A stretch of 64,000 bases of DNA, taken from the NCBI GenBank assembly GCA_029210625.1, contig JARGFU010000013.1:62001-126000 (forward strand). Direction: 5' to 3'. This DNA is from Deltaproteobacteria bacterium. GTDB taxonomy: Bacteria > Myxococcota > Myxococcia > SLRQ01. A program made the position numbers and the translations under genes. The notes under the pieces were generated by a model. The model was not told the origin of the DNA, made no database searches, and saw only the letters and a list, made by a program, of their open reading frames with translations. Of the stretch, positions 1 to 64,000 are shown one piece after another. Every line of letters starts with the position of its first letter. Position 1 is the first letter of the stretch.

Positions 1-804
1 CGCCCGCTTGCAGAGGCGGGCGATCTGATGCGGCAGGAGGGGGGCGTTGGTGGCGACCACCGTGATGATCGAGCCGTAGATCGTGCGGCGCTTCTCCTGC
101 TTGACGTAGTCCGGCGCCAGGAGGGCGCCCACCGGGACGCCGTCCATCCGCAGGTCGACCATCCGGCCGAAGTTCGACATGACCAGCACGCCGACCTTGT
201 AGCCGCCGTCCTCTCGGGGGAGGCGGCGCGAGCTGGTGCCGATCCCCCCCTTGAAGTCCGAGCAGACCATGCCGGTGCCGCCGCCGACGTTGCCCTCGGC
301 GACCGGGCCGTCGGTCGCCGTCTGGATGGCCTCGTAGACGTTCGCCGAGCGGACGTGGCGGCCGGCGATGTCGTTGAGGAAGGAGTCGTCGCACTCGCCC
401 ACCACCGGGATGAGCACGTCGTGCTCCTTCCCGATGCCCGGGTAGTGCTCGACCATGTACTTCACGGTGCCCTCGCTGACCGCGCCCACCGAGAGGGTGT
501 TGGTCAGGAGGATCGGGGTCTCGATGAGGCCCCACTCCATCACCTGGGTGAGCCCCGAGATCTCCCCGGCGCCGTTGAGGACGAAGCCCCCGCCGACGAC
601 CCGCTCGTAGAAGATGTTCCCGGCGTTCGGCAGGATGGCGGTCACGCCCGTGCGCACCGGCCCCTTGCCCGCCTTGTGGGCCCCGTGGCCCCGGATGATG
701 GTGGAGTGGCCGACGCGCACCCCGGCCACGTCGGTGATGGCGTTGCACTTGCCCGGCTGGTAGCGGCCCGGCGCGATCCCGATCTCACGTGCGCGCTTCC
801 TCAT
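1..804 (-). CDS. P1 family (DmpA/S58-type) peptidase, 3' end outside the window
   Basis: The minus-strand frame is open from the ATG at 804 to the window edge, giving 268 codons of a protein expected to be about 330-370 residues. It starts MRKRAREIGIAPGRYQPGK and then has NAITDVAGVRVGHSTI, the N-terminal signature of P1/DmpA aminopeptidases. Further in are VGGGTGM and FKGGIGTSSR; in this Ntn-hydrolase family the Gly-rich region around GIGTSSR holds the autoprocessing site and the nucleophile Ser. Family members release N-terminal D- or L-amino acids or beta-amino acids. The ATG overlaps the stop of the upstream ATP-grasp gene by 4 bases (ATGA), so the two are probably translationally coupled. 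Substrate is unknown. Confidence 0.85.
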   Translation of the reverse strand, partial: MRKRAREIGIAPGRYQPGKCNAITDVAGVRVGHSTIIRGHGAHKAGKGPVRTGVTAILPNAGNIFYERVVGGGFVLNGAGEISGLTQVMEWGLIETPILLTNTLSVGAVSEGTVKYMVEHYPGIGKEHDVLIPVVGECDDSFLNDIAGRHVRSANVYEAIQTATDGPVAEGNVGGGTGMVCSDFKGGIGTSSRRLPREDGGYKVGVLVMSNFGRMVDLRMDGVPVGALLAPDYVKQEKRRTIYGSIITVVATNAPLLPHQIARLCKRA

Positions 805-2858
805 GCGCTGGTCTCCTGACCGGGGCTCGGCTCCTGGCCGGCGCTCCGCTCTCGCTCCAGGTTGCGGAAGCGGCGCATCGCCGGCGCGAGGATCTCGCCC
901 ACGAGAGAGCGGTAGCTCATCCCGGCTCCCTCGGCGATGAGGCAGAGGTCCGACCAGCCGGGGGTCAGGCCGGGCAGGGGGTTGCACTCGATGAAGGAGA
1001 CCCTCCCCTCCGAGTCGAGGCGCAGGTCGATCCGGGCCACGTCCCGGCAGCCGAGGGCGACGAAGGCGTTCCGGGCGGCCTTCTCCAGCTCCTTCAAGAG
1101 CGGTGGATCGACCTTGGCGGGCACCTCGTAGCGGATCTTGTCCTTGATATCGAGCTTGTCGTCGAAGGTGTAGATGGGGTGCGGGTCGTCCTTCGAGAGG
1201 AAGACGATCTCCATCGGGGGCAGCACCTTGGGCCGGCGGTCGCCGAGCAGCCCCACGGTGAACTCGCGGCCGGTGAGGAACTCCTCGACCAGGGCCGGCT
1301 GCCGGTAGCGGCCGATCATCGCGGTCGCCGCCGCACGCAGCTCGGCCTCGCTGGTGGCCACGCTGCGCTCCGCCACGCCCTTCGAGCTGCCCTCGGCCAC
1401 CGGCTTGACCATGACCGGGTAGGTCACCCACTTGGGCAGGCGCTCCTTGCCGGTGTGGAGCACGACGAAGCGAGGCGTGTGGACCCCGGCCTGGTGCACC
1501 ACCCGCTTGGCCAGCCCCTTGTCCAGGGCCAGGGAGAGGGTGGCCGGATCGCTGCCGGTGTAGGGCACGTCGATCAGCTCCAGCAACGCGGGCACCTGTG
1601 ATTCGCGGCTGCGCCCACGGATGCCCTCGGCGATGTTGAAGACCACGTCGACCCCGCTGGCCGGGAGGATGGCCGCCAGCTCGGGCGTGGCCTCCAGCTC
1701 GACCACCTCGTGGCCGTAGCTCTCGATCGCCTCCCGCACCGCGGCGATGGTCGTCGGCGCGTCGTACTCGGCCTCCTCGTCGTTGAGGCCGCCCACCTCG
1801 GGCTTGATCCGCTTGAGGTTGTAGGTGAGGCCGACCAGCGCCTTCTTCCGGCGGGTCCGCTTCATCTGCTTGATCCCCCAGCGCTCGGCCGCGCTGCCGA
1901 TCACGGCGCCGAGCACCGACTCCATCGTCTCGAGGCCGGCGAGCGCCGCCGACTGGTAGATCCCCGCGCCGGGCTCCAGGGAGGGCAGGGCGTTGATCTC
2001 GATGAAGTAGGGCTCGCCCTCGGGCGTGACCCGGAAGTCGATCCGGCCCAGGTCCCGGATCCCCAGCGCCCGGTAGATGGTGCGCGAGAGCTCGGCGAGC
2101 CGCTCGGCGAGGTCGAGGTCGAGCTCGGCGGGGACCTGCACCGAGACGGCGTCGGAGAGGGTCTGCTTCAGGTCGTACTCGTAGATGAGGTACTTGCGGC
2201 CGGCGGTGACCTTCGGATCGAAGGTGTACTCCCCCGCCGCGAGCACGCCTCCGGTCTCCGGGGAGGCCTTGGCCAGGAAGGGGACCACCACGTCGCGCCC
2301 CTCGATGTACTCCTCGACCAGCACGCCCGTGGGGTAGCGCTTCAGCCAGTCCTTCAGCTTCGCCTGCAGCTCGGCGCGGCTCTCCACCACCGAGTCCTGC
2401 GAGATGCCCTTGGAGCTGCCCTCGTAGTTCGGCTTCACGATCACCGGGTAGCGCAGCTGGGGCACCGGCTGCCCCGCCCGCTCGATGAGCACGCCGCGAG
2501 GCGAGGGGACGCCGTGCTCCTCGAGGAGCACCTTCGTCAGCTGCTTGTCGAGCGTGACCGCGCAGACGTAGGCGTCCGAGCCCGTGTAGGGGAAGCCGAG
2601 CTCCTCGAAGAGGCCAGGGTAGAAGGCCTCCCGGAAGCGGCCGCGGTGGCCCTCCGCGGTGTTGAAGACCAGGTCCGGGCGCAGCGCCTCGAGGCGGGCC
2701 ACGGTCCGGGAGGCGGGGCCCGAGACCTCGACCGGCTCGACCGTGTGCCCGAGCGCGACGAGGGCCCTGGTGATCGCCTCGACGGTCTTGGGGGTGTCGA
2801 ACTCCGCCTCTTCCTCGGTGGAGTTCAGCTGCAGGTTGTGAGTGAACGCGATCTTCAT
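801..2858 (-). CDS. Tandem (fused) D-alanine-D-alanine-ligase-like ATP-grasp protein
   Basis: 685 residues, twice the usual length of a D-Ala-D-Ala ligase (about 310-370). Two complete homologous halves lie head to tail. Half 1 (about 1-340) has VFNTAEGHRGR, YTGSDAY, VKPNYEGSSKGIS and the metal-binding end IEINALPSLEPG. Half 2 (about 350-665) repeats this as VFNIAEGIRGRSRE, YTGSDPAT, VKPVAEGSSKGV and IECNPLPGLTPG. Both keep the ATP-grasp loops, so both may be active. The start at 2858 was chosen because the ligase fold begins at MKIAFTHNLQ; there is no clear Shine-Dalgarno. It follows folD after 74 bases and overlaps the peptidase gene by 4. Family knowledge suggests amino-acid or peptide ligation; the product is not known and need not be cell-wall D-Ala-D-Ala. 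Confidence 0.85.
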   Translation of the reverse strand: MKIAFTHNLQLNSTEEEAEFDTPKTVEAITRALVALGHTVEPVEVSGPASRTVARLEALRPDLVFNTAEGHRGRFREAFYPGLFEELGFPYTGSDAYVCAVTLDKQLTKVLLEEHGVPSPRGVLIERAGQPVPQLRYPVIVKPNYEGSSKGISQDSVVESRAELQAKLKDWLKRYPTGVLVEEYIEGRDVVVPFLAKASPETGGVLAAGEYTFDPKVTAGRKYLIYEYDLKQTLSDAVSVQVPAELDLDLAERLAELSRTIYRALGIRDLGRIDFRVTPEGEPYFIEINALPSLEPGAGIYQSAALAGLETMESVLGAVIGSAAERWGIKQMKRTRRKKALVGLTYNLKRIKPEVGGLNDEEAEYDAPTTIAAVREAIESYGHEVVELEATPELAAILPASGVDVVFNIAEGIRGRSRESQVPALLELIDVPYTGSDPATLSLALDKGLAKRVVHQAGVHTPRFVVLHTGKERLPKWVTYPVMVKPVAEGSSKGVAERSVATSEAELRAAATAMIGRYRQPALVEEFLTGREFTVGLLGDRRPKVLPPMEIVFLSKDDPHPIYTFDDKLDIKDKIRYEVPAKVDPPLLKELEKAARNAFVALGCRDVARIDLRLDSEGRVSFIECNPLPGLTPGWSDLCLIAEGAGMSYRSLVGEILAPAMRRFRNLERERSAGQEPSPGQETSA

Positions 2859-2932
2859 GGGCGGGACGATGCCGCCGCCGCTGCGGAAAGAAAAGGAGGA
2901 ATCGGCTGGCGCCGGTCGCCGGGCTTCTCTGT

Positions 2933-3847
2933 CTAGGCGAGGGGCTCGCCGTTGATGGAGACGTAGGCCGGCAGGGGCAGGCCCTTCTGGATGCAGTAGG
3001 CCTTGAGGATGTTCCGCAGGAGGAAGGCCACCGTCACCGGGCCCACCCCCCCGGGGACGGGGGTGACCGCCGCCAGCCGCTCGTGGACCGCCCGGTCCAC
3101 GTCCCCGCAGAGGGAGCCGTCGTCGTCGCGGGCGATGCCGGCGTCCACGACGATGAGGTCGTCCCGGCCCACCGCGTCCACCAGCGCTCCGTCCACCAGG
3201 CGCTTCACCCCGGTGGCGGAGACGAGGACGTCGGCCCCGGCCACCTCGGCGTGCAGGTCCCGGGTGTGGATGTCGCACATCGTCACCGTCGCCCCCTCGT
3301 TCTGGAGCATGACCGAGAGGGGGCGCCCCACGATGTGGGACTGCCCGAGGACCACCACCTTCTTGCCTCGCAGGCCGGAGACGCCCTCTCGCTTGGGGAG
3401 GACCGTGTCGAGCATGTGGACGATCCCCCAGGGGGTGCAGGGGTGGAGGTAGGGGACGGAGCTGCGGACGGTGAGGCGGCCCACGTTCAGGGGGTGGAAG
3501 CCGTCCACGTCCTTCGCCGGATCCACCGCCTCGATGATCGCCTCGACGCTGATGTGCTCGGGGACCGGCAGCTGGATCAGCATCCCGTGGAAGTCCGGCG
3601 AGGCGTTGAAGCCCTGGATGAGGCCGATCAGGCTCTCCTGGGAGACCTTCGCGTCGAGATCGGCCGAGACCGTCTCGATCCCGGCGGCCCGGCAGGCCTT
3701 GAGCTTGGAGGCGACGTAGACCGACGAGGCCTCGTTCTCGCCGACCTGGATGACCGCGAAGCGCGGCTTCTCGTCCAGGGTCGCGATGTGCTCCTTCACC
3801 TGGCGGCGGATGTTCCTGGCGATGGCGAGTCCGTCGATCGTCTTCAT
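2933..3847 (-). CDS. folD: Bifunctional methylenetetrahydrofolate dehydrogenase / cyclohydrolase FolD
   Basis: 304 residues, normal length. FolD interconverts methylene-, methenyl- and formyl-tetrahydrofolate with NADP in the cytoplasm. Visible motifs are YVASKLKAC with the catalytic Lys near the N-terminus, the LIQLPVPEH stretch, DVDGFHPLNVGRL, the nucleotide-binding GQSHIVGRPLSVML and the C-terminal TPVPGGVGPVTVAFLL. Its ATG at 3847 overlaps the kinase stop by 4 bases (ATGA), so it is expected to be co-transcribed with and coupled to that gene, an unusual partner for a one-carbon enzyme. Identity is secure. Confidence 0.97.
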   Translation of the reverse strand: MKTIDGLAIARNIRRQVKEHIATLDEKPRFAVIQVGENEASSVYVASKLKACRAAGIETVSADLDAKVSQESLIGLIQGFNASPDFHGMLIQLPVPEHISVEAIIEAVDPAKDVDGFHPLNVGRLTVRSSVPYLHPCTPWGIVHMLDTVLPKREGVSGLRGKKVVVLGQSHIVGRPLSVMLQNEGATVTMCDIHTRDLHAEVAGADVLVSATGVKRLVDGALVDAVGRDDLIVVDAGIARDDDGSLCGDVDRAVHERLAAVTPVPGGVGPVTVAFLLRNILKAYCIQKGLPLPAYVSINGEPLA

Positions 3848-5859
3848 GGCTTCCTGATGGGTCCGAGCTCGGGCTCGAGCTGGGCCTCGATGCGCACGCC
3901 CTCGGCGGGGTTCTGCACGGTGCGGCGCCAGGGGAGGTAGCCCTTCAGGCGCAGGGTGATCTCGGCCTGCCTGCCCTTCGCCTGCAGGGGCTGGGAGAGG
4001 GGGGTCTTGCCGATGAGCTTGCCGTCGACCCGCACCTCGGCGCCCGAGGGGAAGGAGTTCGCCAGGATCACCCCGGGGGTGACGATGCCGGCGCCCTGCG
4101 CCAGGTCGGCGGCGACCCCCTTGGCGATCTCCTTCTCCTTGCCCTTCAGGCCGGCGCTCTGCACCAGCCCCTGGCCGGCCCAGATCATCCCGACGATCGT
4201 GAGCAGGGCCAGGGCGCCCTGGAGCAGGCGGCCGAGGCCCGTGGCGGCGGGCTCGAAGACCCGGTCGCCCACCTCCCGCAGGGAGCGGCGCCGGCCCCCC
4301 AGGGGGCTGTCGGTGTCGACCCTCGCCCGCTTCTCGCGCTTCGGCTTCTTCGCCTTCTTCGGCTTGGGCTTGGGCTTGGGCTTGGGTGCCGGAGCCTCGC
4401 GGCGCGGCTCGGGAGGGGGCGGCGCGCCCTTCGGGACGGGCTCGAAGTGGGTGTCCTCCTCCTCGTACTCGTCCTCCCACTCGTCCTCGTCCTCGGGCTC
4501 CGGCTCGGGCTCGGGGAGGGGGCGGGCCTTCGGCTGGGAGACCGGCGCCAGGGGCGGGGGCTCGACGAGCTCGTCCTCGTCCTCGGCGTCCGGGGCCTCC
4601 TCGAGCATCGAGGGGGGCCGCACCCCGGGGTCGGTGTAGCGGCTCTTCGCCGGAGCGTTGGGGGGCTGGAAGCTGGGGCGGGAGGGCTGGGAGGTCTCGG
4701 GCGTGGGGCCGGTGGAGAGGGCGGCGCGCCGGCGCAGCGACTCCGAGCGCTCGGGCTGGGCGGCGGCGTCCGAGCTGCGCTGGCCCGGGCGCAGGGCGCG
4801 GGTCGCCTGCAGCACCCGCTCCGGCGCACCGGTGCCCAGCTCGCTCGAGGGGGTCATCCCCATGAAGCCGGAGAGCTCGTCGAGGACCTCCGAGGAGAAG
4901 TCGGCCTGGTCGCGCTGCTCGAGCAGCTTGCTCCAGGTGGCCAGCCGGTCGGGGAAGGTCGCCTTCATGAAGGCGCCGATCTCCACCGCACCCACCATCT
5001 GGCCGTTCTGGTGCAGCCAGCGCTCGAGGGCCTGGTGGAAGGCGTGGCAGCTCTCGTAGCGATCCTCGACCCGCTTGGCCATCGCCTTCGCCAGCAGCTC
5101 GTCCAGGCTCTCGGGGATGTCGTCCCGGATGCTCGACGCGGGCGGGTGGGCCTTCTTGATGATGGCGTCCATCACCAGGAAGTCGGTGGGCTGATCGTAG
5201 AGGCGCTTCCCGGTCAGGGTCTCCCAGAGGACGATCCCCAGGGAGAAGAGATCCGAGCGGCCGTCGATCTTCCGGGCCAGCACCTGCTCGGGGGACATGT
5301 AGGGGTACTTGCCCTTGATGACGCCGGTGCGGGTCTCGGTCAGCGAGTTGGCGGCCTTGGCGATCCCGAAGTCCACGACCTTCACCTGCCCCTCGTAGGA
5401 GACCAGCAGGTTCTGGGGGGAGATGTCGCGGTGGACCACCCCGAGGGGGGTGCCGTCCGGGGCGGTCTTGTGGTGGGCGTAGTGGAGGGCGGCGGCGGCC
5501 TCGGAGATCATCTTCACGGCCATGGGCACCGGTACGCCCGCGGCCTCCTCGGCCCGGCGGGTGATCATCCGCAGGTTCTCGCCGTGGATGAACTCCATGG
5601 CGATGTAGTAGGTGTCGCCGGTCCGCCCCAGGTCGTAGATCTGGACGATGTTCGGGTGACCCAGCTGGGCAGCCAGCCGGGCCTCGTCCAGGAACATCTT
5701 GATGAACTCCTCCCGGTCGGCGAGGCCCGGGAGGATGCGCTTGACCGCCACCAGCTTCTCGAAGCCGCCGGCCGCGCGCTGCTGCGCCAGCCAGATCTCG
5801 GCCATCCCGCCCCGGGCGAGGCATTTGACGAGCTGGTAGCGGCCGACATGAACCGACAT
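3844..5859 (-). CDS. Membrane-anchored Ser/Thr protein kinase with C-terminal PEGA domain
   Basis: 671 residues. The kinase domain spans about 8-275: Gly loop LARGGMAEIW, Lys40 in VAVKR, catalytic VVHRDISPQN (Asp145) and DFGIAK (Asp163). HRDISPQN is typical of myxobacterial kinases. Residues about 330-540 are a low-complexity Pro/Glu/Lys linker with a strongly acidic run. A single membrane segment (ALALLTIVGMIWAGQGL) follows, then an outside PEGA-like domain (about 600-665, FPSGAEVRVDGKLIGKTP). It would phosphorylate cytoplasmic proteins and may sense the periplasm. A Shine-Dalgarno GGGAG precedes the ATG, and TAGGCT lies about 21 bases upstream as a possible -10. It heads the operon with folD. 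Confidence 0.95.
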   Translation of the reverse strand: MSVHVGRYQLVKCLARGGMAEIWLAQQRAAGGFEKLVAVKRILPGLADREEFIKMFLDEARLAAQLGHPNIVQIYDLGRTGDTYYIAMEFIHGENLRMITRRAEEAAGVPVPMAVKMISEAAAALHYAHHKTAPDGTPLGVVHRDISPQNLLVSYEGQVKVVDFGIAKAANSLTETRTGVIKGKYPYMSPEQVLARKIDGRSDLFSLGIVLWETLTGKRLYDQPTDFLVMDAIIKKAHPPASSIRDDIPESLDELLAKAMAKRVEDRYESCHAFHQALERWLHQNGQMVGAVEIGAFMKATFPDRLATWSKLLEQRDQADFSSEVLDELSGFMGMTPSSELGTGAPERVLQATRALRPGQRSSDAAAQPERSESLRRRAALSTGPTPETSQPSRPSFQPPNAPAKSRYTDPGVRPPSMLEEAPDAEDEDELVEPPPLAPVSQPKARPLPEPEPEPEDEDEWEDEYEEEDTHFEPVPKGAPPPPEPRREAPAPKPKPKPKPKKAKKPKREKRARVDTDSPLGGRRRSLREVGDRVFEPAATGLGRLLQGALALLTIVGMIWAGQGLVQSAGLKGKEKEIAKGVAADLAQGAGIVTPGVILANSFPSGAEVRVDGKLIGKTPLSQPLQAKGRQAEITLRLKGYLPWRRTVQNPAEGVRIEAQLEPELGPIRKP

Positions 5860-6041
5860 GAAGGGCAGTCTCCCGCTTCGAGCCTACCACCGGGACCCGC
5901 TCCTGCCAGAATTCGCCAGATCGGATCGGGGGTGCTATACAGCGCCTCCCGCGCCGGTCGCCGTAGGAACCGGGCGGGCCGCTTTTCGGCTCTGTCCCTG
6001 GAGTCCTGGCGCAGCATCCCTCCTCGGACGAAGACCCCAGC

Positions 6042-7715
6042 ATGCACGACTCGACCTTCTCCCTGGTCCCCGCCGGCCTCGGCGCCGCCCTCCAGAAGCG
6101 CGGCTTCACCTCTCTGACCCCCATCCAGGAGGCCGTCCTCGCCCCCGAGCTCGAGGGCCGGGACGTCCGGATGTCCTCCCAAACCGGCTCGGGCAAGACC
6201 GTGGCCCTGGGCTTCCTGGTCGCCGACCTCCTCGCCGGGCACCGGCCCCGCTCGGCGGGCAAGCGCTCGAAGAAGAAGGAGCCGGCCCGGCCGGTGGTGC
6301 TGATGATCGCCCCGACCCGGGAGCTGGCGATGCAGCTCTCCGACGAGCTCGGCTGGCTCTTCGCCTCGCTGAAGGTCGAGGTGGGGGTGGTCACCGGCGG
6401 CCGCCCGATCCCCGGAGATCTGCGCCTCCTCGAGCGCGATCCGGCGGTGCTGGTGGGGACGCCCGGCCGGCTCGTGGACCACCTGCAGCGCGGCCGCCTC
6501 GATCTGTCGGAGGTGGCCTGCGTGGCCATCGACGAGGCGGACGAGCTCCTCGACATGGGCTTCGCCGAGGAGCTCGACGCCCTGATGGAGTCGGTCCCCG
6601 AGGAGCGGCGCACCCACCTGATCTCGGCGACCTTCCCCCCCACGGTGAAGCGCCTCGCCGACCGCTACCAGCGCGACGCCGCCCGGATCGAGGGCACGCC
6701 CGCGGGCGCGGCGAACACCGACATCTCGCACCGGGCCTTCGTCCTGCGGCCGGCCCAGCGCCTCGACGCCCTGGTGAACCTCCTGCTCCTCGCCCCGGAG
6801 GAGAAGACCCTGATCTTCGTGCGCACCCGGGCCGACGCCGCCCGGGTCTCCGCGGAGCTGGCCGAGCTGGGCTTCCATGCCCGGGGCCTCTCGGGCGACC
6901 TGGGGCAGCGCGAGCGCACCGCCACCCTGGAGGGCTTCCGGGGCCGGGCGGTCTCCACCCTCGTGGCCACCGACGTCGCGGCGCGCGGGCTGGACGTGCC
7001 CGACGTGGCCCGGGTCGTCCACCACGACCTGCCGGAGAACGCCGACGTGCTCACCCACCGCAGCGGTCGTACCGGCCGGGCAGGCAAGCAGGGGGTCTCC
7101 CTGGCCTTCGTGGCCCCGAGCTCGCGCCGCAAGCTCGACCGCCTCTACCACGAGGCGGGGATCGCCTTCGAGTACGCCGACGTCCCCGGCGTCGAGGCGG
7201 TGAAGGAGGCGGCTCACGCCCGCCTGCGCGCCTCCCTGGGCGGCACCGAGGCCGAGGCCGCCACCGTGGCCCTCGCCGCCGAGCTCCTCGAGGGCGCCGA
7301 GCCCATCGCGCTGGTGGCGAGCCTGCTCGAGCGAATGGGGCCGGACGGGCCCTGCCACCCCCGCGCGATCCAGCAGGAGGAGTGGCGCCGTCCCGAGCGG
7401 AAGGGGCGGCACGAGCGGCAGGAGCGGCCGGAGCGCAAGCGGGGCCCCGGCCCGGGCCGGGCGGACAAGCACGAGGCCGACTACGTCCCCTTCCAGGTCT
7501 CCCTGGGCCGCCAGGGGGGCGCGGACGTCGCCCGCCTCCTGGCCATCGTCTGCCGCCGGGGGAAGGTCACCCGGGACGAGATCGGGGCCATCAAGCTCGG
7601 TCCCCGCTCCTCCCGGGTCGAGGTGATCGCCCACGCCGCCGCCGAGTTCGAGAAGGCGGCCGGCAAGATCGACCAGCGTGATCCCCGGGTGAAGATCCGC
7701 CGCTGGAAGGCCTGA
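6042..7715 (+). CDS. DEAD-box ATP-dependent RNA helicase with C-terminal RNA-binding domain
   Basis: 557 residues. The helicase core shows Q motif GFTSLTPIQEAV, Walker A SQTGSGKT, APTRELA, TPGRL, DEAD in IDEADELLD, SATFPP and HRSGRTGRAG. After a basic linker rich in Arg/Lys/Glu (about 450-485) comes a DbpA-type RNA-binding fold (about 487-557, FQVSLGRQGGADVARLLAIV, then IGAIKLGPRSSRVEV). This arrangement is that of DeaD/CsdA/DbpA helicases, which remodel RNA in ribosome assembly or in the cold. Divergent from the kinase operon. TATACA about 100 bases upstream is a plausible -10, with no good -35. Confidence 0.93.
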   Translation: MHDSTFSLVPAGLGAALQKRGFTSLTPIQEAVLAPELEGRDVRMSSQTGSGKTVALGFLVADLLAGHRPRSAGKRSKKKEPARPVVLMIAPTRELAMQLSDELGWLFASLKVEVGVVTGGRPIPGDLRLLERDPAVLVGTPGRLVDHLQRGRLDLSEVACVAIDEADELLDMGFAEELDALMESVPEERRTHLISATFPPTVKRLADRYQRDAARIEGTPAGAANTDISHRAFVLRPAQRLDALVNLLLLAPEEKTLIFVRTRADAARVSAELAELGFHARGLSGDLGQRERTATLEGFRGRAVSTLVATDVAARGLDVPDVARVVHHDLPENADVLTHRSGRTGRAGKQGVSLAFVAPSSRRKLDRLYHEAGIAFEYADVPGVEAVKEAAHARLRASLGGTEAEAATVALAAELLEGAEPIALVASLLERMGPDGPCHPRAIQQEEWRRPERKGRHERQERPERKRGPGPGRADKHEADYVPFQVSLGRQGGADVARLLAIVCRRGKVTRDEIGAIKLGPRSSRVEVIAHAAAEFEKAAGKIDQRDPRVKIRRWKA

Positions 7716-7772
7716 GGGGCGGGCGGGGCCGTTACCGGCCCGTGACGGTAGATCCCCGGCGGATCCGGCACG

Positions 7773-7794
7773 TTGAAGGCAACGAGACCTTCAA
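7773..7794 (+). promoter_or_regulatory. Hairpin abutting the ribosome binding site of the 7806 gene
   Basis: TTGAAGG at 7773-7779 is complementary to CCTTCAA at 7788-7794 (7-bp stem, 8-base loop). The right arm runs directly into the Shine-Dalgarno AAGGAG, so the folded stem could partly occlude ribosome access. Only one copy is available, so function is inference. Confidence 0.35.
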
Positions 7795-7805
7795 GGAGCC
7801 CGCCG

Positions 7806-8876
7806 ATGCGCCGATCCGCCCTCGCCCCCCTCGCCCTGACCCTCCTGACCCTCCTGCCCGCGGCCGCCCGGGCCGGTGAGGCCTCCGAGGAGGCGGCCGC
7901 CCGCCTCCTGAAGGACCGGATGGCCAACGAGCGCCCCCGGGACGCGGCCCTCCTCGCCGGAGTCGACGGCCGCGACGTGGTGGTGGTCGCCGGCAGCATG
8001 GATCGGGTTCAGCAGGTGCTGCGCCGCTCGAGCATCCCGCACACGGTCATCGCCCCGGCGCGGGTGCACGCCTTCGACTTCAACAACGATCAGATCGTGA
8101 TGGTGAACTGCCCCGGCGAGATCGGGCCGAAGGGCCGGGAGAAGCTGGAGAAGTTCGTGCGGGCCGGCGGCACCCTCTACACCACCGACTGGTCGCTGCG
8201 AAACGTGGTGCAGAAGACCTTCCCCGGCACCATCCGCTGGAACGGCCGCGAGACCGACGATCACGTGGTCCCGGTCGAGGTGATGGAGAACGGCGACGAG
8301 CTGATGAACGGCATGCTCCTGCGCAAGGACGGCCAGCCCCAGTGGTGGCTGGAGGGGGGGAGCTACCCGGTGAAGATCCTCGATCCCGAGAAGGTGGAGG
8401 TGCTGGCGAGCTCCCGGCGGATGCAGCAGCGCTACGGCTCGGCGCCGGTGGTGGTGCGCTTTCGCTGGCACGACGGCCAGGTGATCCACGTGGTGAGCCA
8501 CTTCTACCGCCAGCTCTCGACGCAGGGGCCCATGGTCGCCGCCGCCAGCGCGGTGGACGGCTACGGGGGCCTCACCGCGGCCCAGAAGAAGGCCTTCAAG
8601 GCGAGCGCCGGCGGCCGGGTGAAGGCCGGCGACGTGGAGTCCAGCTATGCCTTCCAGCAGATGACCACCAACCTGGTGGTCACCAAGCAGAAGCAGAACG
8701 AGGACCTCGACCGGCTCTACGACATGACCCCGAGGGCCGAGGTCGAGCTCGAGGGCCGCAAGGTGAAGAAGGGTGATCGGGTCCGCATCCTCTCCCGGAA
8801 GGGGGGGACGGTCCGCGTCCGCGACGACCGGGGCAACGAGGCCGAGCTGCCCGCGGCGGCCCTGGAGATGCGCTGA
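7806..8876 (+). CDS. Secreted protein with a GATase1-like core and SH3-like tail, function unknown
   Basis: 356 residues from the ATG at 7806, chosen because AAGGAG lies just upstream and the protein then opens with a clean signal peptide (MRRSALAPLALTLLTLLP, AARA cleavage). The middle (about 60-240) contains FDFNNDQIVMVNCPGEIG and VRAGGTLYTTDWSLRNVV, a pattern of type 1 glutamine-amidotransferase-like beta/alpha folds seen in large predicted secreted proteins; no catalytic triad was assigned. The last 45 residues (VKKGDRVRILSRKGGTVRVR) look like an SH3-type beta barrel, often a cell-wall or peptide binder. Not recognised as a named family. Confidence 0.75.
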   Translation: MRRSALAPLALTLLTLLPAAARAGEASEEAAARLLKDRMANERPRDAALLAGVDGRDVVVVAGSMDRVQQVLRRSSIPHTVIAPARVHAFDFNNDQIVMVNCPGEIGPKGREKLEKFVRAGGTLYTTDWSLRNVVQKTFPGTIRWNGRETDDHVVPVEVMENGDELMNGMLLRKDGQPQWWLEGGSYPVKILDPEKVEVLASSRRMQQRYGSAPVVVRFRWHDGQVIHVVSHFYRQLSTQGPMVAAASAVDGYGGLTAAQKKAFKASAGGRVKAGDVESSYAFQQMTTNLVVTKQKQNEDLDRLYDMTPRAEVELEGRKVKKGDRVRILSRKGGTVRVRDDRGNEAELPAAALEMR

Positions 8877-8908
8877 ACCCATGCGGGCGCCTTGCGCTCT
8901 CACGGATC

Positions 8909-9385
8909 ATGACGACCCTGTCGCCCATGACCCTTCCCAAGTGCGGCCTCTACAAGACCACCGCCGAGATCGAGGGCGTGCCCGCCGGTCGGCTGGTCTA
9001 CTTCCACAACCACGGTGACCCCGGCCCGGGCATCTACCTGCCCGAGGGCTGGGAGTTCAACCGGGCGCGCTTCCAGCAGCAGGGGCGCACGCTCGCCGAG
9101 GACGAGCAGGCCGAAGACCTCGAGGCGGTGCTGCCCGAGGGGCTCTACCGGGTGCTCGAGACCTTCACCTGCTGCGAGAACGACTGCCGCACCTTCGAGG
9201 CCGGCCTGCTGGTTCAGGTCGGCTACAACGGCGAGGCCCAGCCCATCCTCTTCGTCCCCGAGTGGACCGAGCGGGGCCTGGCCTTCCCGATGCAGGGGCA
9301 GCCCCTGGATCCCGGGCGCCTCGCGAAGCTCGAGGAGCTGAAGGTCGCGCACCGCCACGTCCACGGCAGCGACGACACGCACTAG
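8909..9385 (+). CDS. Conserved-looking hypothetical cytoplasmic protein
   Basis: 158 residues with no signal peptide or membrane segment. It has YFHNHGDPGPGIYLPEGW and a paired-Cys segment TFTCCENDCRTFEAG, which could bind a metal or form a disulfide. Start is uncertain: ATG at 8909 or 8927 fit equally and neither has a good Shine-Dalgarno. Its stop is shared in a CTAG with the convergent darP stop. Coding is supported by strong GC3 and by tight convergent packing. Function not recognised. Confidence 0.65.
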   Translation: MTTLSPMTLPKCGLYKTTAEIEGVPAGRLVYFHNHGDPGPGIYLPEGWEFNRARFQQQGRTLAEDEQAEDLEAVLPEGLYRVLETFTCCENDCRTFEAGLLVQVGYNGEAQPILFVPEWTERGLAFPMQGQPLDPGRLAKLEELKVAHRHVHGSDDTH

Positions 9386-9900
9386 GTCCGGCGGAGCTGC
9401 TCGGCGACGAGCTGGAAGATCTCCCGCCCCGCCTTCTTGCCCTTCTCCTCCGAGGAGGGCCTTCGGGCGGTGCGCTGCAGCTGCCGCAGGCGCTGGACGT
9501 CGATGGCCGGGAAGGTCTCCACCAGCTCGGTGAGCGCGGCGTCGCCCTCGGCGCCCTCGGCCAGCAGCCGCTCGCGCCAGCGCTCGATGGCCTTCAGCTC
9601 CGCGCGCTCCCCCGGCGCCGGCCTCGAGAGCGCGGTGTAGGCCTCCTGGATGGCCTCGTGATCCGCCTCCCGCAGGAGGGCGGCGATCAGCTTCAGCTGG
9701 CGCTTGCGGGCGCCGCGCTGATGCAGGCGCCGCCCCTCGTCCACCTCTTCCCGCAGGTGGGCGTCCAGCGGGATGCGCTCGAGCGAGGCCACCGGGAGCT
9801 CCACCAGCTGGCGGGCCAGCTCGGCGACGGCCTCCAGATCCCGCTTGCGCTGGGAGCGGCTCGGCCCCCGCTCCTCCTCCGGGCGGTCCTGCTCATCCAT
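9382..9900 (-). CDS. darP: Ribosome-associated protein DarP (YjgA/DUF615 family)
   Basis: 172 residues, highly charged and helical. The opening SRSQRKRDLEAVAELARQLVEL and later RKRQLKLIAALLREAD and AERWR-like helices match the DUF615/YjgA family, whose E. coli member DarP binds late 50S precursors near the peptidyl-transferase centre. The start at 9900 overlaps the end of the upstream ceramidase-like gene by 8 bases, so both are probably one transcript. Its stop is shared in a CTAG with the opposing gene. Family call is good; function here is by homology. Confidence 0.85.
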   Translation of the reverse strand: MDEQDRPEEERGPSRSQRKRDLEAVAELARQLVELPVASLERIPLDAHLREEVDEGRRLHQRGARKRQLKLIAALLREADHEAIQEAYTALSRPAPGERAELKAIERWRERLLAEGAEGDAALTELVETFPAIDVQRLRQLQRTARRPSSEEKGKKAGREIFQLVAEQLRRT

Positions 9901-10618
9901 CGGCCGGGGCCCCCAGGGAGGGCTGGCGGGCGTAGAAGACCGCCAGGAAGGTGAACGAGACCGCGCAGAGGATGTGCCAGAAGGCGTGCCCCTGGATCAG
10001 GTGATCGGTGGGGTTGCACCAGACCCGGGAGAGATCCAGGGCCGAGAGGGTCGCGGCCGCCCCCAGGAAGAGGCAGGCCCAGAGGAAGAGCCCCAGGTTC
10101 GTCGCGGTCGTGGTCCGCAGCCGGATCCAGATCTCCTGCCCGACCACGAAGAGGATGAGGCCGAGGACCAGCAGCTGGATCGGGAATCGGACGGCCACCC
10201 CCAGGGGCACCAGCGCCGAGAAGAGGAGGGAGCCGCCCAGGTAGAGCCAGCGGGCTCGACCGGGCGTGATCGCGTCCGTCCGGCGCAGGTTCAGCACCAG
10301 GGGCAGGAAGATGAAGAGGAACATCCCCACGAAGTCGAAGAACTGGAAGAAGAAGGTGTAGGAGCCGTGGAAGGCGAAGGAGGAGAGCCCCAGGAAGATC
10401 AGCATCGGCCCGAACCAGCGCATCAGCGGCTCGGGGTGCCTGCGGAAGAGGAAGATCATCCAGATCCCCACCGCCACCATCGGCAGGTTCGACCAGGTGT
10501 CCGCCGGGTTCACGATCCAGGCGCAGAGCTCCTCCTCGCACCAGTCGATGTTCGGGCGGGCCCAGTCGGCCCAGGGGCAGCCCTCCGGCAGAGCCGGGAC
10601 GTCGTTCAGCGCAGCCAT
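9893..10618 (-). CDS. Alkaline ceramidase-like (CREST family) integral membrane protein
   Basis: 241 residues with about seven hydrophobic segments. The N-terminus IDWCEEELCAWIVNPADTWSNLP, the FHGSYTFFFQFFDFVGMF segment and the C-terminal QGHAFWHILCAVS carry the spaced Ser, Asp and His residues that bind zinc in CREST hydrolases such as alkaline ceramidases, which cleave the amide of ceramide. ATG at 10618 is preferred over an in-frame GTG at 10627 because GAGAG lies 8 bases before it. Upstream of and overlapping darP. Myxobacteria make sphingolipids, so a ceramide substrate is plausible but unproven. Confidence 0.8.
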   Translation of the reverse strand: MAALNDVPALPEGCPWADWARPNIDWCEEELCAWIVNPADTWSNLPMVAVGIWMIFLFRRHPEPLMRWFGPMLIFLGLSSFAFHGSYTFFFQFFDFVGMFLFIFLPLVLNLRRTDAITPGRARWLYLGGSLLFSALVPLGVAVRFPIQLLVLGLILFVVGQEIWIRLRTTTATNLGLFLWACLFLGAAATLSALDLSRVWCNPTDHLIQGHAFWHILCAVSFTFLAVFYARQPSLGAPADG

Positions 10619-10681
10619 CGGAAGCACTCTCTAGCACAGGGACCCCCGAACCCAAGCCAGAAGCGGCCAAGGTCAATGGTC

Positions 10682-10694
10682 GGGGTCTGACCCC
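10682..10694. repeat. 13-base perfect palindrome in the ceramidase-like gene upstream region
   Basis: GGGGTCTGACCCC is an exact inverted repeat around a central T, embedded in a 300-base non-coding stretch (10619-10917) rich in GAAGC(G)GC iterations. No promoter was identified with confidence in this stretch. Confidence 0.5.
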
Positions 10695-10749
10695 ATCGCC
10701 GAAGCGGCCGAAGGCGGCGACCCGGGAACCCCCGGCAGAAGCGAGCGAA

Positions 10750-10832
10750 GGCGGCGCGAAGCCGGCGAAGCTCAGCGGTCCTGTGCAGGCCTGGAGCAAG
10801 TTGAGGGGTTTGGGGGGAGTGGAACTTCCCCC
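10750..10832 (+). repeat. Dispersed intergenic repeat, copy A
   Basis: An 83-base block that begins GGCGGCGCG and ends in a hairpin GGGGGAGT-GGA-ACTTCCCC. It aligns without gaps to 24303-24385 (58 of 83 positions by hand count). Substitutions in the terminal stem largely keep pairing. It lies just beyond the terminator of the 10918 gene. Confidence 0.6.
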
Positions 10833-10874
10833 AAATAAAATGAGGCGGACCTACCGCGCTTGCAGGTCCGCCTC
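10831..10874 (-). terminator. Intrinsic terminator downstream of the 10918-11274 gene
   Basis: Perfect 11-bp stem: GAGGCGGACCT at 10842-10852 and AGGTCCGCCTC at 10864-10874, loop of 11. Read on the minus strand it is followed by ATTTTATTT, a U-rich tail. A second stem, CCCCACG/CGTGGGG (10883-10902), lies between it and the stop codon. Confidence 0.8.
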
Positions 10875-10917
10875 GGCGTCGACCCCACGCTTTCACGTGG
10901 GGGGAGTGATCGACGCT

Positions 10918-11274
10918 CTACTTCGCGTTTTCGGTTGCCGTCTCGTCCTTGGCCTCGGGCACCTCGGTCTTCATGGTCGCGCGGGCCAGGGCGTGGATGG
11001 TGCTGCCGAGCACCGCGCCCACCACCACGAAGACACCGGCGGTGGAGAGCAGGCCGGCGACCATGCCGAAGATGGTGATGCCGCGGGCCATCAGGCTGGC
11101 GTCCACCGGGTGGCCGAGCAGGCCCGCCGCGAGGGCCGCGCCGGCGAAGCCACCGTAGACGAGGGAGGGGAGCAGGCCGACGATCAGGAAGACGATGAGT
11201 CCGAGGATGCCGCCGCCGAAGGCGAAGGTCTTCTCACCCTGGTTGTCGGGATGGGTCTTGTTCTGGGTCGTCAT
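10918..11274 (-). CDS. Small integral membrane protein, function unknown
   Basis: 118 residues from the ATG at 11274, selected by a strong AAGGAGG 7-8 bases upstream. Two long hydrophobic stretches (about 14-48 and 60-95) suggest three or four membrane helices separated by short loops; the ends are hydrophilic (N-terminal Gln/Lys/Asp, C-terminal Glu/Ala/Lys). The upstream region holds GTGCCA/TCCAA in sigma-54-like spacing on the minus strand (TGGCAC-N5-TTGG), but the -12 GC is GG, so the promoter is doubtful. Not recognised. Confidence 0.75.
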   Translation of the reverse strand: MTTQNKTHPDNQGEKTFAFGGGILGLIVFLIVGLLPSLVYGGFAGAALAAGLLGHPVDASLMARGITIFGMVAGLLSTAGVFVVVGAVLGSTIHALARATMKTEVPEAKDETATENAK

Positions 11275-11377
11275 GGCTACCTCCTTGGGTCGTTCCGAGA
11301 GAGCGTTCTTGCCTCCCTTCCATTCCAAGTATGGTGCCAGGTTCGAATCCCAGTGATTTCAAGCACTTGGGAAATGG

Positions 11378-11399
11378 GGTCTGTCGGGAAAAACAGACC
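11378..11399 (-). other. Hairpin in the 11275-11501 intergenic stretch
   Basis: GGTCTGT at 11378-11384 pairs with ACAGACC at 11393-11399 around an 8-base A-rich loop. It lies about 100 bases past the stop of the 11502 lipoprotein gene and could be a weak terminator, although no U run follows on the minus strand. Confidence 0.35.
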
Positions 11400-11501
11400 G
11401 CTAGCGATGGATGACCAGAAACGCCAGTCATTCCATGGGTTTGAGTGCCCTGTCCGCTTCTCCCTACAGGGGGGTGGGGGAAGGGCGCGTTTCCGACGGG
11501 A

Positions 11502-14024
11502 TCAGGCCTCGTCGGCGCCGATGTCCGGCCCGGCGCCCCGGGGCCGGCTCTGGCCGTCGAGGTCGTCGGAGGGGATCACCCCCAGCGGCGTGGTGGCGGC
11601 GCCGGCGTCGAGGCAGGGGTTGGCGAGGCCGGTCTCGAGGTGGAAGTCGGCCGTGGCGGCGTCGACGAAGGGGCAGGGGCCGGCGAGGTTGCCGGTCCAG
11701 GGGGTCCCCGAGTCGTTGCAGGCCGAGAGGTCCGTCGGATCGTTCTGGTCGAGATCGGCGATGTTCGCCGAGTTGCGGCAGCGCAGGAGGGCCGCGCCGT
11801 CGGAGGCCAGGGCGTTGGAGAAGAGCAGGCTCCCGCGGGAGGCCACGTTGGTCAGGACGATCCCGTAGTCCCCGCCGTCGAAGATCGTGTTGGCCACGTT
11901 CACCGGGACCTGGGTGACCAGCCCGCCGGCGGAGGTGGAGCTGGCGATGACCGTGCTGCTCTCGAGGGTCGCGGTGCCGCCGCGGATCTCGAGGGCGCTG
12001 TTGGTGGTCGCCTGGTGGTGGACCACCGAGTTGCGCAGGTAGAGGTCTCCGCCGGTGACCAGGATGGTGTCCGAGGTGTTGGTGGAGCCCGCCCCTCCGA
12101 TGAGCCCGAGGTAGGTGCGCTCGATGACGGCCGTGCCCGTGGCGAGCTCGAGGGCCCGGCCCCCGGAGATGCCCTTGTTGGTGATCACGCTCGAGTCACG
12201 CAGGGTGAGGGTGCTGCCGCCGATCCAGAGGCCGTCGGCGTGCTGGCCGCCGTTGGTGAGGATGCTGACCCGGTCGAGGGTCAGGTTGCCGCCGGACTGC
12301 GCCACGAAGACGTAGGAGGAGAAGGGCTGGGCGTCGATGCCCGCGGCGCAGTCCTCGAAGGTGGCCACGCAGCCGGAGCAGAGGAAGAGGCGGGCGGTGT
12401 TGGTGCAGGGGAGGGTGTGGCGGGCGTGGATCTGGCTCCACTTCACGGCCAGGCCGGAGGGCAGGGTCACGCCCCAGGTGCTGTTGTTACAGGCCGGCGC
12501 CGTCTGCACGAAGGTCACCTCGGTGAGCTCCGCGGTGCGGACGAAGGTCACCGGATCGTAGCCGCCCTCGAGGTCGACCCCGGCCGGCCAGGCCCGCTCC
12601 TGGGGCGTGGTGTCGGTGAAGGCGCCGGTGGTGAGCAGGAGGGTCCGGCCGTCACCCTGGGCGCCGCCGCCGGTGATGAGCTCGAGGCCGCGGGCGAGGG
12701 TCTCGCAGGGCTGCTCCACCGTGCCGCAGCCTCCGTCATCGGAGGCGGTGGCGGCGCTGCTGACCACCACCGCGTCGTTCTCGGAGGGCCCGGCGAAGAG
12801 GGTGACGGTCTGGGGGTCCGACTCGAGGACCCCGTCCGAGGCCACCACCTCGTAGACGGCCGAGGTGGGATCGCCGGCGTCCACCAGATCGCGGTAGGAG
12901 GGCGCGAGGATCACGGGCCGCAGCCCGACCTGGGAGTCGGGGAAGAGGGGAGCGCCGCTGGTGCGGGTCCAGGTCACGAGGATCGGATCACCTTCGGGAT
13001 CCACGCTGCCCGAGGCGTCGAGGGGGAAGGCCTTGCCCGCGCCGGCGACGAAGCTCGGGCCGTTGAGCGAGAGCAGGGGAGCCTGGTTGGCGTAGACCCG
13101 GACCCGGGCCGGGGCGCTCTCGGCGCCCTCGGGGTCGGTGACGACGAGCTCGACCTCGAAGTTGCCGCTGCCCACCACCTGCAGGGTGGCGGTCATCTGA
13201 TCGGTGGCCCCGTCGAAGGAGGCGGTGCCGTGGGAGGGCACGCTGGCGATGCGCCAGCTCCAGCCGGCGATCGCGTCCCCGTCGGGGTCGCTGGAGGGCG
13301 AGCCCGTGAGCTGGAAGCGGAAGGGGTCGACGGCGGAGGCGGTCGCGGAGCCCCGCGCCACGGGGGCCTGGTTCTCGGCCAGGACCAGGGTCTCCACCGG
13401 CGCGGAGAGGGCCTGGCCGTCGCCGACGACCAGCTCGAGGAGGTAGTCGCCCTTCACCGAGGAGCGGAAGGTGGGCAGGCGGGTGTCGGCGTCGGTGAGG
13501 AGGCTGGAGAGCACGGCGCCGGTGGGGCCCGAGACGACCGTCCACTGCCAGCTGGCGATGGCGTCCCCGTCCGGGTCGATGGCGTTGCCCCGCAGGCGCA
13601 GGGGGGTGCCGTTGGGCGTGACCCAGCTCGTGCCGGCGTCAGCCACCGGCGGGCGGTTGAAGCGCACATCGACCAGCACCAGGTCCGGGGGGCTCTCGGA
13701 GAACTCGTCGAAGGCGCGCACCTCGAAGACCAGGGTGGTGTTCTCCTCGGGGCTGGCGAAGGTCACCTCGCGGGCGGTGGGCTCGGAGAGGGTGACGCCC
13801 GGACCCTGGGTCTGCCGCCAGTAGTAGGTGAGCTCGTCCTGGTCGGCGTCGGTGCCGGTGGCGGAGAGCGTCACCGTCTCACCGCCGTTCACCGACTGAT
13901 CCTCGCCGGCGCTCACCAGGGGCCGGTTGTTCTCCATCGCCTTCTTGTCGAAGCTCGGGCAGCCGGAGAGCAGGAGGGAGAGGCCGAGGAGGCCGGCGAG
14001 GGGGAGCGAGGGCGACCTTTTCAT
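11502..14024 (-). CDS. Surface lipoprotein with PKD/cadherin-like repeats and a beta-helix domain
   Basis: 840 residues. Signal peptide with lipobox LLSGC (Cys21). About 30-430 holds four Ig-like PKD repeats recognised by recurring NRPPVADAG, DPDGDAIASWQW and DPEGDPI motifs. About 440-820 looks like a right-handed parallel beta helix of the polymorphic outer-membrane-protein type, with repeated short turns, GGCGTVEQPCETLARGL and an end of LDGQSRPRGAGPDIGADE, a signature common in such proteins. It is expected on the outer membrane surface, perhaps in adhesion. TAGGCT lies 6 bases before the ATG, suggesting a leaderless mRNA. Confidence 0.85.
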   Translation of the reverse strand: MKRSPSLPLAGLLGLSLLLSGCPSFDKKAMENNRPLVSAGEDQSVNGGETVTLSATGTDADQDELTYYWRQTQGPGVTLSEPTAREVTFASPEENTTLVFEVRAFDEFSESPPDLVLVDVRFNRPPVADAGTSWVTPNGTPLRLRGNAIDPDGDAIASWQWTVVSGPTGAVLSSLLTDADTRLPTFRSSVKGDYLLELVVGDGQALSAPVETLVLAENQAPVARGSATASAVDPFRFQLTGSPSSDPDGDAIAGWSWRIASVPSHGTASFDGATDQMTATLQVVGSGNFEVELVVTDPEGAESAPARVRVYANQAPLLSLNGPSFVAGAGKAFPLDASGSVDPEGDPILVTWTRTSGAPLFPDSQVGLRPVILAPSYRDLVDAGDPTSAVYEVVASDGVLESDPQTVTLFAGPSENDAVVVSSAATASDDGGCGTVEQPCETLARGLELITGGGAQGDGRTLLLTTGAFTDTTPQERAWPAGVDLEGGYDPVTFVRTAELTEVTFVQTAPACNNSTWGVTLPSGLAVKWSQIHARHTLPCTNTARLFLCSGCVATFEDCAAGIDAQPFSSYVFVAQSGGNLTLDRVSILTNGGQHADGLWIGGSTLTLRDSSVITNKGISGGRALELATGTAVIERTYLGLIGGAGSTNTSDTILVTGGDLYLRNSVVHHQATTNSALEIRGGTATLESSTVIASSTSAGGLVTQVPVNVANTIFDGGDYGIVLTNVASRGSLLFSNALASDGAALLRCRNSANIADLDQNDPTDLSACNDSGTPWTGNLAGPCPFVDAATADFHLETGLANPCLDAGAATTPLGVIPSDDLDGQSRPRGAGPDIGADEA

Positions 14025-14073
14025 GGGCGCAGCCTACCTGCTCGACCTGCTCTCGGGGAGGGTCGCGGGCGAA

Positions 14074-14118
14074 CCAAAGACGAAGGGCGCGACCGGCCTC
14101 GCCGATCGCGCCCTCGTC
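14074..14118 (-). terminator. Intrinsic terminator of the pnt operon
   Basis: GACGAAGGGCGCGA at 14079-14092 pairs with TCGCGCCCTCGTC at 14106-14118 with one bulged base. On the minus strand the stem is followed by TTTGGTT. It lies between pntB and the downstream lipoprotein gene. Confidence 0.7.
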
Positions 14119-14145
14119 CTTCAGGGGTCCCTCGAGGGGGCCGTG

Positions 14146-15636
14146 CTAGGCCGCCTTCAGGGCCTCCTTCAGCTCGGTGATCATGCCCTGGAGCATCCCC
14201 TTCGCGTCGCCGAACATCATCATGGCGTTCGGGGCCTCGAAGAGCGGGTTCTTGATCTGAGCGAAGCCCGGCGAGAGCGACCGCTTGATGACGAAGACGG
14301 TCTTGGCCTCGTGCACCGTCAGGATGGGCATCCCGGCGATGGGGCTGTTGGGGTCGGTGAGGGCCACCGGGTTCACGACGTCGTTGGCGCCGGCGACGAT
14401 GACGACGTCCGTGTTCTTGAACTCGGGGTTGATCTCGTCCATCTCGACCAGCTCGTCGTAGGGCACGTCGGCCTCGGCGAGCAGGACGTTCATGTGACCG
14501 GGCATCCGGCCTGCCACCGGGTGGATGGCGTAGGTGACCTTGCAGCCGCGGCTCTTGAGCAGCTCACCGAGCTCCTTGCAGGCGTGCTGAGCCTGAGCGA
14601 CGGCCAGGCCGTAGCCGGGCACGAAGATCACGGACTCGGCGGCCTCGAGGATCATCGCGGCGGACTCGGGGTCGGCGGAGCGCACGTTCTTGTAGTCACG
14701 GGCGTCCTTCTTGTCGGCCTCGCTCGCGGTGGCACCGAAGCCGGCGAAGAGCACGTTCGCCAGCGAGCGGTTCATCGCCACGCACATGATCTTGGTGAGG
14801 ATCAGGCCCGAGGCGCCGACCAGCGCACCGGCGACGATGAGCAGGCTGTTGTTCAGCACGAAGCCCGTCGCGCAGGCCGCCAGGCCCGAGTAGGAGTTCA
14901 TCAGCGAGATGACCACCGGCATGTCGGCGCCGCCGATCGGGATGACCGCCATGACGCCCAGGATCGAGGCGGCCACGGCCACGCCGATGAAGACCCAGAG
15001 GGTGGTCGTCGGATCCGAGACGCCGAAGGCGGCCCAGGCGCCGATGCCGATGCTGCCGAAGAGGAGCAGCAGGTTGATGAAGTTCCGACCCGGCAGGAGG
15101 ATCGGCGCGTCGAACTTCCCGCGCAGCTTGAGGTACGCCACGATCGAGCCGGTCAGCGTCAGCATGCCGATGAGGATCGACAGGATGACCGTGAAGGCCG
15201 AGCTGCCGCCCACGCCCGGGACGTCCGCGAGGGTGAGCCCTGCGGCGGACTCGTTCTCCAGGAGCTCCCGGAAGACGTAGGAGCCGCCCACGAGCGCCGA
15301 GGCGACGCCGCCGGAGCCGTTGAAGAGGGCGACCATCTCCGGCATCTCGGTCATCTGCACCCGGATGGCAGCGATGCCGCCGATGAGGATGCCGACGATC
15401 GCGCCACCGGCGACCCAGGTCCAGCCGATCCCGACCTGACCCTCGAGGGTCAGGGTGTGGTTGGCCTCGAAGAGGGCCGCGACGATGGCGATCGCCATGC
15501 CGACGCCCGAGAGGGTGTTACCGCCGCGGGCCGAGCGCACCTTGCCGAGGCGCTTGAGGCCCAGGATGAAGAAGGCGGCCGAGATGAGGTAAGCCCCGTA
15601 GATGACGAGGCTCTGGGTGTCCATTTGAGAATTCAT
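14146..15636 (-). CDS. pntB: NAD(P) transhydrogenase subunit beta
   Basis: 496 residues. It carries the membrane dII beta part (nine or so hydrophobic helices, about 1-290) and the NADP-binding dIII domain, seen as VPGYGLAVAQAQHACKEL and HPVAGRMPGHMNVLLAEA, VIVAGANDVVNP and VIKRSLSPGFA. With the alpha subunits it couples proton entry to hydride transfer from NADH to NADP. The ATG at 15636 has AGGAGG 7 bases upstream. Third gene of the pnt operon, 10 bases after pntAB. Confidence 0.97.
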   Translation of the reverse strand: MNSQMDTQSLVIYGAYLISAAFFILGLKRLGKVRSARGGNTLSGVGMAIAIVAALFEANHTLTLEGQVGIGWTWVAGGAIVGILIGGIAAIRVQMTEMPEMVALFNGSGGVASALVGGSYVFRELLENESAAGLTLADVPGVGGSSAFTVILSILIGMLTLTGSIVAYLKLRGKFDAPILLPGRNFINLLLLFGSIGIGAWAAFGVSDPTTTLWVFIGVAVAASILGVMAVIPIGGADMPVVISLMNSYSGLAACATGFVLNNSLLIVAGALVGASGLILTKIMCVAMNRSLANVLFAGFGATASEADKKDARDYKNVRSADPESAAMILEAAESVIFVPGYGLAVAQAQHACKELGELLKSRGCKVTYAIHPVAGRMPGHMNVLLAEADVPYDELVEMDEINPEFKNTDVVIVAGANDVVNPVALTDPNSPIAGMPILTVHEAKTVFVIKRSLSPGFAQIKNPLFEAPNAMMMFGDAKGMLQGMITELKEALKAA

Positions 15637-15646
15637 TGGTGGCCTC

Positions 15647-15927
<281 letters not shown>

Positions 15928-15931
<4 letters not shown>

Positions 15932-17061
15932 GCTGCGCTCCGGTTGATGGCGTCGTTGACGCGTTCGTTGCGGATCTTGCCTTCGTGAGTGGTGACGGCT
16001 CCGTCGACGATCTCGTCCTCGAAGTTGAACGAGAAGTTCCCCTCCTTGTCGTGCATGTGGAGGAGGAGCTCGAGGACGTTCCGGGCGAAGAGCACGGAGG
16101 CGTCCGCGGGCTGGGTCGCGGGGAGGTTCGAGTGCCCGATGATGAGCACGCCCTCCTTCACGACCTCCTTGTCGAGCTCGGAGAGCTCGCAGTTGCCGCC
16201 GGCGATGACGGCGAGGTCGACGATCACCGAGCCGGTCCGCATGCTCTTGACCATGTCGGCCGAGACCAGCTTCGGGGCCGGGCGGCCCGGCACCAGCGCG
16301 GTGGTGATCACCACGTTGGCCTGCGCGATGTGCTGGGCGACGATCTCCCGCTGCTTCGCGAGGAACTCGGGGGTGACCTCCTTGGCGTAGCCACCGCTCT
16401 CCTCGCCCTTCTGCAGGTCGGGCAGGGGGATGAACTTGCCGCCGAGGGACTTCACCTGCTCCTCGACCTCGGCGCGGATGTCCGAGACCTCGACGATGGC
16501 GCCGAGGCGCTTGGCCGTCGCGATGGCCTGGAGGCCGGCGACGCCGGCGCCCATGATCACCACGCGGGCCGGCTTGATGGTGCCGGCGGCGGTCATGAGG
16601 AGGGGGAAGTAGCGGTCCAGCTTGGTGGCGGCCATCAGCACGGCCTTGTAGCCGGCGATGGAGGCCTGCGAGGACAGGACGTCCATCGACTGGGCCAGCG
16701 TGGTCCGGGGGATCATCTCCATCGGGATGGAGCTGATCTTCTTCTCGGCCAGCTTCTTGATCAGGTCGTGGTTGCCCCAGGGGTTGAGCAGACCGATGAG
16801 GAGGGCGCCCTCCTTCATCTTGCCCACGTCCTCGAGGCTGGGCTCGCGGATGCAGGTGACCATGTCGGCATCCCACTGGGGAGCGCCCACGGTCGCGCCC
16901 GCGGCCTCGAACTCCTTGTCGGCGATGTGCGCGCCCTCGCCAGCGCCGCTCTCGACGTGAATCTCGAGCTTCAGCTTGGCGATGAGCTTCTTGACGGTTT
17001 CTGGAACGATAGCGACTCGGGTCTCTCCATCGAGTCGCTCCTTGGGAACGAAGAGCTTCAT
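15928..17061 (-). CDS. pntAA: NAD(P) transhydrogenase subunit alpha, NAD-binding part
   Basis: 377 residues, soluble dI domain. Motifs: MKLFVPKERLDGETRVAIVP at the start, the mobile-loop and Rossmann region VVIMGAGVAGLQAIATAKRLGA, and RPAPKLVSADMVKSMRTGSV. Related to alanine dehydrogenase but followed directly by pntAB and pntB, which settles the assignment. It starts 30 bases after the MaoC gene, so all four genes may be one transcript. Confidence 0.97.
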
Positions 17062-17091
17062 CCGTACGTCTCCGGGTTGCTGGATGGGGGG

Positions 17092-17553
17092 CTAGGCGTA
17101 GTAACGGAACACGAGCTCGGCGACCATCGCGGGCTTCTCACCGCCCTCGATCTCCATGGCACCCTGGTAGATGACCTGGAAGCCGCCCTTGATCTCCTCG
17201 ACGTCGCCGACGGTCAGCCCGAGGCGGACCTTGCTGCCGGTGGGCACCGGGGAGGGGAAGCGGACCTTGTTGAGTCCATAGTTGATGGTCATCTTCGCGC
17301 CCTGCACGTCGATGACCTGATGGTAGAGATACGGCACCAGCGAGAGGGTGAGGTACCCGTGGGCGATCGTGCCGCCGAACTGGGTCTCCTTCGCCGCACG
17401 CTCGGCGTCGATGTGGATCCACTGGTGGTCGAGGGTGGCGTCGGCGAAGGCGGTGACCCGCGCCTGATCCACCTCGATCCATTCAGAGTTTCCGAGGGAG
17501 CGGCCCTTCAGGGCCAGGAGCTCGTTCAGGTCCTTGACGACCTCTGCGGACAT
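17092..17553 (-). CDS. MaoC-like (R)-specific enoyl-CoA hydratase
   Basis: 153 residues, a single hot-dog domain. The catalytic signature DHQWIHIDAERA supplies the Asp and His of the MaoC/PhaJ family, followed by FGGTIAHGYLTLSLVPYL. Such enzymes hydrate trans-2-enoyl-CoA to (R)-3-hydroxyacyl-CoA. Start fixed by AGGAGG just upstream of the ATG at 17553. Placed directly before the transhydrogenase genes, whose NADPH could serve lipid synthesis; that link is inference. Confidence 0.9.
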   Translation of the reverse strand: MSAEVVKDLNELLALKGRSLGNSEWIEVDQARVTAFADATLDHQWIHIDAERAAKETQFGGTIAHGYLTLSLVPYLYHQVIDVQGAKMTINYGLNKVRFPSPVPTGSKVRLGLTVGDVEEIKGGFQVIYQGAMEIEGGEKPAMVAELVFRYYA

Positions 17554-17608
17554 CGAGTGGCCTCCTGTTGATCGGGGTGGCGCAAGGGAACGCGAATCCC
17601 CCGGTCTG

Positions 17609-18526
17609 TCAAGGCCGCTCGACGCCCGCGATCACCTCCTGAACGGCGGGAGGAAGAGCGAAGGCAGCGGCATGCACGGCGGCGGAATAGTAGGCACATC
17701 CCGACAGGGCGTCAGCCCGGTTAACGTCAACCTCGGCCGGGTCGTCCCCGGGGGTGGCGATGACCAGATTCCACAGTCCTCCCGGGTAGATGGCCGACCA
17801 GCACTGGTAGGCCCGGACCCGCTCGAAGACCTCGCCCAGACCTCGCAGGGCGAGCTGGAGGGCCCGCGGCAGGAAGAACCAGGAGCCCGCCTGAACGGCG
17901 ACCGCGCCGCCGGGCTGGAGGAGACCCGCGAGGCCCTCGTAGAAGGCCCGGGTGAAGAGGGCCTCGCCCGGGCCCACCGGGTCGGTGCTGTCCACCACGA
18001 TCAGGTCGTAGCGCTCCCCCGTGTCCTGGACGAACCTCGCCCCGTCCACCACCTGGAGGTGGAAGCGGGGATCGTCCTCCAGGGGGCCCTCCCCGACCGG
18101 CCGGCGCCAGATCGAGGGAAGGAGCTCCCGGGCCGCCCTCGGCACCTCGGGGTCGAGCTCGACCAGGTCGACCCGCACGACGTCGGGGTGGCGCAGGGCC
18201 TCCCGGGCCGCGCCCCCGTCGCCGCCGCCGATGACGAGCACCTTTCGCTCGCCGTCGCGGCTGCCCTTCCGGCAGAGCCCCGGGTGCACGATGAGCTCGT
18301 GGTAGGCCGCCTCGTCGGCCTCGGCCACCTGGACGGCGTGGTCGAGCACCATCAGGCGCCCGAGCCGGGCGGTCTGCAGCACCCGGAGGTGCTGGTAGGG
18401 GGTCTGGAGGTCCCGCAGGACCCCCTGCACCTCTACCGACCAGAGGAGGCCGTCACCCCAGCTGTCCGTGTACCAGCGCCCGTCGGGAGATAGGCCATCC
18501 CGGCGAACCTGGATGGGTGCAGTCAA
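17609..18526 (-). CDS. speE: Spermidine synthase
   Basis: 305 residues if translation begins at the TTG at 18526, which overlaps the speD stop as TTGA, the same coupling geometry as the ATGA pairs elsewhere. The aminopropyltransferase fold is clear: SPDGRWYTDSWGDGLL, the SAM-binding VLVIGGGDGGAAREAL, VDLVELDPEV and the active-site VVDSTDPVGPGEALFT. It transfers aminopropyl from decarboxylated SAM to putrescine in the cytoplasm. The partner speD lies immediately upstream. No ATG or GTG fits better at the N-terminus. Confidence 0.93.
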   Translation of the reverse strand: MTAPIQVRRDGLSPDGRWYTDSWGDGLLWSVEVQGVLRDLQTPYQHLRVLQTARLGRLMVLDHAVQVAEADEAAYHELIVHPGLCRKGSRDGERKVLVIGGGDGGAAREALRHPDVVRVDLVELDPEVPRAARELLPSIWRRPVGEGPLEDDPRFHLQVVDGARFVQDTGERYDLIVVDSTDPVGPGEALFTRAFYEGLAGLLQPGGAVAVQAGSWFFLPRALQLALRGLGEVFERVRAYQCWSAIYPGGLWNLVIATPGDDPAEVDVNRADALSGCAYYSAAVHAAAFALPPAVQEVIAGVERP

Positions 18527-18942
18527 GTGGCGGCCTCGGCCCGCGGCAGGAGCGCGTTCTCGTGCTGGGTGCTCTGGTTGGTCTTCATCCGCAGAGGGAT
18601 CGTCCCCCTCACCTCCTCGCGGTACTCGAAGTGCGAGGCGCCGAAGCGCTCCTGGAGGATCTCCGCCAGGAGAGAGAGGGCCGTGGTGTCGTTGCAGGTG
18701 AAGAGGTCCACCGCGGCGAAGCCGTGCTCGGGCCAGGTGTGGACGGCCAGGTGGCTCTCGGCGATCACCACGACGCCGCTGACGCCGTAGGGCGAGAAGT
18801 TGTGGAAGACCTCCTCCACCACGGTGCACTCGAGCTCCACGGCCGTCTGTTTCAAGAGCTCCTGGAGGGTCGCGCCATCGTTGAGGATGGCGGGGTCACA
18901 GCCATAGAGATCCAGGAGCGCATGGCGGCCGAGGGTCTGCAT
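18523..18942 (-). CDS. speD: S-adenosylmethionine decarboxylase proenzyme
   Basis: 139 residues, the short bacterial class 1B (SpeH) type. The self-cleavage and pyruvoyl site is seen in AESHLAVHTWPEHGFAAVD (Ser before His-Leu-Ala). Later CNDTTALSLLAEIL and the C-terminal helix are also typical. It makes decarboxylated SAM for SpeE. Start at 18942 begins MQTLGRHALLDLYGCDP; GGGAGG lies about 10 bases upstream. It is preceded by a leader of about 100 bases that can fold and sequester that Shine-Dalgarno. Confidence 0.95.
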   Translation of the reverse strand: MQTLGRHALLDLYGCDPAILNDGATLQELLKQTAVELECTVVEEVFHNFSPYGVSGVVVIAESHLAVHTWPEHGFAAVDLFTCNDTTALSLLAEILQERFGASHFEYREEVRGTIPLRMKTNQSTQHENALLPRAEAAT

Positions 18943-19044
18943 CCTTTGGGGCCTCCCAGGTGTTGAGGGGCGGCTCGGAGTCGAACCACCCGGCGACGAT
19001 CTGTGGATGAGCCCGACACTCCTATCAATAAGGAAGGCCGGAAG
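18943..19044 (-). promoter_or_regulatory. Structured 5' leader of speD-speE (candidate riboregulator)
   Basis: From the predicted start near 19044 the leader is about 100 bases. GGCCTTCC (minus strand, 19039-19032) can pair with GGGAGGCC (18957-18950), which contains the speD Shine-Dalgarno (8 bp, one G-U). Inside, GGAGT (19022-19018) pairs with ACTCC (18981-18977), and GGCTC (19013-19009) with the adjacent GAGCC (18976-18972), together forming an H-type pseudoknot. The same core also resembles the 3' half of initiator tRNA. No known riboswitch consensus was recognised. Confidence 0.45.
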
Positions 19045-19050
19045 GCGGGC

Positions 19051-19079
19051 TTTTAAGGAAACGAGGCCCGGGGTGTCAA
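19051..19079 (-). promoter_or_regulatory. Sigma-70-type promoter of speD-speE
   Basis: On the minus strand TTGACA (19079-19074) is separated by 17 bases from TTAAAA (19056-19051). The expected start is near 19044. Confidence 0.6.
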
Positions 19080-19159
19080 GAGAAGGTGGAAAATCGCGGG
19101 CTTCGGCGGCGCCGGAGAGGTGCAGTCGACCTCGCTTCGAGCTATTTTCGAGGGGCACC

Positions 19160-20095
19160 ATGAGCCAGCACCCGCCACCGCCCCCCGCCGAGGCCGAAGG
19201 GGACACCTCCCCCCGTGCGCTCGCGGGCAGGCCCGTGCACGAGCTGCTGGAGCGGGCGACCCGCACCGGGGTCGGCCGGGCGCTGGGGCGGCGCTTCCTC
19301 GCGGCCCTGCGGGGCTCGGAGGATCCGGACGCGCAGGTCGGCGCGGTGCTGCTGCTCTTCCACCTGGCCCGCCGGGGCGACTCGGTCGCCCAGATCGAGT
19401 TCATGCTCCTGCGACCCTCCCTCGAGGAGACGATCCCCTACAAGCCACCCGACTTCCTCGGCCGGGACGTCGAGCTCAACCGGCTCTGGGACGACGTGCA
19501 GGAGGCCATGACCCGGGCCGATCCCCGGGATCGGGTCCCGGTCTTCCCCTTCAAGGTCGGGCCCTCCCCCGAGGTGGCCCTCTTCGAGGGGCTGCCCGAG
19601 CTGCGGAGCCTGGTGACCTCCACCCTGGGTCAGGATCTGCGCCAGCAGGCGGTGAGGCTGGGGGCGATGCTCGACCTCGAGAGCGCCGAGGACATCGAGC
19701 GCCTCGAGAGCTTCCTGCGCTCGGTCGGGGCCTGGGCCGCGCTCGAGCCGGAGGCCCGCGGCCTCGCCTGCCTCGGTCACCTCTACCTGGCCGTCCACCT
19801 CCGCCGCCACACCATGTTCTCCACCCTCAACGAGCGCCGCAGCGACGCTCTCCGGATCGGCCTCTCGGCCCTCGGGGCCAGCCTCGACTCCCTCCAGATC
19901 GCGGCGGCCTTCCTCGCGGCGGAGGGGGATCACGTCGAGGGCCACCAGAAGGTCCTCGAGCTGATCATCGACTACCTGGGCTGGTGTCACCGTCAGGGGC
20001 TCGACCCCCTGGCCCCCGAGGCCATCGAGGCCTACGCCGGGGAGGGCCGCCTGCCCGAGATGGTGCTCGCGGGTGGAAGGAGACGCCGCCGATGA
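19160..20095 (+). CDS. Hypothetical cytoplasmic helical protein
   Basis: 311 residues from the ATG at 19160, preceded by AGGGG. An upstream in-frame ATG at 19007 was rejected because it lies inside the speD promoter and leader region. No signal peptide. Mostly alpha-helical with Leu/Ala-rich stretches and the recurring motif HLARRGDSVAQIEFMLL; the C-terminus is basic (GGRRRRR). Its stop overlaps the next start (ATGA), so it forms an operon with the OmpA-domain protein. Family not recognised. Confidence 0.75.
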   Translation: MSQHPPPPPAEAEGDTSPRALAGRPVHELLERATRTGVGRALGRRFLAALRGSEDPDAQVGAVLLLFHLARRGDSVAQIEFMLLRPSLEETIPYKPPDFLGRDVELNRLWDDVQEAMTRADPRDRVPVFPFKVGPSPEVALFEGLPELRSLVTSTLGQDLRQQAVRLGAMLDLESAEDIERLESFLRSVGAWAALEPEARGLACLGHLYLAVHLRRHTMFSTLNERRSDALRIGLSALGASLDSLQIAAAFLAAEGDHVEGHQKVLELIIDYLGWCHRQGLDPLAPEAIEAYAGEGRLPEMVLAGGRRRRR

Positions 20096-21135
20096 GACAT
20101 CCTCGCTCCCTGCTCCTGATCGTCCTGCTCGCCCTGACCCTCCTCCTCCCGGCGGCCGCCCGGGCCGACGACATCGACGTCGAGCTCGACGGGGTCGTCG
20201 GCAAGAAGAAGACGCCGGTCCTGACCCTGCGGGTGAACCGGAAGGTGAAGAGCCTGCAGCTGGAGCTCACCTCCGAGCAGGGCGGGCGGGCCAGCCTCCA
20301 GCGCCGGATCGTGCCCGCCGGGGGCAAGCTGCGAATCCCCCTGCAGGCGACCCGCGGCCTGCACCGCTGGAGCGGCACGCTCTCGGTCGCCTTCGCCGAC
20401 GGTGGGGACGGCGAGATGCCGCTCTCCTTCACCACCTCCAACGCCGGCCCGCTGGAGCTGAAGGCCCGCGGCGAGCGGGAGAAGCTCCTGGCGGGCGAGC
20501 TCGAGTTCGGCGTCGATCGCCTGCCGGTGAAGGCCCGCGTCAGCGTGAGCGGGCTGGGGGGCACGGTGCTGGCCGAGCAGGAGCAGTCCTTCGGTGAGGG
20601 AGACGACGCGAGCGCGCTGAAGATCGTCTGGACCGTCCCCGAGGGCGCCGGAGAGATCGTCAAGATCGAGCTGAAGGTCGAGGACGAGGTCGGCTACCAC
20701 AACGGCATCGCTTACTTCCCCTGGCAGGTGGTCATCCCCCACGAGGAGGTGATCTTCGCCTCCGGCAAGTCCGAGATCACCGCCGAAGAGGCGCCCAAGC
20801 TCGAGGCGGTGCTGGAGCAGATCCGGGAGATGGCCCGCAAGTACGGGTCCACCGGGGACGCCACCCTCTGGATCGCCGGCCACACCGACACCGTCGCGGC
20901 GCCGGACTTCAACCAGAAGCTCTCGGAGGCCCGGGCCCTGGCGATCGGCCGCTACTTCACCCGGAAGGGGATCACGCTGCCGATCCGCTACCGGGGCTTC
21001 GGCGAGAGCGCCCTGGCCGTCGCCACCCCCGACGAGACCGACGAGGCGGCGAACCGCCGCGCCGAGTACGTCATCGCCGCCGAGGATCCCTACGTGGGCC
21101 GGGCGGTGAGCGGGAGCTGGAAGAAGCTGCGCTGA
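20092..21135 (+). CDS. Exported OmpA-family (peptidoglycan-binding) protein
   Basis: 347 residues. Signal peptide MRHPRSLLLIVLLALTLLLP with AARA cleavage. About 25-210 is a beta-rich region of unknown type. The C-terminal 120 residues are an OmpA domain: FASGKSEITAEEAPKLEAV, then IAGHTDTVAAPDFNQKLSEARA, RGFGESALAV and ANRRAEYVI. The Asp and Arg of that domain bind diaminopimelate in peptidoglycan. ATG overlaps the upstream stop as ATGA. Role likely in anchoring the envelope; the N-terminal partner is unknown. Confidence 0.9.
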   Translation: MRHPRSLLLIVLLALTLLLPAAARADDIDVELDGVVGKKKTPVLTLRVNRKVKSLQLELTSEQGGRASLQRRIVPAGGKLRIPLQATRGLHRWSGTLSVAFADGGDGEMPLSFTTSNAGPLELKARGEREKLLAGELEFGVDRLPVKARVSVSGLGGTVLAEQEQSFGEGDDASALKIVWTVPEGAGEIVKIELKVEDEVGYHNGIAYFPWQVVIPHEEVIFASGKSEITAEEAPKLEAVLEQIREMARKYGSTGDATLWIAGHTDTVAAPDFNQKLSEARALAIGRYFTRKGITLPIRYRGFGESALAVATPDETDEAANRRAEYVIAAEDPYVGRAVSGSWKKLR

Positions 21136-21184
21136 TCCCAGCGTGGGTTCAGGTCAGGTCGGAACCGTTCTAGAAGGGCGGGCC

Positions 21185-22876
21185 ATGAGGAACCTGCTCG
21201 TGGCCCGCGTCCTTCCCTCCCTCCTCACGCTCCTGGCGCTCTGCGCCTGGCTCGCCCCGGCGGCCGCCCAGGAGGCCGCCCCGGCCGCGGCCCCGGAGGG
21301 TCCCTGCGCGACCCCCTACGCGGCGGTCGACGTGCTGCTCTCCTTCCAGCAGCCGGACAACCTGCGGCCCAAGAAGGCGGCAGCCTGCCTCGATCTCTCC
21401 GAGGAGCCCGACGCCTCGGTGGGGCCCGAGCGGGCCCGGCAGATCAAGGACATCCTCGACGCCCGCGGCCTCTGGGTGAAGATGGAGAGCCTGCCCAAGG
21501 ACCCCGACCACGAGGACGAGGCCGGGAATCGCCGCTACGTCCTCTTCCCGAGCAAGCAGCCCGAGCTCTGGCTGGAGAAGGTGGGCGACCAGTGGCTCTG
21601 GAGCGCCTCGTCGGTCAGCCGCGCCCCCGCGCTCTACGCGGACACCTTCGCCGTCGATCTCCAGACCCTCTCCCGGCGCCTGCCGGAGTGGATGCAGGGC
21701 TCGGTCCTCGGCCTGGAGATCTGGAAGATCCTGGGCCTGCTGATCCTGATCCTCCTGGCCCTCTTCGTGCGGGTGCTGGTGGTGCTGGTGGTCACCTCCC
21801 AGCTGCGCCGGTGGATGGGCAAGCTCGGCGTGACCTGGGGGGAGGAGCTGCTCAACAAGGTCTCCAAGCCCCTGGGGGTCCTGGCGGCGGCCGCTACGGC
21901 GGCGCTGCTCCTGCCCGCGCTGCGCCTGCCGGTGAAGACCGCGGCCATGGCCGTGCTGGTGGTGAAGGTGCTGGCGGCCTTCAGCCTGGTCTGGGCGGCC
22001 TACCGCCTCATCGACCTCTTCGTCGGCTGGCTGGAGTCGAAGGCGGCGGCCACCGAGACCAAGATGGACGACCAGTTGGTGCCCCTGGTGGCCACGGCGC
22101 TGAAGGTCTTCACCGTGGCCCTCGGGGTGGTCTTCGTCCTGCAGAACCTCGACGTGGACGTGGGCAGCCTCCTGGCCGGCCTCGGCATCGGCGGCCTGGC
22201 CTTCGCCCTGGCGGCGCAGGACACCGTGAAGAACCTCTTCGGCGCCCTCACGATCTTCCTCGACCGCCCCTTCCACATCGGCGACTGGGTGGCGACCGCG
22301 GGCACCGAGGGCGTGGTCGAGTCGGTGGGCTTCCGTTCGGTGCGGATCCGCACCTTCTACAACTCGCTGATCTCGGTGCCGAACGCCCGGGTCGCCGACT
22401 CGACCGTCGACAACTACGGCGCCCGGCAGTACCGGCGAGTGAAGGCCACCCTCGGCCTGACCTACGACACCAGCCCCGACCAGATGCAGGCCTTCGTCGA
22501 GGGCATCCGCGCCATCCTCAAGGCCAACCCGGCCACCCGGAAGGACGTCTACGAGATCCACTTCCGGGACTTCGGCCAGAGCTCCCTGGAGGTGATGCTC
22601 TACTTCTTCCTGAAGGTCCCGGGCTGGAGCGAGGAGCTCAAGGCCCGCCACGACATCTTCCTGGAGATCCTGCGCCTGGCGAAGGAGCTGAACGTCGACT
22701 TCGCCTTCCCGACCCAGACCCTCCACGTGGAGAGCGTGGCGGAGGCCGGCAAGACCTTCGAACGGGAGACCCCCGAGGGCCTCGCCGAGGTCATCGCCGC
22801 CTTCGGGCCGGAGGGGTCGAAGTCGCGGCCCGAGGGGAGGATGATCACCGAGGGGTACTACGCCGAGAAGCCGTAG
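21185..22876 (+). CDS. MscS-family mechanosensitive channel with extended N-terminus
   Basis: 563 residues from the ATG at 21185 (purine-rich AAGGGCGGG upstream). Signal peptide, then about 150 periplasmic residues, then membrane helices from about 195. The channel core has the pore-lining GLGIGGLAFALAAQDTVKNLFGALTIFLDRPF and the beta domain GDWVATAGTEGVVESVGFRSVRIRT followed by LISVPNARVADSTVDNYG. It opens under membrane tension to release solutes. Followed by a 385-base non-coding stretch containing a large inverted repeat. Confidence 0.94.
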   Translation: MRNLLVARVLPSLLTLLALCAWLAPAAAQEAAPAAAPEGPCATPYAAVDVLLSFQQPDNLRPKKAAACLDLSEEPDASVGPERARQIKDILDARGLWVKMESLPKDPDHEDEAGNRRYVLFPSKQPELWLEKVGDQWLWSASSVSRAPALYADTFAVDLQTLSRRLPEWMQGSVLGLEIWKILGLLILILLALFVRVLVVLVVTSQLRRWMGKLGVTWGEELLNKVSKPLGVLAAAATAALLLPALRLPVKTAAMAVLVVKVLAAFSLVWAAYRLIDLFVGWLESKAAATETKMDDQLVPLVATALKVFTVALGVVFVLQNLDVDVGSLLAGLGIGGLAFALAAQDTVKNLFGALTIFLDRPFHIGDWVATAGTEGVVESVGFRSVRIRTFYNSLISVPNARVADSTVDNYGARQYRRVKATLGLTYDTSPDQMQAFVEGIRAILKANPATRKDVYEIHFRDFGQSSLEVMLYFFLKVPGWSEELKARHDIFLEILRLAKELNVDFAFPTQTLHVESVAEAGKTFERETPEGLAEVIAAFGPEGSKSRPEGRMITEGYYAEKP

Positions 22877-22893
22877 GCCTCCTGCGAAGCCGG

Positions 22894-23005
22894 CCGTACA
22901 CGTACACGTACACGTGAACGTACACGGCCTTTCCTCGGTCAACGGGCGCGCCGACGGATGCCCGGGAGAACCCGTGTACGGGTACGTGTACGTGTACGTG
23001 TACGG
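22894..23005. repeat. 34-base inverted repeat made of GTACAC/GTGTAC hexamers
   Basis: Arm 1 at 22894-22927 and arm 2 at 22972-23005 are inverted copies of each other, each 34 bases, differing only in a 3-base patch near one end. Each arm is mainly the hexamer TACACG (or CGTGTA) repeated three times plus a fourth displaced unit. The spacer is 44 bases. It lies between the MscS stop and the hsp20 promoter and could be a multi-site operator or a transcript-stabilising stem. Confidence 0.8.
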
Positions 23006-23023
23006 AGGAGAGGCGGCGAACCC

Positions 23024-23060
23024 TTGACACCCCCCAGGGCACTCTTACCCTTCGATCGAA
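23024..23060 (+). promoter_or_regulatory. Promoter and palindromic operator of the hsp20 operon
   Basis: TTGACA at 23024-23029, 16 bases, then TACCCT at 23046-23051. The perfect palindrome TTCGATCGAA (23051-23060) covers the expected start site and is well placed for a repressor. The leader to the first hsp20 start is about 200 bases. Confidence 0.6.
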
Positions 23061-23125
23061 CGCAGCGACCGAAACCGGAAACCCCGTGAGATCGGGGCAT
23101 CGAATCGGCTGAAGCGGAAGTAGCC

Positions 23126-23238
23126 GCGGGCCCTTGCCCGCAACCAGGAGACGTGTGCCCGGGCGCCCCCCGGGCCTCGAGGAACCGGGCCGTCCGGCCC
23201 GCAACAGGAGACGTGTGCCCGGCCTGCGGCCGGGGACC
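23126..23238 (+). repeat. Two structured direct-repeat modules in the hsp20 leader
   Basis: The 25-26 base unit CCCGCAAC(C)AGGAGACGTG, continuing to TGCCCGG, occurs at 23137-23162 and 23198-23222. Each is preceded by a perfect 6-bp hairpin (23126-23141 GCGGGC/GCCCGC; 23186-23201 CGGGCC/GGCCCG) and followed by another GC-rich stem. The stems differ in sequence but keep pairing, while the AGGAGACGTGTG between them is invariant. Confidence 0.65.
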
Positions 23239-23261
23239 GAGGAGACCAAGGAGGTACCGAC

Positions 23262-23729
23262 ATGTTGGTGCGATGGAACGATCAGATGTGGAGCGACGTG
23301 GGCCGCGCCCTCGGTGACTTCGACGAGATGCGCCGGCGGATGGCCGACTTCTTCGAGGGCCGCGACTTCTCCGGCCCGGATCTCGGGACGGCCCCGATCT
23401 CGGGCGCCTGGCCCCGGGTCCGCCTGGAGGACGATGGCGAGCAGTTCCGCCTCGAGGCCGTCGTGCCCGGCCTGGGGGAGAAGGACATCTCCCTGACCCT
23501 CAACCGGAACGTCCTGACGGTGACCGGCGAGCGCCAGCTCACCCTGCCCGAGGGCTACGGCCTGCAGCGGAGGGAGCGCGGCTCGGTGAGGTTCAGCCGC
23601 AGCATCGCCCTGCCGGGGCCGGTGGATCCGGACAAGGTCGACGCCAAGGTCCGGGACGGCCTGCTGACGGTGACGCTGCCGCGCGCCGAGGAGGCCAAGC
23701 CCAAGCAGATCACGGTGGAGAGCGCCTGA
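23262..23729 (+). CDS. Small heat-shock protein, Hsp20/alpha-crystallin family (copy 1)
   Basis: 155 residues. The alpha-crystallin domain spans about 48-150: PRVRLEDDGEQFRLEAVVPGL, LNRNVLTVTGER, the loop FSRSIALPGPVDPDKVDAKV and DGLLTVTLPRAE. ATP-independent chaperone that holds unfolding proteins. The ATG is preceded by AAGGAGG at good spacing; two other AGGAG sequences lie further up in the repeated leader modules. First gene of a two-gene hsp20 operon. Confidence 0.95.
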   Translation: MLVRWNDQMWSDVGRALGDFDEMRRRMADFFEGRDFSGPDLGTAPISGAWPRVRLEDDGEQFRLEAVVPGLGEKDISLTLNRNVLTVTGERQLTLPEGYGLQRRERGSVRFSRSIALPGPVDPDKVDAKVRDGLLTVTLPRAEEAKPKQITVESA

Positions 23730-23782
23730 GGGCCGCGGCCACCGAAGGCAAACGAGAACACGAGAAGAAAGTGAGGCAAGTC

Positions 23783-24181
23783 ATGACTCTGACCGAGCTC
23801 GAGAAGCGCGAGGACGAGAGCCTGTCCCGCTCCCCGGTGACGAGGGAGCCCACCCGCCCGACCGTCCGCCCCCTGGTGGACGTGTTCGAGAACGACGAGG
23901 AGATCCTCCTGGTGGCGGATCTGCCCGGCGTGCCGGCCGGCAACCTGAAGGTGCGGCTGGAGGACGGTGAGCTGACCCTCGAGGGCCGCTGGCACGACAC
24001 CGAGGACCGCAAGACCCTGGCCACCGAGTACGTCCCGGTGGACTACCGCCGCACCTTCGTGGTGCCCGACGGCATCGACCCCGAGTCGGTGAAGGCCCGG
24101 GCGAAGGACGGCGTGGTCACCATCCACCTGCCCAAGGCCGAGGCCTTCCGCCCGCGGGAGATCCCGGTCCACGCGGGCTAG
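23783..24181 (+). CDS. Small heat-shock protein, Hsp20/alpha-crystallin family (copy 2)
   Basis: 132 residues from the ATG at 23783; the in-frame GTG at 23771 is less likely because its GTGAGG serves as Shine-Dalgarno for the ATG. Alpha-crystallin domain with PLVDVFENDEEILLVADLPGV, LTLEGRW, the YRRTFVVPDGIDPESVKARAK loop and DGVVTIHLPKAE. Only distantly like copy 1, so the pair is probably a functional hetero-partner set rather than a recent duplicate. A strong terminator follows. Confidence 0.95.
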   Translation: MTLTELEKREDESLSRSPVTREPTRPTVRPLVDVFENDEEILLVADLPGVPAGNLKVRLEDGELTLEGRWHDTEDRKTLATEYVPVDYRRTFVVPDGIDPESVKARAKDGVVTIHLPKAEAFRPREIPVHAG

Positions 24182-24199
24182 CAACGACTCTCCCCCCCT

Positions 24200-24225
24200 C
24201 CTCTCGCCCTCCCCCGGGCGAGAGG
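24200..24225 (+). other. 10-bp hairpin after the hsp20 operon
   Basis: CCTCTCGCCC at 24200-24209 pairs with GGGCGAGAGG at 24216-24225. It lacks a U tail and sits just before the main terminator. Confidence 0.5.
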
Positions 24226-24243
24226 GGACCTCCCCCCAAGCAA

Positions 24244-24288
24244 GACGGCCCGTCACGCTCTCGCGTGGCGGGCCGTCGTTTCTTGCTT
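24244..24288 (+). terminator. Intrinsic terminator of the hsp20 operon
   Basis: GACGGCCCGTCACGC (24244-24258) and GCGTGGCGGGCCGTC (24263-24277) form a 15-bp stem with one T-G pair and a TCTC tetraloop, followed by GTTTCTTGCTT. It may also act on the opposite strand. Confidence 0.85.
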
Positions 24289-24302
24289 CGGAGCGACCCG
24301 GA

Positions 24303-24386
24303 GGCGGCGCGTAGCCGGCGCAGGGTCGCGGAGCTTCGTGCCCCTGGCCCGAGCTGGGGGGCTCGGGGGGAGCGGACGCTCCCCCC
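24303..24386 (+). repeat. Dispersed intergenic repeat, copy B
   Basis: Homologue of 10750-10832. It ends in a perfect 9-bp hairpin GGGGGGAGC-GGAC-GCTCCCCCC lying against the stop codon of the minus-strand 24388 gene, where it may serve as that gene's transcript end. Confidence 0.6.
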
Positions 24387-24387
24387 G

Positions 24388-25500
24388 CTACATGCAGATC
24401 CCGTTGTTGGGATCGCCGACGTTCGTGCAGGTCAGGCCGGTCGGGCAGGTCGGGGTCGCCAGCGGGCAGACGATGGCGCAGTAGGTCGGATCCGCCCCGG
24501 TGGCGGTCGTGATCACGCACTGCGAGGTCATGCTCTCGACCGTGGGGCAGTCGGTGGCCTCGGTGGCGGGCGTGCAGCCGGGCATGCAGATGCCGGGCTG
24601 GCCGGAACCGAAGCTCAGGCAGTCCAGGCCGGCCTGGCAGTTGCCCGCGGTGCCGCCGCACTCGGCGAAGGCGCCCTGGTCACCGGTGGCCGGGGTGTCG
24701 CAGACGCCGAGGTTGTAGCCGGGCTGCAGCTCGATGGCGTTGCCGTTCGAGTCGAGCACGCCCAGGCAGCGCTGATCGCCGGTGCAGGTGGTCTCGCAGG
24801 CGTTGGGCACGCAGGTCTGGAAGCAGGTGGCCGGGGTGGCCTGGTCGAAGGAGGCGCAGACGCCGGCGTTGTCGGCGCCGCAGAAGCCCTGGGTCTGGTT
24901 GCCGCACTCCGCGCCGATGTTCTGGCCGGTGGCCACCAGGGCGCAGACGTCGGTGCAGTCGGCGGGGCAGCCGGTGATGGTCTCGCCCGGATCGCAGGTG
25001 CCGTTGCCGCAGGTGATGGGGCAGTCGGCGGCGCAGTTGGTGTTGGTCTCGCCGGCGTCGCAGACGCCGTTGCCGCAGGTGGTGTTGCAGTCGGCGGCGC
25101 AGTTCGCCGGGGTCTCGCCCGCGTCACAGGTGCCGTTGTTGTTGCAGACGACCGGGCAGTCGGCGGCGCAGCTGGTGGAGGTCTCACCGGCGTCGCAGGT
25201 GCCGTTGTTGTTGCAGGTGACCGGGCAGTCGTTCGGGCAGTTGTCCGAGTTCTCGCCGGCGTTGCAGGTGCCGTTGTTGTTGCAGACCGGGCAGTCCGCC
25301 GAGCAGGTGGCCGAGGTCTCACCCGCGTCGCAGGTGCCGTTGCCGCAGCTCTCGGCGCAGTCGGCCGAGCAGGAGCTGGCGTCCTCGCCGGCCTCGCAGG
25401 TGCCGTTGCCGCAGACGGCGTCGTCGTCGTCCTTGCCACCGCAGGCCGTGAGGGAGAGAGCGAGCAGGAAGATGGGGAGCAGGCGGAACATCGACTTCAT
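24388..25500 (-). CDS. Cys-rich lipoprotein with seven CGNGxCDxGE-type repeats
   Basis: 370 residues. Lipobox LSLTAC (Cys20), then an acidic GGKDDDD linker. Seven repeats of about 18-20 residues follow (about 29-165), each of form C(G/NN)NGTCDAGE ending in CxxDC, with four or so Cys per repeat, so each is probably disulfide-bonded and perhaps calcium-binding. The C-terminal 200 residues hold more paired Cys, for example ACETTCTGDQRCLG. Such repeats are common in secreted myxobacterial proteins. ATG has AGGAGGAG upstream. Exported to the envelope; function unknown. Confidence 0.85.
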   Translation of the reverse strand: MKSMFRLLPIFLLALSLTACGGKDDDDAVCGNGTCEAGEDASSCSADCAESCGNGTCDAGETSATCSADCPVCNNNGTCNAGENSDNCPNDCPVTCNNNGTCDAGETSTSCAADCPVVCNNNGTCDAGETPANCAADCNTTCGNGVCDAGETNTNCAADCPITCGNGTCDPGETITGCPADCTDVCALVATGQNIGAECGNQTQGFCGADNAGVCASFDQATPATCFQTCVPNACETTCTGDQRCLGVLDSNGNAIELQPGYNLGVCDTPATGDQGAFAECGGTAGNCQAGLDCLSFGSGQPGICMPGCTPATEATDCPTVESMTSQCVITTATGADPTYCAIVCPLATPTCPTGLTCTNVGDPNNGICM

Positions 25501-25629
25501 GGGGGTCTCCTCCTTTGGGAGGTCGCAATGGGGAGTGATTTTCAGGCCTCAAGTAGCGAACCTGGAGGGGTAGGGGAAGGCCCCGCGGCCCCTCCATGTC
25601 CCCCGTCGCCGCATAGTAAGGTGTGCGGC

Positions 25630-27834
25630 GTGAGACGCCTTCGCCCGCTCCAGCATTCACTCCGGTCTCTCTCCCTGCTCCTCCTCGCCGCGCTGCCCCT
25701 CGGGGTGGCCTGCCCGGCGCCGGTCGACGAACCGGACGGCGGCACCCCGGACGGGGGGGATCCGGCGGCCTGTCTCACCCTCTTCCGCTTCGACGACGGC
25801 CGGCCCCACCAGCAGGTGAACCTCGCGGGGACCCTCAACGGCTGGTCGGAGACGGCCGATCGCCTGGCGCCCGACCCGGCCTCCGGCGCCACGGCCTGGG
25901 TGCTGGAGAAGGAGCTCTCGGCGGGCGACTGGGCCTACCACTTCCTGGTCGACGGCCGGCCCACCCTCGATCCCCTCCACCTCGAGCGCACCTGGCAGAC
26001 CGGCGATCTGCGCTCCCTCCGCCGTACCACCGACTGCTCGGAGCCCACCCTCGAGGTCGAGCGCTTCGGCATCGAGGCCGGGCCGGGCGGCGGTCACCTG
26101 CGCGCCACGATCCGCTTCACCCCCGGCATCCAGGGGGACGCCCTCGATCCCGCGACCGCCGTGGCCCGCCTCGACGGAGCGGCCCTCCCCGCCTCGGTCC
26201 TGGACGAGGCGGCCGGGCTCTTCGAGATCGACGTCCAGAACCTGCCGGCGGGCAAGCACCGCCTCTCGGTGGAGGCCGGCGACCTGGCCGGACGGGCGGC
26301 CCCGGCCCGCCTGCTCTCGGCCTGGGCCGAGGCCCGCCCCTTCACCTGGGAGGGGGCGACCCTCTACTTCCCGATGACCGATCGCTTCCGCAACGGCGAT
26401 CCGGCCAACGACGCGCCGGCGGGGGTCGAGGCCATCTCCGACTACCGCGGCGGGGACTGGGCGGGCATCCAGGCCGCCCTGGAGGAGGGCTACTTCGACG
26501 ACCTCGGCGTCACCGCGCTGTGGCTCTCGCCCCTGCAGGCGAACCCCGCGGGCGGCTTCTGGGGCACCGACGGGCACCAGCACACCGGCTACCACGGCTA
26601 CTGGCCCTCGGCGGCGCGGGAGACGCAGGCGCGCTTCGGCACCCTGGCCGAGCTGCAGGCCCTGGTCGAGGCGGCCCACGCCCGCGGCATCCGGGTGCTC
26701 GCGGATCTGGTCTTCAACCACGTCCACGCCGAGCACGCCTACGCCGCGCAGGGCGGGTGGCTCAACGGCGACGGCTCCTGCGTCTGCGGCGGGCCGGGCT
26801 GCGACTGGAACACCTTCCCGAAGGTCTGCTGGTTCACCGACTACCTGCCGGACCTCGACTGGCGGGTGGACGCCGTCTCCGACGCGATGGTGGCCGACGC
26901 CCTCTGGTGGCTGGACGCCGCGGACCTGGACGGCTTCCGGGTCGACGCGGTGAAGCACTTCGAGAAGAGCGCGACCTCGAACCTGCGGGCGGCCCTGGCG
27001 GCCCGGGAGGCGGCCGGGAGCGCGCCGGTCTTCCTGGTGGGCGAGACCTTCGTCGGCGAGGGGCAGCACGGCCCGGTGGCCGAGTACGTGGGTGGTGGGC
27101 AGCTCGACGGGCAGTTCGATTTCCCCCTCTACTGGACCGCGGTGCGGGTCTTCGCCCGGGGTGAGGGCAGCTTCCTCGACCTCGAGGCCGCGATGGCCGC
27201 CGGCGAGGCGACCTGGCCCGAGGGCGCGGTGATGTCCCCCTTCCTGGGCAACCACGACATCCCCCGCTTCCTCTCCCACGCCGCCGGAGACATCGCCGAC
27301 CTCTACGGCAACGGCTCCAAGGAGCAGGGCTGGAGCGCGCCTCCCCAGGCGCCGGACGCGGACCTCCCCTACGAGCGCGCCCGGCTGGCCTTCGCCTGGC
27401 TGCTGACCGGCCCGGGGCTGCCGCTGATCTACTACGGCGACGAGATCGGCCTGCCCGGCGCCGGGGATCCGGACAACCGCCGGATGATGCCCACCGACCC
27501 CGGGCCCCGCGGCGGGCAGCTCCTCGGCTCCGTGCAGCAGCTCGGGCAGCTGCGCCGCGAGACGCCGGCCCTGCGCCTCGGCGAGCGCCGCACCCTCTGG
27601 ATCGACGGCGACTTCTGGGTGCAGGTGCGCGACGCCGGCGGCTCGAGCGTGGCGATCGTGGCCCTCAACCGCGGTGCCACGACCCGCACCGAGACCGTGA
27701 CCCTCGACGGCGCGCTCGCCGGCATCCCCCGCCTGACCTTCCAGGCGCGGATCGGCGGCGGCGAGGTGGTGGCCACGAACGGTCAGCTGACGATCAGCGT
27801 GCCGCCGATGGGCCACGAGGTGCTGACGCCCTGA
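25630..27834 (+). CDS. Secreted alpha-amylase family (GH13) lipoprotein
   Basis: 734 residues from the GTG at 25630; AAGGTG upstream can act as Shine-Dalgarno or as a -10 (TAAGGT, 7 bases away). A signal peptide ends LPLGVAC. About 45-130 is a starch-binding-like E-set domain (VNLAGTLNGWSETADRL). The GH13 barrel has LADLVFNHVHAEH, DLDGFRVDAVKHFEK with the catalytic Asp, VGETFVGEG with the acid/base Glu, and FLGNHDIPRF. A small beta domain ends the protein. It should cut alpha-1,4-glucans at the cell surface. It ends 8 bases before the convergent mvaA stop. Confidence 0.93.
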   Translation: MRRLRPLQHSLRSLSLLLLAALPLGVACPAPVDEPDGGTPDGGDPAACLTLFRFDDGRPHQQVNLAGTLNGWSETADRLAPDPASGATAWVLEKELSAGDWAYHFLVDGRPTLDPLHLERTWQTGDLRSLRRTTDCSEPTLEVERFGIEAGPGGGHLRATIRFTPGIQGDALDPATAVARLDGAALPASVLDEAAGLFEIDVQNLPAGKHRLSVEAGDLAGRAAPARLLSAWAEARPFTWEGATLYFPMTDRFRNGDPANDAPAGVEAISDYRGGDWAGIQAALEEGYFDDLGVTALWLSPLQANPAGGFWGTDGHQHTGYHGYWPSAARETQARFGTLAELQALVEAAHARGIRVLADLVFNHVHAEHAYAAQGGWLNGDGSCVCGGPGCDWNTFPKVCWFTDYLPDLDWRVDAVSDAMVADALWWLDAADLDGFRVDAVKHFEKSATSNLRAALAAREAAGSAPVFLVGETFVGEGQHGPVAEYVGGGQLDGQFDFPLYWTAVRVFARGEGSFLDLEAAMAAGEATWPEGAVMSPFLGNHDIPRFLSHAAGDIADLYGNGSKEQGWSAPPQAPDADLPYERARLAFAWLLTGPGLPLIYYGDEIGLPGAGDPDNRRMMPTDPGPRGGQLLGSVQQLGQLRRETPALRLGERRTLWIDGDFWVQVRDAGGSSVAIVALNRGATTRTETVTLDGALAGIPRLTFQARIGGGEVVATNGQLTISVPPMGHEVLTP

Positions 27835-27842
27835 GGCCCCTT

Positions 27843-29171
27843 TCAGGGCGCGGGGGAGGCGCCGAGCTCGGCGATGAGCTCGCGGGCGCGCTCCGGCGTG
27901 TAGCGGCCCTCGGCGGAGAGCCGGCGGGCGACGATCTCGAGGAGCTCGGCGGGGGCCCGGGCCTCGAGGGCCACCGAGCGGGAGTGGAGGGCCATGTGGC
28001 CCCGCTGGATGCCGTCGGTGGCCAGCGCCCGCAGGGCGGCGAGGTTGCTCGCCAGCCCCACCGCGGCGGCCAGCCCGGCGAGGTCGGCGGCCGATCCCAC
28101 GTCGGCCAGGCGGAGGGCGGCGCGGACCCCGGGGTGCGCCCGGGCGGCGCCGCCAACGACGCCCACGGCCAGGGGCAGGTGCGCCTCCCCCACCAGGGTG
28201 CCGTCGGAGAGCACCCGCCAGGTGGAGAGGGGGCGGTAGGTGCCCGAGCGGGCGGCCCAGGCGTGCGCGGCGGCCTCGGCCTGGCGCCAGTCCTGACCGG
28301 TGGCGAGGAGCACGGCGTCGAGCCCGTTCATGAAGCCCTTGTTGTGGGTGACGGCGCGGTAGGGATCCACCTCGGCGAAGCGGGAGGCCTCGGCGATCCG
28401 GGCGGCGACCTCCGCTCCGTCGGTCCAGCGGGCGTCGGTCAGGGCCTCGGGGGGGATCCGGCAGGTGACCCGCACCCGGCGCTGGTCGGCGTAGTTGGAG
28501 AGGATCCGCAGGCCGATCCGCCCGCCGGTGAGCTCGGCGATCGCGGGCGCGATCCCCTCGGCGATCGTGTTGAGCAGGTTCGCGCCCATGGCGTCCAGGC
28601 AGTCGACCATCACGTGGACCACCAGGGAGCCGCGCCGCTCCAGCTCGTGGGGCGGCAGCACGCGGGCCTCGACGGCGCGGGCCCCGCCTCCCCGGGCGAC
28701 CATCCGGGGGATCAGCGTGTTCGCGGTGGCGACCAGCTCGGCCTCGGCGGCGCGGATCCGTCCGGCGGCGGCCTCGGGATCGTCGAGCTCGGTGACGTGG
28801 ATCTGGCTCGCCATCAGCGCGGCGGTGGTCTCCACCTGGAAGCCGCCGCCGGCGCGAACCCGCAGGGCCGCGCCGGAGGCCGCGGCCACCACGCTGGGCT
28901 CCTCGACGACCATCGGGGCCACCCGCTCCTCGCCGTCGACGACGAGGTTCAGGCAGACGCCGAGCGGCAGCCCGTGGATGCCGATCACGTTCTCGCTCAT
29001 CGCCTCGGCGACGCCGTGATCGAAGCCACCGGCGCAGGAGGCGCCCGAGAGGGTCTCGAGCTCGTCCTCGCTCAGCCAGCCGGCGTCGGCGAGGGCGGCC
29101 AGGCGCGCCTCCCGGTCGAGGCGGTAGAAGCCGGGGATGCGGCCCCGGGGGTGTCGGCGATCCATCTTCAT
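27843..29171 (-). CDS. mvaA: Class II hydroxymethylglutaryl-CoA reductase
   Basis: 442 residues. Class II features: SENVIGIHGLPLGVCLNLV, MVDCLDAMGANLLNTIAEG, the Lys motif VTHNKGFMNGLDAVLLATGQDWR (written in two parts: VTHNKGFMNG and DAVLLATGQDWR) and the catalytic His in GHMALHSRSVA. It interconverts HMG-CoA and mevalonate. Next to crtE it most simply feeds mevalonate-pathway isoprenoids to carotenoids, although some class II enzymes work in reverse. Start overlaps the crtE stop by 4 bases (ATGA). Confidence 0.95.
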   Translation of the reverse strand: MKMDRRHPRGRIPGFYRLDREARLAALADAGWLSEDELETLSGASCAGGFDHGVAEAMSENVIGIHGLPLGVCLNLVVDGEERVAPMVVEEPSVVAAASGAALRVRAGGGFQVETTAALMASQIHVTELDDPEAAAGRIRAAEAELVATANTLIPRMVARGGGARAVEARVLPPHELERRGSLVVHVMVDCLDAMGANLLNTIAEGIAPAIAELTGGRIGLRILSNYADQRRVRVTCRIPPEALTDARWTDGAEVAARIAEASRFAEVDPYRAVTHNKGFMNGLDAVLLATGQDWRQAEAAAHAWAARSGTYRPLSTWRVLSDGTLVGEAHLPLAVGVVGGAARAHPGVRAALRLADVGSAADLAGLAAAVGLASNLAALRALATDGIQRGHMALHSRSVALEARAPAELLEIVARRLSAEGRYTPERARELIAELGASPAP

Positions 29172-30028
29172 GCGCTCTCCTCCACGCGGGTGGCCGTGCT
29201 CAGGGTGTCCAGGATCCAGGCCCGCAGGTCGTCCCCGCCGGGCGTGTGGGGGACGGCGTTGGCGGCGTCCCGCACCAGGCCGGTGAGCCGGGTGACCGCG
29301 CTGTCCACGCCGAGGCGGGCGACCGCGTTGGGCCGCCCGAGGGCGGCGTCGCGCCCGCCGAGCTTGCCGCTGCCGGCGGTGCTGCCGAGCAGATCCTGCA
29401 GGTCGTCGGCGACCTGGTAGGCCTCGCCGAGCAGCACCCCGATGCCCTCCCAGTCCCGCCGGCGCCCGCCGGCCGCGAGGGCGCCGCCCACCAGGGCGGC
29501 CTCGAAGAGGGCCCCGGTCTTCAGGCGGTGGTAGGTGCCCAGGTCGGCCTGCGGCTCGGACTCCCAGGCCTGACCGCTGGTGATGCCGTTGGGCGCGCCG
29601 ACGCAGCCGGCCAGCAGGCGGACGATCCCCGGCAGGCGGCGGGGGTGGCGGGCCGAGGCCGCGGCGACCACCTCGAAGGCCTGCACGATCAGGGCATCCG
29701 CGACCAGGATGGCCAGGGGCTCGTCGAAGGCCCGGTGCACCGTGGCGCGGCCGCGGCGCAGGGGGGCGTCGTCGAAGGCCGGGAGGTCGTCCTGGACCAG
29801 CGAGGCGCAGTGCAGCAGCTCCACGGCCGCGGCGACGGCGTCCGCCAGCTCCGGATCGTCGTCCCCGCTGGCCTCGGCGGCCAGCAGGGCGAGGCGGGGC
29901 CGCAGGCGCTTGCCTCCCGGGAACATCGCGTACTGGATGGCCTGGGCGAGCCGCGGGGGACAGGGATGCTGGATGGCCTTGCTGACGGCGCGCTTCAGGG
30001 CGGTCTCGATCCGGAGGGTCTTGTCCAT
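29168..30028 (-). CDS. crtE: Geranylgeranyl (polyprenyl) diphosphate synthase
   Basis: 286 residues from the ATG at 30028. An in-frame ATG at 30064 is rejected because it coincides with the -35 box of this gene's promoter; the -10 TAGACA ends 8 bases before 30028, so the mRNA is leaderless. Motifs are GGKRLRPRL, the first Asp-rich VQDDLPAFDD and the second ADDLQDL. It condenses isopentenyl units to the C20 precursor that CrtB joins to phytoene. Operon with mvaA. Confidence 0.93.
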   Translation of the reverse strand: MDKTLRIETALKRAVSKAIQHPCPPRLAQAIQYAMFPGGKRLRPRLALLAAEASGDDDPELADAVAAAVELLHCASLVQDDLPAFDDAPLRRGRATVHRAFDEPLAILVADALIVQAFEVVAAASARHPRRLPGIVRLLAGCVGAPNGITSGQAWESEPQADLGTYHRLKTGALFEAALVGGALAAGGRRRDWEGIGVLLGEAYQVADDLQDLLGSTAGSGKLGGRDAALGRPNAVARLGVDSAVTRLTGLVRDAANAVPHTPGGDDLRAWILDTLSTATRVEESA

Positions 30029-30036
30029 GGGGTGAT

Positions 30037-30064
30037 TGTCTATGCTTCGTTTAATGTTTGTCAA
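30037..30064 (-). promoter_or_regulatory. Promoter of crtE-mvaA
   Basis: Minus strand TTGACA (30064-30059), 16 bases, TAGACA (30042-30037). The -35 shares five bases with the -35 of the divergent crtD promoter. Confidence 0.7.
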
Positions 30065-30085
30065 GCTATAAACAAAGACTATACA
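30058..30085 (+). promoter_or_regulatory. Promoter of the crtD operon with 11-bp operator repeats
   Basis: TTGTCA (30058-30063), 16 bases, TATACA (30080-30085); the ATG at 30094 is 8 bases on. TTGTCA, TAAACA (30069-30074) and TATACA recur exactly every 11 bases, like the TnTACA half-sites bound by CarH tetramers. Confidence 0.7.
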
Positions 30086-30093
30086 ATGTCCTC

Positions 30094-31671
30094 ATGACGC
30101 GAAGCTCGAGACGGCTCCCGGCCCTGGTCGTCGGGGGAGGCATCGGCGGCCTCACCGCCGCCATCGCCCTGGCGAGGGAGGGGCACGCCGTGCAGCTCCT
30201 CGAGCGGGCAGCGGTGGTCGGCGGCAAGGCCCGCCGCCTCGAGGTGGGCGGCCGCGCGATCGACGCCGGGCCCACCGTCCTCACCATGGCCTGGGTCTTC
30301 GAGGAGCTCTTCGCCTCGGTGGGCGCCAGCCTCCGGGAGCGGATCGTCCTGAACCCCGCCGGCGTCCTGGCCCGCCACGCCTGGGCCGACGGCAGCCGCC
30401 TGGACCTCCACCACGAGCTCGAGGAGAGCGCGGCGGCCATCGCCGACTTCGCCGGGGCGAAGGAGGCCGAGGGCTACCGCCGCTTCATGGAGCGGGCCCG
30501 CACCATCTACCAGGCGGTGGACGAGATCTTCCTGCGCTCGCAGCGCCCCTCGATCCTCGGCAACTTCTTCCAGCTGGGCTTGATGGGGCTGCCCTTCCTG
30601 GCGCGGATCGACGCGATGCGGACGATGGCCGCCGCCCTGGAGACCCACTTCCAGGATCCGCGCCTGCGTCAGCTCTTCGGCCGCTACGCCACCTACAGCG
30701 GCGGCTCTCCCTACCAGACCCCGGCCACCTTCAACCTCATCGCCCACGTCGAGCAGGACGGGGTGTGGGTGCCTCGAGGTGGCATCTCGGCGCTGGCCCG
30801 GGCGCTGGCCGGGCTCGCCGGCGAGCTGGGGGTGGAGGTGCGCACCGGCGCCGAGGTGGTCGAGGTCCTCGTCGAGGGCGGCGAGGCCACCGGGGTGCTG
30901 CTCGCGAGCGGCGAGCGGCTGGACGCCTCCCTGATCGTGCTCAACGCCGACGCGGGCGCGCTGGCGGCCGGCCACCTCGGGGCGGCGGTGCAGGAGGTCG
31001 TACCCGCTCCGAGGGAGCGCTCCTACTCGGCCCTCACCCTGGTGGGCGTGGGCCGCCTCGAGGGCTTCCCCCTCGACTTCCACAACGTCTTCTTCTCCGG
31101 GGACTACGCCGCCGAGTTCGAGGCGCTGCGCGCGGGCCGCCTGCCGGCGCTCCCCACCACCTATCTGTGTGCTCAGGACCGGGCGCCGGGGCAGCCGCCC
31201 CGGGCGGCGGGCGCCGCGGAGCGCTTCCTGATGATCATCAACGCCCCCGCGCTCGGCGCGGGCGAGAACCCCTCCCCCGGGGAGGAGGAGCTGGAACGAT
31301 GCGAGAGAGCAGCCTTCGAGCTGATGGAGAGTTGTGGACTCCGGGTGCCGCGGCAGGGCCTGGAACACCAGAGGGTGGGGCCGGCGGACTTCGCGCGCCT
31401 CTTCCCGGGCAGCCGGGGAGCCCTCTACGGGGCGGCGCCGCACGGGATGATGGCGGGGATGCGCCGGCCGGCGGCGCGGACGCGGCTGCCGGGGCTCTAC
31501 CTCTGCGGGGGGAGCGCTCACCCGGGGGCGGGGGTGCCGATGGCGGCGCTCTCGGGGCTGCGCGCCGCGGAGGCCGCCACCCGGGACCGGCCTTCGACCT
31601 CGCCCCCGATCCGGGTGGCTACCTCTGGTGGTACCTCGACATCGTCTCGGACGACGGACGCCACGCCCTGA
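30094..31671 (+). CDS. crtD: Carotenoid desaturase, CrtD-like (1-hydroxycarotenoid 3,4-desaturase)
   Basis: 525 residues. FAD-binding VVGGGIGGLTAAIALAREGH near the N-terminus, GGKARR and DAGPTVLTM, and the C-terminal LYLCGGSAHPGAGVPMAAL, where GVPM is more CrtD- than CrtI-like. It should introduce the 3,4 double bond in a 1-hydroxylated acyclic carotene. The last 30 residues (after AAEAAT) are low-complexity and lie on top of the crtC reading frame, so the natural end may be near 31580 or the two genes may be joined by a frameshift. Confidence 0.85.
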   Translation: MTRSSRRLPALVVGGGIGGLTAAIALAREGHAVQLLERAAVVGGKARRLEVGGRAIDAGPTVLTMAWVFEELFASVGASLRERIVLNPAGVLARHAWADGSRLDLHHELEESAAAIADFAGAKEAEGYRRFMERARTIYQAVDEIFLRSQRPSILGNFFQLGLMGLPFLARIDAMRTMAAALETHFQDPRLRQLFGRYATYSGGSPYQTPATFNLIAHVEQDGVWVPRGGISALARALAGLAGELGVEVRTGAEVVEVLVEGGEATGVLLASGERLDASLIVLNADAGALAAGHLGAAVQEVVPAPRERSYSALTLVGVGRLEGFPLDFHNVFFSGDYAAEFEALRAGRLPALPTTYLCAQDRAPGQPPRAAGAAERFLMIINAPALGAGENPSPGEEELERCERAAFELMESCGLRVPRQGLEHQRVGPADFARLFPGSRGALYGAAPHGMMAGMRRPAARTRLPGLYLCGGSAHPGAGVPMAALSGLRAAEAATRDRPSTSPPIRVATSGGTSTSSRTTDATP

Positions 31672-32519
31672 CGGCCATCCTCTTCGTCGGCAACGTCTTC
31701 TCGCCCTGGTACGCGGCGGCGCGCCGCGCCGCGCCCGGGGGGCAGGCCGATCCCCGCGCCCACGCCGCGGTGAACCTCTGCCTCTATGGCCCCTACCGGC
31801 ACCGCTGGGCCTACACCGAGGTCGGCGCCCGCCACCTCGAGCAGAGCCCGGAGCACCTGCGGATCCACCAGAGCCAGCTCTACTGGGAGGAGGGCCGCCT
31901 GGTGCTGGAGGTCGACGAGACCCAGGCGCCGCTGGGCGGACGCCTGAAGGGGCGGATCGTCCTCGACCCCGGGGCCCGCTTCTCGGAGCCAGAGGATCTG
32001 GCCGGCACCGGCCGCCACCTCTGGTGGCCGCTGGCCCCCTTCTCCCGGGCCGAGGTGGCGCTCGAGTCGCCCGGGCTCTCCTTCTCCGGCGCGGCCTACC
32101 ACGACGCCAACATGGGCTCGGAGCCCATCGAGGACGGGCTGCGGCGCTGGTGGTGGATGCGGGCTCCCCTCTCGGAGGGCGCGGCGGTGCTCTACGACGC
32201 CATCGATCCGGCCGGAGAGGAGCGTCCCCTGGGCCTCTTCCTCGGGAGGGACGGCAGCCGCGAGCCGATCTCGGCCGCGGTCCCCGGCCGGCTGCGCCCG
32301 ACCCGCTGGCTGATGCCGCGCCCGCTGCGCAGCGGCCACGGCCGCCCGCCCCGCCTCCTGAAGGCCTACGAGGACACCCCCTTCTACGCCCGCTCCCTGG
32401 TCGAGCTGGAGCTGCGGGGGGAGCGCACCCGCGGCGTCTACGAGGTGGTCGATCTCGATCGCTTCGCCAGCCGCTGGGTGCAGGCCCTGCTGCCCTACCG
32501 CATGAAGAGGATCCCATGA
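31581..32519 (+). CDS. crtC: Carotenoid 1,2-hydratase, CrtC-like, without an evident start codon
   Basis: About 312 residues; homology begins at GPAFDLAPDPGGYLWWYLD, typical of the CrtC N-terminus. Further motifs are FVGNVFSPWYAAARR, VNLCLYGPYRHRWAYTE and AYHDANMGSEPIEDGLRRW. It hydrates the terminal 1,2 double bond of acyclic carotenes. No ATG, GTG or TTG lies in frame close to the conserved start; the frame is open upstream, one base back relative to crtD. The coordinate is the beginning of recognisable homology, not a proven start. Stop overlaps the next gene (ATGA). Confidence 0.8.
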   Translation, partial: PGPAFDLAPDPGGYLWWYLDIVSDDGRHALTAILFVGNVFSPWYAAARRAAPGGQADPRAHAAVNLCLYGPYRHRWAYTEVGARHLEQSPEHLRIHQSQLYWEEGRLVLEVDETQAPLGGRLKGRIVLDPGARFSEPEDLAGTGRHLWWPLAPFSRAEVALESPGLSFSGAAYHDANMGSEPIEDGLRRWWWMRAPLSEGAAVLYDAIDPAGEERPLGLFLGRDGSREPISAAVPGRLRPTRWLMPRPLRSGHGRPPRLLKAYEDTPFYARSLVELELRGERTRGVYEVVDLDRFASRWVQALLPYRMKRIP

Positions 32520-33661
32520 GCATCCTCGGCTTCCTGCTCTGGTTCTGGGCGATGATGGTGGCCGGCGCCGCCGGCACCGCCCTCTGGCGCTCGGTCCGCC
32601 TGGCGCGGCCGGGCAGGGCGCACTCGATCCCGCCCGCGCGGGTGCGGATCGTCCGGCCCGCCACGGGCGCGGCCGGCTGGCTCGCCGAGGGGCTGCGAAG
32701 CGGCACCCTCGAGGGGCGCGACGTGCGCTGGGTGTTGACCACCGCCAGCGCCCAGGATCCGGCCACCCGGATCGCCGAGGCGACGGTGCACCGCTTCCGC
32801 GAGGAGGGCCGCAGCAGCGACCTGCTCGTCGGGAGGATCCCCGGGCCCAACCGGAAGGTGGCCCAGCTGGCGATCGCCGAGAGCGATCACGGCCGGGGCG
32901 ACGCGATGGTCGTCGCGGACGCCGACGTCGACCTCGATCGGGTGGACCTCGACGCGCTGCTCGCCGAGCTCGGCCGCCCCGGGGTGGGCGCGGTCTGGTC
33001 GCCGGTGGCCGAGGACAGCGAGGCCACCCTCGGGGATCGGGCCTCGGCGGCGGTCCTCTCCGGCTCCCTCCATGCCTTCCCCCTCCTCTGCGGCATCGAC
33101 CAGCGCGGCCTGGTGGGCAAGCTCTTCGCCGTGCGCGCCGAGGCCCTCGAGGCCGCCGGCGGCTTCGCGGCGCTCGTGCAGTACCTCGGCGAGGACATGG
33201 AGCTCGCCCGCCGCCTCGACGAGGCGGGCTGGACGATCCGCGCCCTGCCCCAGGGCGCCCGCAGCCTCGCCCGCGATCGCAGCCTCCCGGAGGTGATCGC
33301 CCGCCACGCCCGCTGGGCGACGGTGATCCGCTCCCAGCGCCCGGCGCGGCTCCTGGCCTACCCCCTGCTCTTCGGCGCCACGACGCCCCTGCTCCTCGGC
33401 GCGGCCGCGCTCTCCCTGGCGCTGCCCCTGCCGGCGGCGCTGATCGCGGCCCTCACCCTGCTCACCCGCCTCTCGGTGGCGGCGGTCGCCCGCCGGCGAG
33501 CCGGCCTCTCGATCGGGCCGCGGCCGCTGCTCGAGGCCGTCGGCCTGGCGGAGCTGGTGCTCTGGGCGGCCTTCCTCCGGGCCCTGCAGGGGCCGGAGGT
33601 GACCTGGGCGGGGCGGCGGCTGCGCGTCGCCGCCGGCGGCATCCTCCAGGAGCGCTCCTAG
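32516..33661 (+). CDS. Membrane glycosyltransferase, family 2/21-like (ceramide glucosyltransferase type)
   Basis: 381 residues. An N-terminal membrane helix, then a GT-A domain with VVADADVDLDRVDLD, LGEDMELARRLDEAGW and RHARWATVIRSQRP (the R/Q-x-x-RW signature), and C-terminal membrane helices (about 285-330). Resembles GT21/HpnI enzymes that glycosylate ceramide or hopanoid lipids. Coupled to crtC by ATGA, so the likely acceptor is the tertiary 1-hydroxyl made by CrtC, giving a carotenoid glucoside. Convergent with the acyltransferase; both stops share one CTAG. Confidence 0.85.
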   Translation: MSILGFLLWFWAMMVAGAAGTALWRSVRLARPGRAHSIPPARVRIVRPATGAAGWLAEGLRSGTLEGRDVRWVLTTASAQDPATRIAEATVHRFREEGRSSDLLVGRIPGPNRKVAQLAIAESDHGRGDAMVVADADVDLDRVDLDALLAELGRPGVGAVWSPVAEDSEATLGDRASAAVLSGSLHAFPLLCGIDQRGLVGKLFAVRAEALEAAGGFAALVQYLGEDMELARRLDEAGWTIRALPQGARSLARDRSLPEVIARHARWATVIRSQRPARLLAYPLLFGATTPLLLGAAALSLALPLPAALIAALTLLTRLSVAAVARRRAGLSIGPRPLLEAVGLAELVLWAAFLRALQGPEVTWAGRRLRVAAGGILQERS

Positions 33662-34392
33662 AGCGGCGTCATCCAGGCGAGCATCCGCTCGGCGAGGGCG
33701 CCCAGGCGGTCGGGCCGCCGCTCCAGGGTGCGCCGGGTCTCCGGCGCCGGGGCCGGGCCCCCGTCCAGGTAGCGCTCGAGGGCCCCGAGGAGGGCCTCGA
33801 CCTCTTCCTCCTGCCTTCGCCGGCCGGCGTCGACCTCCCGCTCGGGCGCGAGGGGCTCGCCCACCGCCAGCTGGATCTCCGGGTGCTCGGCCTCGCCGAA
33901 GACGTAGCGCAGGCCCACCGGCACGACCTGGCATCCCTTCGCCAGCCGGGCGATCGCCGCGGCGCCGGGCTGGAAGCCCAGGGGGCGCGCCGACTCGGGG
34001 CGCTCGCGCCCCTGGGGGAAGACCCAGACCAGCCGGCCGGGGCCGTCCAGCAGACCGGCGGCGTAGCGGATGGCCCGGGCGCCGTCCCGGGGGTCGTCGA
34101 GATCGACCCCGAAGGCCCCCACCTTCGCGAAGAAGGGCCGCTCCCGCAGGTTCTTCGCGTCCATCAGGGCGTGGCCGTCGGCGTGCAGGATCCGATCGAC
34201 CAGCTGCAGGATCACCAGCGCGTCCCACCAGGCGCTGTGGTTGGAGACCACCACCACCGGCCCCTCGGCCAGGGCGGCCTCCAGCCGGGGCAGGCCGTGG
34301 ATCTCCAGGGCGCCGAAGGTCCGGCGCAGGCGACCCTCGATCTGTCGGCCGAACCAGGCCCGGAAGAGGCGGCGCTTGCGGGCCGGGATCAC
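33658..34392 (-). CDS. PlsC-like acyltransferase, probable carotenoid-glycoside acylase
   Basis: 244 residues. The acyltransferase box HSAWWD (H-x4-D form in SNHSAWWDALV), then PFFAKVGAFGVD and VFPQGRERPE, the motifs of 1-acylglycerol-phosphate acyltransferases. Its start overlaps the crtB stop by 4 bases, making it the third gene of crtI-crtB-acyltransferase. The setting argues for esterifying the sugar of the carotenoid glucoside rather than phospholipid synthesis; this is inference. Confidence 0.85.
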   Translation of the reverse strand: MIPARKRRLFRAWFGRQIEGRLRRTFGALEIHGLPRLEAALAEGPVVVVSNHSAWWDALVILQLVDRILHADGHALMDAKNLRERPFFAKVGAFGVDLDDPRDGARAIRYAAGLLDGPGRLVWVFPQGRERPESARPLGFQPGAAAIARLAKGCQVVPVGLRYVFGEAEHPEIQLAVGEPLAPEREVDAGRRRQEEEVEALLGALERYLDGGPAPAPETRRTLERRPDRLGALAERMLAWMTPL

Positions 34393-35330
34393 GGGGTGCA
34401 GGCCTGGAGGAGGGGCCGGGCCACCTCGAGGGGCGCCCCCTGGAGGGGGCGGGCGCGCGAGAGGTAGGCGGGGAGGGAGCGCAGGAGCAGCCAGGCCTTG
34501 CGGGGGCGCGAGACCACCGCCCGGCCCGAGACGCTGTCGAAGCCCCGCCGGCGGATCTCCCGTCCGATGTCCGAGTAGATCAGGCGGGCCGCCCGGATGG
34601 CGACCCGGCCGTCGCGGGGCAGGTGGGGGATGCCCTGGTCGGCGCTACGGTAGAGGCGCTCGGCCTCCTCGAGGAGGGCCTCGACCACCTTGCCCACGCC
34701 GGGAGAGAAGCGCGGCTCGGCCCGCAGGGCGTCGGGGTCGACGCCCTCGGCGCGCAGCCAGGCCTCCGGCAGGTAGATCCGGCCCCGGCGGGCGTCCTCG
34801 CCCACGTCGCGGGCGATGTTGGTCAGCTGCATGGCCACGCCCAGGTCGCAGGCGCGGGCGAGGACCTCCGGCGCGCGGCGCCCCATCAGCAGGGTCATCA
34901 TCACGCCCACGGTCCCCGCGACCCGCACCCCGTAGGCGCGCACCTCGTCGAGGGTCTCGTAGCGCCGTCCCTCCGCGTCCCAGACGAAGCCCTCGATGAG
35001 GGCGTCGAGGGCGGGGCGGGGGAGGCGGTGCTCGCCGACCACCCAGGCCAGCGCCCGCTCGGTCGGGCTGTCACCGGGCGCGCCGGCGTAGGCGCGGTCG
35101 AGCATCCCCTCGAGGATGCGGACGCCCTCGGCGGGGGAGGGGCCGTCGTCCACCAGATCGTCGGCGATCCGGCAGAAGGTGTAGAGGGCCGTGACGGGAT
35201 CCTGCAGGCGGGCGGGCAGCGCCCGGGAGGCCGCGTGGAAGGTCTTCGAGCCCGCCGCGAGGGTCTGCCGGCAGACCTGGAGGTCCGCGGGCGAGAGGCG
35301 CAGCGCCAGGGCGGTCGACTCAGAGGTCAT
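34389..35330 (-). CDS. crtB: Phytoene synthase
   Basis: 313 residues. Asp-rich CRIADDLVDD and the second motif NIARDVGEDARRGRIYLP are diagnostic, with GTVGVMMTLLMG between. It joins two geranylgeranyl diphosphates to phytoene. The start lies 11 bases inside the crtI end. Normal length for the family. Confidence 0.96.
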   Translation of the reverse strand: MTSESTALALRLSPADLQVCRQTLAAGSKTFHAASRALPARLQDPVTALYTFCRIADDLVDDGPSPAEGVRILEGMLDRAYAGAPGDSPTERALAWVVGEHRLPRPALDALIEGFVWDAEGRRYETLDEVRAYGVRVAGTVGVMMTLLMGRRAPEVLARACDLGVAMQLTNIARDVGEDARRGRIYLPEAWLRAEGVDPDALRAEPRFSPGVGKVVEALLEEAERLYRSADQGIPHLPRDGRVAIRAARLIYSDIGREIRRRGFDSVSGRAVVSRPRKAWLLLRSLPAYLSRARPLQGAPLEVARPLLQACTP

Positions 35331-36846
35331 CGGGATCGGGCACCACCGAGTCCAGGACCCGCGCCGAGGAGAGCACGCCGGGCAGGCCCGCGCCGGGGTG
35401 GGTGCCGGCGCCGACGAGGTAGAGCCCCTCGACCTCCTCGCTCTTGTTGTGGGGCCGGAAGTAGGCGCTCTGGGTGAGCACCGGCTCGAGGCCGAAGGCC
35501 GCGCCCTTGTAGGAGGCCAGCCGCTCCTGGAAGCCCAGGGGGGTGAGGAGGCGGGAGCTGACCACCGCGTCCTTCAGGCCGGGCAGCATCGCCTTCTCCA
35601 GGTAGGCCTCCACCGCCTGGCGGTAGGGCTCGGCCTGCTCCATCCAGTCCACGCCGCTGTCGAGGTGGGGCACCGGCGAGAGCACGTAGAAGGCGTCGTG
35701 GCCCTCGGGGGCCAGCGAGGGATCGGTGGCGGTGGGCCGGTGCAGGTAGAGGCTGAAGTCGTCGGCCAGCACCTTGTTCTCGAAGATGTCGTCGAGGAGG
35801 CCGCGGTAGCGGGGCCCCAGGAGGATGGTGTGGTGGGCGACGTCCTCGTACTTGCGCTTGGTGCCGAAGTACCAGACGAAGAGGCTCATGCTGTAGCGGG
35901 CCTTCTCGATCTTGCGATCCGTCCAGCGCTTGCGGTGCTCGGGGGCGACGAGGTTGCGGTAGGTCCAGGCCGAGTCGGCGTTGGAGACCACGATGTCCGC
36001 CGCGATGGACTCGCCGCTGGCCAGGGTGACGCCGGTGGTCTTGCCCTCGACCACGTCGATGCTGCCCACCTCCGAGTTGCAGCGCACCTCGCCGCCGAGG
36101 CGCTCGATGAGCTCGACCAGGCCCTCGACCAGGGCACCGGTGCCGCCGATGGGGAAGCTGACCCCCCACTTGCGCTCCAGGAAGGCGATCAGGGCGTAGA
36201 TCGAGGTCGTGTTGAAGGGGTTCCCGCCCACCAGGAGGGTGTGGAAGGAGAGCACCTGCCGCAGCCGCTCGTCCTTCACGTACTGCGCGACCAGGCTGTA
36301 GACGGTGCGGTAGCTCTTCAGGCGCATCATCTTGGGGACGATCTTCGCCATCGAGGTCCAGTCCCCGAACTCGACGTGGGCCAGCTCCTCGAAGCCGACC
36401 TCGAAGATCTTGCGGCTCATCTCGAGGAAGCGCTCGTAGCCCTGCACGTCGGCGGGGTTCAGCTCCCCGATCTGCCGCCGCATCTCCTCGGCGTCTCCCG
36501 AGTAGTCGAAGATCAGGCCGTCGTCGAAGCGGATCCGGTAGTAAGGGGTGACCGGGCGCAGATCGATGTGATCCTCGAAGCGCTCGCCCGCCAGCTCCCA
36601 GAGCTCCTCGAGGAGCTGGGGCGCCGTCACCACCGTCGGACCGGCGTCGAAGGTGAAGCCGTCCTGGCGGTGGACGTAGGCCCGCCCGCCGGGGGCGTCG
36701 AGGCGCTCCAGGACCGTCACGCGGTAGCCCCGCGCGCCGAGCCGCACCGCGGCCGCCAGGCCGCCGAACCCGCTCCCGATGACCACCGCGTGGGGCTGGC
36801 TGCGGAGCGCCACCCCGGGTCCCGTCGTCTGTGTCGTCTCGAGCAT
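35320..36846 (-). CDS. crtI: Phytoene desaturase
   Basis: 508 residues. Dinucleotide-binding AVVIGSGFGGLAAAVRLGAR, GGRAYVHRQDGFTFDAGPTV (in two parts) and the C-terminal bacterial desaturase signature GLYLVGAGTHPGAGLPGVL. It converts phytoene to neurosporene or lycopene with FAD. The ATG at 36846 lies only 6 bases from the -10 TATACT, so the mRNA is leaderless. First gene of crtI-crtB-acyltransferase, divergent from the CarH-like operon. Confidence 0.96.
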   Translation of the reverse strand: MLETTQTTGPGVALRSQPHAVVIGSGFGGLAAAVRLGARGYRVTVLERLDAPGGRAYVHRQDGFTFDAGPTVVTAPQLLEELWELAGERFEDHIDLRPVTPYYRIRFDDGLIFDYSGDAEEMRRQIGELNPADVQGYERFLEMSRKIFEVGFEELAHVEFGDWTSMAKIVPKMMRLKSYRTVYSLVAQYVKDERLRQVLSFHTLLVGGNPFNTTSIYALIAFLERKWGVSFPIGGTGALVEGLVELIERLGGEVRCNSEVGSIDVVEGKTTGVTLASGESIAADIVVSNADSAWTYRNLVAPEHRKRWTDRKIEKARYSMSLFVWYFGTKRKYEDVAHHTILLGPRYRGLLDDIFENKVLADDFSLYLHRPTATDPSLAPEGHDAFYVLSPVPHLDSGVDWMEQAEPYRQAVEAYLEKAMLPGLKDAVVSSRLLTPLGFQERLASYKGAAFGLEPVLTQSAYFRPHNKSEEVEGLYLVGAGTHPGAGLPGVLSSARVLDSVVPDPDDL

Positions 36847-36852
36847 GAGGGG

Positions 36853-36881
36853 AGTATAGGGATTGTCGAACCATTTGACAA
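36853..36881 (-). promoter_or_regulatory. Promoter of crtI
   Basis: Minus strand TTGTCA (36881-36876), 17 bases, TATACT (36858-36853). TCGACA (36869-36864) lies 11 bases upstream of TATACT in the same orientation, a possible CarH-type half-site. Confidence 0.75.
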
Positions 36882-36903
36882 ACCCTGAACAAAGGTTTTT
36901 GAT
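36875..36903 (+). promoter_or_regulatory. Promoter of the CarH-like operon
   Basis: TTGACA (36875-36880), 17 bases, TTTGAT (36898-36903). Its -35 overlaps the crtI -35 on the other strand. TGAACA at 36886-36891 is exactly 11 bases after TTGACA. Start expected near 36910, ATG at 36916. Confidence 0.6.
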
Positions 36904-36915
36904 CCAGGTCAGAAG

Positions 36916-37824
36916 ATGAGCGGACGCTATCGCATCAACTCGGTCTCCGAGATGACCGGGGTCGCCCCGGCGACCCTGCGCGCCTGGGAGCGGCGCTACG
37001 GGGTGCCCCGCCCCGAACGCACCGACGCCGCCTACCGCATCTACTCCGAGGACGACGTGGCGCTCGTGCGGCGCCTGCAGCGCCTGGTGGACGAGGAGGG
37101 GCTGGCTCCCTCCCAGGCCGCCGCGCAGGTCCTCTCCGAGGCGGACGCGCCGGAGGCGTCGCCCGTCACCGGGCCCGACCCCTGGCAGATCGCCCGGGGC
37201 GCCCTGGTGGACGCCGCCGCCCAGCTGAACGGGCCCCTCCTGCGGGAGCGGCTCGCCCGCGCGCTGGTGATGGGGAGCGGCGCCGAGGTCGCCAACCGGA
37301 TCCTCGCCCCGGCCCTGCGCGAGCTGGGCGAGCGCTGGCACCGCGGCGAGCTCTCGATCGCCGCCGAGCACCTGGGGAGCGAGGCCATCGGCAACGCCCT
37401 GCGGGAGCTGCTGCGGCTGGCCCAGCCCGGCGGCCGGGCGCCCCTTGCCCTGCTGGCCTGCTTCGAGCACGAGGATCACGTCCTGCCCCTCTACGTGGTC
37501 GGCCTGGAGCTCGCCCGCTGGGGCCGGCGGGTCGAGGTCCTCGGCGCCCGCCTCCCTGCCGGCGAGCTTCGGGAGGCCGTCCACCGCCTCGATCCGGAGC
37601 TGGTCGCCCTCACCCTCACCCGGCCCCCACCCGAGGGGCGGCTCGAGGCGATCCTGGCCGCCACCGCCGGGGCCGTCGGCGCTCGCCCCTGGCTCGTGGG
37701 CGGCCGCGCCACCACCACCCTGCGCGAGGTGCTGGAGGAGGCCGGCGCGATCGTGGTCCCCGACCTCGCCTCCCTGGAGTCGGTGCGCGCGCGCCTGACC
37801 AAGCTCGAGGAGATCGAACGATGA
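36916..37824 (+). CDS. carH: MerR-family B12-dependent photoreceptor/repressor, CarH-type (copy 1)
   Basis: 302 residues. MerR helix-turn-helix at about 5-72 (VSEMTGVAPATLRAWERRYG, AAYRIYSEDDV). Then a cobalamin-binding module: the W-x9-EH motif is present (Trp141, Glu151, His152), and His188 in HEDHVLPLY aligns with the lower-axial His ligand of CarH, so adenosylcobalamin binding and light-driven release are expected. Family members repress carotenoid genes in the dark. It is divergent from crtI with overlapping promoters, the expected target. Stop overlaps the next start. Confidence 0.9.
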   Translation: MSGRYRINSVSEMTGVAPATLRAWERRYGVPRPERTDAAYRIYSEDDVALVRRLQRLVDEEGLAPSQAAAQVLSEADAPEASPVTGPDPWQIARGALVDAAAQLNGPLLRERLARALVMGSGAEVANRILAPALRELGERWHRGELSIAAEHLGSEAIGNALRELLRLAQPGGRAPLALLACFEHEDHVLPLYVVGLELARWGRRVEVLGARLPAGELREAVHRLDPELVALTLTRPPPEGRLEAILAATAGAVGARPWLVGGRATTTLREVLEEAGAIVVPDLASLESVRARLTKLEEIER

Positions 37825-38513
37825 AGTGGCCCTCTCTCCCGGCGATCCTCGCCGCCCTCGCCCTCGGGGTCGGCGCCGCCCCATCCTTCCCGGCGGCGGC
37901 GGAGGCCTCGGGCGCCTACCTCGGCACGCAGCGGGTCCGGGGCATCCTGAAGCTGCCGGTCCTCGGCGAGGTCGACACCGAGGTGACCTTCACCGTGCTG
38001 GCGACGATCCAGTCCGGGGAGGAGGGCCTGAGCATCGAGCAGCGCCCCTGCAGCGTCGAGTTCAGCAACGTGCTGGGGATCGGCACCGCCATGGAGGAGG
38101 CCGGGGTGCGGCGGCTCCCGGTGGAGAAGATCGCCTTCGGGCCGGCCGAGGGAGACTGGCGCGCCGCCGAGCCCTGGCTCGTGGGCTGGGGCGCCGAGGA
38201 CGTGGACGCCGACGGCAAGCCCGGCGCCACCGTCCAGGTGAAGGCACCGCTCTGCGGCGGCGAGGTCCACGTCTCCAGCCAGACCGTCTCCATCGCCCGC
38301 GGCCAGTGGACCGGCGAGACCTTCCGGGGCCGGGTGAAGGTGGTGGTCGCCCAGAAGATCCTGGGCGCCTCCAACGCCTGCCTCTCGATGACCGCCACCG
38401 ACAAGCGCCAGAAGATGAGCGGGGAGTTCGAGTACCGGCCGGTGCCCGCGGGCACCCGCTGCGAGGATCTCGGGGCCCTCGCGCTGCTTGCGGGCGACGC
38501 CGAGAGGCCGTAG
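37821..38513 (+). CDS. Secreted protein of unknown function within the CarH operon
   Basis: 230 residues. Signal peptide (SLPAILAALALGVGAAPSFP, cleavage near AEA). The mature part is beta-rich with two or three Cys (QRPCSVEF, APLCGGEV, NACLSM) and no recognised domain. Starts in an ATGA overlap with carH copy 1 and is followed 16 bases later by a second carH. Presence in this operon suggests a light- or oxidative-stress-linked envelope role, which is inference only. Confidence 0.75.
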   Translation: MKWPSLPAILAALALGVGAAPSFPAAAEASGAYLGTQRVRGILKLPVLGEVDTEVTFTVLATIQSGEEGLSIEQRPCSVEFSNVLGIGTAMEEAGVRRLPVEKIAFGPAEGDWRAAEPWLVGWGAEDVDADGKPGATVQVKAPLCGGEVHVSSQTVSIARGQWTGETFRGRVKVVVAQKILGASNACLSMTATDKRQKMSGEFEYRPVPAGTRCEDLGALALLAGDAERP

Positions 38514-38529
38514 AGGGTTCGTTCAAGGT

Positions 38530-39474
38530 ATGCCTCGAGACTCCCAGAACCCCCGCCACCGCATCCAGGCCGTCGTCGAGGCCACCGGGGTGCCCGCCCC
38601 GACCCTGCGGGCCTGGGAGAAGCGCTACGGCTTCCCGATCCCCCGCCGCAGCGCGGGCGGCTACCGGCTCTACACCGAGCAGGATCTGGAGGCGGTGCGC
38701 CGGATGAACGCCCTGACCTCCGAGGGCATCCCGGCCGCGGAGGCCGCCCGCCTGGTGCGGGAGAGGATGCTGGCGGAGGCCGAGCCGGAGTCCGGCGAGG
38801 AGCGGTCGGGCTTCGATCAAGCCCGGGACCGGATCCTCTCCGCGGTGCAGGTCTACGACAGCCTGGCCCTCGAGGAGGCGCTGGCCCTGGCCCTGGGGCT
38901 GGGCCGGGCGGCCGTGATCTACCGGCGGGTGCTCGAGCCGGCCCTGATCGAGGTGGGCGAGCGCTGGCACGCCGGCACCTTCTCGGTGGCTCAGGAGCAC
39001 CTCTGCACCCAGGTCGTCGAGAAGCACCTGCGCCTGCTCTCCACCCTGGTCCAGCCCCCGCCGCCGGCGCCGGTGGTGCTGCTGGCCTGCATCGAGGAGG
39101 AGCAGCACCAGCTCGGCCTCTACGGGGTCAGCCTCGAGCTCGCCGCCCTCGGCGCCCGCGCGGTGATCCTCGGCGCGGCCACCCCGCCGGACGCCCTCGG
39201 CCACGCGGTGGCCGCCCTGGAGCCCGCCGCGGTCGGCCTCTCCGCCGCGGCCCGGCCCCCGAAGGCGGCTGCCCTGATGCGCGCCTACGGCCGGGCCTGC
39301 GGCGCCGTCCCCTGGATCCTCGGTGGCCTCGCCGCCTCCGAGCTCTCCAGCGCCGTGCAGGGCGCCGGCGGCCTCGTCGCTCCGGGCGACCGGCACGTCT
39401 CCGACGATCTGCGCGATCTACTCACCCGGGCCCGCTCCCCCCGCGAGAAACCGTCAAGAGGAGGACCGGCATGA
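38530..39474 (+). CDS. carH: MerR-family B12-dependent photoreceptor/repressor, CarH-type (copy 2)
   Basis: 314 residues from the ATG at 38530 (only AAGG close by, weak Shine-Dalgarno). MerR domain with VVEATGVPAPTLRAWEKRYGF and GGYRLYTEQDL. The cobalamin module keeps W-x9-EH (Trp146, Glu156, His157) and His193 in EEEQHQLGL. Clearly paralogous to copy 1 but diverged. M. xanthus also has a CarA/CarH pair side by side, one B12-free and one B12-dependent; here both keep the ligand residues. Stop overlaps the gpx start (ATGA). Confidence 0.9.
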   Translation: MPRDSQNPRHRIQAVVEATGVPAPTLRAWEKRYGFPIPRRSAGGYRLYTEQDLEAVRRMNALTSEGIPAAEAARLVRERMLAEAEPESGEERSGFDQARDRILSAVQVYDSLALEEALALALGLGRAAVIYRRVLEPALIEVGERWHAGTFSVAQEHLCTQVVEKHLRLLSTLVQPPPPAPVVLLACIEEEQHQLGLYGVSLELAALGARAVILGAATPPDALGHAVAALEPAAVGLSAAARPPKAAALMRAYGRACGAVPWILGGLAASELSSAVQGAGGLVAPGDRHVSDDLRDLLTRARSPREKPSRGGPA

Positions 39475-39953
39475 GCCCGTCGATCTACGACTTCGAGGTG
39501 AAGACCAACAAGGGCGAGACCCAGACCCTCGAGCCCTACCGCGGCAAGGTGCTGCTCATCGTGAACACCGCCAGCAAGTGCGGCTTCACCCCCCAGTACG
39601 AGGGCCTCGAGGCCCTCCACGCAGAGCTCTCCGGCAGGGGCCTGGAGATCCTCGCCTTCCCCTGCAACCAGTTCGGCGGGCAGGAGCCGGGCAGCGACGA
39701 GGAGATCGCCAGCTTCTGCGAGCTGCGCTTCCACACGACCTTCCCCCTCTTCTCCAAGATCGACGTCAACGGCGACGACGCCCACCCCCTCTACGAGCAC
39801 CTCAAGGCGGAGGCCCCCGGCCTGCTGGGCACCAGGGCCATCAAGTGGAACTTCACCAAGTTCCTGGTCGATCGCGAGGGCAGGGTGGTGAGCCGCTTCG
39901 CCCCCAAGGACACCCCGGAGTCCCTGCGCGGGGAGATCGAGGCGCTCCTCTAG
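39471..39953 (+). CDS. Glutathione peroxidase family thiol peroxidase
   Basis: 160 residues. Catalytic Cys in VNTASKCGFTPQYEGLE (Cys type, not selenocysteine), Gln in FPCNQFGGQEPG and Trp/Asn in IKWNFTKFLVDREG, the tetrad of the family. Reduces hydroperoxides, probably with thioredoxin since bacterial Cys-type enzymes often use it. Translationally coupled to carH copy 2, which suggests light-dependent production against photo-oxidative lipid peroxides. Stop shares a CTAG with the opposing gene. Confidence 0.94.
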   Translation: MSPSIYDFEVKTNKGETQTLEPYRGKVLLIVNTASKCGFTPQYEGLEALHAELSGRGLEILAFPCNQFGGQEPGSDEEIASFCELRFHTTFPLFSKIDVNGDDAHPLYEHLKAEAPGLLGTRAIKWNFTKFLVDREGRVVSRFAPKDTPESLRGEIEALL

Positions 39954-40426
39954 CGCGTGAGGGAGGGGTACTCGCGCAGCCACCCCTGCCGGTGGACCGC
40001 CCACAGGCCCAGGCAGATCGCCTCGGCCGCGTCGTGGCGCAGGGAGGTCGGCCGCTTCGCGCCGGACCACTCGATGATCGCCCGGGCCAGGGTGTCCGCG
40101 TGCTTCTTGGCGTCGGGCCCGCTGCGCTGGTGCCGAGAGAGGAGCAGCTCGCGGCGCCAGGCCTCGGCGTGACACTGGATCAAGACCAGCCCCCGGCGCT
40201 GGACCTCGCCCTCCCAGGGCAGCGCGATCCCCCCTCCGCCCTCGAGGGCGACGACGCTTAGGGGGGCGGCCTCCTCGAGGATGCTGCGGGCGGCCTTCCG
40301 CAGCCGGGCGAGGGTTCCGAAGTTGCGGGAGCGGTACCAGAGCAGCCGCCCGTCCCGGCCGAAGACGGCCAGGCCCGTGCGCAGGCCGAGGTCCACGGCC
40401 AGCAGTCGTTCGGTCGGATCGGGCAT
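39950..40426 (-). CDS. RuvC/RNase H-fold protein, conserved hypothetical
   Basis: 158 residues from the ATG at 40426. LLAVDLGLRTGLAVFGRDGR gives the first acidic residue of an RNase H fold, VVALEGGGG the second, and RHDAAEAICLGLWAVH a third acidic pair, an arrangement like Holliday-junction resolvases of the RuvC/YqgF type. It lacks motifs naming it as RuvC proper. Possibly a structure-specific nuclease. Isolated, convergent with gpx and divergent from the glycosidase. Confidence 0.75.
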   Translation of the reverse strand: MPDPTERLLAVDLGLRTGLAVFGRDGRLLWYRSRNFGTLARLRKAARSILEEAAPLSVVALEGGGGIALPWEGEVQRRGLVLIQCHAEAWRRELLLSRHQRSGPDAKKHADTLARAIIEWSGAKRPTSLRHDAAEAICLGLWAVHRQGWLREYPSLTR

Positions 40427-40484
40427 TGCCCGGAGGATAGCCGACCTGAATCGGGTCCAGACGGCTGGCCCGGGGCGTCCGGAA

Positions 40485-40541
40485 TCCCGACGATCGGGAA
40501 GGTAACGCCTCGTTACTCCTCGGGGGGTGGCGCCGCCCCCC
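40485..40541. other. Three successive perfect hairpins in the 40427-40683 gap
   Basis: TCCCGA-CGA-TCGGGA at 40485-40499, GTAACG-CCT-CGTTAC at 40502-40516, and GGGGGG paired with CCCCCC across 40522-40541 with an inner GGCGCC. They are 2-5 bases apart between divergent genes and may be operators or a structured leader. No convincing -35/-10 pair was found around them. Confidence 0.5.
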
Positions 40542-40683
40542 AAGACGCTGAAAACACGGAATGAATCCGCATCAGCCGACCGTCGATCCGGCGCTGCCCG
40601 CCGGGGCACCTCCGTTGCACTGCAGGAGTCGAACGAGCTGCACCTCACCTCGACCCACCCCCAGCGCCCCCCTCGGAGATGCC

Positions 40684-42054
40684 ATGCGCCCCAAGACGAT
40701 TCTCTGGATCCTGTTGCCGCTCTTCCTCGCCGCCTGTGGGGAGGGCGAGTTCATCGTCGACGGGACCGGGGCCCAGGCCGAGAGGGCCGTCATCGGGGGC
40801 AGGGTTCGCCTCGGCATGAACCCCGCGCTGCAGCCCGACACGGACCTGCACGACTGGCCGGCGGCGGCTAGCCCCTCCTCCCTCTACATGGCGCGCATCT
40901 GGGACATGGGGCTGACCTGGGCGCACCTTGAGCCGAGCCCCCCGGTGAACGGCGTCCGCACCTACGACTGGTCGCGGCTGGACCGGCGCATGGAGCAGAT
41001 CGTGGACGCGGACATGCGCCCGATGATGGTGCTCTACGGGACGCCGCCCTGGGCCTCACCCGGCTGCACCCCCAACTACACGGGCGCCTGCACGACCTAT
41101 CCGCAGGATCCCGAGGACTGGTCCGCCTTCGTCGGCGCCGTCGCGGCGCGCTACGTGGACCTGCGGACCTCGAGGGGAGAGGCGCCCGTCTACGAGGTGT
41201 GGAACGAGCCCAACCTGGGCCAGACCGCCTCCATCCCCTACTGGACGGGGAGCCCCGAGCAGCTCCTGGACATCAACCGGCGCGCGTGGGCGGCGATCAA
41301 GCAGGTGGCGCCCGGCGAGACGGGGACGGTGGTGTGCTGCGGATGGAACCGCCTGGCCGCCAACAACGCCGCGAGTCAGGTGGACGCCTGGCTCGCCGCC
41401 GGCGGGGGCGACCACGTCGACGCGATCTCGTACCACCCCTATCCGAGGAACTGGGACCCCTCGACCGCCGCCGACATCACGCGACGGTTCCGCAGGGCGA
41501 TGGCGCGAAACGGAGTCGTCAAGCCGCTCTGGGCCACGGAGGTCGGCTTCATCAACGGCCTCCACGGCAACGGACGTCGGCTGACTCACCGTCAGCAGGC
41601 CGCGCTCGTCTCGGAGACCATCCTGGCGCTGCGGCGCGAGGCGGTGCCGGTCGTGCTCTGGTACCTGTGGAACGAGAGCCACGTGGGGCACGCCGACAGC
41701 GACTTCGTCGGCTTGCATCGGGTCGTGGCCGAGGCCCTCGCCGCGGCGGGAAGCGCACCCGACCTCCCGCCCGCGAGCCCCCACGACGCGGCCACCCCGC
41801 CCGCGCCCGCGCCCGCGCCGGAGCCCCCGCCCGCGCCGGAGCCTTCACCCTCGTCCTCGCCCGGGCCCGTCTGCGATCCGGGGAAGCGGAAGGTCACCGA
41901 CTCCTCGACGTCGGCCAGCTCCGGGATCAGCCGCGTCTGCAGCACCTCGAAGACCATGGCGAGGGGCAGGGCGTCGACCAGGGCGTCGGGCACGGTCGGC
42001 TGGCCCATCCGGGCGACCCCGTGCTCGAGGCGCCAGGCCTCCTCCAGCAGGTAG
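40684..42054 (+). CDS. Secreted GH39/GH5-like glycosidase lipoprotein, probably truncated at the 3' end
   Basis: 456 residues from the ATG at 40684. Lipobox FLAAC. A TIM-barrel glycosidase with YEVWNEPNLGQ (acid/base Glu after Asn) and LWATEVGFING (nucleophile Glu) is seen at about 60-345. A Pro/Ala linker (PPAPAPAPEPPPAPEPSPSS) follows. The final 60 or so residues after SSPGPVCD are low-quality sequence that is antisense to an alkylsulfatase fragment, so a C-terminal binding module has probably been lost. Substrate unknown. Confidence 0.75.
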   Translation: MRPKTILWILLPLFLAACGEGEFIVDGTGAQAERAVIGGRVRLGMNPALQPDTDLHDWPAAASPSSLYMARIWDMGLTWAHLEPSPPVNGVRTYDWSRLDRRMEQIVDADMRPMMVLYGTPPWASPGCTPNYTGACTTYPQDPEDWSAFVGAVAARYVDLRTSRGEAPVYEVWNEPNLGQTASIPYWTGSPEQLLDINRRAWAAIKQVAPGETGTVVCCGWNRLAANNAASQVDAWLAAGGGDHVDAISYHPYPRNWDPSTAADITRRFRRAMARNGVVKPLWATEVGFINGLHGNGRRLTHRQQAALVSETILALRREAVPVVLWYLWNESHVGHADSDFVGLHRVVAEALAAAGSAPDLPPASPHDAATPPAPAPAPEPPPAPEPSPSSSPGPVCDPGKRKVTDSSTSASSGISRVCSTSKTMARGRASTRASGTVGWPIRATPCSRRQASSSR

Positions 42055-42555
42055 CCCCGCCCGTTGGTGTTCGCGACGGTCTTCGCGGTGTCGGTGAGCG
42101 CCCGTCTCCAGAGGGGGCGGCGCAGCTCCAGGGGCTCTCCGGAGTCCCGGAGCAGCGCGAGCAGGTGGAGCGCCCAGCGGGGATCCTCCCGCTCGAGGCT
42201 GCCCTCGATCTCGGTGACGATCGCCCCGGCGCCGCCCATCAGGGCCACCGTCCGGCGCGCCTCCTCGCGCCGCTCGAGGGGGTAGAGGGTCTCGACCCGC
42301 TCGTCGAACCAGCCGAGCCGGTTCGTGTAGAGCGCCCGCACCGACCAGTCGAGCTGTCCGTAGAGCTCGGTGAGGTAGCCGCTCCTCGCCAGGTGAGCCG
42401 GGAGGCGGATGGTGCGCACCAGCTCGTCCAGGCTCTGGCCCGCGTTCGCCCCCCGCACCACCGAGTCGCGGATCCACTGGATGCCGTCCCGGTAGTCGCG
42501 CAGGGTCCTCGCGATCTCCTCGGCGCCGGCGACGATCACCGGGCCGAGGTGGCCC
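41872..42555 (-). pseudogene. Internal fragment of an alkylsulfatase (SdsA1/BDS1-type) gene
   Basis: About 228 codons on the minus strand keep the dimerisation domain of MBL-fold alkylsulfatases: LRDYRDGIQWIRDSVVRGAN, IRLPAHLARSGYLTELYGQL, DWSVRALYTNRLGWFDERVE, EDPRWALHLLALL and the start of the SCP2-like domain (LPLAMVFEVLQTRLIPE). The metallo-beta-lactamase catalytic domain that should precede it and most of the SCP2 domain are missing, and the frame runs into antisense of neighbouring genes. A broken remnant. Confidence 0.7.
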
Positions 42556-42566
42556 TCTGGGAGGCC

Positions 42567-43502
42567 ATGAACGCCCTCCACGGCAGGGTGCGCGTGGAGC
42601 ACCTCGTCGAGCTCCATCGACTGCGGGAGGCCGCCCTCGATCGACTCGGCGCCGGGACGACCGACGAGCGGCGCCTCGACTCCCTCTGCTTCCTGGCCCA
42701 GGAGTACGCCCGCCGGAAGCTGCCCGACGAGACCCTGGCCGTGGTGGAGGAGCTCCTGGCCCTGACCCCCACCGAGCCCTGGACCCGCTGGCGGATCGAC
42801 GCCATCCGCTCCCGCTCGGCCATCCGTCTCCTCCAGGGGCGCGTCGCCGAGGCGCGCGAGGACGGCGAGCTGGCGCTCGGCGCGCTCGAGACCCTGGACG
42901 ACCGGCTGCGGCTGGCCCGGGTGCTCACCAGCATCGCCGGGATCGACTCCCGGACCGGGGACCCCATCGGCGCCGAGCGAAAGATCCGGCACGCCATGGC
43001 GCTCTTCGAGCTCGAGGGGGAGGACGGAAGTGACGAGTACACCAGCGCCGTCCGGGATCTGGCCGTGGCGCTCCTGCGCCAGCAGCGGCTCGACGAGGCC
43101 GAGGTCCTCTACCAGGAGGCCTTCGTCCTCCTCGATGGACTGGGGAACCCGGACGCCTTCGTCGCGCGGCTGAACCTCGCCCTCATCGAGGTGGATCGCG
43201 GACGCTACGCCGAGGGCGCCGAGGAGGCCTGGGCGTGCGTCGAGGCCTTCCGGGCCCAGGGGCGCCCTCCCTTCGCCGGCCTCGCGCTCGCGGTCATCCT
43301 CCCTCACGCGGCCACCGGCGAGCCCGAGGCCTTCAAGGCCCTCTGCGCCGAGGCTGGACGGATCTACCGCGACACCCAGTGGTGGGATCTCCACGCCGCC
43401 GACCTCCTGACGCTCGCGGCGAGCCTCGCCAGCGACCCGGAGGCCGTGGCCTGCGCCGAGCACCTGGCCGAGGAGATCCGGGCGGGCATCCGACGCGCCT
43501 GA
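42567..43502 (+). CDS. TPR-repeat protein, possibly 5'-truncated
   Basis: 311 residues if translation begins at the ATG at 42567 (GGGAGG is too close to be an ideal Shine-Dalgarno). Helical repeats of the tetratricopeptide type throughout (DSLCFLAQEYARRKLPDETL, AVALLRQQRLDEAEVLYQEA). The frame is open further upstream across the alkylsulfatase fragment, and the protein starts without signal peptide or other domain, so an N-terminal part may have been removed by the same rearrangement. Function unknown. Confidence 0.65.
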   Translation: MNALHGRVRVEHLVELHRLREAALDRLGAGTTDERRLDSLCFLAQEYARRKLPDETLAVVEELLALTPTEPWTRWRIDAIRSRSAIRLLQGRVAEAREDGELALGALETLDDRLRLARVLTSIAGIDSRTGDPIGAERKIRHAMALFELEGEDGSDEYTSAVRDLAVALLRQQRLDEAEVLYQEAFVLLDGLGNPDAFVARLNLALIEVDRGRYAEGAEEAWACVEAFRAQGRPPFAGLALAVILPHAATGEPEAFKALCAEAGRIYRDTQWWDLHAADLLTLAASLASDPEAVACAEHLAEEIRAGIRRA

Positions 43503-43561
43503 GGCTCCGGATCGCACGCGGGGCAGCCACCCGACCTTCGATCCGCTAAGGTGAGGGGATC

Positions 43562-45949
43562 ATGCAGCGCGTGCTCTCGACCCTCGCCCTGGCCGTCCTC
43601 CCGCTCCTGCTGACGGCCTGCCCCCCGAAGGACCACGTCCGCCTCTACCACACCGAGCCGATCGCGCCCTCGCTCTCCATCGAGCAGGTCGAGAGCCTCT
43701 CGGTGCTGGGCTCGACCCGCATCGACGACGGCGTGAACTTCTCGGTCTTCTCGGGCAACGCCACCCGGATGGACCTCCTCCTCTTCGACGACCCCGAGGC
43801 GACGGTGCCCACCCGGCAGTTCGAGATGGTCCGCCACGGCGACGCCTGGAACCTCTTCGTCGAGGGGATCGGCCTCGGGCAGCACTACGGCTTCCTCGCC
43901 TGGGGGCCGAACTGGGAGGTCCACCCCGACTGGGAGCTCGGCCGCATCGAGGGCTTCGTCGCCGACGTGGACAGCCTGGGCAACCGCTTCGATCCCAACA
44001 AGCTCCTCTTCGACCCCTACACTCGCGCCTTCCACCGGGATCACGACTGGAGCAAGGGCAGCACCGCCAGCGGCCCCGCGCGCACCCAGTCGACGGTCGC
44101 CGCCGCCTCCAAGTCGGTGATCGTCGAGAGCGAGTACGTCTGGAGCGAGAACGAGACCACCTGGCGCGAGTCCCGCAGGGACCGGGCGATGCCCGGGCAC
44201 CGCTGGGAGGACATGATCCTCTACGAGGTGCACGCGAAGGGCTTCACGGCCGACCCCGCCTCGGGGGTCGATCACCCGGGCACCTACCGGGGCTTCGGCG
44301 AGAAGGCCGACTACCTGGCCGACCTCGGCATCACCGCCGTCGAGCTGATGCCGGTGATGGAGAAGCCCCTCGACGGAGGCTACTGGGGCTACAACACCCT
44401 CGGCTTCTTCGCGCCGGAGCTCTCCTACGCCTCCGACAAGCGGCCGGGGAAGGTGATGGACGAGTTCAAGTGGATGGTCGACGAGCTGCACCAGCGCGGC
44501 ATCGAGGTCATCCTCGACGTGGTCTACAACCACACCGGCGAGGGCGGGCTCTGGCGGGAGAAGCTCGAGCTCGCCGACGCCCACGAGCTCGACGCCAGCA
44601 CGGCCGCCGAGCTGGCCAACCTCGATCCCAAGGAGGTCGCGGGCCTCTACAGCTACCGGGGCCTCGACAACGCCTCCTACTACGCGCTCTCGGATCAGGA
44701 CGCGGGCTTCTACAACAACAACACCGGGGTCGGTAACACGACCCGCTGCAACTACCGGCCGATGGAGCAGCTGATCCTCGACAGCTTGCGCTTCTGGGTC
44801 GAGGAGATGCACGTCGACGGCTTCCGCTTCGACCTGGCGGTGATCCTGGGCGAGAAGGATCGCGACTACACCCGCTGGGACACGGTCGAGAACACGATGC
44901 TGATGAAGATCCTCCAGGATCCCGTCATCGTGGAGAACAACGTCCGGATCATCTCCGAGCCCTGGGCGATCTCGGGCTTCTACCTGGGCCAGTTCCCGAA
45001 GGCGCCGAGCGGCGACCAGGCCTGGTACGAGTGGAACGGCCACTTCCGGGACGTCTGGCGCAGCTTCGTGAACAACGACGGCTGGGCGATGAACTCCCGG
45101 GAGGGCGCGGTCGACTTCGGCGGCACCATGACCGGCTCCTACGATCTCTTCGGCGACGACGGGCGGGGACCGCACCACTCGATCAACTTCGTGACGGTCC
45201 ACGACGGCTTCACCCTCTACGACCTCTTCACCTACGACAACAAGCAGAACGGCTGCAGCCCGCTGAACCCCGACTGCTGCGACGCCCGCCTCTCGGCCTG
45301 GTGCGATCCGGCGAGCGGCGAGGACAACAACCGCTCTCGCGACTGGGGCTCGAACAACGAGCCCTTCAAGCGCCAGCAGATGCGCAACCTCTTCGCGGCG
45401 ATGCTGCTCGCCCAGGGGACGCCCTTGATCCTCGGCGGCGACGAGTGGATGCGCACCCAGCTCGGCAACAACAACGCCTACTACACCCGGGCCGACAACC
45501 CGAACTCCTGGTACCAGTGGGGCACCTACCAGGCGCAGAACGAGCGGCGGCGGATGCACGACTTCGTCCGTCAGCTCATCGCCCTGCGCAAGGAGCACGC
45601 CTGGGCCTTCGCCCGCAGCGACTACGCCGCGCCCCCCACCTGGCTGGACGCCGGCGGCGGCACGAACCCCAACTGGGGCGGCCGCCACATCGCCCTGCGC
45701 TACAACCACCCCGCCGGCGGGCCCGGCCTGCTGGTGCTGGTGAACATGGAGCTCGGGCCGGTCGACTTCCAGCTGCCCGCGGGCAACTGGACGCGCCTGG
45801 TGGACACCCAGCTCTGGTTCGACGACCAGCCCTACTTCGAGCAGAGCGGGGCCGATCCGACCCGCTCGGCGAACGCGTTCCCGGAGCCGGTCGGCACCGC
45901 CACCTACGGGGTGCAGAGCCGCTCGATCGTGGTGCTGGTCTCTTCCTGA
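43562..45949 (+). CDS. Isoamylase/glycogen-debranching-type (GH13_11) lipoprotein
   Basis: 795 residues. Lipobox PLLLTAC (Cys20), so it is exported, unlike cytoplasmic GlgX. N-terminal CBM48 at about 50-140 (DDGVNFSVFSGNATRMDLLLF), then the GH13 barrel: VILDVVYNHTGEGG, HVDGFRFDLAVILGEKD, RIISEPWAI and FVTVHDGFTLYDLF, all with the catalytic Asp/Glu/Asp. It should hydrolyse alpha-1,6 branches of starch outside the cell. TAAGGT lies 9 bases before the ATG. First gene of the starch locus. Confidence 0.93.
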   Translation: MQRVLSTLALAVLPLLLTACPPKDHVRLYHTEPIAPSLSIEQVESLSVLGSTRIDDGVNFSVFSGNATRMDLLLFDDPEATVPTRQFEMVRHGDAWNLFVEGIGLGQHYGFLAWGPNWEVHPDWELGRIEGFVADVDSLGNRFDPNKLLFDPYTRAFHRDHDWSKGSTASGPARTQSTVAAASKSVIVESEYVWSENETTWRESRRDRAMPGHRWEDMILYEVHAKGFTADPASGVDHPGTYRGFGEKADYLADLGITAVELMPVMEKPLDGGYWGYNTLGFFAPELSYASDKRPGKVMDEFKWMVDELHQRGIEVILDVVYNHTGEGGLWREKLELADAHELDASTAAELANLDPKEVAGLYSYRGLDNASYYALSDQDAGFYNNNTGVGNTTRCNYRPMEQLILDSLRFWVEEMHVDGFRFDLAVILGEKDRDYTRWDTVENTMLMKILQDPVIVENNVRIISEPWAISGFYLGQFPKAPSGDQAWYEWNGHFRDVWRSFVNNDGWAMNSREGAVDFGGTMTGSYDLFGDDGRGPHHSINFVTVHDGFTLYDLFTYDNKQNGCSPLNPDCCDARLSAWCDPASGEDNNRSRDWGSNNEPFKRQQMRNLFAAMLLAQGTPLILGGDEWMRTQLGNNNAYYTRADNPNSWYQWGTYQAQNERRRMHDFVRQLIALRKEHAWAFARSDYAAPPTWLDAGGGTNPNWGGRHIALRYNHPAGGPGLLVLVNMELGPVDFQLPAGNWTRLVDTQLWFDDQPYFEQSGADPTRSANAFPEPVGTATYGVQSRSIVVLVSS

Positions 45950-45974
45950 CCCTTCGGACTAGGCTGGCCGCGCG

Positions 45975-47480
45975 ATGCTCCCCAGACGCCTCTCGATCCT
46001 CCTTGTGCTCGCTCTCCTGGCGCCCGCGGCGGCGTCCGCGGAGGTCTCGCGGCCCCGGGCCGAGGTGGCCGGCTACTTCCGGATCATGACCCGCCCCGAC
46101 CTCCAGGGCGGCGACGGCCGGCTGGGCTTCTGGAACCTCTACGGCCGGCTAATGAACGAGGGGCCCTGGGCCTCGCTCGAGCTGCGGGTGGATCTGCTCC
46201 AGGCGCAGGACGCGCGGGACCCCTGGGTGAGCGTCCACTACAAGATCGAGGGCGGCTCGGTGATGAACGCCGACGCCGGGCAGGGGGCCCTGGCCGCCTT
46301 CCGGATGAGCCAGCTCTACGCGCGGGCCGGCAACGTGCTGGGGCAGGGCGTCGAGTGGCAGCTGGGCACCCTCGACACCTGGATGGGCGATCTGGCCCTC
46401 TACGATCAGAAGCCGGCCCAGCTCTTCTTCGACACCCTGGGCCTCTCGGCCACCCTCAAGCGACGGCGCTTCGATCTCACCGTGGGCCTGGGTGACGCGG
46501 GCTTCGCGATCCGCGGCCGCGACTACAGCCCGGTGCTCACCGCCGGCCTGCTGGCCCGCCTGCGCCTCGGCGGCCACCTCGAGCTGGGCGGCGGCGGCCA
46601 GACCTTCTACGAGCCCGAGGTCGCCGGCAACCGCAACTCGCCCCACACCACGGCGAACCTCACCTACGAGAACTTCATCCGGCGGGAGGTGGTCTCCAGC
46701 TACCTCCAGCAGAACCCGGGCAGCGAGGATCTCTTCTACGACGACAACGTCGCCAGCAGCACCTACGCCAGCTCCTACAAGGTGGTGGGCTACCTGGGCT
46801 TCGGCGGCTTCGGGCCGCTCACCTGGAACAACCTCTTCGCCAACCTCTCCCGCCTGCACCCCGAGGTCTCCACCACCGAGACCGTCGTGGGCCGGGACTA
46901 CACCCTCTACGTCAGCAGCCTCACCGACCAGCGCTTCCAGCTCACCATCGGCAACGAGGCGCAGCTGAAGATCCTGCCCGAGCGCCTCGACGCCATCTGG
47001 GCCCTGCTCTACGGGCGCCAGTGGAACGACGACAACGAGATCGCGGCCGGCGAGGACAACCGCACCTTCCTCTCCAGCGTGCTGCGCCTCCAGCTCTACC
47101 TGACGCCCTCGCTCCACCTCCTCCTCGAGAGCTCCCTGGCCCGCGAGCGGAGCCTGAACGGCAACCTCTGGCGGCAGGCCCACGACTCGATCTTCCAGAG
47201 CAGCGTGGGGCAGGCCGACGCCCGGGGGCTGGAGTTCGGCGACACCGACACCCGCGACACCTGGCAGGTGAAGTTCGGCCCCGTCCTGAACCCCAGGGGC
47301 TACGGCATCTTCTCCCGGCCCTCCCTGCGGCTCCTCTTCGGGCTGCAGCGCTCGAGCATCCACCAGGCCTTCGGCTCCACGGTGGTCGACTCCCTCTCCG
47401 ACAACGAGATCCTCCAGCACGAGGCGACGAGCCGGTACCAGCACGCGGTGATCGCGCTCGAGGCGGAGGCGTGGTTCTGA
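45975..47480 (+). CDS. Outer-membrane beta-barrel porin-like protein
   Basis: 501 residues. Signal peptide MLPRRLSILLVLALLAPAAA. The rest alternates hydrophobic and polar residues in many short strands (for example LLARLRLGGHLELGGGGQTF and LLFGLQRSSI) and ends in an aromatic residue, EAEAWF, the typical outer-membrane insertion signal. Between an isoamylase and an amylase it likely passes maltodextrins, like maltoporin, but it was not recognised as LamB by sequence. TAGGCT lies 9 bases before the ATG. Stop TGA overlaps the next ATG by one base. Confidence 0.8.
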   Translation: MLPRRLSILLVLALLAPAAASAEVSRPRAEVAGYFRIMTRPDLQGGDGRLGFWNLYGRLMNEGPWASLELRVDLLQAQDARDPWVSVHYKIEGGSVMNADAGQGALAAFRMSQLYARAGNVLGQGVEWQLGTLDTWMGDLALYDQKPAQLFFDTLGLSATLKRRRFDLTVGLGDAGFAIRGRDYSPVLTAGLLARLRLGGHLELGGGGQTFYEPEVAGNRNSPHTTANLTYENFIRREVVSSYLQQNPGSEDLFYDDNVASSTYASSYKVVGYLGFGGFGPLTWNNLFANLSRLHPEVSTTETVVGRDYTLYVSSLTDQRFQLTIGNEAQLKILPERLDAIWALLYGRQWNDDNEIAAGEDNRTFLSSVLRLQLYLTPSLHLLLESSLARERSLNGNLWRQAHDSIFQSSVGQADARGLEFGDTDTRDTWQVKFGPVLNPRGYGIFSRPSLRLLFGLQRSSIHQAFGSTVVDSLSDNEILQHEATSRYQHAVIALEAEAWF

Positions 47481-49258
47481 TGGCGAGGGGCTCTCAGCTC
47501 TCAGCTCTCAGCTCTCAGCTTTCAAACGCCACGCTCGTGCTCGCGCTCGCGCTCGGGGGGTGTGCCGGGGCCGCACCGAAGCCCGAGGAGCCCCTCGCGA
47601 CCAGGCGGACCGGCCCGCCGGGCCCCGTCTACTTCGTCATGGTCGATCGCTTCGAGAATGGCGATCCCACCAACGACGGGGAGATCGATCCCGCCGATCC
47701 CACCGCCTGGCACGGCGGGGACGTCGCCGGCCTCTCGAGGCGCCTCGACTGGCTGGAGGCGCTCGGAGTGGAGACGGTCTGGACCTCTCCGCTGACCCTC
47801 GGCCGGCGGGAGCCCTTCATGGGGCACGGCGCCTACCACGGCTACTGGGTCCTCGAGCACGGCGAGCCCGACCCCCACCTGGGCACCTGGGAGGAGCTGC
47901 GCGCCCTCTCCGACGCGCTGCGGGCGCGGGGGATGCGCCTCTACCTCGACGCCGTCCTCAACCACGTCTCCTACGAGGCGCCGCTGACGACCCGCCAGCC
48001 CGGCTGGTTCCACGGCCGGGGCGCCATCGAGGACTGGGGCGACCCGGTGCAGCTGGTCGAGGGTGACGTCCACGGGCTGCCCGACCTGGCCGTCGAGCAG
48101 GAGGAGGTCTTCGCCTACCTCGCCGGCACCCTCGACACCTGGATCGAGAAGGTCCGCCCCGCGGGCCTGCGCCTCGACGCGGTGAAGCACCTGCCGGTGA
48201 GCTTCTGGCAGCGGCTGGCCGCGCACCTCCACCAGAAGCACGGCGACGACTTCGAGCTCCTCGGAGAGGATCTGGAGGGCGACCCCTTCCTGCTGGCCGG
48301 GCGCTGGAAGGCGGCGGGCTTCGACTCGGTCTTCGACTTCCCCCTGCGCTACGCGCTGGTCGACGTCGCCTGCAACGACCAGGGAGCGAGCCGCCTGGCC
48401 TCGCTCCTCTCCCTCGACCGGGTCTACGAGCACCCCGAGCGGCTCACCACCCTCCTCGACAACCACGACCTCGCCCGGATCGCCTCCGAGTGCGGCGAGC
48501 CGACGAACATCCGCCTGGCCCTCTCCCTCCTCTACCTGCTGCGGGGCACGCCCTCGCTCCTCTACGGCACCGAGGTCGGCCTGAAGGGCCGCACGGAGCT
48601 GGAGGTGCGCGCGGACATGCGCTTCGAGGCGGACCACCCCCTGCGGGCCCACGTGGCGGCCCTCGCCCGGCAGCGGGCCGCGCACCCGGCGCTCTCCCGC
48701 GGCGCGACCCTCATCCTGGAGCTCGAGGCGAGGACCCTGCTCCTCCTGCGGGTCCCGCGGGAGGGGGAGGGGAGCGCGGTGCTGGTGGGCGTGAACGTGA
48801 GCGGCGCGCCGCACACCTTCACCACCCGCGGCGCCCCCGTCGCCCTGCCGGAGGCGACCCTGGAGGTGGGGTCCTGGGACGCGGGGATGGTCGCCCTTCC
48901 GCTGGCGCCGGAGGCCCTCGCCGCCCTGCGCGAGGCGCTGCGGATGCGCGGCACCCTCGAGGCCCCGCGGCAGCGCGAGCTCACCTTCGAGGCGCGGGTG
49001 CCGGGGGTCGGCGAGGACGAGACCGTCCTGCTCTGCGGCTCCGATCCGGCGCTCGGGAGCTGGCGGCCCGAGCGGGCCTTCGAGCTCGAGCCCGTGGGGG
49101 AGGGGGTCTTCCGGGGCACGCTGAGCCTGCCCGAGCCCGCGGTGATCGAGTGGAAGCTCCTGCGGCGGCGGGGCAAGACCTTCACCTGGCAGGGCGGCGC
49201 CAACCGCTCCCTCCACCTCGACGGCGGCGGCGAGGATCGACGGCAGCTCGCCTGGTGA
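47480..49258 (+). CDS. Alpha-amylase family (GH13) lipoprotein with C-terminal starch-binding-like domain
   Basis: 592 residues. Signal peptide with lipobox ALALGGC. GH13 barrel: VYFVMVDRFENGDPTND, LYLDAVLNHVSYE, GLRLDAVKHLPVSF (catalytic Asp), LLGEDLEGDPF and LLDNHDLARI. About 505-592 looks like a CBM20-type module (CGSDPALGSWRPERA). The first 15 codons contain four perfect CTCTCAG heptamers, giving the odd SQLSALSSQLS n-region; gain or loss of one unit would shift frame. Shares TGATG with the porin gene upstream. Confidence 0.9.
   Translation: MARGSQLSALSSQLSNATLVLALALGGCAGAAPKPEEPLATRRTGPPGPVYFVMVDRFENGDPTNDGEIDPADPTAWHGGDVAGLSRRLDWLEALGVETVWTSPLTLGRREPFMGHGAYHGYWVLEHGEPDPHLGTWEELRALSDALRARGMRLYLDAVLNHVSYEAPLTTRQPGWFHGRGAIEDWGDPVQLVEGDVHGLPDLAVEQEEVFAYLAGTLDTWIEKVRPAGLRLDAVKHLPVSFWQRLAAHLHQKHGDDFELLGEDLEGDPFLLAGRWKAAGFDSVFDFPLRYALVDVACNDQGASRLASLLSLDRVYEHPERLTTLLDNHDLARIASECGEPTNIRLALSLLYLLRGTPSLLYGTEVGLKGRTELEVRADMRFEADHPLRAHVAALARQRAAHPALSRGATLILELEARTLLLLRVPREGEGSAVLVGVNVSGAPHTFTTRGAPVALPEATLEVGSWDAGMVALPLAPEALAALREALRMRGTLEAPRQRELTFEARVPGVGEDETVLLCGSDPALGSWRPERAFELEPVGEGVFRGTLSLPEPAVIEWKLLRRRGKTFTWQGGANRSLHLDGGGEDRRQLAW
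47491..47525 (+). repeat. Heptanucleotide tandem repeat inside the amylase start
   Basis: CTCTCAG is repeated four times exactly (47491-47518), followed by a degenerate CTTTCAA. The unit is not a multiple of three and lies 4-15 codons after the ATG. Confidence 0.9.
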
Positions 49259-49291
49259 GCCGCCCCCAACGCGTGTAGAAGCATCCGGACG

Positions 49292-50404
49292 ATGGCCACC
49301 CTGCAGCTCTCCAAGATCCAGAAGTCCTTCGGCCGCACCGAGGTCCTGCGCGACGTCGAGCTGCAGATCGCCGACGGGGAGTTCGTGGTGCTCGTCGGCC
49401 CCAGCGGCTGCGGCAAGTCCACCCTCCTGCGCTGCATCGCCGGCCTGGAGACGATCTCCTCCGGCGAGCTGCAGATCGGTGAGCGGGTGGTGAACGACGT
49501 CGCCCCCAAGGACCGGGACATCGCCATGGTCTTCCAGTCCTACGCCCTCTACCCCCACATGAAAGTGCGGGAGAACCTGGCCTTCGGCCTGAAGATGCGC
49601 GGGATGCCGGCGGGCGAGATCGCCGAGCGGGTCGGCGAGGCAGCCTCGGTGCTGGGCCTCGAGGCCCTGCTGGATCGCTTCCCCAAGCAGCTCTCGGGCG
49701 GGCAGCGGCAGCGCGTCGCGATGGGGCGGGCGCTGGTGCGCCACCCCTCGGTCTACCTCTTCGACGAGCCCCTCTCGAACCTCGACGCCGCCCTGCGGGT
49801 GCAGATGCGCGCCGAGCTGGCGCGCCTCCACCAGCGCACCCGCACCACGATGATCTACGTCACCCACGATCAGGTCGAGGCGATGACCCTCGCCGACCGT
49901 ATCGTGGTGCTCGAGGGCGGGATCGTGCAGCAGGTGGGGCCGCCCCTCACGCTCTACGCCGAGCCCGTCAACAAGTTCGTCGCCGGCTTCATCGGCTCAC
50001 CCGCCATGAACTTCCTCCCGGCCCAGATGCTGGGGGAGGACGAGGCGGAGGGCCGGGGCTGGGTCGAGGTCCTCGGGGCCAGGCTCCTCCTGCCGGCCGG
50101 CCGCAAGCTGGCCGCGGTGGGGCAGCGCCTGGAGCTGGGCATCCGCCCCGAGCACCTGGTGGTGCAGCCCGGCGAGGAGGGCGACCTCTCGGGCCGGGTG
50201 GAGGTGGTCGAGCCGATGGGCTTCGAGATGCACCTGCACTTGCGCCTCTTGCCCGGGGCGGGCGAGGAGGAGGGGCCGATCGTGGTGGTCCGGGCCGAGG
50301 CCGCGAAGGTCGGCGCCGTCGCGCCCGGCGATCTGCGGGGCCTGGACCTGCCCCCCGAGCACCTGCACCTCTTCGACGCCGGCTCGGGCGAGGCGATCCG
50401 CTAG
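49292..50404 (+). CDS. malK: Maltodextrin-type ABC transporter ATPase (MalK/UgpC family)
   Basis: 370 residues. Walker A GPSGCGKST, signature LSGGQRQRVAMGRAL, Walker B VYLFDEPLSNLDA, switch His in YVTHDQVEAMTLAD, and a C-terminal TOBE/OB regulatory domain (about 235-365). Powers sugar uptake through the EAA loops of MalF and MalG, encoded 5 kb further on. Stop shares a CTAG with the opposing gene. Sugar specificity is inferred from context. Confidence 0.93.
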   Translation: MATLQLSKIQKSFGRTEVLRDVELQIADGEFVVLVGPSGCGKSTLLRCIAGLETISSGELQIGERVVNDVAPKDRDIAMVFQSYALYPHMKVRENLAFGLKMRGMPAGEIAERVGEAASVLGLEALLDRFPKQLSGGQRQRVAMGRALVRHPSVYLFDEPLSNLDAALRVQMRAELARLHQRTRTTMIYVTHDQVEAMTLADRIVVLEGGIVQQVGPPLTLYAEPVNKFVAGFIGSPAMNFLPAQMLGEDEAEGRGWVEVLGARLLLPAGRKLAAVGQRLELGIRPEHLVVQPGEEGDLSGRVEVVEPMGFEMHLHLRLLPGAGEEEGPIVVVRAEAAKVGAVAPGDLRGLDLPPEHLHLFDAGSGEAIR

Positions 50405-51111
50405 ACCTCCTTCTTCTGGATGCCGCCGGACTCGAGGTTCGAGAGCAGGTCGATCCGCGTCTCGAGCCGCACGTCGAGGGGGATCTCGATCGGCGGCAGG
50501 GCCACCCGGCACTTCTCGTCGAGATCGATGGGGACGCCCATGGCCTTGATCCGCAGCTTGCCGGCGATGGGGACGGAGAAGTCGAGGGGGACGGTCGCCC
50601 GGATGGGCACGCTGATGGGGACGGCGATGGGGCCGATGCCCAGGACCTTGGTCGAGATCGTCGTGTCCAGCTCCATCTCGGTGCGGATGGGGATGGTGGC
50701 CTCGATCTCCATGTCGCTGTCGATGTCCACGTGGGTCTTGAGGGCGACCGGCACGATCATCTCCTGATCGAAGACGACCGGCAGGCGCTCCTCGATGTCG
50801 ACCTTCACCGGGATGAAGCGATCCTCCAGCAGGCCGCGGACCCGGTCCCGCAGCTGCTCGATCTCGATGCCGGCGGCCTTCAGGCGGCTCCAGAGGACGG
50901 CCACCCCGATGGGCGGGGCCCAGATCATCGTGGAGAGGACGACCAGCCACCACTTGAAGTCGAAGGCCTCGAGGCCGGCCACGAACTCGTCGAAGCGCCC
51001 CACGCCGATCATCAGCGGCGGCGCCAGCATCAGCGCCGCGATGATCAGGAAGCCGCCCACCAGGTGGACGAGAAAGGCGATGACGACGACCTTCTTCAGC
51101 TTCTCTCCCAT
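50401..51111 (-). CDS. Hypothetical inner-membrane protein with beta-rich periplasmic tail
   Basis: 236 residues. Two membrane helices (VVVIAFLVHLVGGFLIIAALML and WWLVVLSTMIWAPPIGVAVLW), then a short coiled region (IEIEQLRDRVRGLLED), then about 140 residues of alternating IPVxVxI strands such as LGIGPIAVPISVPIRATVPL, which look like a repetitive beta sheet. Not recognised. Its gene is opposed to the transporter genes and is divergent from the sigma-54-driven protease. Confidence 0.7.
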   Translation of the reverse strand: MGEKLKKVVVIAFLVHLVGGFLIIAALMLAPPLMIGVGRFDEFVAGLEAFDFKWWLVVLSTMIWAPPIGVAVLWSRLKAAGIEIEQLRDRVRGLLEDRFIPVKVDIEERLPVVFDQEMIVPVALKTHVDIDSDMEIEATIPIRTEMELDTTISTKVLGIGPIAVPISVPIRATVPLDFSVPIAGKLRIKAMGVPIDLDEKCRVALPPIEIPLDVRLETRIDLLSNLESGGIQKKEV

Positions 51112-51268
51112 GACCGTCCCAATAGCACGGGCGGGGGCCGGCCTCGCCGTTAGCCTTCTGGCGCCAGGGGGGGAGCGTCCAGGAGGCGGACAGCCCGGGC
51201 GGGACGGCGGCGAAAGAATAGGCCAATGAATTCGCTGCCTTGCGGGGCGCTAGTGGATGATCTCCCCC

Positions 51269-51284
51269 TGGCACGGCCTGTGCT
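51269..51284 (+). promoter_or_regulatory. Sigma-54 promoter of the S41-like protease gene
   Basis: CTGGCACGGCCTGTGCT: TGGCAC at 51269-51274 and GTGCT after 5 bases, with GG and GC 10 bases apart, differing from consensus TTGC at one position. The start codon is about 60 bases downstream. An enhancer-binding protein site was not identified. Confidence 0.65.
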
Positions 51285-51344
51285 GTGTAGCGCGCACCCG
51301 ACACCACCGGTGTACCCCCCCGATTTTCCGAGGAAGCCCGAACG

Positions 51345-53558
51345 ATGTGCAGACTCGCCTCTCTCCTCTCCCTCGCCGCCCTGGCGGCCCTCCTGGGCGC
51401 CACCCCGGCGCTGGCCGCCACCTTCGATCCCCTCACCGGCACGGTGAGCATGGCCCCCGAGAGCGAGGGCATCGGCTGGGACCTCGAGAACCTCGAGACC
51501 ATGCCCGCCGAGCTACCGACCTACGTCTACACCGCCCGCTGGGATCCGGTGCAGGACAACTCCCTCGTCACTCGCTTCGTCTATGACGAGCGGGTCATCG
51601 AGGGGCAGGGCGCGCTGGCCCTGGGCGGCGGGCTCTACCGCACCCTCACCGTCCTCACGGCCCTGCGCGAGCGCTTCGCCGGTCGCCGGGTCGAGTTCGT
51701 CTTCTGGCAGAAGCCCGAGGGCACGCAGCTGGCCGGCGACGTGAGCTGGTACGGCGGTGACGTGGACACGGCCCTGGCCAACGGCACCTTCGACGGCCTG
51801 GTCCCCCTGGCCTCCCTCTCCTTCCAGCCCACCGGCAAGCTCACCGACGACGGCTGGCGCGAGATGAGCACCGGCCCCGTCGACTGGGAGCTGGGCGGCG
51901 CCATCGCGCCGGCGATGATCATGCTCTCGGACACCCACGCCAGCGGGATGTGGGGCAACCCCTCGATCAGCTTCGATCCCTCCCTGCGGGTCCTCTTCGA
52001 CGCCTTCGACATCGTCGACGTCGGGCCGGCGGTGACCGCCAACGACGCCTGCACCCTGGGCACCGAGGCCAGCGTCTGCGCCGCCGGCTCGGTCTGCCGG
52101 ATGGGCCGCTGCGTCGAGGCCGCCCCGATGGTGGGCCCGATGATCCTCGACCCGGGCGCCCGCCGCGACTACACCGAGCGGCGCCTGATGGAGTACAGCC
52201 GCTTCGACGGCAGCCGCGAGGCCATGAACCAGCTGCCGGCCATCACCCTGGCCTGGGCGACCCTGGCCACCGCCGCCACCCCCGAGAAGTACTGGCCGGA
52301 GATGGAGGGCCTGGTGGAGCAGCTCCGCGACGGCCACGCCTCCGCGCCGACCTGGGGCTACGGCGCCATGCTCTACGACGCGGGCGCCTGCATGACCCTC
52401 GGCGAGGCCGACCTCCTCTCCACCCCGGTCCAGGCGCCGGTCATCATCGACCGCGCCTTCCAGCACCCCATCGGCAGCCAGGTGCGGGTGGGCGACGTGC
52501 TGACCTCGGTCGACGGGATGCCCTTCGCCGAGTGGCGCGACCTGGCCGAGCCCATCCTCTCCTTCGGGGGTGATCCGGCCGCCCACGACGCGGTGGTCAC
52601 CGGCCAGATCCTCTCCGCGGCGATGATGGTGGGCTCCACCCTCGAGTTCAGCCGCTGCCCGGCCCTCGACGCCGCGGGCACCGCCTGCGCCGACCCCATC
52701 GAGACCGTCACCGTCGATCTGGCGCCGGCCACCGCCGAGCTCTGGACCGGCGGCGTCCCCGCCTGGATGGGCGGCTACACCCAGTGCGACTTCCGCTTCC
52801 AGCGGATGCCGACCGTCACCGATCCGGCGGGCTTCACGACCGCCGCCTCCATCGAGGACGCGGGCGTGCGCCACCTCCTCTTCAACGGCTTCCCCTCCGA
52901 GTACCAGCGCGGCGGAACCGAGTGGGCCCAGGCCCTGGAGTCGGCGCTGGGCGACGCTCCCCCGCGGGTGGTGGTCGACCAGCGGCAGGGCTACGGCGGC
53001 ACCGCCGACGCCATGAACTACGCGACCTCCTTCTTCCTCGGTGGCAACGAGTTCGACCGCCTCGAGCTCTACCCCAACACCGACCTCACCCTCGACGGCA
53101 CCCTGCAGGGCGACCTGCGCAGCTGCCTGCCGACGGCCCAGAGCTTCCTCCCCTGCGGCTACCACGACAGCTGGCGGCTCACCGACTTCCCGAACCCCAG
53201 CGCCTCGGCGGTCTCCACCAGCCGGGTGGCCCTGCTGCTGACCTCGGATGTCTCGGGCAACGACTTCTTCACCAAGATGGTGGACTTCCGCAGCGCCCCG
53301 ACCCGCATCTTCGGGCCGGCGCCCACCTGGGGGGCCTTCGGGCCGATCGTCGAGCTGCCCGGCCACCTCGGTGAGCTCTCCGCCGGCTCCTTCCAGATCC
53401 AGGACACCGTCTTCTTCACCGACGCCAGCTCCGATCCGGTAGCCTTCACCACCGGCTCCGGGGTTGCGCCCGACGAGGTCGTGCTGCAGAAGCAGTCCGA
53501 CGCCATCGCCGGCGTGGACACCCTCCTCCAGGCCGCCATCGACTGGGTGAACCAGTGA
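51345..53558 (+). CDS. Secreted S41 (C-terminal processing) peptidase-like protein
   Basis: 737 residues. Signal peptide MCRLASLLSLAALAALLG ending ALA-A. About 230-250 is a Cys pair region (CTLGTEASVCAAGSVCRMGRC). A PDZ-like stretch follows (IGSQVRVGDVLTSVDGMPF, about 383-405), then the peptidase-like core with VVVDQRQGYGGTADAMNYA and VALLLTSDVSGNDFFTKMVD, which correspond to the S41 oxyanion and nucleophile regions; the usual Ser-Ala-Ser is replaced, so activity is doubtful. Exported. Confidence 0.7.
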   Translation: MCRLASLLSLAALAALLGATPALAATFDPLTGTVSMAPESEGIGWDLENLETMPAELPTYVYTARWDPVQDNSLVTRFVYDERVIEGQGALALGGGLYRTLTVLTALRERFAGRRVEFVFWQKPEGTQLAGDVSWYGGDVDTALANGTFDGLVPLASLSFQPTGKLTDDGWREMSTGPVDWELGGAIAPAMIMLSDTHASGMWGNPSISFDPSLRVLFDAFDIVDVGPAVTANDACTLGTEASVCAAGSVCRMGRCVEAAPMVGPMILDPGARRDYTERRLMEYSRFDGSREAMNQLPAITLAWATLATAATPEKYWPEMEGLVEQLRDGHASAPTWGYGAMLYDAGACMTLGEADLLSTPVQAPVIIDRAFQHPIGSQVRVGDVLTSVDGMPFAEWRDLAEPILSFGGDPAAHDAVVTGQILSAAMMVGSTLEFSRCPALDAAGTACADPIETVTVDLAPATAELWTGGVPAWMGGYTQCDFRFQRMPTVTDPAGFTTAASIEDAGVRHLLFNGFPSEYQRGGTEWAQALESALGDAPPRVVVDQRQGYGGTADAMNYATSFFLGGNEFDRLELYPNTDLTLDGTLQGDLRSCLPTAQSFLPCGYHDSWRLTDFPNPSASAVSTSRVALLLTSDVSGNDFFTKMVDFRSAPTRIFGPAPTWGAFGPIVELPGHLGELSAGSFQIQDTVFFTDASSDPVAFTTGSGVAPDEVVLQKQSDAIAGVDTLLQAAIDWVNQ

Positions 53559-53569
53559 GGTCTCTACCG

Positions 53570-54454
53570 ATGAACCGACTCCTCGTCCCCTTCCTCTCGG
53601 CCACCCTCATCCTCGCCGCCGGCTGCCCCGACAAGGGCGGCCAGACCCCGACCGACGGCGGCAGCGACGGCGGCACCCAGGACAGCGGCCCGCCGCCGCC
53701 TCCCGCCCGGGAGCTCGTCGAGTACAAGCTCTTCGGCGAGATGCCCCTCGACAACGGCGTCCTCGATCCGCAGCTGACCGCCCAGGGCTACGGCTGGTTC
53801 TCCTTCACCGGCCAGGGTGACTACGCCGACGTCGTGCGGCGGGTGCACTCGAACACCCCCACCGGCCAGCCGGTGCTGCAGCTACCCAAGAACGGCGTGG
53901 GCGCCGGGCAGGTCTTCCTCGCCGGCATGGCCCGGGGTGGGCAGGGCCCGCGGGTGGCCTCGATCTGGGTGGGCCGCCCCGCGGGGCAGGTCGACTTCAC
54001 CAACATCGACGTCACCCTCCTGGCCTTCGACGCCCAGGCGGGCGGCGACCGGGCCTTCGACCTGGCCGAGAACACCGACGCCGGCTCGATGTTCGAGCAG
54101 GACGGCGTGATGTGGCAGAACCGCATCGCCACCATCGACACCGATCTCTTCGGCTGGACGATGCTGACGGTCACCGACGCCTTCGACGCGCCCCTCTACG
54201 TCACCGGGCCCGTCGTCGCCGGCGCCGCCACCCGCACCGGCCTCTACCGTCCGCGGGCCCCCGCGAAGGTGCGCGCCGAGCTGAAGCCCGGTGAGCTCGA
54301 GGCCGTCCGCCTCGCCCGCCTCGCCCTCAAGGAGCGCCTGCAGGGCGACTCGATGGAGGCCGCTCGCGAGAAGATGATGGAGCGGGCCAAGCGGGCGATG
54401 CAGGCCGTGCAGCAGGCCAAGGCCGCGAAGGGCCTCGAGGCCGCCGGTCAGTAG
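53570..54454 (+). CDS. Lipoprotein of unknown function
   Basis: 294 residues from the ATG at 53570; GTGAGG from the overlapping in-frame GTG at 53555 serves as its Shine-Dalgarno. Lipobox LILAAGC, then a TDGGSDGGTQDSGPPPPP linker typical of surface lipoproteins here. The core (about 45-225) is beta-rich, and the C-terminal 60 residues are a charged helix (EAVRLARLALKERLQGDSME). Starts 12 bases after the protease gene, so probably co-transcribed from its sigma-54 promoter. Confidence 0.8.
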   Translation: MNRLLVPFLSATLILAAGCPDKGGQTPTDGGSDGGTQDSGPPPPPARELVEYKLFGEMPLDNGVLDPQLTAQGYGWFSFTGQGDYADVVRRVHSNTPTGQPVLQLPKNGVGAGQVFLAGMARGGQGPRVASIWVGRPAGQVDFTNIDVTLLAFDAQAGGDRAFDLAENTDAGSMFEQDGVMWQNRIATIDTDLFGWTMLTVTDAFDAPLYVTGPVVAGAATRTGLYRPRAPAKVRAELKPGELEAVRLARLALKERLQGDSMEAAREKMMERAKRAMQAVQQAKAAKGLEAAGQ

Positions 54455-54457
54455 CGA

Positions 54458-55054
54458 TCAGTCGACCGGCGCGGCGTTGAAGAAGCTCAGCTCGCTGGTG
54501 CTCAGGGGCGTGCAGCCCTCGTAGCCCAGGCCGTTGCTGGACTCGGCGCGGATCTGGGCCTCGACATCGGCGCACTCGGTCGCGTCGCCGATCAGCTCGA
54601 GGTCGATCCACAGGGAGTAGGCGGCCATCGGGCCCTGATCCTCGACGGTGCTGGCCAGGTGGTACTGGACCTGGCAGGTCGTCCCGTTCAGGTCGAAGAC
54701 CTGGACGGGACGATCGTGGGTGAGGACGTGACCGTCGATCGTCCAGGAGAAGTCGGCCGGGTTCACGTAGCAGGTCGTCGAGTCGTGGGTGTCGCAATCG
54801 TAGTCGACGGCCTCGGTGCCCTCCGCGTTGACCCTGTAGGCGACGAACCACCCGAGGGTCAGCGGTTCCAGCTCGATGAGGTCCTGCCAGCCCGGGGCGT
54901 CGGTGCACCCCTGGTAGGAGACCGAGGAGGTCTCCACGCGCCACTGGGTCACCCAGCCCCGCTCGTGCTCGTGGGGGCCGGGCTTGCGGGCCCCGCAGGC
55001 GACCGTCGAGAGCAGGAAGAGGAGGGCGAGAGCGGCCGGGAGCAGGCTTCGCAT
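54458..55054 (-). CDS. Lipoprotein of unknown function
   Basis: 198 residues. Lipobox LLSTVAC (Cys20). Six or more Cys (SYQGCTDAPG, YDCDTHDSTTCYV, TTCQVQYH, TECADVE, YEGCTPL) suggest disulfides in the periplasm or outside. TAGACT lies 6 bases before the ATG, a leaderless-type promoter. No family recognised. Confidence 0.8.
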   Translation of the reverse strand: MRSLLPAALALLFLLSTVACGARKPGPHEHERGWVTQWRVETSSVSYQGCTDAPGWQDLIELEPLTLGWFVAYRVNAEGTEAVDYDCDTHDSTTCYVNPADFSWTIDGHVLTHDRPVQVFDLNGTTCQVQYHLASTVEDQGPMAAYSLWIDLELIGDATECADVEAQIRAESSNGLGYEGCTPLSTSELSFFNAAPVD

Positions 55055-55121
55055 GAGGCTAGTCTAGCCCTGCTCCGGGACTCGACGGAAACGCCCGGGG
55101 AGCCTATCTACGAACTCTCCG

Positions 55122-57347
55122 ATGCGCCGCTCGCTCGTCCTCGCCGGCCTCTGGGCCCTGCTCCTCGCTCCCACCCCGGCGAGCGCTGGCGAGATCACGC
55201 TCTGGCACGCCTATCGGGCCGCCGAGAAGGAGGCCCTCGAGCAGCTCATCGCCGACTTCGAGGCCCGCTACCCCGGCAGCCGGGTGCGGGCCCTCTCGGT
55301 GCCCAACGACGCCTTCGCCTCCAAGCTCTCGGCGGCGATCCCCCGGGGCAACGGCCCGGATCTCTTCATCTTCGCCCACGAGCGGATCGGGGGCTGGAGC
55401 CGGGACGGCGTCATCGCCCCGGTGGACCTCGGGGCGCTGCCCATGGAGGAGGCCGGCTTCCTCGGGCCCACCGTCGAGGCGGTGACCTTCGAGGGGAAGA
55501 CCTGGGGCGTGCCGCTGGCCTACAAGTCCCTCGCGCTCTTCTACAACCGGCAGCTGGTGGCGAAGCCGCCGGTCGATACGGACGAGATGCTGGTGGAGGC
55601 GCTGCGGCTCTCCGAGGGCGACCGCTTCGGCCTGGTCTGGCCCACCGACGAGTTCTACTTCCACGCTCCCTGGCTCTTCGGCCACCGGGCGAGGCTCTTC
55701 GACGAGGCGGGGCGCCCGCGCCTCGAGTCGCCGGAGATGGCGGCCTCGCTCCACTTCGTGCGGGACCTGGTCCTCGAGAAGAAGGTGATCCCCGCCGAGG
55801 CCAACACCGCGCTCGCCACCCGCCTCTTCAACGAGGGGCAGGTCGGCATGGTCGTGAACGGCCCCTGGTTCGTCGGCGACATCGCGGAGGGGATCGACTA
55901 CGGGATCGCCGTGCTACCGGTCGTCTCCTCCACCGGCGAGGCGGCCCGGCCCTTCCTCACCGTCGAGGCCCTCTTCTTCTCGGGGCCGCCGGGCGGGGGA
56001 GGGGATCCCGAGACGGCGAAGCTCTTCGCCGCCGAGCTGGCCTCGGGGGCCGGCGCCCGCCTGCGAGCGGTGACCGGAAGGCAGACCGTGGCCTGGGAGC
56101 CCACCTACGCTGACCCCGAGGTCGCCGGCGATCCGGTGCTGAAGGTCTTCCGGGCCCAGCTCCCCTTCACGGTCCCGATGGACAGCCGCCCGGCGATGCA
56201 GGCCATCTGGGAGCCGGCCAAGGGCGCCCTGATGTCGGCCCTGCGCGGGGACGACGTGGACGAGCTGCTCCACCGCGCCCAGCGCCGCATCGACGCGGCC
56301 ACCCGCCCGCGCCCCGCCCGGGCCGAGCCCCTGCCCTTCGTGATCGGCACCGGGGTCATCCTCTTGCTGATCGTCGGCGCCTGGGTCTTCTGGGTGCGGC
56401 GGAACGCCCCCGACTCCGAGGAGAGCCTGGGCGTGCGGGTCTGGCGGGCCCGCGGGGCCTACTCGTACCTCGCCCCGGCCTTCCTCGGCCTCCTGATGCT
56501 GGTGCTGATGCCCTTCGCGGTGGGCCTGGCCCTGGGCTTCACCAACTACGACGCGGGGGTGCAGGGCAGCCTCCTGGACAAGCTCACCTTCGTGGGCTGG
56601 GCGAACTTCCAGGACATCCTCTTCGGCAGCACCTACGGCCCGACCGACCCGCTCTCCTTCTACTTCACCCTGGTCGTCACCGTGCTCTGGACCGTGGCGA
56701 ACGTGGCGCTCCACGTCACCCTCGGCCTGGCCCTGGCGCTCCTGCTGGCCCGGCCCTGGCTGAAGCTCAAGGGCGTCTACCGGGCGCTGCTGATCGTGCC
56801 CTGGGCGGTGCCCAACTACATCACCGCCCTGATCTGGAAGGGCATGTTCCACAAGCAGTTCGGCGCCATCAACGGCATCCTGGAGTGGTTCGGGATGGAG
56901 CCGGTGGGCTGGTTCTCCTCCTTCTGGACCGCCTTCACCGCCAACGTGGTGACCAACACCTGGCTGGGCTTCCCCTTCATGATGGTCATCGCGCTGGGCG
57001 CCCTGCAGTCGATCCCCTCGGACCTCTACGAGGCGGCGCAGGTCGACGGCGCGAGCGCGTGGCAGCGCTTCCGCAACGTGACCCTGCCCCTGCTCAAGCC
57101 CGCCATGTTGCCGGCCGTCATCCTCGGGATGATCTGGACCTTCAACATGTTCAACATCGTCTACCTGGTCAGCGGCGGTGAGCCCGACGGCGCCACCGAC
57201 ATCCTGATCTCCGAGGCCTACCGCTGGGCCTTCCAGCGCCAGGCCCAGTACGGCTACGCGGCCGCCTACGCCACGCTCATCTTCATCATCCTGGTGGTCT
57301 ACACCCTGGGCACCCGCAAGCTCTCCGGCGGGGAGGAGGTCGGATGA
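55122..57347 (+). CDS. Natural fusion of maltose-type binding protein and MalF permease
   Basis: 741 residues. Signal peptide ending ASAGE; residues about 23-400 are an SBP1 sugar-binding lobe pair (ITLWHAYRAAEKEALEQLIA, VPLAYKSLALFYNRQLV, GMVVNGPWFVGDI). A membrane helix at about 405-425 joins it to a MalF-type permease with several helices and the EAA loop LYEAAQVDGASAWQRFRNV (about 640-665) that docks on MalK. So the receptor is covalently tethered to its channel. Stop overlaps malG (ATGA). TCGACG-N17-TATCTA lies just upstream of the start. Confidence 0.92.
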   Translation: MRRSLVLAGLWALLLAPTPASAGEITLWHAYRAAEKEALEQLIADFEARYPGSRVRALSVPNDAFASKLSAAIPRGNGPDLFIFAHERIGGWSRDGVIAPVDLGALPMEEAGFLGPTVEAVTFEGKTWGVPLAYKSLALFYNRQLVAKPPVDTDEMLVEALRLSEGDRFGLVWPTDEFYFHAPWLFGHRARLFDEAGRPRLESPEMAASLHFVRDLVLEKKVIPAEANTALATRLFNEGQVGMVVNGPWFVGDIAEGIDYGIAVLPVVSSTGEAARPFLTVEALFFSGPPGGGGDPETAKLFAAELASGAGARLRAVTGRQTVAWEPTYADPEVAGDPVLKVFRAQLPFTVPMDSRPAMQAIWEPAKGALMSALRGDDVDELLHRAQRRIDAATRPRPARAEPLPFVIGTGVILLLIVGAWVFWVRRNAPDSEESLGVRVWRARGAYSYLAPAFLGLLMLVLMPFAVGLALGFTNYDAGVQGSLLDKLTFVGWANFQDILFGSTYGPTDPLSFYFTLVVTVLWTVANVALHVTLGLALALLLARPWLKLKGVYRALLIVPWAVPNYITALIWKGMFHKQFGAINGILEWFGMEPVGWFSSFWTAFTANVVTNTWLGFPFMMVIALGALQSIPSDLYEAAQVDGASAWQRFRNVTLPLLKPAMLPAVILGMIWTFNMFNIVYLVSGGEPDGATDILISEAYRWAFQRQAQYGYAAAYATLIFIILVVYTLGTRKLSGGEEVG

Positions 57348-58195
57348 CCGGGATCCCTTCGCGGCCGCTGCGGCTCCTCACCCACGCCGGCCTCTGGGTG
57401 GGCATCGCGCTCTCGCTCTACCCGGTGCTCTGGGTCGTGAAGATGGCCTTCAGCGAGAGCCAGGCCTTCGGCCTCTCGGTCTCGCTGATCCCCGACTCGG
57501 TCACCCTCCAGAACTTCCGCGACGTGATGGGCACCACCGACGTCGACGGAGGCTGGCTCTTCGGGCGGCAGCTGCTCAACTCCACCCTGGTGGCGGCGGC
57601 GACGACCCTCCTCGGGCTCTTCCTGGCGACCACCGCCGCCTACGCCTTCTCGCGCTTCCGCTTCCCCGGCCGCCGACCGGGGCTGATGCTCTTCCTGGTC
57701 ACCCAGATGTTCCCCGGGGTGATGATGGCCATCCCGGTCTACATCCTGATGGATCGCCTCGGCCTCCTCGGCTCTCTCTGGAGCCTGATCCTGGTCTACG
57801 GCATCACGTCGATCCCCTTCTGCGTCTTCATGCTCAAGGGCTACTTCGACACGATCCCCCGGGAGATCGAGGAGGCGGCCCTCATCGACGGTGCCTCGCA
57901 GCTGCGGATCTTCTGGACCATCGTGCTGCCCCTGGCGAAGCCCGCCCTGGCGGTGACCGCCCTCTTCTCCTTCATGACGGCCTGGAACGAGTTCATCCTG
58001 GCCTTCACCTTCATGAACGACGAGCGCCTCTACACCCTGCCGGTGGCCCTGCAGCAGTACGTCGGGGCCTTCCAGACCGAGTGGGGCCGCTTCGCCGCCG
58101 GGGCGCTGATCGTCTCGGCGCCGGTGGTGGCGCTCTTCTTCGCGCTGCAGAAGTACCTCGTAGGCGGCCTGACGGCCGGAGGCGTAAAGGGATGA
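57344..58195 (+). CDS. malG: Maltodextrin-type ABC transporter permease MalG
   Basis: 283 residues, six membrane helices. EAA loop EIEEAALIDGASQLRIFWTIVLPLAKP (quoted in parts: EEAALIDGASQLRIFW, VLPLAKPAL), with FMTAWNEFILAFTFM after it. Pairs with the MalE-MalF fusion to form the channel. ATGA coupling on both sides. Confidence 0.94.
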   Translation: MTGIPSRPLRLLTHAGLWVGIALSLYPVLWVVKMAFSESQAFGLSVSLIPDSVTLQNFRDVMGTTDVDGGWLFGRQLLNSTLVAAATTLLGLFLATTAAYAFSRFRFPGRRPGLMLFLVTQMFPGVMMAIPVYILMDRLGLLGSLWSLILVYGITSIPFCVFMLKGYFDTIPREIEEAALIDGASQLRIFWTIVLPLAKPALAVTALFSFMTAWNEFILAFTFMNDERLYTLPVALQQYVGAFQTEWGRFAAGALIVSAPVVALFFALQKYLVGGLTAGGVKG

Positions 58196-59679
58196 AGACG
58201 CTCACGACGATCCTCTCGCTCACGCTGCTCTCCCTGGTGGTGGCCTGTGGTCCGGGCACCCGCACCGACGACGGTGGCACGCCGGATGGATCGACCGACG
58301 ATGGCGGCACGGATGGCGGCGGCACGGACGGCGGTGGCACCGACGGTGGCGGCACGGATGGCGGCGGCACCGACGGCGGCGGCGGCACCCGCACCCTGAC
58401 CAGCCTGCTGCCCACGAGCGGTTCCACCACCGGTGGTACGGCGGTCGAGCTCCACGGCGAGGGCTTCGTCTCGGGCATGGTCTTCACCTTCGGCGCCGAC
58501 GCCTGCACCGGCCTGTTGGTGGTCGACGCGACCCTGGCCTCCTGCCTGACCCCGGCCGGCGCGGCGGGCACGGTGGACGTCACCGCGACCTGGCCGGACA
58601 CCTTCTTCGCGACGCTCGCCGGCGGCTTCACCTATCAGGACGGCACGCCCGAGGTGGACTGGCTGCAGCTCACCCTGCCCGACGGCGACCGGAGCGTCGC
58701 CCCCGGCGCCACCGTGCCGGTGGAGGGGCTGGTCTTCGTCGCCGGCGTCACCGAGGGCGCCGGGGAGGGCAGCGGGATCAGGGTCGAGGCGGGCTTCGGG
58801 CCGGCGGCCGCCGATCCCTCCACCGCGCCGGGCTCCTTCACCTGGGTGGCGCTCGCCTACACCGGCGACCGCGACGGACTGAACGCCGGTGACCTGGCCA
58901 ACGACGTCTATGCCGCCGATCTCACGGCGCCGATGGCGCCGGGGGGTCACCGCCTGGCCCTGCGGGCCGACGCCGGTGGCCCCTGGCGCTACGCCGACCT
59001 CACCGGCAGCGACGACGGCTTCCTCGCCGCCGACCTGCCCACGATCACGGTGACCTCGCCGGCCAGCGTGACGGTGGATGGAACCATCGACGTGGCCGAG
59101 TGGGCGGGCGCCACCACCGCCACCGCGGTCGACGCCACGGACTGGGCCGGCAACACGCTCGACCGCCTGCTCCTGAAGATCGCCGACGGCAACCTCTACC
59201 TCGGGGTGGAGGGCGTCCTCGAGGGCGGCAACGTCTGGGTGGTCTACCTCGACGCCCAGCGGGGCGACACCGCCGGCCTCACCGATCCGACCCTGATCTC
59301 CGATGGCGCCGGCGTCCTCGACGACGCGCTCTCCTCGGCCCTCACGACGCCCGGCGACGTGAACGTCGATCTGGCCTGGGGCACCGTCGATCTCTCCCGG
59401 GCGGCCGACGCCTTCGACGATCGGATGGGCTGGCGCGATCTCTCGACCCCCGCGGATCTGGGCTGGATCGACGGAAGCGGCGCCCCCACGGTCTGCGGGG
59501 CGGCGGCCTGCGAGGCCTCCGTGCCGCTCTCGACCCTCGGGAGTATCGTGGGGGTACCGGTTGCTGTCTTCGCGAGGATCGTCAACGGCTCCGGACAGCA
59601 GGCGGCGAATCAGACCCTGCCCCCCGACTCGCCCACGACCCCCCTCGTGGTGACGACCCTGCTGGAGATCACCCCATGA
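58192..59679 (+). CDS. Lipoprotein with DGGGT repeats, IPT/TIG domain and a carbohydrate-binding-like C-terminus
   Basis: 495 residues. Lipobox SLVVAC. About 25-65 is a DGGTDGGGT tandem run coded by 15-base repeats. An IPT/TIG Ig-fold follows (about 66-145: SLLPTSGSTTGGTAVELHG). The C-terminal 200 residues (VDGTIDVAEWAG, LDRLLLKIADGNLYLGVEGV) resemble CBM9/DOMON-like sugar-binding sandwiches. Fused by ATGA to malG, so likely a surface starch-binding partner of the transporter. Confidence 0.8.
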   Translation: MKTLTTILSLTLLSLVVACGPGTRTDDGGTPDGSTDDGGTDGGGTDGGGTDGGGTDGGGTDGGGGTRTLTSLLPTSGSTTGGTAVELHGEGFVSGMVFTFGADACTGLLVVDATLASCLTPAGAAGTVDVTATWPDTFFATLAGGFTYQDGTPEVDWLQLTLPDGDRSVAPGATVPVEGLVFVAGVTEGAGEGSGIRVEAGFGPAAADPSTAPGSFTWVALAYTGDRDGLNAGDLANDVYAADLTAPMAPGGHRLALRADAGGPWRYADLTGSDDGFLAADLPTITVTSPASVTVDGTIDVAEWAGATTATAVDATDWAGNTLDRLLLKIADGNLYLGVEGVLEGGNVWVVYLDAQRGDTAGLTDPTLISDGAGVLDDALSSALTTPGDVNVDLAWGTVDLSRAADAFDDRMGWRDLSTPADLGWIDGSGAPTVCGAAACEASVPLSTLGSIVGVPVAVFARIVNGSGQQAANQTLPPDSPTTPLVVTTLLEITP

Positions 59680-59954
59680 GCGTAGCGACCAACAACGGCC
59701 TCCCCAAGGAGCTCCTGGCCGCCTACCAGGAGGCCTGCCACGTCCAGGGCCAACCCCTCGAGGCCTTCTTCGAGGACGCGCGCGAGAAGTGGGACTCCGA
59801 GTCCCTCCTCTCGCTCCTCGACAAGGTCGAGGAGGACATCCAGGAGAACATCGCCCTGGTGCTGCAGGCCAACCCCGACATCGAAGAGCTGGCCCTCGCC
59901 CGCTCCGAAGATCAGCGCGAGCGCATCGCCACCCTGCGCGAAGCAGTGCAGTAG
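59676..59954 (+). CDS. Small helical protein of unknown function
   Basis: 92 residues, acidic and entirely helical (ELLAAYQEACHVQGQPLEAF, LLDKVEEDIQENIALVLQAN). Coupled to the preceding lipoprotein gene by ATGA, making it the last gene of the transporter operon. No signal peptide or motif recognised. Confidence 0.7.
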   Translation: MSVATNNGLPKELLAAYQEACHVQGQPLEAFFEDAREKWDSESLLSLLDKVEEDIQENIALVLQANPDIEELALARSEDQRERIATLREAVQ

Positions 59955-59960
59955 CGCGAT

Positions 59961-60046
59961 TGCTTCCATCGCGGCGCTCGCGGGCCGATGGGAGCGTCCC
60001 CCGGGGAGCCCCCCTCACCCGGCCCGGCGGCGCCGCGAGGGAAGCA
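59961..60046. terminator. Long inverted repeat between convergent genes
   Basis: TGCTTCC-AT-CGCGGCGC (59961-59977) matches GCGCCGCG-AG-GGAAGCA (60030-60046): 15 paired bases around a 2-base internal mismatch with a 52-base loop. No clear U run, so it may act by stabilising or processing both transcripts rather than as a simple terminator. Confidence 0.45.
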
Positions 60047-60052
60047 CTGTGC

Positions 60053-60748
60053 TCAATAGAGCGCCGAGCCCTTGTCGAGCTCGGCGCGGGCCTTGCGGAG
60101 CTTGGCGAGGTGCTCGCGCTTGGCGCGATGGTGGCTGAGGAGCACCCAGCCGAGGATGACGATACCGCCGAGGCCGATCCAGACGAGGCGGGTGATGAGC
60201 TTGCTGCGCAGCTCCGCGAGGCCGAAGCGCTTCTCGGCGTTCACCGGCATCGCGCCGAAGAGCCCGCCGCTCTCTCGCTTCCCCAGCGAGCTGCGGCGCG
60301 AGACCATCACCTGCTGGCGGGCGAGCTCCTCGGGGAAGTCCTGGCGCCGCTCCTGGAAGCGCCAGCGGATGGTCTCCAGCCGGTCGTGGGCGGGCTTGAA
60401 GTCGGGGTCGATGCCCAGGGCGTTCAGGTAGATCTGCGCCGCCTCGGCCAGCTGATCGAGCTCCCGGTCGCGCCCCTGGTCCGGCCCCACCAGCTGTGAC
60501 GCCTCGATCATCAGCTGGTTGATCTTGTAGGCGTCGGAGCTGATGTGCATCGTCCAGACGGTCGAGATGCAGGCGACGAGGTAGATGACCAGGATCCCCA
60601 GGCCGATCCAGGGCAGGCCCGGCCGCTCGGGATCCAGGGCGACCAGCTGCCGGGTGGCCGCCGAGGGGGGGCGATAGAGCTCCTGGTCGAAGGCCGTGCC
60701 GGGATCGGTGTCGGGATCGTTCAGATCGGGAGGGATCGGGTCGCTCAT
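60053..60748 (-). CDS. Hypothetical two-span membrane protein
   Basis: 231 residues. Membrane helices at about 46-67 (WIGLGILVIYLVACISTVW) and about 190-212 (LVWIGLGGIVILGWVLL), with a helical, TPR-like stretch between (YLNALGIDPDFKPAHDRLET) in the periplasm and a basic C-terminus. Begins in an ATGA overlap with the LD-carboxypeptidase gene. Function not recognised. Confidence 0.75.
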   Translation of the reverse strand: MSDPIPPDLNDPDTDPGTAFDQELYRPPSAATRQLVALDPERPGLPWIGLGILVIYLVACISTVWTMHISSDAYKINQLMIEASQLVGPDQGRDRELDQLAEAAQIYLNALGIDPDFKPAHDRLETIRWRFQERRQDFPEELARQQVMVSRRSSLGKRESGGLFGAMPVNAEKRFGLAELRSKLITRLVWIGLGGIVILGWVLLSHHRAKREHLAKLRKARAELDKGSALY

Positions 60749-61695
60749 GCGGGGGCGTCCTGCGGGGCGGGGAGGGGGAAGGCCGGCCCGGCGAAGGTGA
60801 GGGTCGCGGTGGTCGTGTCGAGGCGAGCGGTGACGCCGAGGGGGATCGCCCGGTTCCACTTCCCGTGGCCGACCGGGGCGCCGGCCATCGCCGGGAGGCC
60901 CCAGCGCGAGAGGCGCTCGGTGATGACCTCGAGGGCGGTGAGCCCCCCGCCGGGCTCCTCGCAGCCCGCGTGCTCGCCGACGATCACCCCGGCGAGCTGC
61001 CCGGGCACGCCGGCCAGCTCGAGGTGGGTCAGCATCCGATCGAGGCGGTAGGGCCGCTCCCCGACGTCCTCGAGCAGGAGGAGCGCGCCGGAGAGCGAGG
61101 GCAGGTAGGGCGTGCCGACGAGGCGGGTGAGGACCGAGAGGTTGCCCCCGAGCACCCTCCCGGCGGCCTGGCCGGGGACGATCACCGGGCCCTCCAGGGC
61201 CAGGGGGGGCGGGGTCTCGCCGGCGAGGATGGCGAGGAGGGCCGCGCGATCCTCGGGCTGCTGCTCGGCGACGCCGGCGAGGACGCAGCTGTGGAGGCTC
61301 ACGAGGCCCCGGGCCCCGAGCGCGGCGTGGAGGGCCGTGATGTCCGAGAAGCCGGCGACGATCTTGGGCGCGGCGAGGAGCCGCTCGAGGGAGAGCTCGG
61401 GGAGCAGGCGCATCGTCCCGTAGCCGCCGCGGGCGGCCCAGACGACGTCCACCTCGGGATCGTCGAGGGCGTCCTGCAGCTCGGCGAGGCGGCGCGCGTC
61501 GTCGCCGGCGAGGTAGTCGGTCGCGCTGTAGATCCCCTCGGTGGCGAGGACGCGGTAGCCGGCCGCCTCGAGGAAGGAGATGCTCGCCTCCACCCGGCGG
61601 CGCTCCACCGGGCCGGCCGGGGAGACGACGCGGAGGACCGGGCCGCCGGGGCCCTTTGCCGCGGGGGCGGCGGGAGGGTGGATCCACTCGCTCAT
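60745..61695 (-). CDS. LD-carboxypeptidase / S66 family peptidase
   Basis: 316 residues from the ATG at 61695. Nucleophile Ser in IVAGFSDITALHAAL, plus GGNLSVLTRLVGTPYLP, VIVGEHAGCEEP and PVGHGKWNRAIPLG carrying Glu and His of the S66 triad. LdcA-type enzymes remove the terminal D-Ala from tetrapeptides in murein recycling; MccF relatives cleave microcin. The neighbouring mpl supports recycling. TACGGT about 12 bases upstream may be its -10. Confidence 0.92.
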   Translation of the reverse strand: MSEWIHPPAAPAAKGPGGPVLRVVSPAGPVERRRVEASISFLEAAGYRVLATEGIYSATDYLAGDDARRLAELQDALDDPEVDVVWAARGGYGTMRLLPELSLERLLAAPKIVAGFSDITALHAALGARGLVSLHSCVLAGVAEQQPEDRAALLAILAGETPPPLALEGPVIVPGQAAGRVLGGNLSVLTRLVGTPYLPSLSGALLLLEDVGERPYRLDRMLTHLELAGVPGQLAGVIVGEHAGCEEPGGGLTALEVITERLSRWGLPAMAGAPVGHGKWNRAIPLGVTARLDTTTATLTFAGPAFPLPAPQDAPA

Positions 61696-61763
61696 CGTGT
61701 GAAGAGAACCGTAGCTGCCCCGGGTGGTCTGCTCAAGAAAGACTTGGTGTAGGCTCACCCATC

Positions 61764-62906
61764 GTGAGGCAGGTGGACCAGGCCACGCGGCGGCTCGAAG
61801 AGGCGCTCGCCGAAGGAGTCGCCACGGCGATGGCCTGCGTGGCCATCGTGGACGGCCGCAAGAAGCACTGGAGCTATCACGGCCGGATCGAGGTCGACGG
61901 CCTCGACGAGCCGGTGGGCCCCGACACCCTCTTCGACCTCGCCTCCCTCACCAAGGTGATGGCCACCACGACCATGATCTCGTCGATCCACGGGACCGGC
62001 GGGCTGGACCTCGACGCCCCGGTGCACCGCCTGCTCCCCGAGCTCAGCGAGGACGGCCGCCGGGTCCTCACGGTGCGTGACCTCCTGGCCCACCGCTCGG
62101 GGCTGCCGGCCCACGCCGAGTGGTGGCGGGCGGCGAGCGTCGATCCGCGCTCGACCCACCTCTTCCGGCTGCCCGAGCGGCAGCCCACCGGAGACGGGCG
62201 AAGGCTGCCGGTGGCCTCGGCCCGGGAGGCGACCCGGGAGGCGGTCCTCTCCACGCCGCTGGAGCGCAAGCCCCGCACGAAGGCCGTCTACAGCGACGCC
62301 GGCTTCATCCTGCTGGGGATCCTCCTCGAGCGCCTCACTCGCCGTCCTCTCCACACCCTCTTCGGGGTGGAGATCGCCCGGCCTCTGGGGCTGGCCTCCA
62401 CCCGCTTCGTGGACGAGGCGGCGCCCCTCGCCCGGGCCATCGAGGTGGCCCCCACCCGTCGGGCGCCCAGCCGGGGTGGCGGCCTCCTCGTGGGACAGGT
62501 CGACGACGACAACGCCTACGCCCTCGGCGGCGTCGCCGGTCACGCCGGCCTCTTCGGCACCGCCGAGGACGTGGCCTCCTTCGGGCAGGCCACCCTCGAG
62601 GCCTGGGAGGGACAGCGCCGGGGACCCCTCCAGCCCGAGTGCGCCCGGGTCTTCCTGCGCCGGGACCCCACCCCGGGCAGCACCCGCGCCCTGGGCTGGG
62701 ACACGCCCTCCTCCCGGGGCTCCGCGGCCGGGAAGATCATGAGCAAGAACCAGGCGGTGGGTCACCTCGGCTACACCGGCTGCTCGCTCTGGATCGATCG
62801 CTCCCGCCGGATGGTGATCGCCCTCCTGACCAACCGCATCCACTGCAGCGCGGACCCCGCGCCCATCCGTCGCCTCCGGTCCGAGGTCCACGACCTCCTG
62901 GCCTGA
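61764..62906 (+). CDS. Beta-lactamase-fold (class C/AmpC-like) serine hydrolase
   Basis: 380 residues from the GTG at 61764, which has TAGGCT 8 bases before it. Ser-x-x-Lys in FDLASLTKVMATTT, Tyr-Ser-Asp in AVYSDAGFILLGILLERL and LGYTGCSLWIDR provide the active-site boxes. No signal peptide, so cytoplasmic. Might be a D-amino-acid amidase or esterase acting with the flanking LdcA and Mpl genes on murein peptides. Convincing fold, uncertain substrate. Confidence 0.88.
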   Translation: MRQVDQATRRLEEALAEGVATAMACVAIVDGRKKHWSYHGRIEVDGLDEPVGPDTLFDLASLTKVMATTTMISSIHGTGGLDLDAPVHRLLPELSEDGRRVLTVRDLLAHRSGLPAHAEWWRAASVDPRSTHLFRLPERQPTGDGRRLPVASAREATREAVLSTPLERKPRTKAVYSDAGFILLGILLERLTRRPLHTLFGVEIARPLGLASTRFVDEAAPLARAIEVAPTRRAPSRGGGLLVGQVDDDNAYALGGVAGHAGLFGTAEDVASFGQATLEAWEGQRRGPLQPECARVFLRRDPTPGSTRALGWDTPSSRGSAAGKIMSKNQAVGHLGYTGCSLWIDRSRRMVIALLTNRIHCSADPAPIRRLRSEVHDLLA

Positions 62907-62926
62907 ACGAGCTCTGAGCCAAGCCA

Positions 62927-64000
62927 TGACCGAGCACAAGCCCTCCTCCCCCGACTCGCCCCCCATCGACCTGGCGGCGGTGAAGACCATCCACCTCATG
63001 GCCATCGCCGGCACCGGCATGGGGGCCTTCGCGCGCCTCCTGCAGCAGGCGGGCTACGAGGTGCGCGGCTCCGACGAGAAGGTCTGGCCGCCGATGTCCG
63101 ATCTGCTCCGCGAGGCAGGCATCGAGTGGATGGAGGGCTTCAAGGGCGAGAACCTCGAGCCCGCCCCGGACCTCGTGGTCGTGGGCAACGTCATCCGCCG
63201 GACGAACGCCGAGGCCGAGGCGATGCGGGAGAAGAAGCTGCCTCACCTCTCCTTCCCCGAGGCGGTCGGGGAGCTCTTCCTGCGCGAGCGCCGCTCGCTG
63301 GTGGTGGCCGGCACCCACGGCAAGACCACCACGACCTCACTGCTGGCCTGGATGCTGCGTGAGGCGGGGCAGGATCCCTCCTTCCTGGTCGGCGGCGTGG
63401 CGAAGAACCTCGGTGACAGCGCCGCCCTGGGGAAGGGGGAGTGCTTCGTCATCGAGGGGGACGAGTACGACACGGCCTATTTCGACAAGGGGCCGAAGTT
63501 CCTCCACTACCGCCCCGAGGCGGTGATCTTCACCTCGCTGGAGTTCGACCACGCCGACATCTTCCGGGACCTCGCGCACTACCGCTCGGCCTTCGCCGAC
63601 CTGATGGACCTCGTCCCCCCCACCGGCGTCGTCGCCGCCTGGGCCGGAGACGAGGCCCTGATCGAGCTGGCCCTGCGCGCTCCCGGGCGCGTCGCCACCT
63701 ACGCCGCGCGCGAGGGGGTCGACGCGCTCTGGCGGGCCGAGCAGGTCCGCCCCTTCGAGGGGGGGAGCCGCTTCGAGGTCCGCCGGGCGGGCAAGTTCCT
63801 CGGTGAGGTCGGCCTGAAGATCCCCGGCCTGCACAACGTCGAGAACGCCCTCGCGGCGATCGTCGTCGGGGATCACCTCGGCCTCTCCCTCGACGAGATG
63901 CGGCCCGGCCTCGAGAGCTTCGAGGGCGTGCGGCGGCGTCAGGAGGTGCGGGGCGAGCCCGGCGGCGTCACGGTGGTGGACGACTTCGCGCACCACCCGA
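62927..64000 (+). CDS. mpl: UDP-MurNAc:L-Ala-gamma-D-Glu-meso-DAP ligase Mpl, 3' end outside the window
   Basis: 358 codons visible of about 450. Mur-ligase features: IHLMAIAGTGMGAFARLLQQ, ATP loop VVAGTHGKTTTTSLLAWML, VIEGDEYDTAYFDKGPKF and SLEFDHADIFRD, then LKIPGLHNVENALAAI and VVDDFAHHP. The FDKGPKF stretch and early GTGMGAFA separate Mpl from MurC. It joins recycled tripeptide to UDP-MurNAc. Confidence 0.94.

Follow-up and report, generated by a model that had tools for sequence, protein, structure and literature searches.

Near the start of an amylase gene, within a maltodextrin cluster of a deltaproteobacterium (Myxococcota), lies a short tract of heptanucleotide repeats that reads as part of the predicted protein. 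Repeats of this kind can switch genes on and off, and an earlier note had proposed that this one may phase-vary a surface amylase. We therefore asked whether the tract is a switch, or whether it reached the gene by another route. The window, as we call the whole stretch of DNA that was analysed, is 64,000 nt long; the features that matter here are the following, all on the + strand.

43562..45949, +, lipoprotein with GH13 and CBM48 domains (pullulanase/debranching-like), first gene of the maltodextrin cluster (Pfam PF00128 and PF02922; N-terminus MQRVLSTLALAVLPLLLTAC)
45975..47480, +, LamB-like porin (Pfam PF02264, E 6.8e-6), which adjoins the amylase in relatives too
47478..47482, +, TGATG, the porin stop overlapping the amylase start; in relatives the matching TGGTTCTGATG opens a gene for a small lipoprotein, absent from this locus
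47480..49258, +, GH13 alpha-amylase with C-terminal CBM20, a predicted lipoprotein of 592 aa (Pfam PF00128, E 1.8e-37, and PF00686)
47490..47517, +, four exact GCTCTCA heptads (sequence, TRF, simulation and frame calculation)
47518..47524, +, fifth heptad, the variant GCTTTCA, present also in other arrays of the AGCTNNN family described below
47525..47563, +, signal-peptide h-region and lipobox, NATLVLALALGGC, with Cys28 (sequence and alignment)
49292..50404, +, MalK-type ABC transporter ATPase (Pfam ABC_tran, TOBE_2 and OB_MalK)

The tract is real and well above chance. TRF reports it at 47490-47524 with period 7, 5.0 copies and 96% matches, and the exact period-7 run covers 31 nt (47490-47520), as against a longest run of 21 nt in 200 Markov-simulated windows. 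The window contains no second exact heptamer run with at least three copies; a 66-nt/135-nt tandem array lies elsewhere in it, at 24955-25414 (77% matches, TRF). These results bear out the earlier count of four exact CTCTCAG units in codons 4-15 of the gene, which is intact and in which the repeat encodes the peptide SQLSALSSQLS. The exact (CTCTCAG)n string has no second occurrence in the 6.1 Mb genome and is absent from 146 other genomes of the class.

The neighbouring genes, a pullulanase-like GH13 protein, a LamB-like porin and a MalK ATPase, identify the cluster as one for maltodextrin. The catalytic triad (D233, E263 and D330) is present in the amylase and invariant in the alignment, implying that it is a GH13 alpha-amylase. 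Its ATG is at 47480, and the lipobox LGGC occupies codons 25-28, downstream of the repeat. Cys28 is invariant among the window protein and six homologues, these having been chosen as lipoproteins. A signal peptide and lipobox cysteine thus predict a bacterial lipoprotein, and the enzyme may sit at the surface, a placement for which the lipobox is the evidence.

To describe the effect of unit number, we placed 0-11 exact units in the amylase gene and calculated the reading frame. The full-length amylase is encoded at only 1, 4, 7 or 10 units; every other count yields a truncated product of 95-211 aa. Gain or loss of one exact unit therefore shifts the frame upstream of the lipobox, in agreement with the frame part of the earlier proposal that a one-unit change disables the enzyme. 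A non-triplet repeat in coding sequence that changes frame with each unit is what a contingency locus has. In its + orientation the heptad has a stop codon in no frame, so that the array itself never ends translation.

The junction between porin and amylase, compared across 52 loci that have both genes (some genomes being counted twice, across two collections), differs strikingly in the window. All 52 loci have, between the two, either a gene for a small lipoprotein (about 180 aa) or the same domain as a fusion with the amylase, and the distance from the porin stop to the conserved amylase start is 555-780 nt, versus 150 nt in the window. Here the middle gene is missing and the heptad array directly follows the porin stop. 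The relatives matched in the homologue search are mainly Myxococcaceae. At one of these loci (L052) the order is porin, TGATG, small lipoprotein, TAATG, amylase lipoprotein; in Myxococcus and the sister genus the small lipoprotein forms an N-terminal domain of the amylase itself. Several relatives share TGGTTCTGATG at the porin end, where it opens the small lipoprotein gene, and so the amylase may have taken over the old start codon of that gene, with the array bridging the join. In an Archangium MAG, the amylase homologue has an open frame, TPSPSGRGVGVREL, just before its signal peptide (L046, about 950-1010); this resembles a translated intergenic repeat and is possibly a parallel case.

The genome does retain a homologue of the small lipoprotein, intact and single, on another contig (G000:C2:48343-48885; L252 8343-8885). 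We considered whether the middle gene had been moved there by recombination between arrays, but found no heptad array or heptad pair near the C2 copy and set the idea aside. That copy could instead be a paralogue. The small lipoprotein homologues match no Pfam family.

Where, then, does the array come from? The exact pattern made the tract look unique, and it was a degenerate pattern that revealed a family. AGCTNTCAGCTNTCAGC, with one position free, occurs at 86 places genome-wide at no more than one mismatch (control, 0), and AGCTNNNx3-AGCT, a three-spacer pattern, at 71 (control, 1). The family is patchily distributed: there are no AGCTNNN arrays in the nearest relative, from the sister genus (G001), matches occur in only 2 of 144 further Myxococcia-like genomes searched, and outside the class two more genomes of the phylum (G165 and G194) have a few arrays of the NTC kind. 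TCGANNN heptad arrays, seen in control counts, are numerous in other genomes of the class (G107, with 55 matches, G142, G012 and G063), so that lineages seem to own separate palindrome-core heptad families.

We sampled 55 AGCTNNN arrays, including the amylase one, from about 0.54 Mb of genome blocks plus targeted stretches; because most sites came from the pattern search, this is a sample of arrays and not of random DNA. Genes were called with a self-built, approximate codon-usage finder trained on Pfam-supported genes, which assigns 93% of the sampled sequence to coding regions. All 54 other arrays are intergenic by this finder, overlapping gene 3' ends by at most 8 nt, and the amylase array is the only one of the 55 read as protein. 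Most arrays lie beside stop codons. Of the 39 gaps that contain arrays, 22 separate convergent genes, compared with 19 of 205 background gaps (9%; p about 1e-12), and where two arrays are neighbours the pair is inverted in 10 of 13 cases. Paired arrays fold into long hairpins beyond shuffled controls (z -3.2 to -13.0). At convergent gene ends, inverted pairs about 20-150 nt apart form such hairpins, for example at L184 2075-2220, L190 2062-2194 and L176 2041-2167 of this genome (G000). Some share a common inner sequence (CTCTGCCGTGC...GGCCAGG), which suggests a mobile or copied element. An Rfam search of 20 array loci gave no match. A link to 23S-rRNA intervening proteins was also considered and set aside: the genome has three PF05635 matches, none of them noticed adjoining arrays among the ORFs listed.

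Within the family the amylase array is among the purer ones, with its 31-nt exact run. The dominant spacer types are GAN and NYG; the GAG/CTC triplet is rare, and three of its four sampled occurrences are in the amylase array. This concentration argues for local duplication by slippage, and is evidence for past, not present, instability. Past slippage has thus probably changed the copy number here, locally amplifying a rare unit.

Many short arrays, mostly intergenic and patchy across taxa, place AGCTNNN in the general kind of dispersed intergenic heptamer repeats, within which it stands apart because its triplet varies, its arrays pair in inverted orientation and they favour convergent gene ends. 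TAACTGA direct repeats are known from Beggiatoaceae, cyanobacteria and Bacteroidetes (MacGregor 2015, PMC4679880); these arrays have 2-6 copies, are mostly intergenic and patchy across taxa, with rare copies in stop-free orientation at protein ends, and a one-base variant, TAGCTGA, is tabulated with the reverse translation SAISYQL (PMC4679880). The likeness is considerable: both form short heptamer arrays scattered through one genome, mostly between genes, with stop-free copies at protein ends; TAGCTGA is a rotation of the AGCTGAT found here, and SAISYQL there recalls SALSSQL here. However, AGCTNNN fixes only AGCT and leaves the triplet variable, and its arrays frequently occur as inverted pairs where convergent genes end, whereas TAACTGA lies just upstream of start codons. 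Given its AGCTNNN unit and its enrichment in convergent gaps at 3' ends, we rejected assigning the family to TAACTGA sensu MacGregor. GGGAATC in Xanthomonas and GGGGA(C/T)T in Nostoc are likewise dispersed intergenic heptamers, many of them within 50 bp of stop codons, that vary in length and sequence between close relatives (PMC4692102). They share with AGCTNNN the dispersed, intergenic location near stop codons, but are G-quadruplex-forming, whereas AGCTNNN units are palindromic and hairpin-forming. REP/REPIN/BIME elements are also intergenic, with inverted pairs and 3'-end hairpins; AGCTNNN arrays differ in being built of tandem heptads. REP/REPIN elements are short palindromes mobilised by a linked RAYT; the genome has four Y1_Tnp matches, which may be candidates for such a gene. 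The literature search, which covered open papers, found no account of AGCTNNN arrays.

Taken with the missing gene at the junction, these observations lead us to propose that an array of the intergenic type, caught in the scar of a rearrangement, is translated as a tolerated n-region of the signal peptide, a reading to which we give a probability of roughly 0.72. The small lipoprotein gene would have been lost or transferred, leaving a porin-amylase junction; a heptad array, of the kind that normally follows stop codons in this genome, would then have filled the junction and become the first codons of the amylase. As the array is stop-free in any frame in this orientation, the amylase is presumably translated from the overlapping TGATG, at 47480, straight through it, giving SQLSALSSQLS and then an ordinary signal peptide (MARG...NATLVLALALGGC). 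SQLSALSSQLS would lengthen the n-region, ahead of the hydrophobic core and the lipobox, in a way that the signal peptide tolerates. A third of the possible unit counts would be compatible with function, and four exact units keep the frame. With four units and a presumably low slippage rate, the copy number is most likely nearly fixed, and the array would not be an evolved switch. What counts against the capture reading is the possible local expansion by slippage, indicated by the pure run and the rare unit, which makes switching possible. Two further points against it are that the C2 copy may be a paralogue and that no array or heptad pair lies near that copy, which lends no support to a direct part of the repeat in the rearrangement.

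If the locus were phase-variable, as neuO is, slipped-strand mispairing would alter the GCTCTCA count, with 1, 4, 7 and so on ON and all others OFF, and cells with and without amylase would occur side by side in the population. The presence of a non-triplet repeat early in the coding sequence, the truncated products of the OFF counts and the local amplification of a rare unit would all fit, and four units exceed the threshold of three used for heptamers in a survey of H. influenzae (PMC2651432). But only four exact units are present. The neuO heptanucleotide of E. coli K1 (AAGACTC) has 3-53 units, 20 being commonest, and its variation has been observed (PMC13001214); its repeat, too, lies early in the coding sequence, has a unit that is not a multiple of three, and leaves the gene ON at every third unit count (PMC13001214). 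The amylase tract, by comparison, stands at the lower end of the neuO range, is known from one genome and has an intergenic repeat family as its source. The hmw tracts of two H. influenzae strains have 13-38 units (PMC2651432). Genomes with contingency loci commonly, although not necessarily, have several coding ones; here none of the 54 other sampled arrays is coding, implying that there is no set of such loci. Arrays equally pure or purer are present in non-coding gaps, so purity is no mark of a switch. Because a dispersed intergenic family and a rearranged junction explain the tract, the claim of a phase-variable locus found no support beyond the frame arithmetic, and we regard it as possible in principle but unlikely. 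No more credible to us is a variant that joins the two ideas, in which a captured, possibly mobile intergenic array has become a working slippage switch for the extracellular amylase, a contingency locus at birth and with no other in the sampled genome.

The family's habits also suggest a role in RNA or DNA. The array could be an element of the porin 3' end (an attenuator, an mRNA 3' stabiliser or a protein-binding site) that sets the porin/amylase ratio, its translation being incidental, as might be expected from the clustering of family arrays beside stop codons and in convergent gaps and from the strong folding of paired arrays. The amylase array, however, is unpaired and its surroundings fold no better than shuffles (z -0.35), and porin and amylase are co-directional, with stop and start overlapping; we consider this role unlikely. 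Finally, translation might begin 3' of the array, at the GTG at 47537, which would make the repeat a non-coding spacer. Codon-usage scoring prefers this start: codons 5-15, the repeat, score as non-coding (-14.9) and the rest of the gene as coding, which is why the gene finder starts the amylase after the array. But this start would leave only MLALALGG before the lipobox cysteine, fewer residues than a signal peptide needs; the signal peptides of homologous lipoproteins are longer (for example MTRALLLLALLLLASGC), and the TGATG coupling favours 47480, making a GTG start very improbable.

If the capture reading is right, a coding heptamer need not be a switch, a warning for the interpretation of such repeats. 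The AGCTNNN family, of which the open literature searched seems to contain no description, may represent a class of 3'-end element in this lineage. At the amylase, a simple-sequence repeat would have entered a gene by capture of a stop-free intergenic array when a neighbouring gene was lost, rather than by slow growth in coding DNA, and such capture is a plausible route by which phase-variable loci are born.
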